Below the pieces are notes generated by a model. It was not told the DNA's origin and did not search any database. It saw only the letters and a program-made list of their open reading frames with translations. DNA of 43,461 nt. Origin: a virus. This document shows positions 1 through 43,461 of this stretch, piece after piece. Both the position numbers and the translations under genes were made by a program. The DNA lies in the IMG/VR virus record IMGVR_UViG_3300042691_001387, positions 1 to 43,461 of that record. One strand, given 5' to 3'. Within the stretch, counting starts at the first letter, position 1. Each line of letters opens with the position of its first letter.

Positions 1-233
1 GTTATGTTAAAACTCAGGTTATTACTCCAAATGAGGCTCGTGAAATGTTGAATATGTCACAACGCCCAGATGGAGATGATCCATTCATAATGTCTCCTAG
101 ACAAGCCACAGATGCTAGAGCAGATTTGGCGGGGAATCGACAAAGAGATGCAGAAAGAACAAATAATAACTCTGATTCTCCATCCACAATCTCTGGAAGA
201 AATCCACAAGGAGAAGGGCGTTCTGCACAGTAA
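1..233 (+). CDS. Phage portal protein, C-terminal fragment (5' truncated)
   Basis: The reading frame is open from the left edge (first full codon at base 3) to the TAA ending at 233, so this is the last ~76 residues of a longer gene. It contains ITPNEAREMLNM followed by a polar, disordered tail. The wording 'TPNEAR..L' near the C-terminus is typical of HK97/SPP1-type portal proteins, which form the dodecameric ring at the capsid vertex through which DNA is packaged. The prohead protease and major capsid genes directly downstream give the usual portal-protease-capsid order. An ATG at 45 is internal and not a credible start. The family call rests on a short fragment plus context. Confidence 0.72.
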   Translation, partial: YVKTQVITPNEAREMLNMSQRPDGDDPFIMSPRQATDARADLAGNRQRDAERTNNNSDSPSTISGRNPQGEGRSAQ

Positions 234-257
234 TATCCACAAGGTATTATAAAGGAA

Positions 258-266
258 TGATATAAT
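258..266 (+). promoter_or_regulatory. Extended -10 promoter of the protease/capsid operon
   Basis: TGATATAAT: a TGn extension at 258-260 and a perfect TATAAT at 261-266. No good -35 hexamer lies 16-18 bases upstream. The ATG of the protease gene at 276 is only 9 bases after the hexamer, so transcription would begin about 2-4 bases before the start codon. No Shine-Dalgarno sequence is present. The same 9-mer recurs in four other intergenic gaps of the window. Confidence 0.6.
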
Positions 267-275
267 TAACCTGCC

Positions 276-1586
276 ATGATTATAAATAAAGCACAATGGA
301 CTACCGATGGCGACAATGTTCGCTTCTCTATGCCTATTGGCAAGGTAGATCAAGAAAGACGCATAGTTTCTGGCTTTGCTACTCTAGATAATATAGACAA
401 ACAAGGCGATATTGTTACAACAGAAGCAAGCATTGAAGCATTCAAGAAATTCCGTGGCAATCTTCGTGAAATGCATCAACCTGCTGCTGTAGGTAAAGTT
501 GTTTCATTTAAAGAGGATCGTTATTTTGATCCTAGAGAAAAGAAATTTTATAGCGGCGTATACGTTTCAGCATATGTTTCAAAGGGCGCACAAGATACCT
601 GGGAAAAGGTTCTTGATGGTACTTTAACTGGTTTTTCAATCGGTGGAAATATCACTAAGTCAGATGACATGTATGATGAAAAAGTTGATAAATCAGTGCG
701 TATAATTAAAGAGTATGATCTGCATGAATTGTCTCTAGTAGACAACCCAGCAAATCAGTTTGCCAATGTTATCTCCATTGAAAAGGGACAACTTGGCGGC
801 TTTCTTGCAAAGGCTGTTGTAGACACAGTTTATTGGTGCAGTTCTGATGATATCGTTAGACTTTCAAAAGAGGTCGACGAGAATTGTCCATCTTGCAGCG
901 GTACAATGAAAAACATTGGATTCGTTGAAGACCAAAATGATACAGAAACACTAAAGTTCTTAGTTGATAGTGCAAAAGGCATTAGAACAATTAAGATGAC
1001 AAAGGAGGAAAATCCTATGACAGAAGAAACAAACGTAGTTGCAGAAGCAGTTGCTGATGCAGCGCCAGTTGTTGACAATGTTGAGGTTGCTCCAGAGGCT
1101 CCAGCAGAAGCACCAGCAGAAGTAGTTGCTGACGTTGTTGCAGATGCTCCAGCAGAAGATGTTGCAGACGCAGCACCAGTTGCAGAGCCAGTGGTAGAGG
1201 CAGCACCAGTAGCAGATGCTCCTGTTGTTGACGCAGCAGAAAAGTCAATTGATGCAGTTGCAGATGCAACAGCAGAAATTGCAAAGTCTGTTGCTGATAT
1301 CAATGATTCTCTAACTAATGCCTTGAGCAATCTTGCTGAAACAGTTAAGTCTATGCAGGCTACTGTAGATGCAATTACAAAATCCCTTGACTCAGTTACT
1401 AATGAAGTAAAAGATGTTAAAGGGTCATTTAATGAGTTTGGAAAGCGAGTAGATCTTGTAGAAAAAGATACGGCTTTCCGCAAGTCTGGCGATCTAGGCG
1501 AGATCGTGCAGGAGCCTGTTACACAACAGGTTCAAAAATCCCTATGGGGCGGACGTTTCCTCAAAAATGCCGACCTATTCAACTAA
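276..1586 (+). CDS. HK97-family prohead protease with C-terminal scaffold region
   Basis: 436 aa. The first ~170 residues match the prohead serine protease family (S78, HK97 gp4-like), which cleaves scaffold and capsid N-termini during head maturation. Visible are His67 in REMHQP, the nucleophile Ser121 in LTGFSIGG, and the family's ELSLVDNPAN at 151-160. Residues ~183-215 carry three cysteines (188, 204, 207, the last two as CPSC) that could form a small metal site, unusual for this family. Residues ~250-330 are an Ala/Pro/Val/Glu-rich low-complexity stretch, and ~335-415 look like an amphipathic coiled coil, as expected for a scaffold. A second in-frame start at 1017 is probably used to make the scaffold alone. 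No ribosome site precedes 276; the promoter at 258 implies near-leaderless initiation. Confidence 0.9.
   Translation: MIINKAQWTTDGDNVRFSMPIGKVDQERRIVSGFATLDNIDKQGDIVTTEASIEAFKKFRGNLREMHQPAAVGKVVSFKEDRYFDPREKKFYSGVYVSAYVSKGAQDTWEKVLDGTLTGFSIGGNITKSDDMYDEKVDKSVRIIKEYDLHELSLVDNPANQFANVISIEKGQLGGFLAKAVVDTVYWCSSDDIVRLSKEVDENCPSCSGTMKNIGFVEDQNDTETLKFLVDSAKGIRTIKMTKEENPMTEETNVVAEAVADAAPVVDNVEVAPEAPAEAPAEVVADVVADAPAEDVADAAPVAEPVVEAAPVADAPVVDAAEKSIDAVADATAEIAKSVADINDSLTNALSNLAETVKSMQATVDAITKSLDSVTNEVKDVKGSFNEFGKRVDLVEKDTAFRKSGDLGEIVQEPVTQQVQKSLWGGRFLKNADLFN
1001..1019 (+). promoter_or_regulatory. Internal ribosome binding site for nested scaffold gene
   Basis: AAAGGAGG at 1001-1008 sits 8 bases before an ATG at 1017 that is in frame with the protease gene (codon 248). 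This is a stronger ribosome site than the one for the full-length protein, which has none. It lies exactly at the junction between the protease/cysteine region and the low-complexity scaffold region. Confidence 0.65.
1017..1586 (+). CDS. Probable nested capsid scaffold protein (internal start)
   Basis: 189 aa, identical to residues 248-436 of the protease gene. The product would be an acidic, Ala/Val/Pro-rich segment followed by a helical coiled coil, the composition expected of an assembly scaffold that is later degraded by the protease. The arrangement is the same in kind as lambda C/Nu3, where the scaffold is translated from an internal start in the protease gene. Support is the strong, well-spaced Shine-Dalgarno at 1004-1008 and its position at the domain boundary. 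Expression has not been shown. Confidence 0.6.
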   Translation: MTEETNVVAEAVADAAPVVDNVEVAPEAPAEAPAEVVADVVADAPAEDVADAAPVAEPVVEAAPVADAPVVDAAEKSIDAVADATAEIAKSVADINDSLTNALSNLAETVKSMQATVDAITKSLDSVTNEVKDVKGSFNEFGKRVDLVEKDTAFRKSGDLGEIVQEPVTQQVQKSLWGGRFLKNADLFN

Positions 1587-1593
1587 AAATCAC

Positions 1594-1603
1594 TAGGAGG
1601 TGA
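1594..1603 (+). promoter_or_regulatory. Very strong ribosome binding site of the major capsid gene
   Basis: TAGGAGGTGA is complementary over nine or more bases to a canonical 16S rRNA 3' end (CACCUCC core) and is placed 4 bases before ATG 1608. It is the best Shine-Dalgarno seen in the window, consistent with the capsid protein being the most abundant phage protein. Confidence 0.85.
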
Positions 1604-1607
1604 CAAT

Positions 1608-2747
1608 ATGTCGGAACAAGAAATCGTAAAGAATTACCCAGGTGCTCCAACCGTAGCCCATCAGCATGATGGCGATGGTTCGTTCGCTTCTGGCGGTATT
1701 GGTGGCGCAACAGCAACCAGTCCATCCACAAGCAATATTGGTGCAAACCTTGGTAATATCGCAACACCAAACTGGGGCGATACATCAGGTGCTAACGCAG
1801 TAAATCCAACTGGTACACCAGGTGGTATTCTATTGCCTGAGCAGGCTCGCCGCTTCATCGACTATGTGTGGGATGCAACAGTTCTCGCCAAGGATGGTCG
1901 TAGAGTTACAATGCGAGCAAACACCATGGAAATCGAAAAGGTTAACGTTGGTGAGCGTGTTATCCGTGCTGCTGCACAAGCAAGCAATGATTACACAAAT
2001 ACAGGTGCAACATTTACAAAGGTAGAACTTACAACCAAGAAGATTCGTCTTGATTGGGAAGTTTCAACTGAATCACTTGAAGACAATATTGAAGGAGGTG
2101 CGTTGGAAGATCATCTAGTTCGCTTGATGACCAATGCATTTGCTAATGATATTGAAGACCTCGCTATCAATGGCGATGGTACAACAGGTGACTTCCTCTC
2201 AATCATGGAAGGTTTTGTTTACAAAATCCAAAATGATGGAGAAGCACACGAAGCACTCGTAACTGTTACTGATGACAACTGGACAACAGAAGTCATGCAG
2301 GACATTATTCTCGCAATGCCACGTAAGTATCGTGCTGTAAAGCAGAACCTCAAGTTCTATGCTGGTACAGATGCTTTCCAAGGAATTGTTAAGAACAACG
2401 GTACACTCGCTGATGCTATTGCAGAAGCGTTTGCACCACGTACTGGCGGTACAGAGCGTAACCGTCAGCAATACCTAGACGGTGTTGGTCAGACATTCGG
2501 TGGAGCACGTACAACTCGTGTTCTCGGTGTCGACGTAATGGAAGTACCTTATTACCCAGCAGATTATGTCGATTTGACATTCCCTGCAAACCGTGTTTGG
2601 GGCTTCCAGCGTGATATCACAGTAAATCGTGAATACAAGCCAAAGAAGGATACAATTGAGTACACAGTATTCGTCCGCTTTGGTATTCAATGGGAAGAAC
2701 AAGATGCAGTCTCTTATGCAGATGCTGCAGTTGATCCAACCGCATAG
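1608..2747 (+). CDS. Major capsid protein, HK97 fold
   Basis: 379 aa. Capsid core features include a start of the conserved region at about residue 70 (GTPGGILLPEQARRF), an N-arm/E-loop region at 100-170 and a long C-terminal beta-rich section (VLGVDVMEVPYYP; VWGFQRDITVNREYKP). This fits phage major capsid proteins that assemble as hexamers and pentamers on the procapsid. The first ~70 residues are Gly/Thr/Ser/Asn-rich and include YPGAPTVAHQHDGDG; they may be the part removed or rearranged on maturation. That segment is echoed in the separate 70-aa gene downstream. Position after the protease, the extreme ribosome site and the following hairpin agree with very high expression. Confidence 0.92.
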   Translation: MSEQEIVKNYPGAPTVAHQHDGDGSFASGGIGGATATSPSTSNIGANLGNIATPNWGDTSGANAVNPTGTPGGILLPEQARRFIDYVWDATVLAKDGRRVTMRANTMEIEKVNVGERVIRAAAQASNDYTNTGATFTKVELTTKKIRLDWEVSTESLEDNIEGGALEDHLVRLMTNAFANDIEDLAINGDGTTGDFLSIMEGFVYKIQNDGEAHEALVTVTDDNWTTEVMQDIILAMPRKYRAVKQNLKFYAGTDAFQGIVKNNGTLADAIAEAFAPRTGGTERNRQQYLDGVGQTFGGARTTRVLGVDVMEVPYYPADYVDLTFPANRVWGFQRDITVNREYKPKKDTIEYTVFVRFGIQWEEQDAVSYADAAVDPTA

Positions 2748-2768
2748 TTTGTAAAAACTACACAGTTT

Positions 2769-2796
2769 AGGGAGGGCAGCGCAAGTTGCCCTCCTT
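2769..2796 (+). terminator. Hairpin after the capsid gene (attenuator or mRNA-end stabiliser)
   Basis: An inverted repeat with a GGAGGGCA / TGCCCTCC core (2771-2778 and 2787-2794), extendable by a G-T and an A-T pair, with an 8-base loop. The stem is strong but only two Ts follow, so full rho-independent termination is doubtful. It lies 20 bases before the start of the next gene and more likely reduces read-through or protects the capsid mRNA 3' end. Confidence 0.55.
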
Positions 2797-2815
2797 AATC
2801 ACATTAGGAGATAAA

Positions 2816-3028
2816 ATGTCTTATCCAGGAAGTCCAACAGTTCCACATCAGCATAGCGGTGATGGATGTATAGCAGTTGGGGGTATTGGAACAATCATTA
2901 GTGGTCCTAATGGAATTATTACACAAAGATATGCATTAGGATGTATACCTGATGCAAATTATGGAGAAAATGTAATTATAAGTGGTACTCCAGCAGGAGT
3001 AAAAAGACCACAAAGTTTATATAGATAG
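2816..3028 (+). CDS. Small paralogue of the capsid protein N-terminus
   Basis: 70 aa, starting at ATG 2816 behind AGGAG (2806-2810). Its residues 3-22 read YPGSPTVPHQHSGDG then GGIG, matching capsid residues 10-32 (YPGAPTVAHQHDGDG then GGIG) almost position by position. The end (SGTPAGVKRPQ) matches the capsid's TGTPGGILLPE, where the folded core begins. The gene is therefore a stand-alone copy of the capsid N-terminal segment without the core. Function is unknown; a minor head protein, decoration protein or assembly regulator competing for the same contact is possible. It precedes connector genes and follows the capsid hairpin. Confidence 0.8.
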   Translation: MSYPGSPTVPHQHSGDGCIAVGGIGTIISGPNGIITQRYALGCIPDANYGENVIISGTPAGVKRPQSLYR

Positions 3029-3034
3029 GCATTC

Positions 3035-3043
3035 TGATATAAT
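3035..3043 (+). promoter_or_regulatory. Extended -10 promoter before the connector genes
   Basis: TGATATAAT with no clear -35, identical to the element at 258. The expected transcript start (~3050) falls at the GGAGG ribosome site (3050-3054) of the gene starting at 3059, giving a leader of about 9 bases. Confidence 0.55.
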
Positions 3044-3058
3044 AGCAGTGGAGGAAAA

Positions 3059-3409
3059 ATGTCAACAACAAAAGAAGTAGTAGAAAAATTTAACAAGATG
3101 ACAGTACCGCAATTAAAGTCATATGCAAAGAAAAATGATATTGATACATTTGGAGCAACTACAAAATTAGATTTACTAGAGGCTATTTTGCCTTTTGTAC
3201 CTAGAGATGATCATAAAGAAATTAAGTCAGATACCCCGCAAGAAAAAGTTGCGTTGTTCTCTGAAAGAAACCTTCATTGGAATGGTGTGGGGCAACTTCA
3301 AAAGGGTTATAATATTGTTACTAAGGAGGTATCCGTAAAGTGGCTAAAGCATAAGGCGGTAAGAGAGGCAACGCCTGCTGAGGTAGCCAAGCATTACGGC
3401 AAAGTATAA
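3059..3409 (+). CDS. Small head-region protein with SAP/HeH-like N-terminus
   Basis: 116 aa with a good GGAGG site. Residues ~12-48 (MTVPQLKSYAKKNDIDTFG...LLEAILPF) have the helix-extension-helix pattern of SAP/LEM-like or Rho-N-like modules, often nucleic-acid binding. Residues ~62-113 form a second compact segment ending ATPAEVAKHYGKV. Small two-part proteins of this type occur between capsid and connector genes of actinophages, but the role (head-tail joining, DNA contact, decoration) is not established. The stop overlaps the next start (TAATG). Confidence 0.7.
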   Translation: MSTTKEVVEKFNKMTVPQLKSYAKKNDIDTFGATTKLDLLEAILPFVPRDDHKEIKSDTPQEKVALFSERNLHWNGVGQLQKGYNIVTKEVSVKWLKHKAVREATPAEVAKHYGKV

Positions 3410-4401
3410 TGCAACTATTAAGACTCCCACCATATCCGCTCTCTATCACATATGATGTGCCAGAGCCAAACACTGATTACATTTTGGTAATCAATGAGGG
3501 TACAAGAAATGTAAATGATGTTACAGCAACAATAACATCTTCAGCAAGTTCACAGATTACCTATGTTCTTCCAGATATGTTTAATACATATGATGAGTCA
3601 TATGCTTTAACAATTTATGATGCAATTTATACAACAGCCTCTACAAGCGCAGAAGAAGGCGATATTGTTGTAGAAGATAACCTTGAAGTAATGCGTCCAT
3701 ATGTAAATCCAAATACTCTTGGCACAACAGCAACTGAGATTAAAGATGCTACATATTATGAAGGACTAGCAAGATCAATTATTGATTCCATAGTTCCTGG
3801 AGGATTTTATTATGAGCGTTCTTGGTATGAAACAATTGGAAATAATACTGACTTTATGCCAGTATGGGATCGTGTATATTTAATTTTAAAAGCATATGAA
3901 AATAATGAACTAGTCTGGGATTATAACGATAGTCCACAGGCACAGGGAGATGGTCAGTGGAACTACCTTTTAACAAAAGATAAGACTGCAATCATCAAGG
4001 ATTGGACACAACAATCAGATTCATATATTCGTCAAGCAAGTTTTCCAAGAGGCGTTCCACTAGCATATTCTGACTCAATCTATATGTATGACTCAGAAGA
4101 TAGTCCAAACACAATTGCCGTCGCCCCTGGAGTAACATTCCCAATGGGATGGAACTACTTATTCCATTTAGCAACAGGATATAAAGTAGTGCCGTATGAT
4201 ATTAAAGATGCAACACTTATGCTTATTGATGATCTAAAGTGTGGCAGACTTGATTACCATAAGCGATATGTATTAAAGTATCAAACAGATCAATACAGAG
4301 TTGAATACGATAAGGGGTCATTCTTTGGAACTGGCAACTTAATTGTAGATAAAATATTAGAAAAGTATATAACTAATTTCGGTCAACCTGGAGTTTTATA
4401 A
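3409..4401 (+). CDS. Head-tail connector/adaptor-like protein
   Basis: 330 aa. Residues ~1-90 look like a beta-sandwich (alternating hydrophobic strands, DYILVINEGTRNVNDVTATI). The rest is mixed alpha/beta with many aromatic residues. No catalytic motif is visible. The position directly after the capsid-region genes and before three neck-size genes is where the portal-proximal adaptor lies in siphophages. Start and stop overlap the neighbours by 1 base (TAATG), indicating translational coupling along 3059-6150. The function is inferred from gene order, not from a recognised domain. Confidence 0.6.
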   Translation: MQLLRLPPYPLSITYDVPEPNTDYILVINEGTRNVNDVTATITSSASSQITYVLPDMFNTYDESYALTIYDAIYTTASTSAEEGDIVVEDNLEVMRPYVNPNTLGTTATEIKDATYYEGLARSIIDSIVPGGFYYERSWYETIGNNTDFMPVWDRVYLILKAYENNELVWDYNDSPQAQGDGQWNYLLTKDKTAIIKDWTQQSDSYIRQASFPRGVPLAYSDSIYMYDSEDSPNTIAVAPGVTFPMGWNYLFHLATGYKVVPYDIKDATLMLIDDLKCGRLDYHKRYVLKYQTDQYRVEYDKGSFFGTGNLIVDKILEKYITNFGQPGVL

Positions 4402-4850
4402 TGGCAACATGCGAAACTACAGACTTTATTTATCCAATGTTGTGTGATGTTTATTATCCAATAACAGCGCAGAATGTCTATGGTCAAATTAAAAAAGACT
4501 GGGTATATAATAAAACGGTAGCAACTAATGCTACTCCTGTAGGATCGCTACAAGAAGATGAAGTTAGACCACAATTCTTACTACAGTTTGAAAACCTTTT
4601 GCTTGGTAGGGTAAGATCAGATATTCGTATTTCTGACAATGGTGATGAAAATTCTATTACTAATATTTTGGTTACAAATATAAGAACAGCCGCTGGAGAA
4701 CTTATCTACAGAGAAACATCTGGCGAACGCACTGGCAGAGGAACTATCTATGAAATAGCAAGCCAAGAACCAATAATGGGTCCATTTGGCAGAGTAGAAT
4801 ATTTTAAGATTGTATTGCGTAGAACAGAAAATCAAGGAGTTGATGATTAA
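4401..4850 (+). CDS. Head closure (stopper)-like protein
   Basis: 149 aa, size and position of a head-closure/stopper protein (the family including SPP1 gp16 and HK97 gp7-like proteins) that seals the filled head. Short beta strands dominate (LCDVYYPITAQNVYGQIKK; SITNILVTNIRT), and the C-terminus has a FKIVLRRTE strand. No motif fixes the family; the assignment comes from order between adaptor-like and neck genes. It overlaps both neighbours by one base. Confidence 0.5.
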   Translation: MATCETTDFIYPMLCDVYYPITAQNVYGQIKKDWVYNKTVATNATPVGSLQEDEVRPQFLLQFENLLLGRVRSDIRISDNGDENSITNILVTNIRTAAGELIYRETSGERTGRGTIYEIASQEPIMGPFGRVEYFKIVLRRTENQGVDD

Positions 4851-5554
4851 TGCCAAGAATAAGCGTAATCACAGATCCTAAACCATTTAGAGATGACATG
4901 CATTTCTTTATTGAATATACCCTTGGAACTTTGAAGGGTATTGAAGATGGTAAAGAAGCATTTATGAAAGAAATGGGTCCTAAGATTGCAACAATTCTTG
5001 GTAACTATATTGATACTATGGCAAAGATGGAACCAGAAACACTGCACCATGTTTATGAATGGGATCGTGTTGGAATGGCATCTGCAAGACTATTTAAGAT
5101 TGTTCCAGTTTATACAAAAGCGGGTATGACATTTTCTTCAGTATTTACTCAATCTAAAACATTACAAAAAAGCCGTGGTAGCACGGTGCCATTTTATGAC
5201 AAAGCGTATATTATGGAAAACGGAATTAAGTTAGATATCTACCCAAATAAAGAACCATATCTAAAATACTATGATGAAAAATTAGAAGGCTGGGTAACAT
5301 CTTATCACTCAAGAGTAGAAAATCCTGGCGGCAATTATGTTGTTGGATCATTTGGCTCAAACTTTAAAACATTTTTTGCAACATATTTAAGTCAGTCAAG
5401 ACTTATGCAGTCTGGTATGTTGGTCAAGCCTTTTTCTAAGGCATTTCAAAAAGGACTTAAGAAAGGTATGAAACGCAGAGGCGGAAGACTTGCTGGAATT
5501 GAGACTGGGTATAGATGGATTGTTGGAGCAGCAGATATAGCGGAGGTTGAATAA
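4850..5554 (+). CDS. Neck/tail-completion protein candidate
   Basis: 234 aa. An N-terminal helical part (residues ~10-60, with EAFMKEMGPKIATILGNYID) is followed by a beta-rich middle and a basic C-terminus containing KGLKKGMKRRGGR. The helical N-terminus and position recall the HK97 gp10/minor-capsid neck proteins, although it is longer than the usual 120-160 aa. The basic tail could contact DNA or the portal ring. Overlap with both neighbours by 1 base suggests coupled translation. Confidence 0.5.
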   Translation: MPRISVITDPKPFRDDMHFFIEYTLGTLKGIEDGKEAFMKEMGPKIATILGNYIDTMAKMEPETLHHVYEWDRVGMASARLFKIVPVYTKAGMTFSSVFTQSKTLQKSRGSTVPFYDKAYIMENGIKLDIYPNKEPYLKYYDEKLEGWVTSYHSRVENPGGNYVVGSFGSNFKTFFATYLSQSRLMQSGMLVKPFSKAFQKGLKKGMKRRGGRLAGIETGYRWIVGAADIAEVE

Positions 5555-6150
5555 TGGTACTTAGTATTAGAGATTTACCTTTTCCACCAATGTGGGTAAA
5601 TGCTTTCATTGTTAATGAATTAAAAAAATATAGTGAGTTTCAAAATGTTTTAGTTGTACCATCAACTCCAACAGCAATTGATGACATTTACAAAAATACA
5701 TTAGGTCCATATCCAGATGTAGCAGTTCAGTACGATAGGCTTTTAAGATTTAGGAGAAGCCCGTCATATTATATTAAGACAGAGCAATTACTATATTATG
5801 TTTATGGTTTGCCAGAACAAATCACAGACGCCATCATTGTTATTTCTCAACTACTTGATAGGTCAGATGCGGCAGCAGAAGACCTTAATAAATTTGTTGC
5901 AGATATGCAGGCTGGTAGATTAACAAATGCAGAGCCACCTCAGCCACCGTTGGTAAAAAATCCATTAGATCCAAACTCAGAAATAGCAGAGGCCAATGTT
6001 TATTTTCATGACATGAAGGTTTATCAGTTAGAAGAGGCTAGAGACTTGACGCAATTGGCGACGGTACGTGGGCTAACCCTTAATAAATTACTTATTGAAT
6101 ATGACTACCACTACGGTGGTATTACTCCACTTCCTAAAGAGTATACTTAA
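5554..6150 (+). CDS. Tail terminator-like protein
   Basis: 198 aa, the last gene before the major tail protein, which is the usual place of the tail terminator (lambda gpU-like) that caps the tail tube at its head-proximal end. The sequence has an alpha/beta N-terminal half (FIVNELKKYSEFQNVLVVPS; LLYYVYGLPEQITDAIIVIS) compatible with that fold and a longer, helical, acidic C-terminal half (residues ~105-190). No diagnostic motif is visible, so the call is positional. Confidence 0.5.
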   Translation: MVLSIRDLPFPPMWVNAFIVNELKKYSEFQNVLVVPSTPTAIDDIYKNTLGPYPDVAVQYDRLLRFRRSPSYYIKTEQLLYYVYGLPEQITDAIIVISQLLDRSDAAAEDLNKFVADMQAGRLTNAEPPQPPLVKNPLDPNSEIAEANVYFHDMKVYQLEEARDLTQLATVRGLTLNKLLIEYDYHYGGITPLPKEYT

Positions 6151-6156
6151 AAACAC

Positions 6157-6165
6157 TGTTATACT
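6157..6165 (+). promoter_or_regulatory. Extended -10 promoter of the major tail gene
   Basis: TGTTATACT with a TG extension, 59 bases before ATG 6225, giving a leader of about 52 bases that contains a good GAGGTGA ribosome site (6212-6218). No convincing -35. A second TATACT at 6142-6147 overlaps the end of the previous gene. Confidence 0.45.
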
Positions 6166-6224
6166 TGGGGTGAGGAAACCCGCCAAAACTTCATATAGAT
6201 TCTATTGAAAGTAGAGGTGAAAAT

Positions 6225-6860
6225 ATGGCATATACACGTGGTACATCGAATAACATTATCGTCGGTGCAGCCGCTTTCTTCGTTGCTGATACAACTTTGA
6301 CAGCAGGCACACTACCAGCATTTGACGCAACTGAGTCTTACAGAGATACTCTGTCTGATGATGTTGACTTTACAAACGTTGGTTATACCATGAATGGTCT
6401 TGAATTGCAGTTCCAACCAGACTTCGGTGAAGTACAGGTTGACCAACTTCTTGACGTTGCTAAACTATACAAGCAGGGAATGCAAGTAAATATGGCAACT
6501 GCTTTCGCTGAGGCTACCCTTGAGAACCTTCTCTTGGCTCTTGCTTACAGCAATTCCGATCTATCAGGAACAAAATCTACTTCAGCAGGACAAACTCTTA
6601 ATCTCTCCGCAGGAGACATTGGCGAGTGTCCAGTTGAGCGTGGTATTGTTGCTGTAGGTCCTGGAACTGGAGATTGCGAAGATTCAGCATACGTTGAGCG
6701 TGTCTACGCTGCATACCGTGCGCTCTCAATTGAGAACGTAACAGTATCTGCAAAGCGTGACGAACCATCAATGTTTGAGGTTTCATTCCGTCTTCTTCCT
6801 GAAGATACTTCGGCTTCCTACGGTAAGATCGTTGATCGTACCTGGGCACCAGCATCTTAA
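6225..6860 (+). CDS. Major tail tube protein
   Basis: 211 aa. It begins MAYTRGTSNNIIVGAAAFFV and continues with alternating strands, including a NVTVSAKRDEPSMFEVSFRLLPED segment near the end, as expected for a tail tube subunit that stacks in hexameric rings. It has its own promoter, a good ribosome site and a terminator right behind it, the usual insulation of a very highly expressed tail protein. It is followed by two tail assembly chaperones and the tape measure, which fixes the order. No Ig-like C-terminal decoration domain is evident. Confidence 0.85.
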   Translation: MAYTRGTSNNIIVGAAAFFVADTTLTAGTLPAFDATESYRDTLSDDVDFTNVGYTMNGLELQFQPDFGEVQVDQLLDVAKLYKQGMQVNMATAFAEATLENLLLALAYSNSDLSGTKSTSAGQTLNLSAGDIGECPVERGIVAVGPGTGDCEDSAYVERVYAAYRALSIENVTVSAKRDEPSMFEVSFRLLPEDTSASYGKIVDRTWAPAS

Positions 6861-6878
6861 TAATCTAGTTTTAGATTA
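6861..6878. repeat. Perfect inverted repeat after the tail tube gene
   Basis: TAATCTA (6861-6867) and TAGATTA (6872-6878) flank a 4-base loop immediately after the stop codon. It is AT-rich and weak as an RNA stem; it may extend the terminator structure or be a binding site. Little more can be said. Confidence 0.5.
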
Positions 6879-6883
6879 ACGAC

Positions 6884-6912
6884 AGGCCCACCCTAGCGGT
6901 GGGCTTTGTTGT
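6884..6912 (+). terminator. Intrinsic terminator of the major tail gene
   Basis: GCCCACC (6886-6892), loop CTAGC, GGTGGGC (6898-6904), then TTTGTTGTT. A GC-rich 7-bp stem with a T-rich tail is a standard rho-independent terminator. It separates the abundant tail tube mRNA from the chaperone genes, which have their own promoter at 6915. Confidence 0.88.
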
Positions 6913-6914
6913 TA

Positions 6915-6923
6915 TGATAGAAT
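6915..6923 (+). promoter_or_regulatory. Extended -10 promoter giving a leaderless chaperone mRNA
   Basis: TGATAGAAT, one mismatch from TATAAT, with the TG extension. The ATG at 6931 follows after only 7 bases, so the predicted transcript begins at or next to the start codon. No Shine-Dalgarno is present in AGATAAA. Confidence 0.6.
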
Positions 6924-6930
6924 AGATAAA

Positions 6931-7626
6931 ATGGCTACAGAGATTTATACAAAAGATAAAATACAATTAATTGATGGAACAGAAATAGAAATAGTTCCAT
7001 TAAAAATAAAATATCTTAGAGAGTTTATGTTGTTTTTTGAAGACATAGATTCTAAAAGAACAGATGAAGAAGCAGTTGATCATCTATTAAAATGTGCACA
7101 AATAGCCATGAAACAATACCGCCCAGAGTTGGCGGGTACACCAGAAGATGTTGCTGACAATATAGACATACATAATCTATATAAATTAATTGGTATTGCT
7201 GCTAATATTAAAGTAAATAAAAAATCTACAGAGCCAGTAAAAAATCAAGCACAAAAAAGTGGCAAGAAATGGTCTGAATTAGATTTAGCAACTTTAGAAT
7301 CAGAGGTATTTTTGCTGGGTATATGGAAAGATTATGAAGAATTAGAATCATCATTGTCTATGCCAGAATTAATGGCTACCCTGGAAAGCAAAAGAGAAGC
7401 AGATTATCAAGATAAAAAATTTGCAGCAGCAATGCAAGGCGTAGATCTTGACGCTCAGTCTGGCCAGTCTAGAGGACAAAAAGAGTGGGAAGACATGAAA
7501 GCCAGGGTATTTAGTAAAGGCAAAGCAACAGATAGTAAAGACATTCTAGCCCTACAAGGACAAACAGCAAAATCTCTTGGATTTGGAATTGGTATGGGCT
7601 TAGATTATGAAGATCTAACAAAATAG
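6931..7626 (+). CDS. Tail assembly chaperone, long form (gpGT-like)
   Basis: 231 aa. Residues ~9-95 match the next gene: both have LIDGTEIEI-x-PLKI near the start, then a helical region ending V-x-DNID...Y..I...A.I. Residues ~110-231 are an added helical segment (EVFLLGIWKDYEELESSLSM; FAAAMQGVDLDAQSGQ) of the kind found in the T part of tail assembly chaperones, which bind the tape measure while the tube is built. In most siphophages the long form is made by a -1 frameshift from the short gene; here it is an independent gene. It starts at a probably leaderless ATG. A slippery A AAA AAT lies at 7239-7245 near the domain junction. Confidence 0.8.
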   Translation: MATEIYTKDKIQLIDGTEIEIVPLKIKYLREFMLFFEDIDSKRTDEEAVDHLLKCAQIAMKQYRPELAGTPEDVADNIDIHNLYKLIGIAANIKVNKKSTEPVKNQAQKSGKKWSELDLATLESEVFLLGIWKDYEELESSLSMPELMATLESKREADYQDKKFAAAMQGVDLDAQSGQSRGQKEWEDMKARVFSKGKATDSKDILALQGQTAKSLGFGIGMGLDYEDLTK

Positions 7627-7643
7627 TAAAAATAGCCTTTTTG

Positions 7644-7652
7644 TGCTATAAT
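7644..7652 (+). promoter_or_regulatory. Extended -10 promoter of the short chaperone and tape measure
   Basis: TGCTATAAT, TG-extended perfect TATAAT, 26 bases before the GTG start at 7679. The leader of about 20 bases includes AGGAGG (7669-7674). No clear -35. Confidence 0.6.
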
Positions 7653-7678
7653 TAACATAACCTAAAATAGGAGGAAAA

Positions 7679-8002
7679 GTGGCAGTAACAACTCATGAAC
7701 CAAAGAAAATCAAACTTATTGATGGTACAGAAATTGAGATTAAGCCTTTAAAAATCTCACTTTTGAAGCCATTCACTAAGAAGTTTCAAGAGTTGGCAGC
7801 AGTGGCGGATGACAACGATAAGTCTATGGATATTCTCATTGACTGTGTGATGATTGCTTTCCAGCAATTTGCACCAGCATATGCAGAAGATCGTAAGAAG
7901 GTAGAGGACAATATTGATCTTCCTACCGTTTATCAAGTTATAGAAACAGCCTCTGGAATCCAACTTGCAGATGCATCAGACGTGCTCAGTGCAATGAAAT
8001 AA
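7679..8002 (+). CDS. Tail assembly chaperone, short form (gpG-like)
   Basis: 107 aa, GTG start 4 bases after AGGAGG. It is a paralogue of the N-terminal domain of the gene just upstream (shared LIDGTEIEI, PLKI, Q..P..A, V-x-DNID, Y..I). It ends at ...ADASDVLSAMK without the C-terminal extension. In tail assembly the short chaperone is normally in large excess over the long form; here its own promoter and strong ribosome site would deliver that excess. No -1 extension reading frame is evident at its 3' end, only 20 bases before the tape measure. Confidence 0.8.
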   Translation: MAVTTHEPKKIKLIDGTEIEIKPLKISLLKPFTKKFQELAAVADDNDKSMDILIDCVMIAFQQFAPAYAEDRKKVEDNIDLPTVYQVIETASGIQLADASDVLSAMK

Positions 8003-8022
8003 CAACTTAAGAAGGTGCTAAA

Positions 8023-11000
8023 TTGGCAGTAGATAATTATAACAGTAACATTAATGTTAATGTTAATACTGGCCAATCGCTTGCAGAACTTCGTCGTCTG
8101 CAAGCAGCACTTTCCGAATTCAATCAAGCAATAGTTCGTGGCAATCGTAATGCCGCAATAAGTCAAGAAGCAATTAACTCAAGGCTATTACAACAAGTCA
8201 ATGCTATTCAAGGTCTTTCAGCAGCGCAACGTAAAATTGCTGGTACCACTGATGCATTCACAACAGCCTTAGAGCGAAATAAACTTTCTCTACGTGAGTA
8301 CGCTAGATACTCTGCAGCAGGGTTACTAGAAGGAAATCTTGGAAGAACGCTAAGTAAGCGTGTAGGTTTAATTAGAAATGCTTTTGCTCAAGAAAGAACA
8401 ATTTTACGCAGAGCGTACGAAGATAGAGTAAAACTTCTACAGTCTCAGTGGATCAGACTAACAAAGCCTGGAATGGCTGGCGGTACAGAGGGCTTAAGAA
8501 TAACACCAACAACTCTTAAGTCGATGGATGATTTTGCAACAAAAACTCAATTAGCAGCACAAAGAATGCAGTTGCTAAATGCAACAATGCGACAGGGCGC
8601 AACACAACTTATTAACTGGGGTAAAAATACACAATGGGCTGGCCGTCAGTTGATGGTTGGTTTAACTATGCCATTAGTTATGCTTGGAGCCACCGCAGCA
8701 AAAACATTTAGAGAACTAGAAATGGAAACACTTCGTTTCCGTCGTGTATATGGAGATCTGTTTACAAGTCAAGAAGAGACAGATGCAGCAGTAAATAATA
8801 TTATGCGAATTGCCAAAGAGTTTGCAAAATTTGGCATTGCAGTAAAAGATACTATGAAGATGGCCGCAGATGCGGCAGCAGCAGGTTTTGGCGGAGCAGC
8901 GTTAGAAGCACAAGTAGTTCAGGCGAACAAACTTGCAGTTCTTGGACAAATTGAACAACAACAAGCGCTAGAAACTACAATATCATTACAAAATGCTTTT
9001 AGAATTTCTACTGAAGATTTAGCAGAAAGTATTGACTTCTTAAATGCTGTAGAAAACCAAACAGTTGTAGGTATTGAAGATTTAACAATTGCAATTCCAA
9101 AAGCAGCACCAGTAATAAGACAACTTGGTGGAGATGTTAAAGATCTTGCTTTCTTCCTAACTGCTATGAAAGAAGGCGGCATCAATGCATCAGAAGGTGC
9201 TAACGCATTAAAGTCTGGTCTTGCATCTCTTATTAATCCAACAGACAAAGCATCTGAAATGCTGGCAGATCTTGGTATTAATATAAAGGGAATTGTAGAG
9301 TCAAATGTTGGAAATCTAAGAGGAACTGTTATTGGCTTTGCACAAGCCCTAGATACTTTAGATCCGCTTAATCGTGCTCGTGCTATTGAACAACTATTTG
9401 GTAAGTTCCAGTTTGCTCGTCTTTCTACTTTGTTCCAAAATGTTGTTAGTGACGGAACGCAGGCTTCTAGAGTTCTAGATTTGATGGCTTCTAGTACAGA
9501 AGAACTTGCTATTTTGTCACAACGAGAATTAGGCAAAGTTGAAGAAGCAGTTGGCGTAAAATTCCAAAAAGCATTAGAAGATGTTAAGTTACAATTGCTT
9601 CCATTAGGAAAACTATTCTTAGAATCATTAATGCCAGTTCTCAAATTTGTTGGAAATATTATTGAAAGATTTAATGATTTAGGAGACGGAACAAAGAAGT
9701 TTATTCTTATATTTGCTGCTGGATTCCCTGCATTGCTTATGACTCTTGGTTTGTTTGGTAACCTTGTCGGTAACACAATTAAAGGTCTTTGGGGCCTTAA
9801 TATGATTTTGGCAAAAGCAAGAGGAACTTCAAATGTACTAGGCGCATCATTTAACTATATGACTGCAGCAGAAATTGAAAATGCATCTATGACTGCAGCA
9901 CTCAGCACGGGGCATAGTAAACTTATAGAAGTATTTAATGTTGAAGCAGCATCTGCAAGACAACTTGCTTTGGCATACGATCAAGCATCTGCAAGTGCGG
10001 CTCGCTTGGCTGCTATGAATCCAGGATTTTTTGTTGGAGGTAAGGCTGGAGCAGCGGGGGCAGCAAAGAAATTACCAAAGAAGTTTAATCGTGGAACAGA
10101 CTATGTAAGATATTATGCAAGTGGAACAGACTCAGTTCCAGCAATGCTAACTCCTGGAGAAGCAGTAATACCAGCAGAGTCAGCACAAAATCCAGCAAAT
10201 AAACCAGTAATACAAGCAATGATTGCTGGAAAAACAGCACAAGGTTTTGTTGAAGGCGTAGATGAAGTTAAATCTCAATCCGCTGGTTTAAGCAGAGCAC
10301 AACAACAACGAAATGCTGCTGCTAGATCATATCTTATTTTAACTGCTGAACAAGAGGCCGCAAGAGAAAGAAGATCTCAGGCTGCAAAACGTGGATGGGA
10401 AACAAGAAGGCTTAATGCTTTAAAGCAAGAAACTATAATAAAAGAACAAAATGTTGCAGAAGATAAAAAACTAGCACAAGAAAAGAAGAGACAAAAAGTT
10501 GGCAGAATTGCTGGCGGTGCAAGCGGTGTTCTTGGAGTTGCAGCAATGGGAGCATTTGCTACAGGTAATACTGGTGCTGGAGGAGCACTAATGGGTGCAT
10601 CCTTATTAGCAAACTTTATTCCAATGCTAATGAACCCATATGTCGCTGCTGGCGCTGCAGTGCTTGCTTTTGCTGGAACAATTTATGCGGGTAATAAAAT
10701 AATGGAGGCTAGAGCAAGAAAAGAAGAACAGTTTATAAGAAGCATTACTGCCAATACAGAACAAATGAAAAAAGTTTCTGAGATTACTGGCAAAGTTGGC
10801 GCTTCAGAATTAATGGCAACAAGAAGAAGCGGTGGAATACTAGGACAATATAATGAAGCAGGGCGTGTAGGAAGACAGTTTGGAAGCCAATTTTTATCAT
10901 CTGATATTGGTAAACAAATTAATAAAGCATTTATGACAAATAAAGACATATATGGAACAGAAAAAGCAGCAAAAGATTTTGCTTTACAATTAAGTTCATA

Positions 11001-14000
11001 TATTTCTGATGGAATTATGACAGCAGAACAAGCCAGAAGTGTTGCAGAGCAGATTTCTGTTAATCTTGGAGATGCTGGATTATATGCAAGAATTACTGGC
11101 GAATTAACTATGCTTGTTGGTCCTAATGGAGAAGATTTATTAAAAGAGCCACTAAATGCTAGACTTAATTTAATTCAGGAATCAGGAAGAACAGCACGTG
11201 AACTTCTTAAAGAAACTGATGTTGTGGGTGGTGGTCGCAAAACTCCAGCACAACTTGCGGGACTTGCTGGCACAAGCGCAGAATTTGCTCAGGCGCAGTT
11301 AGATGCTTTTACTATTTATTATGAAAAGCAAATAAAGGCTAAAAAAGATCAACTTGCTATGACTAAAGATAAAGAAGAGCAACTTAGAATACAAGAACAA
11401 ATAAATTTGTTAATTTCACAGCAGATTGCTGGAGAAAAAACTTTAACTGCAGAAGTTGCTAGAAGTCTTCAAATTTCATTAAAACAATTCAAAGAAATAC
11501 AAAATACAACTACAACATCTCTTTTTGGTGGAGATGCTGAAGAAGATGCATATTTTGATGCACTAAAAGGTAAAGTTAAAGACATTTTTAAAGGTACAGA
11601 TTTTGAAACTTCAGCAAATAGATTGCTTGAAACACTTTCAAAACTCAGTGATGAAAATATGTTTGCAAAAGACACGTTTAAGAAAGCAGGGTTTGAGTCT
11701 GCTGAAGCCGCCCAAGATTTTGAAGTTCAAATGCAGTTATTGCTTGCAAACAAACTGGCAAACCCAGATCAAATTGAATCAATTATTAGAATGTTTGGTG
11801 GTGCAGAAGGAGGTAATCTAGGAACTCTTAGTGCTGCACTAAAGGTGGCAGTTAAAACACAGGGTGCTGCAAAGACATTTGAATTGCAGTCCTTACTTGC
11901 TGGTATCGGATCTGGTAAAAAAGCAAAAGCATTAGCACAAGATATTTTCTTAAATGTTACTGCATTGCCTACAGAACAATTTGATCAAACATCAAAAGCA
12001 ATTGCTGTAATTAGTGAACTTAACGGCACTGAAATAAATATGAAGGTAATGCTTGAAGGCCTTGGAGAAGATGGTCTATTACAATTCTCTAGAGATTTAG
12101 CAGCAATAGAAAAAATTGACTTTTCTAAAGATCCTAAAGAAATATCTGTTGCTCTTAAAACTGCTGGCTTTCCAGAAGGTGGAGTAGACACTATTATTAA
12201 AAACTGGGAGTATTACAAAAAACTTCCAGCAGATGTTCGTAAAGAAGCAATACAAAAATATTTAACATTTTATCAGTTCAGAACAGACTTCCAAGATCCA
12301 GAAGCAAAAGCAGAATGGCTAAGTAGATATGCAAAGAAAAAGGCTATGGAGGCCTCTGCAGGAAAGAAATATAAAGAAGTTTATGACATTGTTTATAGTT
12401 TTTCAATGGAAGGTGCTAAGGGTAAAACTGATGAAGAATTAGCACAAATGGATGTTGAAACATTTTATGGCACTCCAACCACAACAGATATAGGAACACC
12501 TGGACCTGGCGACGGTGCAGAAAAGAAAAGGGCAGGAAGAGATACAGCGCTTGATGATCTTCTTAAAAAACTTAAGATGGTTCGTGATGCTGCTATTAAT
12601 GCAGAGGGTGGAGTAAAAGAACTCTTAAGAATTACAAGTGGTAAAGGTATAAATAAATTCTCTGGAGTAATGCAACAATTACAAGAAGGCGTTACTGCTA
12701 AAAATGCCAAAGGCAAGGTCATTGGTAAAGATATTAAAGCAAACAGAGGATTCCTAGATTTTGTTAGTGGTCTAGATAAGAAGACCATGGCTGAATATAT
12801 TACAGTAACTAAAAAAGGAAAGGTTGTACTAACTGAATTTGGAAAAGCAGCAAATGAGGCTTTTGCCGAATTGCCTATTGGAGAGTTTCAAGAGCAACAA
12901 AAACGTACTGCAGAAGGTGCTATTGCACAAAGACAAGCATTCTTAAAACTACGTGCCGCTGGAGTTGACTATGCACAAGCATTAAAAATGATTGAAGATG
13001 AGTCACTTGCAATTGCTATAGTAAATAAAGATATTAAGCCAGACGAACTTAAAGCAATGGCAGACGAAGCAGCCAGGGCAAAGAAAGAAGTAGAACTTCT
13101 TAATTTAGCACTAAGACAAACTGCTCAATCAACTAGAGATAAGACTGCAGAACTTCAAACAGCAATCGCAGCATTGGCTGGAGCAACTAGTGGACAACTT
13201 CAAAAAATACTATCAGAGCAACTTGGAATTAGTGTTGGAACATTTACTAAAGAGCAACTTGCTCAAATTGCAAATACTCCAGAATTAGCAAGAGCAATTA
13301 GCGACCTACTTTCTGGCTCAGTTCCATCAGAAGAAATAGCAAATAAGATTAAAGATATTTTTGATGCTCTTAATGGAACTACTCTTAATGCAAATTTACA
13401 ATTAGATATTGATATGAAGGTAGACCCTGTTGCCGCAATTCAAAAACAAATTGATGAAATTTCTTCAAGAGTAAATAAATATTTCCAACTAAGACGTTTA
13501 TTGGTTGAGCGTCAATTTAGATCAGAAAAGAGATCAGCAGAAAGTGCAGTTAAGGCTGCTGAAGATCGTGTTCGTGCTGAACAAGAAGTAGTTAATAAGA
13601 TTCAAAAGAGAATTGATTTAATTCAAGTTGAAATTGATAAAGCAAGACTTGCTATAGAATTACGTTTTGATGTTCCTTTAAAGCAAGCGCAAGATGCAGC
13701 AGAAGAACTTTCACGTACTATAGAAACTGGACTTTCAAGAGAAATTGAAAGGTTGCAAGAAGTATCAGATGACTTATCTCGTAGTATTGAAATAGAGTTT
13801 AATCGTCCTATTGAGGACTTACAGTCTCAGATAAATACTTTATCTCGTAGTATAGAGATGAATTTTGAACGACCAATTGCTGCTTTACAAGAAGAGTCTT
13901 CCGATCTTTCAAATGAATTAGAATTAATGGATAAAGTTATTGAGTCTATTAATGAAAAATATGATAAACAAGAAGCAGCACTACAAAACATTTCCGATAT

Positions 14001-15543
14001 TAATCAAGACATAGCAAGTCAAGAAAAAAATAGAATATCTCTTGCTGACGCTTTGACACAAGGCGATATATCTGCTGCTGCACAAATGGCACAAGAAATA
14101 CGATCACAGGCTGCACAAAAGGCTGCAAGCGCTGAGTCTGACAAGTTGCGGGTAGCAAGAGAAAATGAAATTGCTCGTGTTGTAGCAAGAAACGGTATGA
14201 CAAGAAAACAAATAGAAGATCGTCAATTTGCTATAGGACAATTAATATTTAATCTTGAAGAACAGAGAGAAATAGTAGACACAAGAATTCTTGCATTACA
14301 AGATAGAATTTATTTAACTGAGCAGGCAAGAGAAATAAAGAATAGAGAAATAAACTTACTTGCTGATCAAATTTATACATTGGGTGAACTTCGTGAGGCA
14401 CAACAGTTAAGACTAAGAGAAATTGAAGATAAGATTTATGAACTTGAAAAGGCTCGTAAGGTAGAACTTGATGCTATAGAAATAAAAGAGCGTGAAATTT
14501 TAACAATAAGGCTTAATGAACTCATTCCAGCACAAGAATTGCTTGATATAGAAAATAGCAAACTAGAAACAGCACGTCTTTCTTTAGAAAAGATAGAAGC
14601 AAGAGAAAAGGCCGCACTTGAAGGCTTACAGGCAGAAGAGGATGCATGGGCTGACGTAGAGTTAGCAATTCTTGATGCAGAACTTGCTGCTTTTAATTTT
14701 AATAAAGAATTAGAAAAAGCGATTAGTCTTGCAAAACAACTTGCTGCTGCAATGAAGGGTACATTTACTTCAACTACAGGAACACAGTATGCTGTAACTG
14801 GTAATAATGCCGATGCAGAAGCAAAGGCTAGGGCAGAAGCAGAAGCAAAGGCTAAGGCAGCAGCAGATGCCGCATTAGCAGCCGCAAATGCAGCCGCAGC
14901 AGATGCAGCCGCAGCCGCTGCAGAAGCAGAAGCCGCAGCAGCCGCAGCAGCAGCAGCCGCAGCAGCAGCAAATGCAGATGGATTTCTTAGTACAATAGCA
15001 TCATCTACTACTACTGAAGAAATAAATGCTGCAGTAGCAGCAGCAGTATCTGGTGGTGAGTCAGCATCTGATATTGCAAATTCAATGTTTACTGGGCTTA
15101 CTCTTCAGGGAATGGATCCATCTTTAGCAGCATCATCTGCTAGATATACTGGACAAGCAATTGCTTATCAACAAAAACTTGCTGCTTCATCTACTGGAGG
15201 CGGTGGAGGTGGTGGCGGCCGTTTTGACATGATGATGCTTTCTAAGGGTGGATATATCAAACCAAAATATATGGCTAATGGAGGATTTGCAAGGGGTAGC
15301 GATAAAATACCAGCAATGTTATCACCTGGTGAGTTTGTAATGAGTAGATATGCTGTAAAAGAATTTGGCTTAGATAATATGAAATCTATAAACAATGGAA
15401 CATATAATGGCGAGTCAGTGTATAATTATAGTATTAGCGTAAATGTTAAGTCTGGAGCAAATCCTGATGAGATTGCAAGATCAGTTATGACTCAGATTAA
15501 ACAAATAGATTCACAGAGAATTAGGACACAAAGGGTTTCATAA
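8023..15543 (+). CDS. Tail tape measure protein
   Basis: 2506 aa, TTG start behind GAAGG (8011-8015). It sets tail length and is ejected with DNA. Residues ~190-500 are the conserved tape measure core (LTMPLVMLGATAAKTFRELE; AIEQLFGKFQFARLSTLFQN). Residues ~827-887 are a hydrophobic Gly/Ala-rich block able to insert in membrane. Residues 1874-1961 hold four 22-aa repeats and 2082-2165 four 21-aa repeats, all coiled-coil-like; residues ~2263-2319 are almost pure Ala/Glu/Lys/Asp. The motif (S)GTDSVPAMLTPGE occurs at ~700, and a second copy, GSDKIPAMLSPGE, near the C-terminus at 2425; the latter is the usual place. A Gly8 run precedes the C-terminal copy. At roughly 1.5 angstrom per residue the tail would be very long (~370 nm). 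Confidence 0.95.
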   Translation: MAVDNYNSNINVNVNTGQSLAELRRLQAALSEFNQAIVRGNRNAAISQEAINSRLLQQVNAIQGLSAAQRKIAGTTDAFTTALERNKLSLREYARYSAAGLLEGNLGRTLSKRVGLIRNAFAQERTILRRAYEDRVKLLQSQWIRLTKPGMAGGTEGLRITPTTLKSMDDFATKTQLAAQRMQLLNATMRQGATQLINWGKNTQWAGRQLMVGLTMPLVMLGATAAKTFRELEMETLRFRRVYGDLFTSQEETDAAVNNIMRIAKEFAKFGIAVKDTMKMAADAAAAGFGGAALEAQVVQANKLAVLGQIEQQQALETTISLQNAFRISTEDLAESIDFLNAVENQTVVGIEDLTIAIPKAAPVIRQLGGDVKDLAFFLTAMKEGGINASEGANALKSGLASLINPTDKASEMLADLGINIKGIVESNVGNLRGTVIGFAQALDTLDPLNRARAIEQLFGKFQFARLSTLFQNVVSDGTQASRVLDLMASSTEELAILSQRELGKVEEAVGVKFQKALEDVKLQLLPLGKLFLESLMPVLKFVGNIIERFNDLGDGTKKFILIFAAGFPALLMTLGLFGNLVGNTIKGLWGLNMILAKARGTSNVLGASFNYMTAAEIENASMTAALSTGHSKLIEVFNVEAASARQLALAYDQASASAARLAAMNPGFFVGGKAGAAGAAKKLPKKFNRGTDYVRYYASGTDSVPAMLTPGEAVIPAESAQNPANKPVIQAMIAGKTAQGFVEGVDEVKSQSAGLSRAQQQRNAAARSYLILTAEQEAARERRSQAAKRGWETRRLNALKQETIIKEQNVAEDKKLAQEKKRQKVGRIAGGASGVLGVAAMGAFATGNTGAGGALMGASLLANFIPMLMNPYVAAGAAVLAFAGTIYAGNKIMEARARKEEQFIRSITANTEQMKKVSEITGKVGASELMATRRSGGILGQYNEAGRVGRQFGSQFLSSDIGKQINKAFMTNKDIYGTEKAAKDFALQLSSYISDGIMTAEQARSVAEQISVNLGDAGLYARITGELTMLVGPNGEDLLKEPLNARLNLIQESGRTARELLKETDVVGGGRKTPAQLAGLAGTSAEFAQAQLDAFTIYYEKQIKAKKDQLAMTKDKEEQLRIQEQINLLISQQIAGEKTLTAEVARSLQISLKQFKEIQNTTTTSLFGGDAEEDAYFDALKGKVKDIFKGTDFETSANRLLETLSKLSDENMFAKDTFKKAGFESAEAAQDFEVQMQLLLANKLANPDQIESIIRMFGGAEGGNLGTLSAALKVAVKTQGAAKTFELQSLLAGIGSGKKAKALAQDIFLNVTALPTEQFDQTSKAIAVISELNGTEINMKVMLEGLGEDGLLQFSRDLAAIEKIDFSKDPKEISVALKTAGFPEGGVDTIIKNWEYYKKLPADVRKEAIQKYLTFYQFRTDFQDPEAKAEWLSRYAKKKAMEASAGKKYKEVYDIVYSFSMEGAKGKTDEELAQMDVETFYGTPTTTDIGTPGPGDGAEKKRAGRDTALDDLLKKLKMVRDAAINAEGGVKELLRITSGKGINKFSGVMQQLQEGVTAKNAKGKVIGKDIKANRGFLDFVSGLDKKTMAEYITVTKKGKVVLTEFGKAANEAFAELPIGEFQEQQKRTAEGAIAQRQAFLKLRAAGVDYAQALKMIEDESLAIAIVNKDIKPDELKAMADEAARAKKEVELLNLALRQTAQSTRDKTAELQTAIAALAGATSGQLQKILSEQLGISVGTFTKEQLAQIANTPELARAISDLLSGSVPSEEIANKIKDIFDALNGTTLNANLQLDIDMKVDPVAAIQKQIDEISSRVNKYFQLRRLLVERQFRSEKRSAESAVKAAEDRVRAEQEVVNKIQKRIDLIQVEIDKARLAIELRFDVPLKQAQDAAEELSRTIETGLSREIERLQEVSDDLSRSIEIEFNRPIEDLQSQINTLSRSIEMNFERPIAALQEESSDLSNELELMDKVIESINEKYDKQEAALQNISDINQDIASQEKNRISLADALTQGDISAAAQMAQEIRSQAAQKAASAESDKLRVARENEIARVVARNGMTRKQIEDRQFAIGQLIFNLEEQREIVDTRILALQDRIYLTEQAREIKNREINLLADQIYTLGELREAQQLRLREIEDKIYELEKARKVELDAIEIKEREILTIRLNELIPAQELLDIENSKLETARLSLEKIEAREKAALEGLQAEEDAWADVELAILDAELAAFNFNKELEKAISLAKQLAAAMKGTFTSTTGTQYAVTGNNADAEAKARAEAEAKAKAAADAALAAANAAAADAAAAAAEAEAAAAAAAAAAAAANADGFLSTIASSTTTEEINAAVAAAVSGGESASDIANSMFTGLTLQGMDPSLAASSARYTGQAIAYQQKLAASSTGGGGGGGGRFDMMMLSKGGYIKPKYMANGGFARGSDKIPAMLSPGEFVMSRYAVKEFGLDNMKSINNGTYNGESVYNYSISVNVKSGANPDEIARSVMTQIKQIDSQRIRTQRVS
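13642..13905 (+). repeat. Four tandem 22-residue repeats in the tape measure
   Basis: Residues 1874-1895, 1896-1917, 1918-1939 and 1940-1961 align on the pattern LSRSIExxFxRPIExLQ plus about five variable residues. Repeats 3 and 4 are the closest at both DNA and protein level (TTATCTCGTAGTAT shared). The 66-base period keeps the frame. Such units are the ruler part of tape measures and can change in number with tail length. Confidence 0.85.
14266..14517 (+). repeat. Four tandem 21-residue repeats in the tape measure
   Basis: Residues 2082-2102, 2103-2123, 2124-2144 and 2145-2165 fit the pattern REIxxxRxxxLxDxIYxLxxA. The period (21) is one residue shorter than that of the upstream repeat block, so the two arrays are distinct. 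DNA identity between copies is low, pointing to an old expansion. Confidence 0.8.
14809..14979 (+). repeat. GCN-rich low-complexity stretch (poly-alanine)
   Basis: Tandem GCA/GCC/GCT codons with GAA and AAG interspersed encode an Ala/Glu/Lys helix, then a run of 13 alanines. It is a likely hot spot for length change by replication slippage. Confidence 0.85.
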
Positions 15544-16190
15544 TGGCTACCTCCGCATATATGACAGGTCGCAGACGCTATGAGCGTCCAGAGGCTGTGT
15601 TATGGTCAAATAATTCTGGTACTCTAACTGGCGGAGTATATGTGCCAAATGGATATGAGGTTGGAGCAGTAGTTCCAGGTGGAACGGATGCAGACCTTAT
15701 TGATCAATTTTTAATTCTATCTGACAATAATCGTGGAGAAATATCTTTTAATCAACAAAGAATTGAAAAGCGTGAGCGTACTATTAATGGTCGTATGCGT
15801 TCATATCATATAGCAGATAAACTTAGTATTAGCATGTCTTGGAATATGCTTCCATCCCGTGCATATTTTGAGGTAGCAGATTTTGATTCCACTGGTACCT
15901 CGCCATATAAAAATACAAGCGGAGAGTTTACAAGCGATGGCGGCGCTGGCGGGGTAGCAATATTAGACTGGTATCAGTCCCATCCTGGCCCATTCTGGAT
16001 GTATCTAGCATATGATAAATATAGTAACTTTAAAACAGGTGGAGAAATAACAGATGCTTCATTTGGACACTTAGCACAATATAACCAGATCATTCAGGTT
16101 TATTTTGCAGACTTTAATTATTCTGTTGTAAAACGTGGTGGTAGCACATACGATTTCTGGAATATAAATCTAACCCTTGAAGAGGTCTAA
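15543..16190 (+). CDS. Distal tail protein candidate
   Basis: 215 aa, start overlapping the tape measure stop (TAATG). The gene immediately after the tape measure in siphophages is usually the distal tail (Dit) protein that joins tube and tail tip. The protein is beta-rich with many aromatic residues (GPFWMYLAYDKYSNF; YDFWNINLTLEEV), compatible with a Dit-like fold, but no diagnostic motif was recognised. It is coupled to the hub gene, which starts one base after its stop. Confidence 0.55.
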   Translation: MATSAYMTGRRRYERPEAVLWSNNSGTLTGGVYVPNGYEVGAVVPGGTDADLIDQFLILSDNNRGEISFNQQRIEKRERTINGRMRSYHIADKLSISMSWNMLPSRAYFEVADFDSTGTSPYKNTSGEFTSDGGAGGVAILDWYQSHPGPFWMYLAYDKYSNFKTGGEITDASFGHLAQYNQIIQVYFADFNYSVVKRGGSTYDFWNINLTLEEV

Positions 16191-19100
16191 ATGTTTATTA
16201 ATGAAACATTAAAGACTCATCTGCAAACATCAGCAACAATACAACTAAGATCTTTAGTTCTTGCTGAGTGGAATATGAATATGCCAGATAATATATTTTT
16301 ACTTGGTAATTATAGATACCGCCCAAATACTCCAGCATCTCAATTTCATGTACTTCCAATAATATTTGACTCGCTAGATTCTGGCGGGTATTACACAGGT
16401 GCTACAGATGCAGATGTAGTAGTAGATGGTGGATTTGAAGATAATGGAACACCTCAACAATTTACTTTACCTAAAACAAAAATGAAGATGCTGTATTCTT
16501 TAGAGGATTGCATCAAGCCTTTTAGACCAAGATCTGGCATTAATAAGCCACTATATTTTTCTGGTTCTTATATGCCAAACTCTGGCGCAGATATGGCAGA
16601 GCGACCACGCTGGTATATGCCATCTCGTTATGATCAATTTAGATATTGGACCTCATACAGAACAGAAGATAATTTTGAATATGGTATTGCTAAAAATATA
16701 TCAAATGGACTTTATTATATTGATGATGCAGTTCCTTTTGTAGTTTACAAGAATAATGTACCAGCAAATAGACTTATAGTAAAAATGCAAACTGGAGTAG
16801 GCAGTGTTGATCTTGGGCCATTTACTACAGCCACAGCATCTATTGACGATCCGCTTTATGGAGATGCAAACAAAAAAACTCCTGCTCGCTGGCGAGTTCA
16901 GTATCTTCGTAATAATGACTGGGTAGACGCATATACCTTTACAGAAAATGATACAAGGCCAGATGGTTCTGCAATTATTGGACCTGACGGATATGTTGAA
17001 CTACAATACGGATTAATAGTTCCAGAAATCTACAGAGATATTTTTAGATATACAGAAACTCTATCTTCAAGTACGCTGCTTCCAGAAAAATCAATTCTTG
17101 GATATTCATATTTAGTTATTGAAAATGATGGTGATATTGGAACATTCTATATTTGGGATGGAGATAGTTATGAGCAGTTTACCCCAGAGTACGGCTGGAT
17201 TCTAGGATCTGAAACAATAACAAACACTACAAGTTTTGTAACAGATCTTACATCTCCATCTTCATTTAACGATACTGTTGTAGGCGGAACTACCTACAGA
17301 GAGTTTGAGTATATTCGTGGCGTGAGAGTCGTTGTTGATACAATGAATAAATTTGACTCTACTTTTGATCTTATTGAGTTTTCTCCAAGACTTGTTGTTG
17401 ATCTATCAGACAAAACAATAGACTACGATTTAACAAAGATATTATCAGATGTTGGAGTCACATCATTGCCAGTAGGTCAACTACTTGCGTCTACGGGATC
17501 AATAAATATATTTGATGATGACCAGGCGTTCAATGAAAATAATACTAATAGCATAGTTGCTGATTATATTAGAAAGAATATTAAGTTTGCATTTTATGAA
17601 GTAGTGTCCAATGTTGAGGATACAGACGGCAGTGTTTATGATTATTATATTCCAATGAAAACCATGTACTCAGAAGGTTTTCCACAGGCAGACGTTACCG
17701 CTGGAACAATAAGCATTGAACTAAGAGACTTTTATTTCTTTCTTGAATCAATGCCAGCGCCAAGACTATTAATGACTGAAACATCTTTGAGTATGGCTAT
17801 TGTTACACTCTTAGATTTTATTGGTTTTACTAACTATACATTTAGAAGAATACAAGATGAGTCAGATCCAGTAATTCCATATTTCTTTGTTGCCCCAGAT
17901 CAAAACGTAGCAGAAGTATTAAACCAACTAGCCGTTGCTACACAAACAGCAATGTTCTTTGATGAATATAATAACTTTGTTGTAATGAGCAAAAATTATT
18001 TAATGCCAACAGAAACAGAAAGACCAACTGACTTTGTTTTGCTAGGTAATAACAATCAGTCAGATACTGGAGTTATTGAAAACTCCTCATCAGGCAACTT
18101 GCCTAATATTGTTTCAATTGCTTCTCAAGATAAAAAAGTTTACAATGATGGCAAAATTTCTTATACCACTAGATATTTACAGAGAAGTTACGGTAGTATC
18201 AGGCAGTCAAGCATGGTTGATAAAGAAAAAACATGGATATATAAGCCAGCCCTTCTTTGGGAAGTTGCAGGAACTCCAAATACAAAGACAATCAATGAGG
18301 TGGCATCTCAGCAAGGCAATTACGTTCTTGGAGCCATGCCAATAAACTCTAATCTTCCAGCAACTCCTCCTACCGTTTCTGGTGGGGTAGTTATAAATAA
18401 TACAATTGATCTAGGAGAAAATGTATACTGGCTAACTAGATACCAAGGATACTTTTATTCTGGCGGAGAAATAATTAGATATGATGCTGCAGAATTTAAT
18501 ATCACAGGAACTGGAAATGTTTGGATAACAAGCAATCAAGAGTATCAAAGATATTTTTCTACCCTTCCATTTAATGGAAAGATTTATCCAACTGGACTAG
18601 TTCGTATTTATTCTGTACCTTACTATGAAACAATTGATGGCATAGAGCGTCTACAGCCAGGTGCCGTGTATGAGCATGGTCGTGGCCAGTTTGGAACTCC
18701 AATAGTTGCACACACGGCTAGTATCAGCAGTTACTGGTCTGATAACGCATATGTTCGTGGCTGCGACATGCAGGCTCAATATCTTTTTACTACTCAGATT
18801 AATCCAACAGTCCCATCTACTACAACAGGTGCGGCTGGTGTAAGCAATGACTTGGCAAAACAAACTACTCGTAATGGTATTATTAAAAACTTTATGGCAA
18901 CAAACTATCTAACAGATAGCGCAGTAAATAATCTAAAGTCTACACAAAGTGGAACAGTGCAATCTTCAGCCCTTGTTATGAATGGCCCATCTTTCAAAAC
19001 AACCGAAACCCCACTTAACTTTGTATCATATGTTTATAAGCAGTTAGATAATGCATATAAACTATTTGGGACTAGAATGCGTATTATTGGCAAAGTTGAG

Positions 19101-20510
19101 AATAATGAAACTCGTGCACAGACTCCAATTGGCAGCACATCATATTATCAAGTAACTGGCGCATTACCAAATCAAAGCATCAGCATCGGTGGAGGATCTG
19201 GCGGTATAGCGGTATTACTTAATCCAGAAACCAACAATGGGTACTACTTTGAAATAGTAGCAATGACAGAAGATAATATTGAATCATATATAACAACCAA
19301 CAACGCTGGACAGCCAGATATATCTATTAACAACATTGTATTTTATAAAATAAAGAAAGATGCATCAAATAATAATGCTATACCAGTTAAACTATGGGGA
19401 GGGCTAACTAGTGTAATTGTAGACGACGGACGATTTACTGGTCAGTATCGAATGGCTGGAGAAGAAAATACAACTGTATATGACCTGTCTGTAGAGTATG
19501 AAGATATTGGAACTATTCGCAGGTTCTATTTATACATTAATAATAAACTGGTACAGATTGTTGATGATACAGACCCAATGCCAATTTATAATAATTCTGC
19601 ATTATTTGTTCGTGGATCATCCAGAGTAATGTTTGAAAACATATATGCTGTAGCAGAAAACTATTCTCAAAATACAGTATTCACAGTTGGAGAAACTTTA
19701 TCTAGCGTCTTTGGCGATACTAATATTGATGCTAACGAATCTTTCCGTAAATATGCAATGAGTGGTATTGTTCAGGCTACCTATTTAGACGGCATTAGTT
19801 CTGAGCAGCCACCTAGATATAATATGTATTTTGATGAGTTTGGAACTATTATGCGTGAGTGTTCTTACTTTGATATTAAATATGATCGTTCATACCCTGC
19901 TCTTTATGCAGAGTTAGCACCAACTCTAAATAGAATTAAGGGCTACGTTGTGTCTGGATTCCAAGCAGATTCATATGGTGCTGAGTTTTTGATATTTAAT
20001 GCAACAGATACAGCACTTAATCTAGATGAAACGACTGGGAATTACCTGAGAATTCAAGGTGTAACATTTACACAAGACACAACCTATGAGTTAACAGTTG
20101 ACGAATATTTTAAGAAGCGTAGCAATTTTTCTACACCACAACTTCAGGGTAGTGCAATAGTTACCTCTCCGCTAGTTGAAAAAGCACAATATGATCAGAT
20201 AAAACAAAGCCGAATTATTTATGGAAAGAATGAGTTTACAATTGAGACTCCATATATCCAAAGCCAAGATGATGCAGAACAACTCATGGGCTGGATTATA
20301 AATAAGGTTATGACTCCTAAAAAAGCGGTAGGCGTAAATATGTTTGCTATACCAACTCTTCAATTGGGAGATATTGTTACTATAACCTATCAAGATAATA
20401 CTGGTCTTGACTTAGTAACTACCACATCAACAAGATTTGTAATATATAATATTCAGTACAAGAGAGATAATAGCGGTCCAAGCATGACTGTCTATTTGAG
20501 CGAGGTATAA
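16191..20510 (+). CDS. Large tail hub/minor tail protein with LamG-like insertion
   Basis: 1439 aa. The N-terminus (residues ~10-30, ATIQLRSLVLAEWN) and the C-terminal ~90 residues (IPTLQLGDIVTITYQD; MTVYLSEV) resemble tail hub/tail-associated proteins that form the tip ring below Dit. Residues ~950-1180 contain a jelly-roll-like segment (NGYYFEIVAMTEDN; RRFYLYINNKLVQIVDDTDP; FENIYAVAENY) like concanavalin/LamG carbohydrate-binding folds. Together this suggests the structural centre of the tail tip with a built-in sugar-binding module. No peptidase or lysozyme motif was seen. Confidence 0.75.
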   Translation: MFINETLKTHLQTSATIQLRSLVLAEWNMNMPDNIFLLGNYRYRPNTPASQFHVLPIIFDSLDSGGYYTGATDADVVVDGGFEDNGTPQQFTLPKTKMKMLYSLEDCIKPFRPRSGINKPLYFSGSYMPNSGADMAERPRWYMPSRYDQFRYWTSYRTEDNFEYGIAKNISNGLYYIDDAVPFVVYKNNVPANRLIVKMQTGVGSVDLGPFTTATASIDDPLYGDANKKTPARWRVQYLRNNDWVDAYTFTENDTRPDGSAIIGPDGYVELQYGLIVPEIYRDIFRYTETLSSSTLLPEKSILGYSYLVIENDGDIGTFYIWDGDSYEQFTPEYGWILGSETITNTTSFVTDLTSPSSFNDTVVGGTTYREFEYIRGVRVVVDTMNKFDSTFDLIEFSPRLVVDLSDKTIDYDLTKILSDVGVTSLPVGQLLASTGSINIFDDDQAFNENNTNSIVADYIRKNIKFAFYEVVSNVEDTDGSVYDYYIPMKTMYSEGFPQADVTAGTISIELRDFYFFLESMPAPRLLMTETSLSMAIVTLLDFIGFTNYTFRRIQDESDPVIPYFFVAPDQNVAEVLNQLAVATQTAMFFDEYNNFVVMSKNYLMPTETERPTDFVLLGNNNQSDTGVIENSSSGNLPNIVSIASQDKKVYNDGKISYTTRYLQRSYGSIRQSSMVDKEKTWIYKPALLWEVAGTPNTKTINEVASQQGNYVLGAMPINSNLPATPPTVSGGVVINNTIDLGENVYWLTRYQGYFYSGGEIIRYDAAEFNITGTGNVWITSNQEYQRYFSTLPFNGKIYPTGLVRIYSVPYYETIDGIERLQPGAVYEHGRGQFGTPIVAHTASISSYWSDNAYVRGCDMQAQYLFTTQINPTVPSTTTGAAGVSNDLAKQTTRNGIIKNFMATNYLTDSAVNNLKSTQSGTVQSSALVMNGPSFKTTETPLNFVSYVYKQLDNAYKLFGTRMRIIGKVENNETRAQTPIGSTSYYQVTGALPNQSISIGGGSGGIAVLLNPETNNGYYFEIVAMTEDNIESYITTNNAGQPDISINNIVFYKIKKDASNNNAIPVKLWGGLTSVIVDDGRFTGQYRMAGEENTTVYDLSVEYEDIGTIRRFYLYINNKLVQIVDDTDPMPIYNNSALFVRGSSRVMFENIYAVAENYSQNTVFTVGETLSSVFGDTNIDANESFRKYAMSGIVQATYLDGISSEQPPRYNMYFDEFGTIMRECSYFDIKYDRSYPALYAELAPTLNRIKGYVVSGFQADSYGAEFLIFNATDTALNLDETTGNYLRIQGVTFTQDTTYELTVDEYFKKRSNFSTPQLQGSAIVTSPLVEKAQYDQIKQSRIIYGKNEFTIETPYIQSQDDAEQLMGWIINKVMTPKKAVGVNMFAIPTLQLGDIVTITYQDNTGLDLVTTTSTRFVIYNIQYKRDNSGPSMTVYLSEV

Positions 20511-20511
20511 A

Positions 20512-21006
20512 ATGGCAGATGTATCACCAGTACCAATGACACCAAACAACGCTGGCCTAAATGTAAGTGCCTTTAGTGTTAACCCAGTTTTAACAGCACC
20601 AATAGATACCATTCTATTTAATGATGAAACACTTCCAGTAGAAATAATGGCAGATCTTTTGTTTGAAAATATAGGTGGGCAAGAGTTAATTAATATTGCT
20701 AGAAATGATACTGTAAATGGGCAGACTGTAATATATCAGCCTATCAAAAATTTGTCAACAATTCAGCAACAATATAACCCAAATAATATTGTTAGTCTTC
20801 AATCTACTTCAGATAAGTACTTCCAGAATTTCTCAATCAAGTTTGAGGGCAAAGTTCCAAATGTTGGAAATGGACCAAATGGAGAGCACGTCTATATGGA
20901 TCCAGAAACAGGGGATTTGATAATTGAGGTAGTAAATATTGAAGATGGAGAACAGGTGCAGGTAGAAATAACTTCAAGTGGTACAATATATGAGGCGGAA
21001 TTATGA
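20512..21006 (+). CDS. Tail-tip associated protein, unknown function
   Basis: 164 aa, starting two bases after the hub stop. A distinctive block is LPVEIMADLLFENIGGQELI followed by NDTVNGQ and a later YNPNNI. I recall similar blocks in small tail proteins of other phages but cannot name a domain. The C-terminus is acidic and beta-rich. Its place between hub and fibre-like genes suggests a tip or adaptor component. The stop overlaps the next start by 4 bases. Confidence 0.65.
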   Translation: MADVSPVPMTPNNAGLNVSAFSVNPVLTAPIDTILFNDETLPVEIMADLLFENIGGQELINIARNDTVNGQTVIYQPIKNLSTIQQQYNPNNIVSLQSTSDKYFQNFSIKFEGKVPNVGNGPNGEHVYMDPETGDLIIEVVNIEDGEQVQVEITSSGTIYEAEL

Positions 21007-22154
21007 TAACAAACACTGGACAATCTATTATTGGCAAGTACCTGCTTGGTCAGGCACCTGCATATGCCTCTTATATAGCCGTTGGCTGCGGCGCACAGCC
21101 CCTAGCAACCGCTGACCCATATGGAAACTACTCAACAAAAGAAAACCTTGACTTTGAAATGTTTCGTGTACCAATTTCATCACGAGGCTTTGTAAATGAT
21201 GGCGGTACAGAAAAACTAGTCCTTACAGCAGAACTACCCACAGAAGAAAGATATGAAATAACAGAGATAGGAATATACTCAGCAGGATCAAACCCATCCG
21301 CTGGAGCCTATGATAGCAAAACCGTTTTTGCATTTTCTACAGGTGAAGGATGGCAATACCACGACCAAACATCTGCTACATCAATTCCTACAATTACAGA
21401 ACCATTAGATGACCCTAATGATGATAATATTATTGCAACAACAGATCCAGTATTTCAGACTAACGCAGATAACTCTATATTCTTTAAATCATCAAGAGCA
21501 GATAGATATGAACGTTGTAGATTTTTAAATAATATGATCATGGTAGTTGGAGATGATGCTGACCTAACTATTGACCCATCAACTGGAAGTGCTGGTGGAC
21601 ATTTTTATATTGAGCCAGGATCAAATCATATTCATTTAACTGGTGCAGATGTAGATTTTTCTAAGAATGCGCCTACAGATCAATTAAGACTTGCATTTTC
21701 ATTAATCAGTAAAGATGGAGACTCAGCAAGCGTTCCAGATACCGTTCGTATTTTGATTGAGTTTGCCTCCACTGACGCAGAAAATACTGGCGAATATGCA
21801 CGTATGGAAATAGAACTAGACAACGGTTCTGGCACTGGAGGAACATATGACTTTGCAGAAAATAGATATTATGTTATTACAGAACAACTACAAAATCTAT
21901 ATGTGACTAATGGATTTACGTGGGATGCTGTAACAGTTGTTAAAATTTATACATCTATCCAGAATTCAGATACGCCTACTGGAGATTACTACATTGCTTA
22001 TGATGCTTTGCGTTTAGAAAATGTATCTACTATTAATCCACTCTATGGACTAACTGGATATTCTGTAGTAAAAAATGCAGATGCAGCAACTATTATTAAA
22101 AATCCAAACACCAGCAACTACATAGAATTTAGATTTACTGTCGGAGTTTCATAA
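21003..22154 (+). CDS. Minor tail/fibre-like protein
   Basis: 383 aa. The first ~110 residues carry VPISSRGFVND and TAELPTEERYEITEIGIYSA, resembling the N-terminal attachment part of many tail fibre proteins. Residues ~170-350 form a second beta-rich domain (FYIEPGSNHIHLTGADVDFS; TVVKIYTSIQNSD) that looks like a jelly roll. It may connect the hub to receptor-binding parts. It overlaps the upstream gene by 4 bases and the downstream one by one base. Confidence 0.7.
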   Translation: MITNTGQSIIGKYLLGQAPAYASYIAVGCGAQPLATADPYGNYSTKENLDFEMFRVPISSRGFVNDGGTEKLVLTAELPTEERYEITEIGIYSAGSNPSAGAYDSKTVFAFSTGEGWQYHDQTSATSIPTITEPLDDPNDDNIIATTDPVFQTNADNSIFFKSSRADRYERCRFLNNMIMVVGDDADLTIDPSTGSAGGHFYIEPGSNHIHLTGADVDFSKNAPTDQLRLAFSLISKDGDSASVPDTVRILIEFASTDAENTGEYARMEIELDNGSGTGGTYDFAENRYYVITEQLQNLYVTNGFTWDAVTVVKIYTSIQNSDTPTGDYYIAYDALRLENVSTINPLYGLTGYSVVKNADAATIIKNPNTSNYIEFRFTVGVS

Positions 22155-22912
22155 TGGCTGACGCTGGTATTAAAAAATATCGTCAAGCGCCTGTTGATCT
22201 GCCACCCATTAGTAGTGAAAACGAAGGGTATACATTAAGGTATAGAATTATATCTGAAGATAGAAACAGAGTCTCACATTGGTCTCCAGTATATTTAGTA
22301 ATTCCTAACTTTACCTATGTTCCTGGACAAATTAATTTTGGCACGGCAAATCAGGTAGCATCATTTACCTGGGATTCAGTAACTATATTAAAAGATACAA
22401 AAACAGTACAGTCTATAAACAACAAGCAATTAACTTCCGATATTGCAACTTTGACTACAGATGGCGCACACTATATGTCGGTTGGCGACTGGGTAACAGT
22501 AGAAGGGGTTGACTCTACATTTAATGGCACATATAAAATTAGCGCTGTAACTACCAATACTTTTAGTTATTACAAAGATCATGGAAATATTGGATCTACC
22601 GTCGTAAGCCCTGAAGGAACATATAAGACTAATTCTTTTATTAGAAATGCTCTTGAATATGACATTTGGGTAAGATGGGATAGAAATGATGGCGGTGATT
22701 GGCTATATAAAGAAAGAATAGAATCAACCACATTATCTTTACCACATCCAGATACTTATACAATTAATGGAGCAATTCAGCCAAGCCCACCAAACAGAGT
22801 TAGTGTTGAAATTTATCTAGTTGGAGAACCAGTTGCTAGAGGAGACGGAACTCCTCTTGATACAGCAACGCCATTTTTAAAAATGTACCAACTTCTTAAT
22901 GAAACGATCTAA
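22154..22912 (+). CDS. Tail protein with beta-sandwich domains
   Basis: 252 aa. It opens with a region similar to fibronectin-type strands (GYTLRYRIISEDRNRVSHWS), has an inserted ~55-residue unit at ~95-150 (SVGDWVTVEGVDSTFNGTYK) found in phage tail proteins, then returns to the first domain (YDIWVRWDRNDGGDW). This looks like a beta domain interrupted by an insertion. Role in receptor contact or tip assembly is inferred from the neighbours only. Confidence 0.65.
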   Translation: MADAGIKKYRQAPVDLPPISSENEGYTLRYRIISEDRNRVSHWSPVYLVIPNFTYVPGQINFGTANQVASFTWDSVTILKDTKTVQSINNKQLTSDIATLTTDGAHYMSVGDWVTVEGVDSTFNGTYKISAVTTNTFSYYKDHGNIGSTVVSPEGTYKTNSFIRNALEYDIWVRWDRNDGGDWLYKERIESTTLSLPHPDTYTINGAIQPSPPNRVSVEIYLVGEPVARGDGTPLDTATPFLKMYQLLNETI

Positions 22913-22921
22913 TGATATAAT
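22913..22921 (+). promoter_or_regulatory. Extended -10 promoter, near-leaderless
   Basis: TGATATAAT begins one base after the TAA of the previous gene. ATG 22930 follows the hexamer by 8 bases, so the leader would be 0-2 bases. GGAG at 22922-22925 lies between, but only 4 bases from the ATG and probably not transcribed. Confidence 0.6.
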
Positions 22922-22929
22922 GGAGATAT

Positions 22930-23373
22930 ATGGCTAAAGTACCGCTACCTGAACGAGGACAACCGCTAGATGTTACATACATTTATCAGTTGGCAGATAC
23001 ACTAAATGACCTGTCGACACAGGTTTCTTCAGCAACCTATAACTATACAACAGTAGATACAACAAGTGCTGGAAGACAGAGTATTAAAACATCTGAGGCA
23101 AGAGTAGTTGGTGGCTATGTTGAAGTTGCTAATAACTCAACAGTCAGCGCAGGAAATGAAAAGACATTTTCATACGACTTCCCATCTGACTTTAAATATG
23201 CTCCTATTGCTACTGCAACAGCAGTCAATATAGGAAATACACCAGCAGGACAAAATGTTACAGTAATTCTAAAATCTGTAACTACTTCAAGAGTGGAAGG
23301 CATTGTTAGATTTGGTGCTTCAGGAGATCTTTCTCTAGCAGTACATCTAATTGTTATTGGCATTCCTAATTAA
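22930..23373 (+). CDS. Tail-tip/receptor-region protein, unknown
   Basis: 147 aa. A short N-terminal helix-forming part (TYIYQLADTLNDLSTQV) could trimerise; the remainder is a compact beta domain ending LSLAVHLIVIGIPN. The size and layout (short coiled coil plus a C-terminal beta head) fit the distal part of a fibre or a tip protein. It is the last gene of the tail cluster and has its own promoter. No family recognised. Confidence 0.6.
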   Translation: MAKVPLPERGQPLDVTYIYQLADTLNDLSTQVSSATYNYTTVDTTSAGRQSIKTSEARVVGGYVEVANNSTVSAGNEKTFSYDFPSDFKYAPIATATAVNIGNTPAGQNVTVILKSVTTSRVEGIVRFGASGDLSLAVHLIVIGIPN

Positions 23374-23387
23374 GGGGAATCAGTTAA

Positions 23388-23579
23388 ATGATTTATTGCA
23401 ATAAATGCAAGGGTAGAATGTTTGTTGATAGACAATACTCTAGTGAAATGCATATTGAAACATATTGTATTAGTTGCGGTACTAGAAAGTTTTATCATCC
23501 ACCATCACAAAGTAGGTACGGTCAATGGCTTTTGAACCTAGAAAACTTGAGAGCAAAGACTACAATAACCAGCCTATAA
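23388..23579 (+). CDS. Small zinc-ribbon protein
   Basis: 63 aa, start ATG 23388 behind AAGGGGA. CNKC near residue 4 and CISCG near residue 28 are the two knuckles of a zinc ribbon; the C-terminus is polar. Such proteins bind nucleic acid or act as protein-protein adaptors. The last 55 bases overlap the start of the next gene in another frame. It lies at the switch from tail genes to the regulatory/replication region. Confidence 0.7.
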   Translation: MIYCNKCKGRMFVDRQYSSEMHIETYCISCGTRKFYHPPSQSRYGQWLLNLENLRAKTTITSL

Positions 23580-24070
23580 TTCCAGGTAATAAAACTATCT
23601 GGTTTTTAAATGGTGACCTTGTTAGGCTTCATCATAGTTCAAGATCAACTGGAATGGTAACTGTTTACAATATTACAAAAGATAGATTAGAAACTTGCTT
23701 TCGTAATGATTTTAGAAAAAATAGAGAGAAAGCCTACACTGTAGCAGAAACTGCAAGACTTGTCAATAGGCATCGTAAATATTTTCCATCTTTAATTAAA
23801 CGTGGAGTTATTCCACAACCAACAGGTGCAAAAGTTGGCGGTACACGAGGATGGCAAATAAGAGCATACTACTCTGAATCGCAATTAAAAGAGATACGTG
23901 ATATACTTGCAAGTGTACATATTGGTAGACCAAGAAAAGATAATTTAATAACAAATAATATGACTCCTACAAGTCAGGAGTTGACACGTAGAACTGGCGA
24001 TGGTATACTGGTTTATACAAAAACTGAAGATGGTAGATTCATACCAGTTTGGTCTGAAAGCATTAATTAA
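23525..24070 (+). CDS. Helix-turn-helix DNA-binding protein (MerR/excisionase-like)
   Basis: 181 aa. Residues ~70-125 contain AYTVAETARLVNRHRKYFPS and GWQIRAYYSESQLKEI, the pattern of MerR/excisionase winged HTH domains (helix-turn-helix, then a wing, then 'Y..S.L..I'). The basic GRPRKDN after it resembles an AT-hook, which would bind the minor groove. The N-terminal ~65 residues are of unknown type. A likely phage transcription regulator. The 3' end of the gene contains the consensus promoter for the replication operon (23981-24009), so the protein could act on a site inside its own gene. Start at 23525 overlaps the zinc-ribbon gene; a later start (MVTVYN, residue 44) cannot be excluded. Confidence 0.75.
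   Translation: MAFEPRKLESKDYNNQPIIPGNKTIWFLNGDLVRLHHSSRSTGMVTVYNITKDRLETCFRNDFRKNREKAYTVAETARLVNRHRKYFPSLIKRGVIPQPTGAKVGGTRGWQIRAYYSESQLKEIRDILASVHIGRPRKDNLITNNMTPTSQELTRRTGDGILVYTKTEDGRFIPVWSESIN
23981..24009 (+). promoter_or_regulatory. Consensus sigma-70-type promoter of the replication operon
   Basis: TTGACA (23981-23986), 17-base spacer, TATACT (24004-24009), preceded by TGG for an extended -10. It is one of the two best promoters in the window and has the same elements as the one at 41747. It lies inside the end of the HTH gene. Expected transcript start ~24016, leader ~73 bases to GTG 24089. Confidence 0.8.
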
Positions 24071-24088
24071 CCTTTGAAGGGGGTAGCA

Positions 24089-24301
24089 GTGGAAGAACGT
24101 AATGAAACAAAGGTATCCGTAACACTTGGATACACTCTTAATCTAGGAAACTTTCAATCTTTGCGAGTAGATCTTGGTGTTGTTGACCATGTTCGTAATG
24201 GCGAGACTACAAATGAAGCAATGGATCGTGTATACGATTTTATTGAAGCAAAGGTCATTGAGAAAGTTCAAGAAGCCAAAGCAGAGATTACACAGGAATA
24301 A
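24089..24301 (+). CDS. Small conserved phage protein, unknown
   Basis: 70 aa from GTG 24089, which follows AAGGGGGT (24077-24084) at a good distance; a TTG at 24074 would put the ribosome site inside the gene. It reads VSVTLGYTLNLGNFQSLRVD with a helical C-terminal half (AMDRVYDFIEAKVIEKVQEA). Small proteins of this shape often accompany phage replication genes, but the role is not known. First gene of the early operon. Confidence 0.7.
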   Translation: MEERNETKVSVTLGYTLNLGNFQSLRVDLGVVDHVRNGETTNEAMDRVYDFIEAKVIEKVQEAKAEITQE

Positions 24302-24303
24302 TC

Positions 24304-24612
24304 GTGGCAGACCGCAAAGACCGTATGGCTTTGCTCAGTCGCTACAATAAATTCCATTTGCAGAGATACGAGCAAAAGTCTAATCTCAATCTTAATGTTG
24401 AACAATGGGCTGCTGATGCACTTATAGAGTCTTATGGACTCAGTGCTTGCTATGATTTATTAGAATATTATTTCAGCATAGTGCAGCATCCGACATGGAA
24501 CTTTTTTGCGTACAATGCACAGCAAATTCTAAATGGTAGAATGGCTACAGAACAAGATTTAAAAGAAAGAGCAGAGCGTAGAAAATTGGCTAGGGAGTGG
24601 TTGAGTGAGTAA
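24304..24612 (+). CDS. Small protein preceding the helicase, possible loader or cofactor
   Basis: 102 aa, GTG start 2 bases after the previous stop. Mostly helical with several aromatic residues (YDLLEYYFSIVQHPTWNFFA) and a basic C-terminus (ERRKLAREWLSE). It overlaps the helicase gene by 8 bases. Genes directly before a phage DnaB-like helicase sometimes encode its loader, but no loader domain (no AAA+ motif) is present, so this is only a suggestion. Confidence 0.6.
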   Translation: MADRKDRMALLSRYNKFHLQRYEQKSNLNLNVEQWAADALIESYGLSACYDLLEYYFSIVQHPTWNFFAYNAQQILNGRMATEQDLKERAERRKLAREWLSE

Positions 24613-25831
24613 TTCAGAAGCAAAAGTAATTAGCGCAGTACTAGAAGATAAACAGATCCATGTATTGCTACAGGCTAACATAGATGGGATTTTAAGAACC
24701 CATAATGATGTATGGAACTTTATTAAAAGATATGCAGAAAATAATGGCACTGTGCCACCATCTTCTCTGGTAGTAGAAAAGTTTAGAGACTTTGCTCCAG
24801 TCGCTGGCATAGGAACAACTAAGCATCATTTAGAAGAATTGCAGGCAGACTATCTTAATGATAGCCTTAAAGATATTATTCGTAATGCTGCTACAGATGT
24901 GCAGGGTGGCCAAGGAGTCAAGGCTCTAGAGCAACTAATTACAAAAACATCAGAACTAAAAAAGAATACTTCTGCTATTCGTGATATTGATGCTACTGAT
25001 ATTGATTCTGCAATAGCATATTTTGAAAATGTAAAAAAGCAACAAGAACTTGGTAAGATGGGAATTAAAACAGGCTTGCCAGGGTTTGACAATTACCTCC
25101 CTTCAGGAATTATGCCAGGGCAACTGGGGATTTTCCTGGCATATCCAGGTATTGGTAAATCCTGGCTTGCTCTTTACTTTGCCGTACAGGCATGGAAACA
25201 GGGCAAGACTCCAATGATCATCAGTCTAGAAATGTCTGAGACAGAAGTTCGTAATCGTGTATTTGCGATTATGGGTGAAGGATTGTGGTCACACCGTAAG
25301 ATCTCCAATGGAGATATTGAAATAGATATGTTGAAGAAATGGCATGACAGTAAAATTCTTGGCAAGCAGCCATTTCACATTATCTCTAATGACAGTGGTG
25401 GAGAAATTACTCCTTCTGTTATTCGTGGAAAGATTGATCAATACCGTCCAGACTTTGTAATTGTAGACTATCTACAACTTATGTCTCCAAACCAAAAGTC
25501 TGACAACGAAACAGTACGCATGAAGAATCTTTCTCGTGAACTTAAACTAATGTCAATTAGTGAAGAGGTTCCTATCATTGCAATTTCTTCTGCTACGCCA
25601 GATGACGTTACTAACATGAGCACAGTTCCAACTCTTGGACAAACTGCTTGGTCACGTCAAATTGCTTACGATGCTGACTGGGTTTTAGCGCTTGGTAGAG
25701 CAGCCAACAGTGATATAATTGAATGTGCGTTTAGAAAAAATCGTAATGGATTCATGGGAGACTTTTTAATACAGGTAGATTTTGACAAGGGATATTACAG
25801 ATACAAAGATTACGAAGATAAAAATGGTTAA
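24605..25831 (+). CDS. Replicative DNA helicase, DnaB/gp41-like
   Basis: 408 aa, GTG start. RecA-type ATPase core: Walker A AYPGIGKS at 179-186, Walker B FVIVDYLQLM with Asp288, and IISLEMSETEVRNR (Glu209 catalytic region). The N-terminal ~150 residues are helical and shorter than in bacterial DnaB (~450-470 aa total), as in phage forms. It unwinds the fork as a hexamer, with the primase encoded next. The primase start overlaps its stop by 8 bases. Confidence 0.92.
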   Translation: MSNSEAKVISAVLEDKQIHVLLQANIDGILRTHNDVWNFIKRYAENNGTVPPSSLVVEKFRDFAPVAGIGTTKHHLEELQADYLNDSLKDIIRNAATDVQGGQGVKALEQLITKTSELKKNTSAIRDIDATDIDSAIAYFENVKKQQELGKMGIKTGLPGFDNYLPSGIMPGQLGIFLAYPGIGKSWLALYFAVQAWKQGKTPMIISLEMSETEVRNRVFAIMGEGLWSHRKISNGDIEIDMLKKWHDSKILGKQPFHIISNDSGGEITPSVIRGKIDQYRPDFVIVDYLQLMSPNQKSDNETVRMKNLSRELKLMSISEEVPIIAISSATPDDVTNMSTVPTLGQTAWSRQIAYDADWVLALGRAANSDIIECAFRKNRNGFMGDFLIQVDFDKGYYRYKDYEDKNG

Positions 25832-26747
25832 AGAGATATATACAACACAGCAGATACACAGAGTACTAACAGGCGCAGGTATAGATATAGAGGCTGAGTA
25901 CGGTACTGACTATATTATCTTTTGCCCATATCATAATAATAATCGTACACCTGCTGGAGAAGTATCTAAAGAATCTGGTTTATTCTTTTGTTTTGGTTGT
26001 CAAACCACAAAAAATCTAACAGAACTAATAATGCATACAACAGGTAGAACATATTTTGAGTCTATTAGATATATTAAGAGTAAAGAAGTAGAGGCTGATC
26101 TTGAGGCGGTAGTTAACAAGGCTTTGTATGCTGCACCAGATTTTGTTCAATATGATGAATTACTGATTAAAAGATTAAACAAGCAAGCAATAGAATCACC
26201 TAGGGCCATGTCATATTTTAATGGTCGTAGGATAACAGAAGAATCAATTATAAAATTTGATTTAGGATTTTCAGAAAAACAAGACTCAGTAATAATTCCA
26301 ATGCAATCTCCAGATGGAATGACAATAGGATTTGTTGCTAGAACAATTGAGGGTAAAGAGTTTAAGAATACCCCTGGACTTCCAAAGAGTAAAATACTAT
26401 TTAATTTACATAGAGTAAAATCATCAAAGGTAGTCTATGTAGTAGAATCATCCTTTGATGCAATTAGACTAGATCAAGTAGGTTTCCCTGCAGTTGCTAC
26501 GCTGGGGGCTAATGTCTCATCAAGCCAGATGAAACTATTAGAAAAGTACTTCAATAATGTTGTGCTTGTAGCAGATAATGATGAGGCAGGCTCAATTATG
26601 GCTGACCGCCTAACTGAGAAATTAGGGTCACTAGTAACAGTAATCAAATTAGACAAACAATATAAAGATATCGGCGATATGAATGATGATGCTATTAGAC
26701 AACTTGAATATCAGTTTGACAACTCTATCATTGCTATGTTAAAATAG
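25824..26747 (+). CDS. DnaG-like primase
   Basis: 307 aa from ATG 25824 (an upstream in-frame start at 25782 would overlap the helicase by 50 bases). CHC2-type zinc ribbon: CPYH (34-37) and CFGC (56-59). TOPRIM core: VVYVVESSFDAIRLDQVG (catalytic Glu) and VVLVADNDEAG (DxD-type metal site). It lacks the C-terminal helicase-interaction domain of bacterial DnaG, so contacts may involve other parts. Makes RNA primers for the phage polymerase. The 3' end contains a promoter for the next gene. Confidence 0.92.
   Translation: MVKEIYTTQQIHRVLTGAGIDIEAEYGTDYIIFCPYHNNNRTPAGEVSKESGLFFCFGCQTTKNLTELIMHTTGRTYFESIRYIKSKEVEADLEAVVNKALYAAPDFVQYDELLIKRLNKQAIESPRAMSYFNGRRITEESIIKFDLGFSEKQDSVIIPMQSPDGMTIGFVARTIEGKEFKNTPGLPKSKILFNLHRVKSSKVVYVVESSFDAIRLDQVGFPAVATLGANVSSSQMKLLEKYFNNVVLVADNDEAGSIMADRLTEKLGSLVTVIKLDKQYKDIGDMNDDAIRQLEYQFDNSIIAMLK
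26716..26745 (+). promoter_or_regulatory. Promoter of the ssDNA-binding protein gene
   Basis: TTGACA (26716-26721), 18-base spacer, TAAAAT (26740-26745) with a TGT extension. It overlaps the end of the primase gene. Expected start ~26752; AAGGAG (26760-26765) then precedes ATG 26770. An extra promoter would allow the stoichiometric ssDNA-binding protein to exceed the upstream enzymes. Confidence 0.65.
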
Positions 26748-26769
26748 AAAAACTTATATAAGGAGAAAC

Positions 26770-27423
26770 ATGACTATAGTAAAAGGGCTTAAAAACATCA
26801 ACGCATTAGTTGAGAAGCCAAAATATGAAAGCACAGGAACAAAGGTTCGTTGGGTAAAACTTTCCGATGGACAATCAGCAAAGATTCGTTTTGTAAACGA
26901 ACTTGACTCAGACTCTGCAAATTATAACGAAGATCGTGGTCTTGCTGTTGTAGTTTCAGAACACACAAATCCAAAAGACTATAAGCGCAAGGCTGCATGT
27001 ACTCAGGAATCTGAGGGTCGTTGCTTTGGCTGCGAAATGGCACGTAAAGAGCCAAAGAGTGGCTGGAGAGCACGTCTTCGCTTTTATACCAATGTACTTG
27101 TAGATGACGGTACAGAAGAACCATATATTGCAGTATGGTCACAAGGTATTAGCAAGCAGTCTGCATTCAATACAATTCGTGAGTATGCTCTAGAAACTGG
27201 TAGCATCTCAAACCTAATGTGGAAACTAAAGCGTAATGGCCAGGGTACTGAAACCAATTACACACTTATTCCATCAACTCCTGATACTGAACCATACAAG
27301 TGGGAAGGTAAAGAGTACTTCAATCTTGAAAAGGTAGTTCGTGAAGTTCCATATCCAGAGCAAGAGGCTTTCTACTTTGGATTTGATACTCCATCAACAA
27401 CTGCAACCAATATTGATTGGTAA
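26770..27423 (+). CDS. Single-stranded DNA-binding protein
   Basis: 217 aa. Core KVRWVKLSDGQSAKIRFVNE looks like an OB-fold start; residues ~77-90 contain CTQESEGRCFGCEM, a three-cysteine zinc-like element as in gp32-type phage SSBs. The middle RARLRFYTNVLVDDG and the end ATNIDW (aromatic last residue) also fit. Placement between primase and polymerase, and a dedicated promoter, agree with a protein that coats template strands. The family assignment is by motif resemblance and context. Confidence 0.78.
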   Translation: MTIVKGLKNINALVEKPKYESTGTKVRWVKLSDGQSAKIRFVNELDSDSANYNEDRGLAVVVSEHTNPKDYKRKAACTQESEGRCFGCEMARKEPKSGWRARLRFYTNVLVDDGTEEPYIAVWSQGISKQSAFNTIREYALETGSISNLMWKLKRNGQGTETNYTLIPSTPDTEPYKWEGKEYFNLEKVVREVPYPEQEAFYFGFDTPSTTATNIDW

Positions 27424-27426
27424 TAG

Positions 27427-30400
27427 ATGAATTACGTTGGGCTTCATGTCCACACCCATTATTCTCTAATGGATGGTGTGGCTACTCCGCAAGAATATGT
27501 AAATAGAGCAGTTGAACTGGGTATGCCAGGAATTGCAATAACAGATCACGGAACACTATCTGGACACCGTGAGATGTATCGTCTTGCAAAAGAAGCGGGT
27601 ATCAAGCCTATTCTTGGCGTAGAAGGATATATGACAAGAGATATGTCAGACAAGAGAGCAAAGGCAGAACGTACTGATCCTCTTGATCTAAATTATCATC
27701 ATATTGTTCTTCTCGCCAAGAACCAACAAGGTTTAGAAAATCTTAATAAGATTAATGAGATTGCTTGGACTGAAGGATTTTTTAGTAAGCCAAGATTTGA
27801 TTTTGAAACACTTGCAAAATATAAAGAAGGAATTATTGTTACATCAGCCTGCTTAAGTGGCTGGATAGCAAAAGCGGTAGAACTAGATGAACTAGCAGTT
27901 GCTAAAAAGCATGTCACATGGTTTAAAGAAACCTTTGGCGATGATTACTATATTGAAGTAATGCCACATAATTCTGAGAAGGTAAATAAAGGTCTTGTAG
28001 ATTTGGCTAAATCTATGGGAGTAAAACTAGTAGTTACACCAGACTGCCATCACTCTGATAGTAGTCAAAAAGAAATTCAAGAACTTATGCTTATCTTGAA
28101 TACCCATGCAAAATTACAAAAAGATGTTACATATGAAAAATCTAAAAAGCATAAAGATATGATAGATAGACTTAATTATCTTTATGGAGCAGATCGTCAA
28201 ATGTCATTCCAGTCCTTTGACATTCATCTTCTTTCCTATCAGGAAATGAAAGATGCAATGGCTAAACATGGAATTGATAATGAAGAAATGTTTGAGTCTA
28301 CCCTTGAAATTTGTAACAAGGTAGAAGATTATGATATTCGTTCTGGACTTAACTTGCTTCCAGTACAATACCGACAGCCAGGTGATGAGTTACACAAACT
28401 TGCTATTGAAGGACTTAAAGAGCGTGGACTTGATACAAATCAAGAATATTTAGATCGTCTTGACGAAGAATTAGAAATTATTAATCAAAAGAATTTTGCT
28501 CCATACTTCTTGGTTGTTCGTAATATGCTTAACTGGGCAAAGAAGGAGGGCATCATGGTTGGTCCAGGTCGTGGATCTTCTGCTGGTTCCTTACTTTGTT
28601 ATGCAATAGGTATTACTGACATTGATCCAATTGAGCACGGACTTTTGTTCTTCCGCTTCATTAATCCTGAGCGTAATGACTTTCCAGATATTGACTCAGA
28701 TATTCAAGATTCACGCCGTGATGAAGTAAAAGATTATTTGGTTAGGCAGTATCGACATGTTGCTTCTATTGCAACATTCTTAGAATTCAAAGACAAGGGT
28801 GTTGTGCGAGATGTTTCAAGAGCACTGAACATACCACTTGCAGATGTTAATAAAGTATTAAAGACTGTTGACACTTGGGATGATTTCTGTACATCTAAAA
28901 ACTCTTCTTGGTTCCGTGATAAGTATCCAGAGGTTGTAATGTATGGAGATCAATTACGTGGTCGTATTCGTGGAACTGGTATTCATGCTGCAGGTGTTGT
29001 TACAAGTAAAGAACCAATCTTTAAGTATGCGCCTATGGAAACTCGTAATGTCACTGGAGCGGATGATCGTATCCCAGTTGTGGCGGTAGATATGGAAGAA
29101 GCAGAACGTATTGGTCTAATTAAGATAGATGCTCTTGGTCTAAAGACTCTTAGTGTTCTTAAAGATACTCTTGATATTATTGAGGAAAGACATGGCAAGA
29201 AAATAGATTTGCTTACTGTTGATATGAATGATAAAAATGTTTATCAGATGCTTTCTGATGGATACACAAAGGGTGTGTTCCAGTGTGAAGCCACGCCATA
29301 TACAAACCTTCTAGTTAAGATGGGCGTAAAGAACCTATCAGAACTTGCTGCTTCTAACGCTCTTGTTCGTCCAGGTGCTATGAATACAATTGGTAAAGAT
29401 TATATTGCTCGTAAGCATGGTCGTCAAAATATTAATTATTTGCACCAGATTCTAAAGCCATTTACTGAAGAAACATATGGGTGTATTCTATATCAGGAAC
29501 AGGTTATGCAGGCTTGCGTTCAACTTGGCGGTATGACAATGGCTGAGGCTGACAAGGTTCGTAAAATTATTGGTAAGAAGAAAGATGCAAGAGAGTTCGA
29601 TGTTTTCAAAGACCAATTTATTAAAGGCGCTTCTAAGTATATTGCTCCTAACGATGCTCTTGATTTATGGCATGACTTTGAAGCACATGCGGGATATTCG
29701 TTCAACAAATCTCATGCGGTTGCTTATTCTACGCTCTCGTATTGGACGGCATGGTTAAAACATCATTATCCAATTGAGTTTATGTTTGCACTTCTAAAAA
29801 ATGAAAAGGACAAAGATGCACGAACTGAATATCTTATTGAAGCGAAAAGAATGGGGATTAGCATTAAACTACCTCACATTAACGATTCGGATATTGACTT
29901 TAAGATTGAGGGTAAGGGTATTCGGTTTGGACTCTCGGCGATCAAGTTTATCTCTGATAAGATTGCAGAACGATATATACAGGCACGACCTTTTAAGTCT
30001 TTTGCAGAAGTTGAAGAGTTTACCTTTACAAAAGGAAACGGAGTAAATAGTCGTGCACTTCAAGCAATGAATTCTATAGGTGCACTTACATTCCCAGACA
30101 ACCCAGCCGATGCAGCGAAGGTTAAGGAAAACTTATACGAGTATCTTAACCTTCCTGAGTTTAATATCTCAATACCACAACATTATTATGCTTACATAAA
30201 TGATATTGAAGAATATGAAGAAAAGGGTGCATTCATATTAATGGGTATGGTAAAATCGATTAAGAGATCAAAAGGATGGTCAAGGGTAGAGTTGTTAGAC
30301 AAAACTGGAAGCGTGGGTATATTTGATGAAGAAAATACCGTTATTGAGGCTGGTCGTTCTTATATTGTTCTTGCAAATGATAATCGGGTTGTATCTGCAG

Positions 30401-30702
30401 TCCCTGTGGATGAAATAAAAGAATCCAAAGACGCACTAGTAAAATTCTTAAACTATAAGATGTTGCCATACAAAGATGATGAAATGTTTGTTGTTTCATT
30501 CAAGCCAAGAGTAACAAAGGCAGGCAAGAAAATGGCATCTCTTACTTTGGCAGATGCCAGCAGAGAATTACACGCAGTCACAGTATTTCCTACAGCATTT
30601 CCTAAAGCATATATGAATGTAGAGGCTGGAAATGTTTATAAGTTTGAGTTTGGTAAAACAAAGGACGGAACAGTAATAATGGAGGATGTAATAAATGTTT
30701 GA
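27427..30702 (+). CDS. dnaE: DNA polymerase III alpha subunit (DnaE type)
   Basis: 1091 aa. N-terminal PHP domain: HVHTHYSLMDG at ~7-17 and ITDHGTLSG. C-family catalytic residues: PDIDSD (Asp421, Asp423) and IKIDALGLKTL (Asp568), matching the three aspartates of E. coli DnaE. Conserved VGPGRGSSAGSL and the later GYSFNKSHAVAYS are present. An OB-fold follows at ~920-1010 (GAFILMGMVKSIKRSKGWSR). Bacterial DnaE is ~1160 aa; the shortfall is at the C-terminus, where the tau-binding region lies. The phage thus brings its own replicase rather than a family A or B polymerase. It starts 4 bases after the SSB stop; the MazG start overlaps its end by 8 bases. Confidence 0.96.
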   Translation: MNYVGLHVHTHYSLMDGVATPQEYVNRAVELGMPGIAITDHGTLSGHREMYRLAKEAGIKPILGVEGYMTRDMSDKRAKAERTDPLDLNYHHIVLLAKNQQGLENLNKINEIAWTEGFFSKPRFDFETLAKYKEGIIVTSACLSGWIAKAVELDELAVAKKHVTWFKETFGDDYYIEVMPHNSEKVNKGLVDLAKSMGVKLVVTPDCHHSDSSQKEIQELMLILNTHAKLQKDVTYEKSKKHKDMIDRLNYLYGADRQMSFQSFDIHLLSYQEMKDAMAKHGIDNEEMFESTLEICNKVEDYDIRSGLNLLPVQYRQPGDELHKLAIEGLKERGLDTNQEYLDRLDEELEIINQKNFAPYFLVVRNMLNWAKKEGIMVGPGRGSSAGSLLCYAIGITDIDPIEHGLLFFRFINPERNDFPDIDSDIQDSRRDEVKDYLVRQYRHVASIATFLEFKDKGVVRDVSRALNIPLADVNKVLKTVDTWDDFCTSKNSSWFRDKYPEVVMYGDQLRGRIRGTGIHAAGVVTSKEPIFKYAPMETRNVTGADDRIPVVAVDMEEAERIGLIKIDALGLKTLSVLKDTLDIIEERHGKKIDLLTVDMNDKNVYQMLSDGYTKGVFQCEATPYTNLLVKMGVKNLSELAASNALVRPGAMNTIGKDYIARKHGRQNINYLHQILKPFTEETYGCILYQEQVMQACVQLGGMTMAEADKVRKIIGKKKDAREFDVFKDQFIKGASKYIAPNDALDLWHDFEAHAGYSFNKSHAVAYSTLSYWTAWLKHHYPIEFMFALLKNEKDKDARTEYLIEAKRMGISIKLPHINDSDIDFKIEGKGIRFGLSAIKFISDKIAERYIQARPFKSFAEVEEFTFTKGNGVNSRALQAMNSIGALTFPDNPADAAKVKENLYEYLNLPEFNISIPQHYYAYINDIEEYEEKGAFILMGMVKSIKRSKGWSRVELLDKTGSVGIFDEENTVIEAGRSYIVLANDNRVVSAVPVDEIKESKDALVKFLNYKMLPYKDDEMFVVSFKPRVTKAGKKMASLTLADASRELHAVTVFPTAFPKAYMNVEAGNVYKFEFGKTKDGTVIMEDVINV

Positions 30703-31012
30703 TGAGTTAGCAGAAGAAATACATAAGAATGCAGTAGATAAAGGGTTTTGGGATAGAACTGCAGACCCAATTTTCCTAGCAAAGCAGATGATGATGATTG
30801 TATCTGAAGTGTCAGAGGCTATGGAAGCAGTTCGTAAAGAGATGGATCCAGAACAAATATCAGATGAGTTTGCAGATATTATTATTCGTACACTAGATCT
30901 CTATGCTGGCATGGTAGAAGCAGGGTATGTAACAAAGTCAATAGACTATGCTATTAAAGAAAAGATGGAACGTAATACACATAGACCAAAGAAGCATGGG
31001 GTAAGATTCTAA
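30695..31012 (+). CDS. MazG-like nucleotide pyrophosphohydrolase
   Basis: 105 aa, single MazG-type all-alpha domain. IVSEVSEAMEAVRKE gives the EE/E metal-binding helix, and DEFADIIIRTLDLYAG the second acidic helix (E/D pair). Enzymes of the family hydrolyse NTPs or alarmones; in phages they are thought to adjust nucleotide pools or (p)ppGpp. GGAGG precedes the ATG within the polymerase gene. The stop overlaps the recA start (TAATG). Confidence 0.88.
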   Translation: MFDELAEEIHKNAVDKGFWDRTADPIFLAKQMMMIVSEVSEAMEAVRKEMDPEQISDEFADIIIRTLDLYAGMVEAGYVTKSIDYAIKEKMERNTHRPKKHGVRF

Positions 31013-32028
31013 TGACTGTAACAATTGAAGAAGTATTAGCACAACTAAATCCTAAACTAAGAAAAAATATTCTTGTTGGGGACGAAGTGCCAAAGACAGA
31101 ATATGCAGCAACTCCTAGTTTTGGACTCAACCGTGCATTAAACGGTGGGTTGCCATACGGTAGGCAGGTATTGATCTGGGGTAGTAAGTCAAGTGCTAAG
31201 TCTTCACTATGTTTACAGATGATTGCTCTAGCACAAAAAGAAGGCAAGGTTTGTGCTTGGATTGATGCAGAAATGTCCTACGATAAAACATGGGCAGAAA
31301 AACTTGGGGTAGATACATCAAAACTTATTGTCTCTCAGGCAAGAACTATTAACGAAATGGTTGATGTTGGTGTAAATTTAATGGAGGCTGGAGTAGATTT
31401 AGTAGTTGTTGATAGTATTACATCTCTTCTTCCTGCTATTTATTTTGAGAAAGATTCTGCTGAACTAAAGCAACTAGAGAATACAAAACAAATTGGTGCA
31501 GAGTCTCGTGACTTTAGCAACGCATGGAAGATGATTAATTATGCAAATAATAAGGTAAAGCCAACATTGTTTGTATTGATAAGTCAATCAAGAAATAATA
31601 TCAATGCTATGTATACCAGTCAACAGCCTACAGGTGGACAGGCTACAAAGTTTTATTCGTCTACCGTGATTAAGTTGTTTTCGTCTGAATCAGATAATCA
31701 GGCGATCAAGGGGAAGATACATGTTGGAGATAAACTCATTGAGGAAAAGATTGGTCGTAAAGTTCGCTGGGAACTACAGTTCTCTAAAACTTCGCCTGCC
31801 TTCCAAAGTGGTGAATATGATTTCTATTTTAGAGGTGATCTTCTTGGCGTTGATGCTATTGGCGACCTTGTGGATACCGCTGAACTTAGTGGTCATATTA
31901 ATAGAACTGGTGCGTGGTACCAGTTAGAAGATGGCACAAAGGTGCAAGGAAGAGACGGACTTATTGCTAGAGTAAGAGAGGACTTGGACTTGCAAGATTC
32001 ACTCAAGGCCAAACTATTAAATGGCTGA
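31012..32028 (+). CDS. recA: RecA/UvsX-like recombinase
   Basis: 338 aa. Walker A GSKSSAKS at 57-64 (bacterial RecA usually GPESSGKT), catalytic region WIDAEMSYDKTWAEKLGVD, Walker B LVVVDSITSLLP, and the QSRNNINAMYTSQQPTGGQA DNA-binding L1/L2-like stretch, which replaces the usual GNxxR wording. Forms filaments on ssDNA for strand exchange and replication restart. Length is close to host RecA, but motif drift points to a phage lineage. A SSB, a Cas4-like exonuclease and resolvase-type nucleases are encoded nearby. Confidence 0.92.
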   Translation: MTVTIEEVLAQLNPKLRKNILVGDEVPKTEYAATPSFGLNRALNGGLPYGRQVLIWGSKSSAKSSLCLQMIALAQKEGKVCAWIDAEMSYDKTWAEKLGVDTSKLIVSQARTINEMVDVGVNLMEAGVDLVVVDSITSLLPAIYFEKDSAELKQLENTKQIGAESRDFSNAWKMINYANNKVKPTLFVLISQSRNNINAMYTSQQPTGGQATKFYSSTVIKLFSSESDNQAIKGKIHVGDKLIEEKIGRKVRWELQFSKTSPAFQSGEYDFYFRGDLLGVDAIGDLVDTAELSGHINRTGAWYQLEDGTKVQGRDGLIARVREDLDLQDSLKAKLLNG

Positions 32029-32221
32029 GTCAAAGTTTGCAGTCTTTGAAGGAAAATTTCCTTGTCATACCTGTAAAGAGGAAGTTACATCTTTGCGAAT
32101 ATGGCGAGAAACTTTAGAACTAACATGGATGTGTAGTAAAAAACATTTATCTAAAGCAAATCTAAAAATGACAAAGAAGGATTATGAGCGAAAGAGCAGA
32201 GAGCAAGAGGATAGGGGCTAA
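32021..32221 (+). CDS. Small zinc-binding protein
   Basis: 66 aa. CHTC near residue 15 and a second ligand pair C-x3-H (CSKKH) near residue 38 suggest one zinc site, followed by a basic, charged tail (KKDYERKSREQEDRG). Function not known; it may help the neighbouring recombination enzymes. Overlaps recA by 8 bases and the next gene by 38 bases. Confidence 0.65.
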   Translation: MAESKFAVFEGKFPCHTCKEEVTSLRIWRETLELTWMCSKKHLSKANLKMTKKDYERKSREQEDRG

Positions 32222-32492
32222 ACAACATAAGAACTCTGGACGCAATACTAAGAAGGGTGATGCGACATGGAGAAATTTTGTTGTTGACTTTAAGGAGTCT
32301 GCCAAGTCTTTTAACATTAATCAAGATGTATGGGCAAAGGCAGTTACAGATTCAATTAAGGCAGGTAATGATAAGTCGCCAGCCATAGTTGTTATTCTTG
32401 GTGAGGGTAATAAAAAGACCCGTCTTGCAATTATAGAGTTTGACTTATTAGATCAATTAACATGGGAGGCTAAAAATGGCGGAACAGAATGA
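32184..32492 (+). CDS. PD-(D/E)XK nuclease, probable Holliday junction resolvase type
   Basis: 102 aa, ATG 32184 just after GAAGGA. SGRNTKKGDATW followed by FVVDFKESAKSF gives the GD...D-x-K core of small PD-(D/E)XK nucleases, and the pattern ...VWAKAVTDSIKAG...PAIVVILGEG continues in the way of phage resolvase-like proteins. It would cut branched recombination intermediates. A basic N-terminus (KRIGAKQHKNSGRN) fits DNA binding. Assignment is by pattern; the substrate is inferred. Confidence 0.6.
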   Translation: MSERAESKRIGAKQHKNSGRNTKKGDATWRNFVVDFKESAKSFNINQDVWAKAVTDSIKAGNDKSPAIVVILGEGNKKTRLAIIEFDLLDQLTWEAKNGGTE

Positions 32493-32793
32493 ACCCGCTA
32501 AGACCACTATTGATATGATAAATGGTCTTAGTGAAATCGCTGATTATATGAAAGATGAAGAACTAACTACTGCGCTTACAATGATTGCTAAACTTATTGT
32601 AAAGCCAGATATCCCACCGCAGGTGGCAAGCCTAGAGATTGTAAGATTACAGGCTATAGCAGCAAAGATGGCGTTTAGGGCTACTTGGATGACTAATGTT
32701 GATAAGTCAGACAGGGGCAAGAAAAACATTTATTACACAGCAGCAGAATCAATCAACGATCTAGTTTCGGCACTTAAGTACATAATGCGCTAA
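32476..32793 (+). CDS. Conserved phage protein of unknown function
   Basis: 105 aa, ATG 32476 behind GGGAGG. Predominantly helical (LSEIADYMKDEELTTALTMI; ASLEIVRLQAIAAKMAFRAT). No motif recognised. Position among recombination genes suggests a DNA-metabolism partner. It overlaps the previous gene by 17 bases and is followed by a promoter. Confidence 0.65.
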   Translation: MAEQNEPAKTTIDMINGLSEIADYMKDEELTTALTMIAKLIVKPDIPPQVASLEIVRLQAIAAKMAFRATWMTNVDKSDRGKKNIYYTAAESINDLVSALKYIMR

Positions 32794-32794
32794 C

Positions 32795-32803
32795 TGATAT
32801 AAT
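32795..32803 (+). promoter_or_regulatory. Extended -10 promoter of the exonuclease operon
   Basis: TGATATAAT starting right after the preceding stop, 19 bases before ATG 32822. Predicted leader ~12 bases with an AAAGGA ribosome site (32811-32815 region). No -35 seen. Confidence 0.58.
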
Positions 32804-32821
32804 AGATAAAAAAGGATAACA

Positions 32822-33622
32822 ATGACAAAGAACTTAATAAAACAAATGATGGTCAAGCCTGCAGAGGGTGAGGACTCATTTGATGCTGCTGGCTTTGTTG
32901 AAACAATTAACAAGGGGTATACGGCAAATCTTGAAACTAGATTTCAAGTTAAGAAAAAATTTATTCCATCAAAACTAGCATATGGAGAAGGCAAGTGCCC
33001 AAGATATTGGTATCTTGCTTTTGAGGGTGCAAACTTTGAAGATAATTCAACTGCTTTTAGCATAGCAAATATGAAGAATGGTGTAAAGTCCCATGAGAGA
33101 ATCCTGGGAATGGCACTAAAGAATTCTGGTATTGCTGTTGATATTGAGTTTGAAATATCTCATAATGGCAAAGACGGAACACTTTTGCTTGGTGGTTTTT
33201 GTGACGGTATGGTTAATTGGAAAAATGATGACTATGTTCTTGAACTAAAAACATCTAATAATGAAGCATTTGAATATAGAAAGAATGTTGGACAGCCTAA
33301 GACTGGACACGTAGAACAATTACTTCTATACATGAAGGTATTAAAGAAAGCCAAGGGTGTAATTCTTTATGAAAACAAGAATACCCATGAACTTCTTGCC
33401 TTCCCAATAGAGGCTAATGAAACATACAAGAAATGGATTAATACAACCTTTGACTGGATGGAAGTAGTCAAAGATGCTTGGAAAGAAAAGAATTTGCCAA
33501 TGAAACCATACAGATCTAATTCAAAGATTTGTAAGGGCTGTGCCTTAAAGACAGACTGTTTCAAGGCTGAGGCGGGAACAATTAAGATAGAACCGCTGGA
33601 GGAACTGAGTGAAACAATGTGA
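32822..33622 (+). CDS. Cas4/RecB-like Fe-S exonuclease (PD-(D/E)XK)
   Basis: 266 aa. Cys59 in GKCPRYW and Cys237/Cys240/Cys246 (CKGCALKTDC) are placed like the four cysteines of an iron-sulfur cluster in Cas4/AddB nucleases. Nuclease core: Asp128 (FCDGM), Glu141-x-Lys143 (LELKTSN) and Gln166 (HVEQLLLYM). It would resect DNA ends for RecA-mediated recombination. No Cas1/Cas2 or CRISPR array is nearby, so this is a phage recombination enzyme rather than an adaptation factor. Overlaps the next gene by 14 bases. Confidence 0.85.
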   Translation: MTKNLIKQMMVKPAEGEDSFDAAGFVETINKGYTANLETRFQVKKKFIPSKLAYGEGKCPRYWYLAFEGANFEDNSTAFSIANMKNGVKSHERILGMALKNSGIAVDIEFEISHNGKDGTLLLGGFCDGMVNWKNDDYVLELKTSNNEAFEYRKNVGQPKTGHVEQLLLYMKVLKKAKGVILYENKNTHELLAFPIEANETYKKWINTTFDWMEVVKDAWKEKNLPMKPYRSNSKICKGCALKTDCFKAEAGTIKIEPLEELSETM

Positions 33623-33899
33623 AAGGTGTGATACCAAGTTTAAGCCAAAAGTAACTTATCAAATTTACTGTAGCGAAAACTGTAGGGATCTAGCCACTAA
33701 AGACAAGATTGCTGAAAGATATCAGATTACCCGTAGACAAAAACGTAAGGGTAAAATTCGTAGGTGTCTTGGCGGATGTGGTCAACAACTTTCCATATAT
33801 AACGACTCTGGATTTTGTGCTAACTGTAATGTTAGTCAGAAATCAGTAGAAAAAATGTTAAAACAAGTTAAAGGATATTTTGAGTATGAGCAAGACTGA
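33609..33899 (+). CDS. Small protein with two zinc-finger-like clusters
   Basis: 96 aa, GTG start 33609. First cluster CERC...YCSENC (residues ~4-25), similar to zinc-beta-ribbon ends; second cluster CLGGC...CANC (~53-75). Between them lies a basic helix (RYQITRRQKRKGKIRR). A nucleic-acid binding role is likely, but no family name can be given. Located between exonuclease and RuvC-like resolvase, overlapping both. Confidence 0.68.
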   Translation: MKQCERCDTKFKPKVTYQIYCSENCRDLATKDKIAERYQITRRQKRKGKIRRCLGGCGQQLSIYNDSGFCANCNVSQKSVEKMLKQVKGYFEYEQD

Positions 33900-34452
33900 T
33901 CAACCAAGCCACATTTGTGCTATTGATGCTAGTACCAATAGTCTTGCTTTTGCTTTTTATACCTATAAAAATCTAACAGGATATGGCAAAATAAATTTTG
34001 AAGGTGATAATATCTATCAAAAAGTTATAGATGCTACTGCTAAGACTAAGGCTTTGTTTGATCATTATAATATGATTAATGCTATTGTTATTGAGCATAC
34101 TGTTTTTATGAATTCCCCCAAAACTGCAGCAGATCTTGCATTGGTTCAGGGGGCAATACTGGGTGGTGCAGGTCTTGCAGGTATATCAATAATCGGAAGA
34201 GTGTCACCTATAACATGGCAAAGTTATCTTGGTAACAAGAAACTAACCAAAGAAGAACAGTTACAGGTTAGAAGTGCTAATCCTGGTAAGTCATTATCTT
34301 GGTATAAATCATATGAGCGTGACTTTAGAAAGCGTAGAACTATAAAACTATTAGAAGTAGCATATGATAAAAATATTGAGGACTATGATGTAGCAGATGC
34401 CGCTGGTATTGGGCATTGGGCTATAAATAATTGGGAGAAAGCAGTATCATGA
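33886..34452 (+). CDS. RuvC-like Holliday junction resolvase (RNase H fold)
   Basis: 188 aa from ATG 33886 (a TTG at 33880 adds two residues and is nearer to the AAAGGA site). Acidic residues sit in the RuvC order: Asp14 in CAIDASTNS, Glu70 in AIVIEHT, Asp168/Asp171 in DYDVADAAGIG. SPITWQSYLG resembles the RuvC 'P..vK' region. It would resolve four-way junctions before packaging. With the PD-(D/E)XK protein at 32184 the phage may carry two junction nucleases. The 3' end overlaps the next start (ATGA). Confidence 0.82.
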   Translation: MSKTDQPSHICAIDASTNSLAFAFYTYKNLTGYGKINFEGDNIYQKVIDATAKTKALFDHYNMINAIVIEHTVFMNSPKTAADLALVQGAILGGAGLAGISIIGRVSPITWQSYLGNKKLTKEEQLQVRSANPGKSLSWYKSYERDFRKRRTIKLLEVAYDKNIEDYDVADAAGIGHWAINNWEKAVS

Positions 34453-34685
34453 AGTCAGATTCATTACAAAGAGAGGCTTTGATAGAGCATCTTTTATTGC
34501 AGAATGCCATAGAGTTTGCGGGCATTGATGAAGCAACTGGTGACATTTTATACAATATAAAGCCTAAATTAAGAGAAGTAAAGCCTTCTATGTATTATGA
34601 TATGAAAAGACGATATGAGGAAGACTTACATAGCCAGATAGAAGCAGGGCCTGAATCAGTGCCCTGGAATTTGAGGTTGAAATAA
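34449..34685 (+). CDS. Small protein of unknown function
   Basis: 78 aa, ATG at 34449 in an ATGA overlap with the resolvase stop; an in-frame TTG 18 bases upstream is less likely. Begins SLQREALIEHLLLQNAIEF, then LYNIKPKLREVKPSMYYDM; acidic C-terminus. Helical and without a recognised motif. Similar short proteins separate nuclease and terminase genes in related layouts. Confidence 0.62.
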   Translation: MKSDSLQREALIEHLLLQNAIEFAGIDEATGDILYNIKPKLREVKPSMYYDMKRRYEEDLHSQIEAGPESVPWNLRLK

Positions 34686-34687
34686 TT

Positions 34688-34840
34688 ATGTCAAAGATGT
34701 ATACTAATGAGATATGGCTTAAGAAAAGATATCATATGGATAGAAAAAGTCCAGAAGATATAGCAAAAGAATGTGGGGTAAGCGTGGAAACTATCTATGT
34801 GTACCTTGCTAAATTCGGATTAAGAAAGTCAAAACGATGA
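34688..34840 (+). CDS. 50-aa helix-turn-helix protein
   Basis: ATG 34688 to TGA 34840, 50 aa. It contains EIWLKKRYHMDRKSPEDIAK then ECGVSVETIYVYLAKFGLRK: a trihelical HTH in which 'SPEDIAKECGVSVETIYVYL' is the classic helix-turn-recognition-helix. Almost the whole protein is this domain. It lies 2 bases after the previous stop and overlaps the next start (ATGA), so it is part of the operon. It may be a repressor or a DNA-targeting partner of the downstream small terminase. Confidence 0.75.
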   Translation: MSKMYTNEIWLKKRYHMDRKSPEDIAKECGVSVETIYVYLAKFGLRKSKR

Positions 34841-35112
34841 ACGATAAAGAAAAATTTATTATTAAGGTTGATCAAGTCAACCATCCATACCATTACACCA
34901 CAGATCCAAGTGGGGTAGAGGCAATTGAAATTACTAGACACAGAAACTTTAATATCGGTAACGCAATAAAGTATCTCTGGAGGGCTGGTATTAAAGATGA
35001 ATCTAAGCATATTGAAGATTTAAAGAAAGCAATCTTTTATATTCAAGATGAAATCAATAGACTAGAAGGCAAATATGACAAACGCAGAAATAGAAATCGT
35101 AAAACACCTTGA
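34837..35112 (+). CDS. DUF3310 family protein
   Basis: 91 aa. VNHPYHYTTDPSGVEAIE, then NIGNAIKYLWRAGIKDESK and HIEDLKKAIFYIQDEI match the DUF3310 family (SaV-like), a very common phage accessory domain; the biochemical role is unsettled, with a nucleotide-related function sometimes proposed. The final ~15 residues are basic (KYDKRRNRNRKTP) and encoded in a 38-base overlap with the small terminase gene. Confidence 0.85.
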   Translation: MNDKEKFIIKVDQVNHPYHYTTDPSGVEAIEITRHRNFNIGNAIKYLWRAGIKDESKHIEDLKKAIFYIQDEINRLEGKYDKRRNRNRKTP

Positions 35113-35614
35113 TGAGGTAAATCGAGTTGTAGAAGAATATCTTAAAGGAAATGATCCCACTAAGATTTCTAAAACACTAGATCTTCCACGAACAAGAGTT
35201 GTTGCTCATCTAAATGAGTGGAAAGCCATGGCTTCTGCCAATGATGCTATTCGTGCTCGTGCTAAAGATGCGCTTGTTAGTGCTGACGCACACTATACTA
35301 AACTAATTCAGCAGGCATACGAAGTTATTGAAGATGCAACTACAACCGCCAATCTAAATGCAAAGACGGCAGCAATTAAACTAGTTATGGATATTGAAGG
35401 TCGTCGTATTGATATGTTGCAGAAAGCAGGATTACTTGAGAACAAGGAACTTGCAGAAGAAATGGTTGAGATAGAAAAACGACAAGAAGTTCTTGTTGGT
35501 ATCCTTCGTGATATTGCTTCTACACATCCAGAAGTTCGTGATCTTATTATGCAAAGACTATCTTCTATTGCAAGAGAGGGAGAGGTAGTTACAATTGTCC
35601 ACAATGTTCAATGA
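35075..35614 (+). CDS. Terminase small subunit
   Basis: 179 aa. N-terminal HTH (residues ~16-50: EEYLKGNDPTKISKTLDLPR, then TRVVAHLNEWK), a central helical part for oligomerisation (~60-110) and a C-terminal helix with IEKRQEVLVGILRDIAS. It directly precedes and overlaps the large terminase. Small terminases recognise the packaging site and load the motor. The family is variable, so the call relies on HTH plus position. Confidence 0.75.
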   Translation: MTNAEIEIVKHLDEVNRVVEEYLKGNDPTKISKTLDLPRTRVVAHLNEWKAMASANDAIRARAKDALVSADAHYTKLIQQAYEVIEDATTTANLNAKTAAIKLVMDIEGRRIDMLQKAGLLENKELAEEMVEIEKRQEVLVGILRDIASTHPEVRDLIMQRLSSIAREGEVVTIVHNVQ

Positions 35615-37376
35615 TTTTCTTGAAGCACTTCAGGATAATCCATTTGAGGAAAACCCAGTTGATGTAAAGACGTTTGTTGAGTCTCCAGATTACTTGGGTC
35701 AGCCACCGCTATCTCAAATTCAGTATGACATTGTTGAGGCAATGAGCCAGATCTATCGTAAAGAAGATTTACATTTGCTTATGGGCACGGACGCTGGCGA
35801 CAAACACTATTCTAAATATACTAAAAATGAAATTATTTTGCAATTAGGCAAGGGCAGCGGAAAAGACTTTGTATCTACTGTAGCCTGTGCATATGTTGTA
35901 TATAAACTGCTATGCCTAAAAGATCCTGCTAGATATTATGGTAAACCGTCTGGTGATGCTATTGATATTATCAACGTTGCTATTAACGCAGAGCAGGCTA
36001 AAAATGTTTTCTTCAAAGGATTTAAAACTAAGATTGAAAAATCTCCATGGTTTGGTGGAAAATATGATCCAAAAGTAAACTCTATTGGCTTTAATAAATC
36101 TATCACTGTTTACTCAGGACATTCTGAGCGTGAATCACATGAAGGTCTTAACCTATTTATGGCGGTACTTGATGAAATTTCTGGATTTGCTACAGAAGTA
36201 GGAACAGGAAATGATCAAGGTAAAACTGCTGACAATATATATAAAGCATTTAGAGGTACTGTAGATTCTCGTTTTCCTGATTTAGGTAAAGTAGTTCTTC
36301 TTTCATTTCCCCGCTACAACGGCGACTTCATTTCAAAGCGGTATGAAGATGTAATTATGGACAAAGAAGTAATAGAAAGACGACATAAGTTTGTTATTAA
36401 TGAGGAATTACCAGAAGGACCAGACAATGAGTTTGAAATAGTCTGGGAAGAAGATCACATATTATCCTATAAATATCCTAGAATGTTTGCCCTTAAAAGA
36501 CCTACATGGGAAGTAAATCCTACTAGAAAGATTGATGATTTTAAGATTGCATTTCTAACAGATTTAGGAGATGCAATGATGCGTTTTCTATGTACCCCAA
36601 CATATTCATCTGATTCATTCTTTAAGCAAAAAGATAAATTAGAAAAATGTATGACTATGAGAAATCCAGTAGATAGTCATAGAAGATTTGATTTGACATT
36701 TAAGCCAGACCCTGATAAAGTATATTATATTCATGCTGACTTGGCACAGAAGCACGATAAGTGTGCAGTTGCGATTGCACATGTTGAACGATGGGTGAAC
36801 ATTCAAGTAATTAAAGATTACGAGCAGGTTGCACCTATTGTTGTCGTTGATGCTGTTGCCTGGTGGGAACCGAAGGTAGAGGGTCCAGTTGATCTCTCTG
36901 AGGTTAAAAAGTGGATAATTAATCTTCGTAGAGAAGGTTTCAATATTGGTTTAGTTTCATTTGACCGCTGGCAGTCCTTTGATATTCAACAGGAATTAAA
37001 GGCGGTAGGAATTAGAACTGATACTGTTTCTGTTGCTAAGAAACATTATGAAGACCTTGCTATGATGATTTATGAAGAAAGAATTGCAATGCCTATGATT
37101 CCATTGCTTCTAGAAGAAATGAGTGAACTAAAGATTATGAAAAATAATCGTGTGGATCACCCAAGAAAGAAGTCAAAGGACTTGGCGGATGCCGTTTGTG
37201 GGGCGGTATTCGGTGCAATTTCGCATACAAGTAAGGACTCTAATCTAGAGATTGAGGTTCATACTTGGAGTTCTGCCAGCCGACTTGCAGAAAAGCAAAG
37301 GGCTATGGTAGAATTAGATACTGAGGAAATCCCTGACGATGTTGAGGATTACCTTAACAAATATAAACTAATATAA
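35595..37376 (+). CDS. terL: Terminase large subunit (packaging ATPase/nuclease)
   Basis: 593 aa from TTG 35595, 8 bases after AGAGGT; ATG 35604 (three residues shorter) is the alternative. ATPase: Walker A GKGSGKD at 85-91, Walker B FMAVLDE with Asp193-Glu194. RNase H-type nuclease: Asp382 (IHADLAQKHDK), Asp457 (VSFDRWQS) and Asp529/Asp532 (SKDLADAVCGAV). It drives DNA into the prohead and cuts concatemers. Overlaps the small subunit by 20 bases. In this window it is far from the portal gene, separated by the envelope module. Confidence 0.95.
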   Translation: MSTMFNDFLEALQDNPFEENPVDVKTFVESPDYLGQPPLSQIQYDIVEAMSQIYRKEDLHLLMGTDAGDKHYSKYTKNEIILQLGKGSGKDFVSTVACAYVVYKLLCLKDPARYYGKPSGDAIDIINVAINAEQAKNVFFKGFKTKIEKSPWFGGKYDPKVNSIGFNKSITVYSGHSERESHEGLNLFMAVLDEISGFATEVGTGNDQGKTADNIYKAFRGTVDSRFPDLGKVVLLSFPRYNGDFISKRYEDVIMDKEVIERRHKFVINEELPEGPDNEFEIVWEEDHILSYKYPRMFALKRPTWEVNPTRKIDDFKIAFLTDLGDAMMRFLCTPTYSSDSFFKQKDKLEKCMTMRNPVDSHRRFDLTFKPDPDKVYYIHADLAQKHDKCAVAIAHVERWVNIQVIKDYEQVAPIVVVDAVAWWEPKVEGPVDLSEVKKWIINLRREGFNIGLVSFDRWQSFDIQQELKAVGIRTDTVSVAKKHYEDLAMMIYEERIAMPMIPLLLEEMSELKIMKNNRVDHPRKKSKDLADAVCGAVFGAISHTSKDSNLEIEVHTWSSASRLAEKQRAMVELDTEEIPDDVEDYLNKYKLI

Positions 37377-37394
37377 AAGAAAACAAGGAGAAAA
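37372..37394 (+). promoter_or_regulatory. Weak promoter candidate and ribosome site of the secreted Ig-like gene
   Basis: TATAAA at 37372-37377 ends 17 bases before ATG 37395; no clear -35 or TG extension. AAGGAG at 37385-37390 is a good ribosome site. The promoter part is uncertain; the ribosome site is convincing. Confidence 0.4.
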
Positions 37395-38558
37395 ATGAAT
37401 TCATTTAAGAAGATTGCGCTTGTATTGGCTGCAGCCCTTACTGGCTCGGTATTCGCAGTTCCTTCGGCTCATGCTGCACCAATGTCTGTTGCTTTGACAG
37501 TCAATGGTTCTGCACCGTCAACTGCAGGCACCGCTACAACTACTGCTGTAGAACTTCCAGTTCCAGCAGATAACTCTGTAGATGCTGCCGATGCCCTCAA
37601 GTTTGTTGTTACTGTAGATACAGGAACAGCAGTTACTGTGTCCGCAACAAACGCATCAATTATTCTTGCAACAGCAACTGCTGCTGCACCAGTAACCGCA
37701 TCTAGCGGTTCTGCATCATCAACAATTGCAACAGGAACTGGCACAACTGCTACATTCTTTGTATTTACAAAGACTACTGCAGTAGGAACAGTTTCTATTA
37801 CAAATCAAGGTGAAACAAAAGTTTATTATGTACAAGGTGCTGTAGGAAAGATTAATGATATTTCGGTATCAGGTCTTGATGTTGGCGCTTCTGGAACACA
37901 AGTAACTTTGACAGTAACTGCCAAAGACGTATTTGGTAACAAAGTTTCTGGAAAGTCAATTACCGCAGTAGTTGCTAACGGAACTCTTGATACTACAACT
38001 GCTACAACTGGCGTAGGTCTAACAGATTTTGGTACACGTGATTTTAAGGTAACACTTCCAACTACTGGTTCGGCTGCTGTTATTTTCTCAGTCACAACCG
38101 CATCTGATCTTGCAACTGCTGTAACTGGTTTCAATACCGTTACCTCATCTGTTGCAAAGAACATTGCTGTCCGTGATCTTGCTGCAGAACTCGCTGCTGC
38201 ACAGGCTGCACTTGCAACCGAAAAGGCTGGACGTGCTGCTGATAAGGTTGCTGCTGATGCAGCCCTTGCTGCTGCTAAAGTAACTGCTGATGCTGCTGCT
38301 TTGACTGCTGCTGCAGATTTGGTAAAGGCTAAGGCTGATGCTGCAACTGCTGCTGCTAAGGCAGTAACAGATGCTGCTGCTGCTAAGGCTGCTGCTGATA
38401 AGGCACTTGCTGATGCAGTTGCTGCTAAAGATGCAGAAATTGCAAAGTTGAAAGCAGATAATGCTGCTGCACTTGCTGCAATTAAGAAAGCATTTAATGA
38501 TCTTGCTAAAAAGTGGAATGCAAAAAATCCAAAAGCAAAGGTCACACTAGTTAAGTAA
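37395..38558 (+). CDS. Secreted Ig-like / alanine-rich coiled-coil protein (surface-layer-like)
   Basis: 387 aa. Clear Sec signal peptide: Lys-containing start (MNSFKKIA), hydrophobic core, cleavage after SAHA at about residue 27. Residues ~28-255 are Thr/Ala/Val/Ser-rich beta strands, including VTLTVTAKDVFGNKVSGKSI, the pattern of bacterial Ig-like (Big_1/invasin) domains. Residues ~264-365 are an Ala-Ala-Asp-Lys coiled coil, and the end (KKWNAKNPKAKVTLVK) is basic. No membrane anchor or lipobox. Composition and layout resemble abundant bacterial surface proteins more than virion parts. Strong ribosome site and its own terminator suggest high expression. Codon use is richer in GCT/GCA/ACT than its neighbours, hinting at host origin. 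Function unknown; cell-surface coating, superinfection exclusion or a virion fibre are options. Confidence 0.78.
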   Translation: MNSFKKIALVLAAALTGSVFAVPSAHAAPMSVALTVNGSAPSTAGTATTTAVELPVPADNSVDAADALKFVVTVDTGTAVTVSATNASIILATATAAAPVTASSGSASSTIATGTGTTATFFVFTKTTAVGTVSITNQGETKVYYVQGAVGKINDISVSGLDVGASGTQVTLTVTAKDVFGNKVSGKSITAVVANGTLDTTTATTGVGLTDFGTRDFKVTLPTTGSAAVIFSVTTASDLATAVTGFNTVTSSVAKNIAVRDLAAELAAAQAALATEKAGRAADKVAADAALAAAKVTADAAALTAAADLVKAKADAATAAAKAVTDAAAAKAAADKALADAVAAKDAEIAKLKADNAAALAAIKKAFNDLAKKWNAKNPKAKVTLVK

Positions 38559-38576
38559 TTAACTATTTAAGACTAG

Positions 38577-38606
38577 GGCGCAGAGCAATCTGCGCCTTTT
38601 TCTTTT
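38577..38606 (+). terminator. Strong intrinsic terminator
   Basis: GGCGCAGA (38577-38584), GCAA tetraloop, TCTGCGCC (38589-38596), then TTTTTCTTTT. Perfect 8-bp GC-rich stem with a stable GNRA-type loop and long T tract. Ends the secreted Ig-like gene; a new promoter begins 5 bases later. Confidence 0.95.
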
Positions 38607-38610
38607 GTCA

Positions 38611-38619
38611 TGATATAAT
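38611..38619 (+). promoter_or_regulatory. Extended -10 promoter of the wall-spanning protein gene
   Basis: TGATATAAT, identical to four other sites. A second TATAAT without the extension lies at 38631-38636. From the first, a leader of ~27 bases would include TAGGAG (38641-38646) before the unusual ATA at 38653. Confidence 0.58.
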
Positions 38620-38652
38620 ATGCTTATCTATATAATTAAATAGGAGTATAAA

Positions 38653-40182
38653 ATAACCAAATTCCTACGCATAATTGCAGTGGTGGGAGTTTTATTTGCA
38701 AGCATTGGTTTTCCATATAACGCTTATGCAGAATGTGTTAACTATATTCAATCTCAGACCATAGCAGCAGCCTATGAAGGAGATACTGAGCCTACAGTCC
38801 ATACAATGGACACCTGTGGCGGAGACGATACCTCTTATCAAATACCAATAGCAACAACAATTACATTTGATGGTGTTCAATATTCAAATATTTATGCTAC
38901 AACTAACTCAGTAATTACATTTGGTAATCCAGACAATACATTTCATACTTATCCATCTACCCCTTCTATTTCTTTATATTCTATGGACTGGGTTTCAGGG
39001 TGGTATGCTGCACAAGATACTTTAAATATATCTTATTCTGAAGGTGGGTTTCAGTTAGATCTTGAAGTAATACCATTTGGAAACTGGAATGCACCAGTAA
39101 GTAATATTAATATTCTTATAGCAATTACAAATACTGGTGGAATATCTGTAGCATATAGTTATCAGGGTCCAGAATATAGTAACTTAAGAACTGGTGTTAG
39201 ATTACATGATGGTTCTATTGTTTCATTAGAGGCATGGGGAGCAACACAAATACAACCAGGATCCGTTACACCAACATTAGCACCAGAGCCAGTTGTAGTT
39301 GGACCAACACAAGAACAAATTGCAGTTCAAGAAGAAATGCGTGTTACTGCTAACTTAATTGCTAATGCTATTGCATCTTTACAAAATCAAGACCCAACTC
39401 CTGAGCCATCGCCTGAGCAAACACAGCCAGTCGATCCCACTCCAACTCCAACGCCTGAAACAACTTCTGAACCAGAGCCAACTCCAACCCCTGAGCCATC
39501 GCCCACTGTTGAGCCTTCACCAGAGCCTTCACCTCAGCCAACGGATATAGATCCAACTCCAGAGCCATCACCTGAGCCATCTCCAATTGAACCTTCTCCA
39601 GAACCATCTCCTGATATTACCACAGAACCAGAAATAGTTATAGTTGAACCAGAAATAGTTACACCAGAAGATCCTAGGTTTCCAGATGAAGATATTGTAA
39701 TTCCAGTTCCAGATAAAACAGAAAATGCAGAAGTATTTGAAGACATGTCAAGATTACTTGCTGATCTTACAAGTAGTCAAACTCTTGCAACATTAAGTCC
39801 AGAACAGAAGGCTGCAGTAGCATCAACTTTAGGTATTAAATCTAGCGAAGTAGCAAAGGTAGCAGAAATTGCTAAATCAAATGAAGCGGTAGCAGAAGCA
39901 CTAGAAGAGTTTGGTGCTAGGGCAAATGAAAATCTTGATGCCACAATGCCTTATACATTAGCAGACGCAGTAACAGAAGTTCAGGCAGAAAAATTACTAT
40001 CAGATCCAGTAGGTGCAATTTCAGCGGTATTTACAGATATTGATTTAGAAAAAATAACAAGTCCATCTGAGTGGGGCAAGGATATGACTGATGATCAGAG
40101 AGAAAAGGTCCAAGAAGTCATTATTCCAGTTATTATTGTTTCAAACATAGTTAGTTCTGTTATGTCATTAAGGAGGTTATAA
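38653..40182 (+). CDS. Secreted Pro/Glu-rich wall-spanning protein, probable ATA start
   Basis: 509 aa if read from ATA 38653, which lies 6 bases after TAGGAG. From there the first ~27 residues are a proper signal peptide (TKFLRIIAVVGVLF, then NAYA before Glu-Cys). The nearest standard start, GTG 38680, would delete the basic n-region and has no ribosome site. Residues ~50-205 are a beta-rich globular domain (YATTNSVITFGNPDNTF; VAYSYQGPEYSNLRTGVRLH). Residues ~240-345 are PEPSPEP-type repeats typical of wall-spanning linkers. Then a helical acidic part, and a hydrophobic C-terminus (VIIPVIIVSNIVSSVMSL plus RRL) that looks like a membrane anchor with basic stop-transfer. It would display the globular domain outside the wall. 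Function unknown. Confidence 0.8.
   Translation: MTKFLRIIAVVGVLFASIGFPYNAYAECVNYIQSQTIAAAYEGDTEPTVHTMDTCGGDDTSYQIPIATTITFDGVQYSNIYATTNSVITFGNPDNTFHTYPSTPSISLYSMDWVSGWYAAQDTLNISYSEGGFQLDLEVIPFGNWNAPVSNINILIAITNTGGISVAYSYQGPEYSNLRTGVRLHDGSIVSLEAWGATQIQPGSVTPTLAPEPVVVGPTQEQIAVQEEMRVTANLIANAIASLQNQDPTPEPSPEQTQPVDPTPTPTPETTSEPEPTPTPEPSPTVEPSPEPSPQPTDIDPTPEPSPEPSPIEPSPEPSPDITTEPEIVIVEPEIVTPEDPRFPDEDIVIPVPDKTENAEVFEDMSRLLADLTSSQTLATLSPEQKAAVASTLGIKSSEVAKVAEIAKSNEAVAEALEEFGARANENLDATMPYTLADAVTEVQAEKLLSDPVGAISAVFTDIDLEKITSPSEWGKDMTDDQREKVQEVIIPVIIVSNIVSSVMSLRRL
39385..39620 (+). repeat. Degenerate Pro-Glu-Pro-Ser/Thr coding repeats
   Basis: Repeated units such as CCTGAGCCATCGCC and CCAGAGCCATCACC encode PEPSPEP/PTPTPE blocks, interrupted by acidic spacers. 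This extended linker is likely rigid and hydrolysis-resistant, typical of proteins crossing a thick cell wall, and prone to length change. Confidence 0.8.
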
Positions 40183-40183
40183 T

Positions 40184-40507
40184 ATGATAATGATGGATAA
40201 ATTAGTTAACCAAGCAAAAGCCCTTATTGGCAAAGTCAAACTGCCTGATTTTAAGGCGGTATTGCCTAAAGTGCTTGCCGTAGTAGGTAAACTACCAATG
40301 CTAGGACTAAAGGCTCTTAAAGGCTTCTTAGTATGGCTTGGAAAGGCTATAAAGGAAAGTATTGCTCAAGTATGGACTCTTCTAGGGTTCTTTATTGCTT
40401 GGCTTACTTTGACTGGCACCGCCCAACAAATAGTAGGAGTTGCTACTGTTTTGGCTACTATTTTGTGGCTTGTTACTATCCCACTCAGGGAAGAAAAAGA
40501 AGAATAA
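40184..40507 (+). CDS. Small membrane protein, holin candidate
   Basis: 107 aa, ATG 7 bases after AGGAGG. The N-terminal ~45 residues are amphipathic and Lys-rich (KAVLPKVLAVVGKLPMLGLK); two hydrophobic segments follow at ~62-77 (AQVWTLLGFFIAWLTL) and ~82-100 (VGVATVLATILWLVTIPL); the tail is charged (REEKEE). Two closely spaced membrane helices with a charged C-terminus fit a class II holin, and the endolysin is two genes downstream. No family is recognised; an anchor or exclusion role is also possible. Confidence 0.6.
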   Translation: MIMMDKLVNQAKALIGKVKLPDFKAVLPKVLAVVGKLPMLGLKALKGFLVWLGKAIKESIAQVWTLLGFFIAWLTLTGTAQQIVGVATVLATILWLVTIPLREEKEE

Positions 40508-40510
40508 ACT

Positions 40511-40519
40511 TGGTATAAT
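40511..40519 (+). promoter_or_regulatory. Extended -10 promoter giving leaderless lipoprotein mRNA
   Basis: TGGTATAAT, with ATG 40526 only 6 bases after the hexamer. The transcript is expected to start at or next to the ATG. The intervening GGGGGT is G-rich but too close to serve as a normal ribosome site. Confidence 0.6.
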
Positions 40520-40525
40520 GGGGGT

Positions 40526-40750
40526 ATGCTAAGAATAATCGGAGCAGCCCTACTTGGGTTGGTGCTTACAGGCTGTGGCTATGATGGTCACTTCCGTTAT
40601 CCTTGCCAAGATCCAGCAAACTGGGAAAACACAGAATGCAAACCACCAATTTGTACAACGGCTGGCGCATGTCCAGAAGATTTAGTTGGATCAGATATAT
40701 TTAACGGAACAAGTACTGAGAATACAGTGGAGGAAGTACCAAATGAGTAA
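40526..40750 (+). CDS. Phage lipoprotein with conserved Cys-rich ectodomain
   Basis: 74 aa. Signal peptide MLRIIGAALLGLVLTGC ends in a lipobox (LVLTGC; lipidated Cys17). The ectodomain holds further cysteines in YPCQDPANWENTECKPPIC and GACPED, a wording I associate with small lipoproteins of many environmental phages (recollection, not checked). It would be tethered to the outer face of the membrane. Phage lipoproteins are often superinfection-exclusion factors or lysis accessories (spanin-like in Gram-negative hosts). The 3' end overlaps the next gene by 8 bases. Confidence 0.82.
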   Translation: MLRIIGAALLGLVLTGCGYDGHFRYPCQDPANWENTECKPPICTTAGACPEDLVGSDIFNGTSTENTVEEVPNE

Positions 40751-41135
40751 GAATAGATATACATCTGCAGAATTAGATGCAAGATTAAAATTTGCATTAG
40801 GAATTATGCTGGGAGTTATTCTCCTATCAACAACATTGGGTATTTTGTATGCCCTTATATTTGTAACACAGCCAGTAACAGCCCAGTCTGAGAATGATAA
40901 GATGTTCTTTAATGTGCTTGGTAGTGTTGCTACATTTATTACTGGTACCCTTGCAGGTTTGCTCATTGGTAAGAGTGGCGCACAAGAAATGAAAGAGGCA
41001 ATGGAAAACAATTCTCCAGTTGCAGAAGAAGTAGCACCAGTTTCTGAGGCGGTAGCAGAAGAAGTTCCTGCTGGCAAAGATAATTCACAAATGCCAGAAG
41101 AACAAGAAATTGATGAAGAATGGGATAAGGATTAA
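40743..41135 (+). CDS. Two-helix membrane protein, holin-like candidate
   Basis: 130 aa from ATG 40743, 9 bases after GGAGG (40729-40733). TM1 ~16-40 (FALGIMLGVILLSTTLGILY), TM2 ~54-75 (VLGSVATFITGTLAGLLIG). A short loop contains VTAQSENDKMFF; the C-terminal ~50 residues are acidic and soluble (EVAPVSEAVAEEVPAGKD). Directly upstream of the endolysin (2 bases), so a holin or antiholin is the leading idea, in competition with the membrane protein at 40184. This arrangement is also seen in other environmental phages. Confidence 0.68.
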   Translation: MSKNRYTSAELDARLKFALGIMLGVILLSTTLGILYALIFVTQPVTAQSENDKMFFNVLGSVATFITGTLAGLLIGKSGAQEMKEAMENNSPVAEEVAPVSEAVAEEVPAGKDNSQMPEEQEIDEEWDKD

Positions 41136-41137
41136 TC

Positions 41138-41719
41138 ATGGCAGAAATGGGAACAGCAGCAAAACTAATTGAAATAGCCAAGGAAGAAATAGGCTATATA
41201 GAAGGACCAAAGGATAACGAAACGAAGTATGGAGCATTCACCAAGGCAAACTTCCAGCCTTGGTGTGGAAGTTTTGTGATGTGGTGTGCAGATAAAGCAG
41301 GCGTTAAAGTCCCAAATACTGTTTACACTCCTGGTGGCGCTGCTGCTTTTAAAAAGTCTGGTCGTTGGTATGATGCACAAATATGCGATCCAGAGCCTGG
41401 AGATATTGCGTACTTCGATTTTCCTGGAGACGGTGTTGATAGAATTTCACACGTTGGAATCGTCATTAAAGATAACGAGGACGGAACTGTATGGTGCATT
41501 GAAGGCAACACTTCAGGGGATCCAAAGAAATCACAGCGAAATGGCGGAGAAGTTGTAAAGAAACTTCGTGCTTATAAGAAAAACAAAAAAGGCGTACAGA
41601 TCTCTATCGTAGGCTTTGGTCGTCCAAAGTTCAAGGGTGAGGCTAAGGCTGAGACAAAGCCTAGTAATCCTGTCAATGATGTTAAAACCTGTCCAACTTG
41701 CGGACAATCTGTTAAGTAA
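41138..41719 (+). CDS. CHAP-domain endolysin
   Basis: 193 aa. CHAP cysteine amidase/peptidase: Cys43 in PWCGSFVMWC, His105 in ISHVGIV, and Glu122/Asn124 in IEGNTSG. It would cut peptidoglycan peptide bonds at lysis. The C-terminal tail is a Lys/Ala linker (EAKAETKPSNP) followed by TCPTCGQ (Cys185, Cys188), a half zinc-knuckle that may dimerise or bind the wall. No signal peptide, so release depends on a holin. A 20-base tandem duplication covers its stop codon. Confidence 0.9.
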   Translation: MAEMGTAAKLIEIAKEEIGYIEGPKDNETKYGAFTKANFQPWCGSFVMWCADKAGVKVPNTVYTPGGAAAFKKSGRWYDAQICDPEPGDIAYFDFPGDGVDRISHVGIVIKDNEDGTVWCIEGNTSGDPKKSQRNGGEVVKKLRAYKKNKKGVQISIVGFGRPKFKGEAKAETKPSNPVNDVKTCPTCGQSVK

Positions 41720-41747
41720 AGGCTAATAGTCTTAAGTAAAGGCTAAT
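41712..41747 (+). repeat. Tandem duplication at the end of the endolysin gene
   Basis: TTAAGTAAAGGCTAAT occurs at 41712-41727 and 41732-41747, a 20-base period with only the 4-base spacer AGTC. The first copy contains the endolysin stop; the second ends on the first base of the TTGACA box. It looks like a recent slippage event. Confidence 0.85.
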
Positions 41748-41775
41748 TGACAGGCAAAAATCTTCCTGGTATACT
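41747..41775 (+). promoter_or_regulatory. Consensus promoter of the proteasome-like gene
   Basis: TTGACA (41747-41752), 17-base spacer, TATACT (41770-41775) with TGG extension; same elements and spacing as the replication promoter at 23981. Expected start ~41782, 22 bases before ATG 41804. The TTG in the -35 box is in frame with the gene but is not the start. Confidence 0.85.
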
Positions 41776-41803
41776 AGATAGACAGGAAAATCTAGGGGTA
41801 GGC

Positions 41804-42325
41804 ATGACTTGTATAGCAGCAATAATTAAAGACGGTAAGGCCTATATGGCTGGTGATAGAGCCGTTGTAGATGAATCACAACAAATGAAATCAGACATTC
41901 CTAAAATTTGGAAGTCTGGTGATTATTTATTTGGCTACTGTGGAACACTTGAAGGTCAAATAATTCAAAATAACTTTGTACCACCAAAACCAGAAGGCAA
42001 TATTGATAAGTTTATGCGTGGTAAATTCCTAGAAGAAATTAAAAAGTTTTATGAAAAATGGGGTATGCCAGCAGACAAAGATTCTGATCTAACACTATTA
42101 ATATGTGTTAAAGGAAGAATGTATGAGCATGAATCAATTAATTTAACAATGATTTCCTATGACACAAATTTTGCTGCCATAGGTTCAGGTTCAGCCTACG
42201 CAATGGGTTCTTTACATGCCACCCAAAACTATAAAGATCCAAAGCGTAGGCTGACTTCAGCACTAGATGCTGCAATTTTATATAGTCCACATTGCTTATA
42301 TCCAATTGACTTTTTAAGCAAGTAA
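41804..42325 (+). CDS. Proteasome-beta/HslV-like Ntn hydrolase
   Basis: 173 aa from ATG 41804, chosen because it places Thr2 as the mature N-terminus and lies downstream of the promoter. After Met removal, Thr1 (TCIAAII), Asp17 (AGDRAV) and Lys33 (DIPKIW) have exactly the proteasome beta-subunit spacing, and AIGSGSAYAMGSL corresponds to the Ser129-Gly region. No propeptide, as in HslV. No unfoldase (HslU, Mpa/ARC) or alpha subunit is encoded in the window, so it would act alone, with host partners, or in a small ring. Substrate unknown. Such proteins occur sporadically in phages. The strong independent promoter suggests early or constitutive expression. Confidence 0.85.
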   Translation: MTCIAAIIKDGKAYMAGDRAVVDESQQMKSDIPKIWKSGDYLFGYCGTLEGQIIQNNFVPPKPEGNIDKFMRGKFLEEIKKFYEKWGMPADKDSDLTLLICVKGRMYEHESINLTMISYDTNFAAIGSGSAYAMGSLHATQNYKDPKRRLTSALDAAILYSPHCLYPIDFLSK

Positions 42326-42334
42326 GGATACAAT
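42306..42334 (+). promoter_or_regulatory. Promoter giving a leaderless mRNA for the acidic protein
   Basis: TTGACT (42306-42311), 17-base spacer, TACAAT (42329-42334); ATG 42341 follows after 6 bases (ATATAT, no Shine-Dalgarno). The -35 and spacer overlap the end of the proteasome-like gene. Confidence 0.65.
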
Positions 42335-42340
42335 ATATAT

Positions 42341-42544
42341 ATGAATCATATTCATGAGGAAGACTTGTCTCCAGATGAGCAGGAGTTTGGCATCTGGCTA
42401 GAAAACGGTATTGAAAAAGGCTGGGTAACAGAACCATTTTGTAACACACACGATGGTGGTTACCAATATATGAGTGAAGAAGAATTGGAAGAATGGGAAG
42501 CAGGAGGCGACCCATGCCAACATGTAATCAGAATAATGCTATAG
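42341..42544 (+). CDS. Small acidic protein of unknown function
   Basis: 67 aa with an estimated strong net negative charge: HEEDLSPDEQEFGIWLENGI and YMSEEELEEWEAGG. It contains FCNTHDGGYQYMS and PCQHV, so Cys/His pairs might bind metal. Size and acidity fit a DNA-mimic or host-takeover protein, but that is speculation. Driven by a clear promoter and probably translated from a leaderless mRNA. Stop is 7 bases before the subtilase start. Confidence 0.65.
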   Translation: MNHIHEEDLSPDEQEFGIWLENGIEKGWVTEPFCNTHDGGYQYMSEEELEEWEAGGDPCQHVIRIML

Positions 42545-42551
42545 GAGAATA

Positions 42552-43394
42552 ATGAAAAAAGTAGTGGGGTTAGTAAGTATTTTGTTTATCGCTGCATTTT
42601 TGCCAGCGGTATCTGCAAATGAAAAGCCAGCAATTGCAATTATTGATACAGCAATTGATACAACACAGGTAAGTGTTACACATGAGGTTTGTCTCATGGA
42701 AGAAAAGCGATGCCCAAATAAGCAGTCATATATGGAAGGTCCAGGATCTGCACATATGCCTGCAACAAAAGGCTTTGAGCACGGTACCAAAATGGTACAG
42801 ATTGCTCAATCAATTAATCCAAATATGAACATTGTGTTTATTCGTATTTTCCCACAAGATAATCGTGGAAATGTTATGCGTAATGGTGTAAATGTAAATA
42901 GCACTGTTCGTCAAGCACTTGAATGGGTTGCTAATAATAAGATTAAATTTAATATTGTTGCTGTATCTGCATCAGTAGGAGAAACAAAATTCTCTACTCG
43001 TGGAAACTATTGTCCAGTTAATCCAGCACTTCGTAGTGCAATTGTAAATCTGCAAAACATGGGCGTTGGTTCTTTGTTTGCAACTGGTAATCGTTATGAC
43101 TATTCTAAGATTGATTATCCATCATGTGTCGCAGAAGCAATTGCAGTTAGTTCTGTAGGAGTTCGTGGCAATGTTGAGCGGTATGCAAATCGATCTGCTG
43201 AAGTAGATTTCTTTGCTCTTGGTACAGTAAATGGATCAGTAGGAACATCTGCTGCTACTGCTGCACTTGCAGCATATTGGGCTAAGAATTATAAGGGTAA
43301 CTTCTCTGATACTTATAATCATCTAAAGTCTATTGCTAAATCTGCATCGCTAGAATCATTTACAACTAATTTGTTTGTAGATGTAAATAGTTAA
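42552..43394 (+). CDS. Secreted subtilisin-like serine protease (S8)
   Basis: 280 aa, ATG behind TAGGAGAA. Signal peptide with cleavage likely after AVSA (residue ~22). Catalytic triad in S8 order: Asp32 (AIIDTAID), His77 (FEHGTKM), Ser233 (GSVGTSAATAALAAYW); oxyanion Asn180 in ATGNRYD. There is no inhibitor propeptide between signal and Asp32, unlike most subtilisins. Two cysteine pairs (47/54, 154/192) may form disulfides, suiting an extracellular enzyme. A phage-encoded exported protease could trim host surface proteins, degrade wall-bound inhibitors or aid release. All triad residues are present, so an active enzyme is expected. Confidence 0.88.
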   Translation: MKKVVGLVSILFIAAFLPAVSANEKPAIAIIDTAIDTTQVSVTHEVCLMEEKRCPNKQSYMEGPGSAHMPATKGFEHGTKMVQIAQSINPNMNIVFIRIFPQDNRGNVMRNGVNVNSTVRQALEWVANNKIKFNIVAVSASVGETKFSTRGNYCPVNPALRSAIVNLQNMGVGSLFATGNRYDYSKIDYPSCVAEAIAVSSVGVRGNVERYANRSAEVDFFALGTVNGSVGTSAATAALAAYWAKNYKGNFSDTYNHLKSIAKSASLESFTTNLFVDVNS

Positions 43395-43401
43395 TAGGTT
43401 T

Positions 43402-43461
43402 TGGTCTGTAGTTCAGTTGGCAGAACGGGGCACTGTTAATGCCTAGGTCGTAGGTTCGAGT
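43402..43461 (+). tRNA. tRNA-Asn (GUU), 3' end cut by the window edge
   Basis: Acceptor 5' strand TGGTCTG (43402-43408), D arm GTTC/GAAC (43411-43414, 43423-43426), anticodon stem GGGCA/TGCCT with loop CTGTTAA (anticodon GTT at 43435-43437), variable AGGTC, T stem GTAGG and T loop TTCGAGT up to the last base. The 3' half of the T stem and the acceptor strand are outside the window. It lies 7 bases after the subtilase stop. It decodes AAC/AAT, common in this AT-rich genome. Confidence 0.9.

Follow-up and report, generated by a model that had tools for sequence, protein, structure and literature searches.

The virus record IMGVR_UViG_3300042691_001387 (43,461 bases, GC approximately 38%), analyzed over its full length and referred to herein as the window, encodes a 173-residue protein that, as judged from its sequence, belongs among the group I proteasome homologues, specifically the AAH/PPH sort carried by phages, and is not HslV itself. 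We lean, with little more than even confidence, toward an unfoldase-independent Thr1 peptidase that degrades peptides or unfolded proteins during infection, its activity, ring assembly, substrate, host, and contribution to recycling being what we infer. More tentatively, the gene may belong to a scheme of selected phage peptide recycling, wherein a promoter-controlled slot in probable actinophages is filled either by the unfoldase-free Thr peptidase or by an unrelated DUF885 metallopeptidase.

Gene, active site, and predicted fold

The peptidase gene occupies positions 41804-42325 of the plus strand and is preceded by an RBS-like AGGGG element (41794-41798, +) read from the sequence, of which the AGGG before the start is kept in nearly all relatives. 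The original prediction had placed the start at 41747, where there is no start codon; the TTG at that position belongs to the -35 box (TTGACA) of a promoter and shows promoter-type conservation in relatives, and the true start is the ATG at 41804. The claim that the protein lacks a propeptide holds, because relatives conserve the promoter upstream of the gene and not an N-terminal extension. The N-terminus reads M-TCIAAIIKDGKAYMAGDRAVV, and residues are numbered here from the one after Met. All of the elements foreseen for the protein after Met removal are present, namely Thr1 (codon 41807-41809, +), the expected nucleophile once Met is removed, Asp17 (41855-41857, +), Lys33 (41903-41905, +), and a GSGS element at residues 126-129 (42182-42193, +), which reads G-S-G-[SA] in most relatives. 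Across the clade, all 128 distinct sequences share Thr1, Arg18, and Lys33, and residue 17 is always acidic (Asp in 71, Glu in 57); Asp17 is thus found in the window protein but not across the family, a 97% identical relative (L001) carrying Glu17. The Thermoplasma proteasome also has Glu17, and Asp17 and Glu17 should therefore both work.

Assignment to the proteasome-beta/HslV-like family is based on PHROG 1040 ("peptidase HslV family"; E 3e-19 over residues 1-171, a match far beyond chance), together with the AlphaFold model and dN/dS values described below. The Pfam Proteasome domain (PF00227) matches at 19 bits, slightly under its cut-off of 22.4, and neither the HslV equivalog TIGR03692 (22.2 bits vs a cut-off of 157.75) nor the bacterial 20S proteasome beta equivalog TIGR03690 (18.7 vs 191.9 bits) reaches its threshold. 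With tblastn, 161 phage records match the peptidase, every one at less than 60% identity, and IMG/VR contributes more than 100 close-relative loci at 47-97% identity. Because dN/dS against ten relatives is 0.02-0.19, the sequences indicate a functional protein under purifying selection. When the profile is compared with solved sequences, BPH and HslV come out on top. The phylogeny against HslV and proteasome families that had been proposed as a check, taken with profile comparisons, sets the clade outside HslV and beside AAH/PPH-like phage and plasmid proteins, a placement that is claimed only coarsely, the tree having few, divergent rows and long branches. A scan with an Ochrobactrum phage homologue as query returned no loci, and scans of genome contigs returned no cellular relatives or host. 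In Moorella phage MTATph1 (L051, CDS0188), the deposited start falls within the gene, so that the annotation loses Thr1; an upstream TTG restores the conserved N-terminus (M)TCIAG with Thr1.

The AlphaFold model of the peptidase (monomer, 37 sequences) has a pLDDT of 92.6 and a pTM of 0.90, and in it the protein has the complete four-layer proteasome beta/HslV/BPH fold. Structure searches put BPH and HslV level at the top (Z approximately 20) and 20S beta next, and all 1000 top Foldseek chains, when re-aligned to the model, give a Z of 8 or more; model residue 2 (Thr1) superposes on residue 1 of HslV and of BPH. A structural resemblance to some other Ntn family, the penicillin acylases for example, had been named as evidence that would speak against the original prediction, and no such match appears among the best 50 rows of either structure search. 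The short first (49-57) and long second (67-86) helices of the model do not map cleanly onto H1 and H2 as described for phage homologues, and the protein has 173 residues vs approximately 140 in PPH, which is without helix H2 (PMC8665760). A proteasome-beta-like, probably active enzyme, as had been proposed, is consistent with the invariant Thr1 and Lys33, the acidic residue 17, the dN/dS values, and the predicted fold.

Promoter, neighboring genes, and DUF885 replacement

The promoter (TTGACA-N17-TATACT; 41747-41775, +) comprises a -35 box at 41747-41752 and a -10 box at 41770-41775 and ends 28 nt upstream of the ATG. Its description as one of the two strongest in the window is borne out, as TTGACN-N16-18-TATANT occurs on the plus strand only at 23981 and 41747. 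A like promoter precedes the gene in 92 of 93 clade loci, with a score of 10 or 11 of 12 (a level that approximately 5% of 150-nt stretches drawn at random from the window also reach) and the end of the -10 box 21-30 nt before the start. The other near-perfect TTGACA-N17-TATACT on the plus strand (23981-24009) lies in the gap preceding the replication genes. Immediately upstream of the peptidase promoter, the endolysin gene ends in a repeat (approximately 41713-41747), with TTAAGTAAAGGCTAAT occurring twice, 4 bases apart.

The peptidase gene is followed by the gene for an acidic protein of 67 residues, small67 (42341-42544, +), with invariant C-x-T-H and G-G-D-P-C motifs, which could bind metal. 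In 82 of 86 loci, small67 starts 16 nt past the stop of the peptidase gene; with small67 as the query, 74 of 80 loci carry the peptidase gene, as do 72 of 80 in a sample of greater divergence, all of these counts being drawn from related phages and hence not independent. The small67 family has more than 500 occurrences in IMG/VR. A role for small67 as a dedicated partner of the peptidase is weakened by its occurrence with DUF885 and without any proteasome-like gene, as in Mycobacterium phage Aminay (gp2; L272) and after what appears by eye to be a ribonucleotide reductase small subunit (L339, L347, L354). The promoter and small67 are the constant neighbors of the peptidase gene; endolysin, S8 protease, Hsp20, and lipoprotein genes change, and a link to lysis is weakened by the variable position of the endolysin gene. 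In the window, the adjoining S8 subtilisin-like protease (42552-43394) has the signal-like N-terminus of a secreted protein; its Asp32, His77, Asn180, and Ser233 are kept in more than 90% of 44 distinct relatives, and no match to it was found in isolated phages. An Hsp20 gene near the peptidase in 63 loci (e.g., L001:8784-9233) lends the neighborhood a protein-quality flavor.

Six small67 loci in the first sample have no peptidase gene: in two the contig breaks off, and in the other four a DUF885 gene (PF05960, E <1e-113) lies immediately upstream of small67. A DUF885 query returned seven contigs (38-85 kb) from related phages, which do not represent independent events; in all seven, small67 is the next gene, a TTGAC[ATG]-N16/17-TATACT promoter precedes DUF885, and the proteasome-like gene is absent, four positive records having been matched in the same search. 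The flanks of the swapped contigs comprise p107 on the left in 7/7, terL, p387, and p500 on the left in most, and the S8 protease on the right in 6/7. Published work places DUF885 in Peptidase_MA, a clan of zinc metallopeptidases (PMC12572635), and an HESVPGHH stretch is invariant in six aligned sequences; the DUF885 protein is thus a probable metallopeptidase, its activity being predicted. Because DUF885 takes the place of the peptidase behind the same promoter and ahead of the same gene, the slot most likely supplies peptide hydrolysis, with a Thr peptidase and a probable metallopeptidase alternating behind one promoter. The alternative, that the slot holds assorted cargo, could draw on one locus with an extra gene between the peptidase and small67 (L018), yet no non-peptidase cargo was seen in the slot within the clade. 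The dedicated promoter and the metallopeptidase-clan replacement point to plain peptide hydrolysis, and not to regulation, unfolding, or ligation.

The same replacement bears on whether the enzyme could instead serve in counter-defence or host takeover, as a protease specific for certain regulators or defence proteins of the host. A strong promoter of its own would suit such a task, as would the accessory status of the gene (in L316 the slot is empty, with neither gene); nevertheless, substitution by an unrelated metallopeptidase-clan gene suggests a broad and not a target-specific function, buried-site proteasome-fold enzymes usually lack sequence specificity, and neither a defence gene nor a target was recognized, which together make a counter-defence role unlikely.

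Host, partner proteins, and competing explanations

The DNA polymerase III alpha subunit and terminase of the window are 54-55% identical to those of Streptomyces phages of the Stanwilliamsviridae sort, and WhiB, an actinophage marker (PMC10202952; PMC6802176), scores above cut-off in 14 of 16 longer relatives. Because the relatives carry WhiB and the nearest phages are Streptomyces phages, the virus probably infects a low-GC actinobacterium. Freshwater Nanopelagicales would be the likeliest hosts, the low GC being part of the reasoning; no literature on proteasomes in this group was found. Two phages isolated on "Ca. Planktophila", E7 and F5 (OX376640 and OX376641; PMC10202952), encode a distant member of the peptidase family, and relatives of their HslV-like protein were found in 199 IMG/VR stretches.

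The original prediction noted that neither an alpha subunit nor an unfoldase accompanies the peptidase in the window, and for the unfoldase searches agree: the HslU/ClpX-type domain (PF07724) has no match in the window or in 16 longer relatives, many of them incomplete, and the AAA domain (PF00004) has no match in the window and only three sub-cut-off matches in those relatives, all 14 control genomes having been matched. The related records are fragments, in which a phage-borne unfoldase could be missed. Of the fates originally proposed, a stand-alone enzyme is favored, because no unfoldase was found in the records and a metallopeptidase-clan gene replaces the peptidase in sister phages.

Under the favored explanation, the peptidase would be a cytoplasmic enzyme of the N-terminal-threonine type, belonging to the group I (HslV/BPH-like) proteasome-homologue family and expressed together with small67 from its own strong promoter. 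Methionine aminopeptidase would strip Met1 and expose Thr1, which, supported by Lys33 and Asp/Glu17, would attack peptide bonds, as the conserved residues and predicted fold suggest. The enzyme would most likely act independently of any ATP-driven unfoldase, would probably assemble itself into a ring like that of BPH, and may break down peptides or unfolded host or phage proteins. Given the nutrient-poor habitat, one guess is that the resulting amino acids might be recycled in an actinobacterial host that is itself short of nutrients.

If the host is indeed an actinobacterium, the peptidase might instead dock on host 20S alpha rings or on the Mpa/ARC unfoldase and thereby redirect host proteolysis, given that many actinobacteria possess 20S proteasomes. 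Such docking is quite unlikely, however, as the protein resembles HslV and BPH, neither of which forms alpha rings, more closely than it does bacterial 20S beta, whose equivalog cut-off it falls far short of.

A virion, head-maturation, or lysis role is improbable for the window peptidase. Its gene lies downstream of terL and adjoins the endolysin gene, and the distant HslV-like gene of L055 (4001-4537) and of L365 (17155-17691; Planktophila phage F5) comes right after the portal gene. In F5, no other head-maturation protease was recognized among the ten head-module proteins scanned; as the slot after portal often holds such a protease, the proteasome-fold protein could conceivably fill that role in the E7/F5-type clade. 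The window, however, already has a head maturation protease (276-1586; PHROG 9427, E 5e-120), the endolysin gene shifts relative to the peptidase gene among relatives, and the T5-like and Vibrio phage homologues sit among nucleotide-metabolism genes.

Not every proteasome homologue is a protease, connectase being one that acts as a protein ligase (PMC8665760), and the window protein could be a proteasome-fold ligase or amidase as well. We consider this distinctly improbable, since the AlphaFold model lacks the helical insert that connectase has between S3 and S4 and the metallopeptidase-clan replacement favors hydrolysis. Lastly, action as HslV with a host HslU, as the fold match to HslV (Z 20.3) might suggest, is very improbable: the protein scores 22 bits vs the HslV cut-off of 158, and a host HslU is itself unlikely because the window and its 16 relatives (fragmentary records) contain no HslU/ClpX-type gene and Table 1 of the survey of proteasome homologues (PMC8665760) has no HslV mark for Actinobacteria.

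Comparison with known systems

Phage proteasome homologues are named in papers on phages (PMC7289586; PMC7823757), and they have been catalogued since 2021 by authors who found no informative gene context for them and no AAH-encoding phage specific to Actinobacteria, the window clade being probable actinophages (Fuchs et al., 2021; PMC8665760). No functional study of them was found in the open-access literature. New here are the actinophage clade, its conserved promoter, and the DUF885 swap. The window peptidase resembles AAH/PPH in its group I fold, conserved Thr1 and Lys33, lack of a propeptide, carriage by tailed phages, and lack of an AAA+ partner gene, and profile comparisons relate it to the Mesorhizobium/Streptomyces/Moorella-phage group (E 1e-36) and the T5-like/Vibrio-phage group (E 1e-27) of that sort. 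The window clade is nevertheless separate, with no more than 36% identity to any of those compared, and differs in having Asp17 or Glu17, its own conserved promoter, an adjoining small67, and DUF885 swaps.

Among cellular proteins, HslV (ClpQ; 1m4y) is similar in length and in predicted fold over 164 residues, in contrast to its poor equivalog score and to the lack of an HslU gene near the window peptidase. The beta-proteobacterial proteasome homologue BPH (5ovt) is matched over 166 residues (Z 20.1, rmsd 2.4 Å), has no propeptide either, and is described as apparently unfoldase-free; it is, however, a chromosomal bacterial protein, only 17-20% identical, and a shown tetradecamer, whereas the window peptidase is known from sequence and a monomer model. 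If the phage enzyme likewise works alone, it would represent a natural minimal proteasome-type protease without ATP.

Finally, the HslV-like protein of E7 and F5 shares its PHROG with the window peptidase, and all 61 distinct members of its clade keep Thr1, Asp17, and the Lys, which is residue 34 in them; it differs in being approximately 25-30% identical, in lying after the portal gene, and in having no small67. This cousin makes it possible to address in culture why phages of very abundant freshwater bacteria carry a peptidase of their own.
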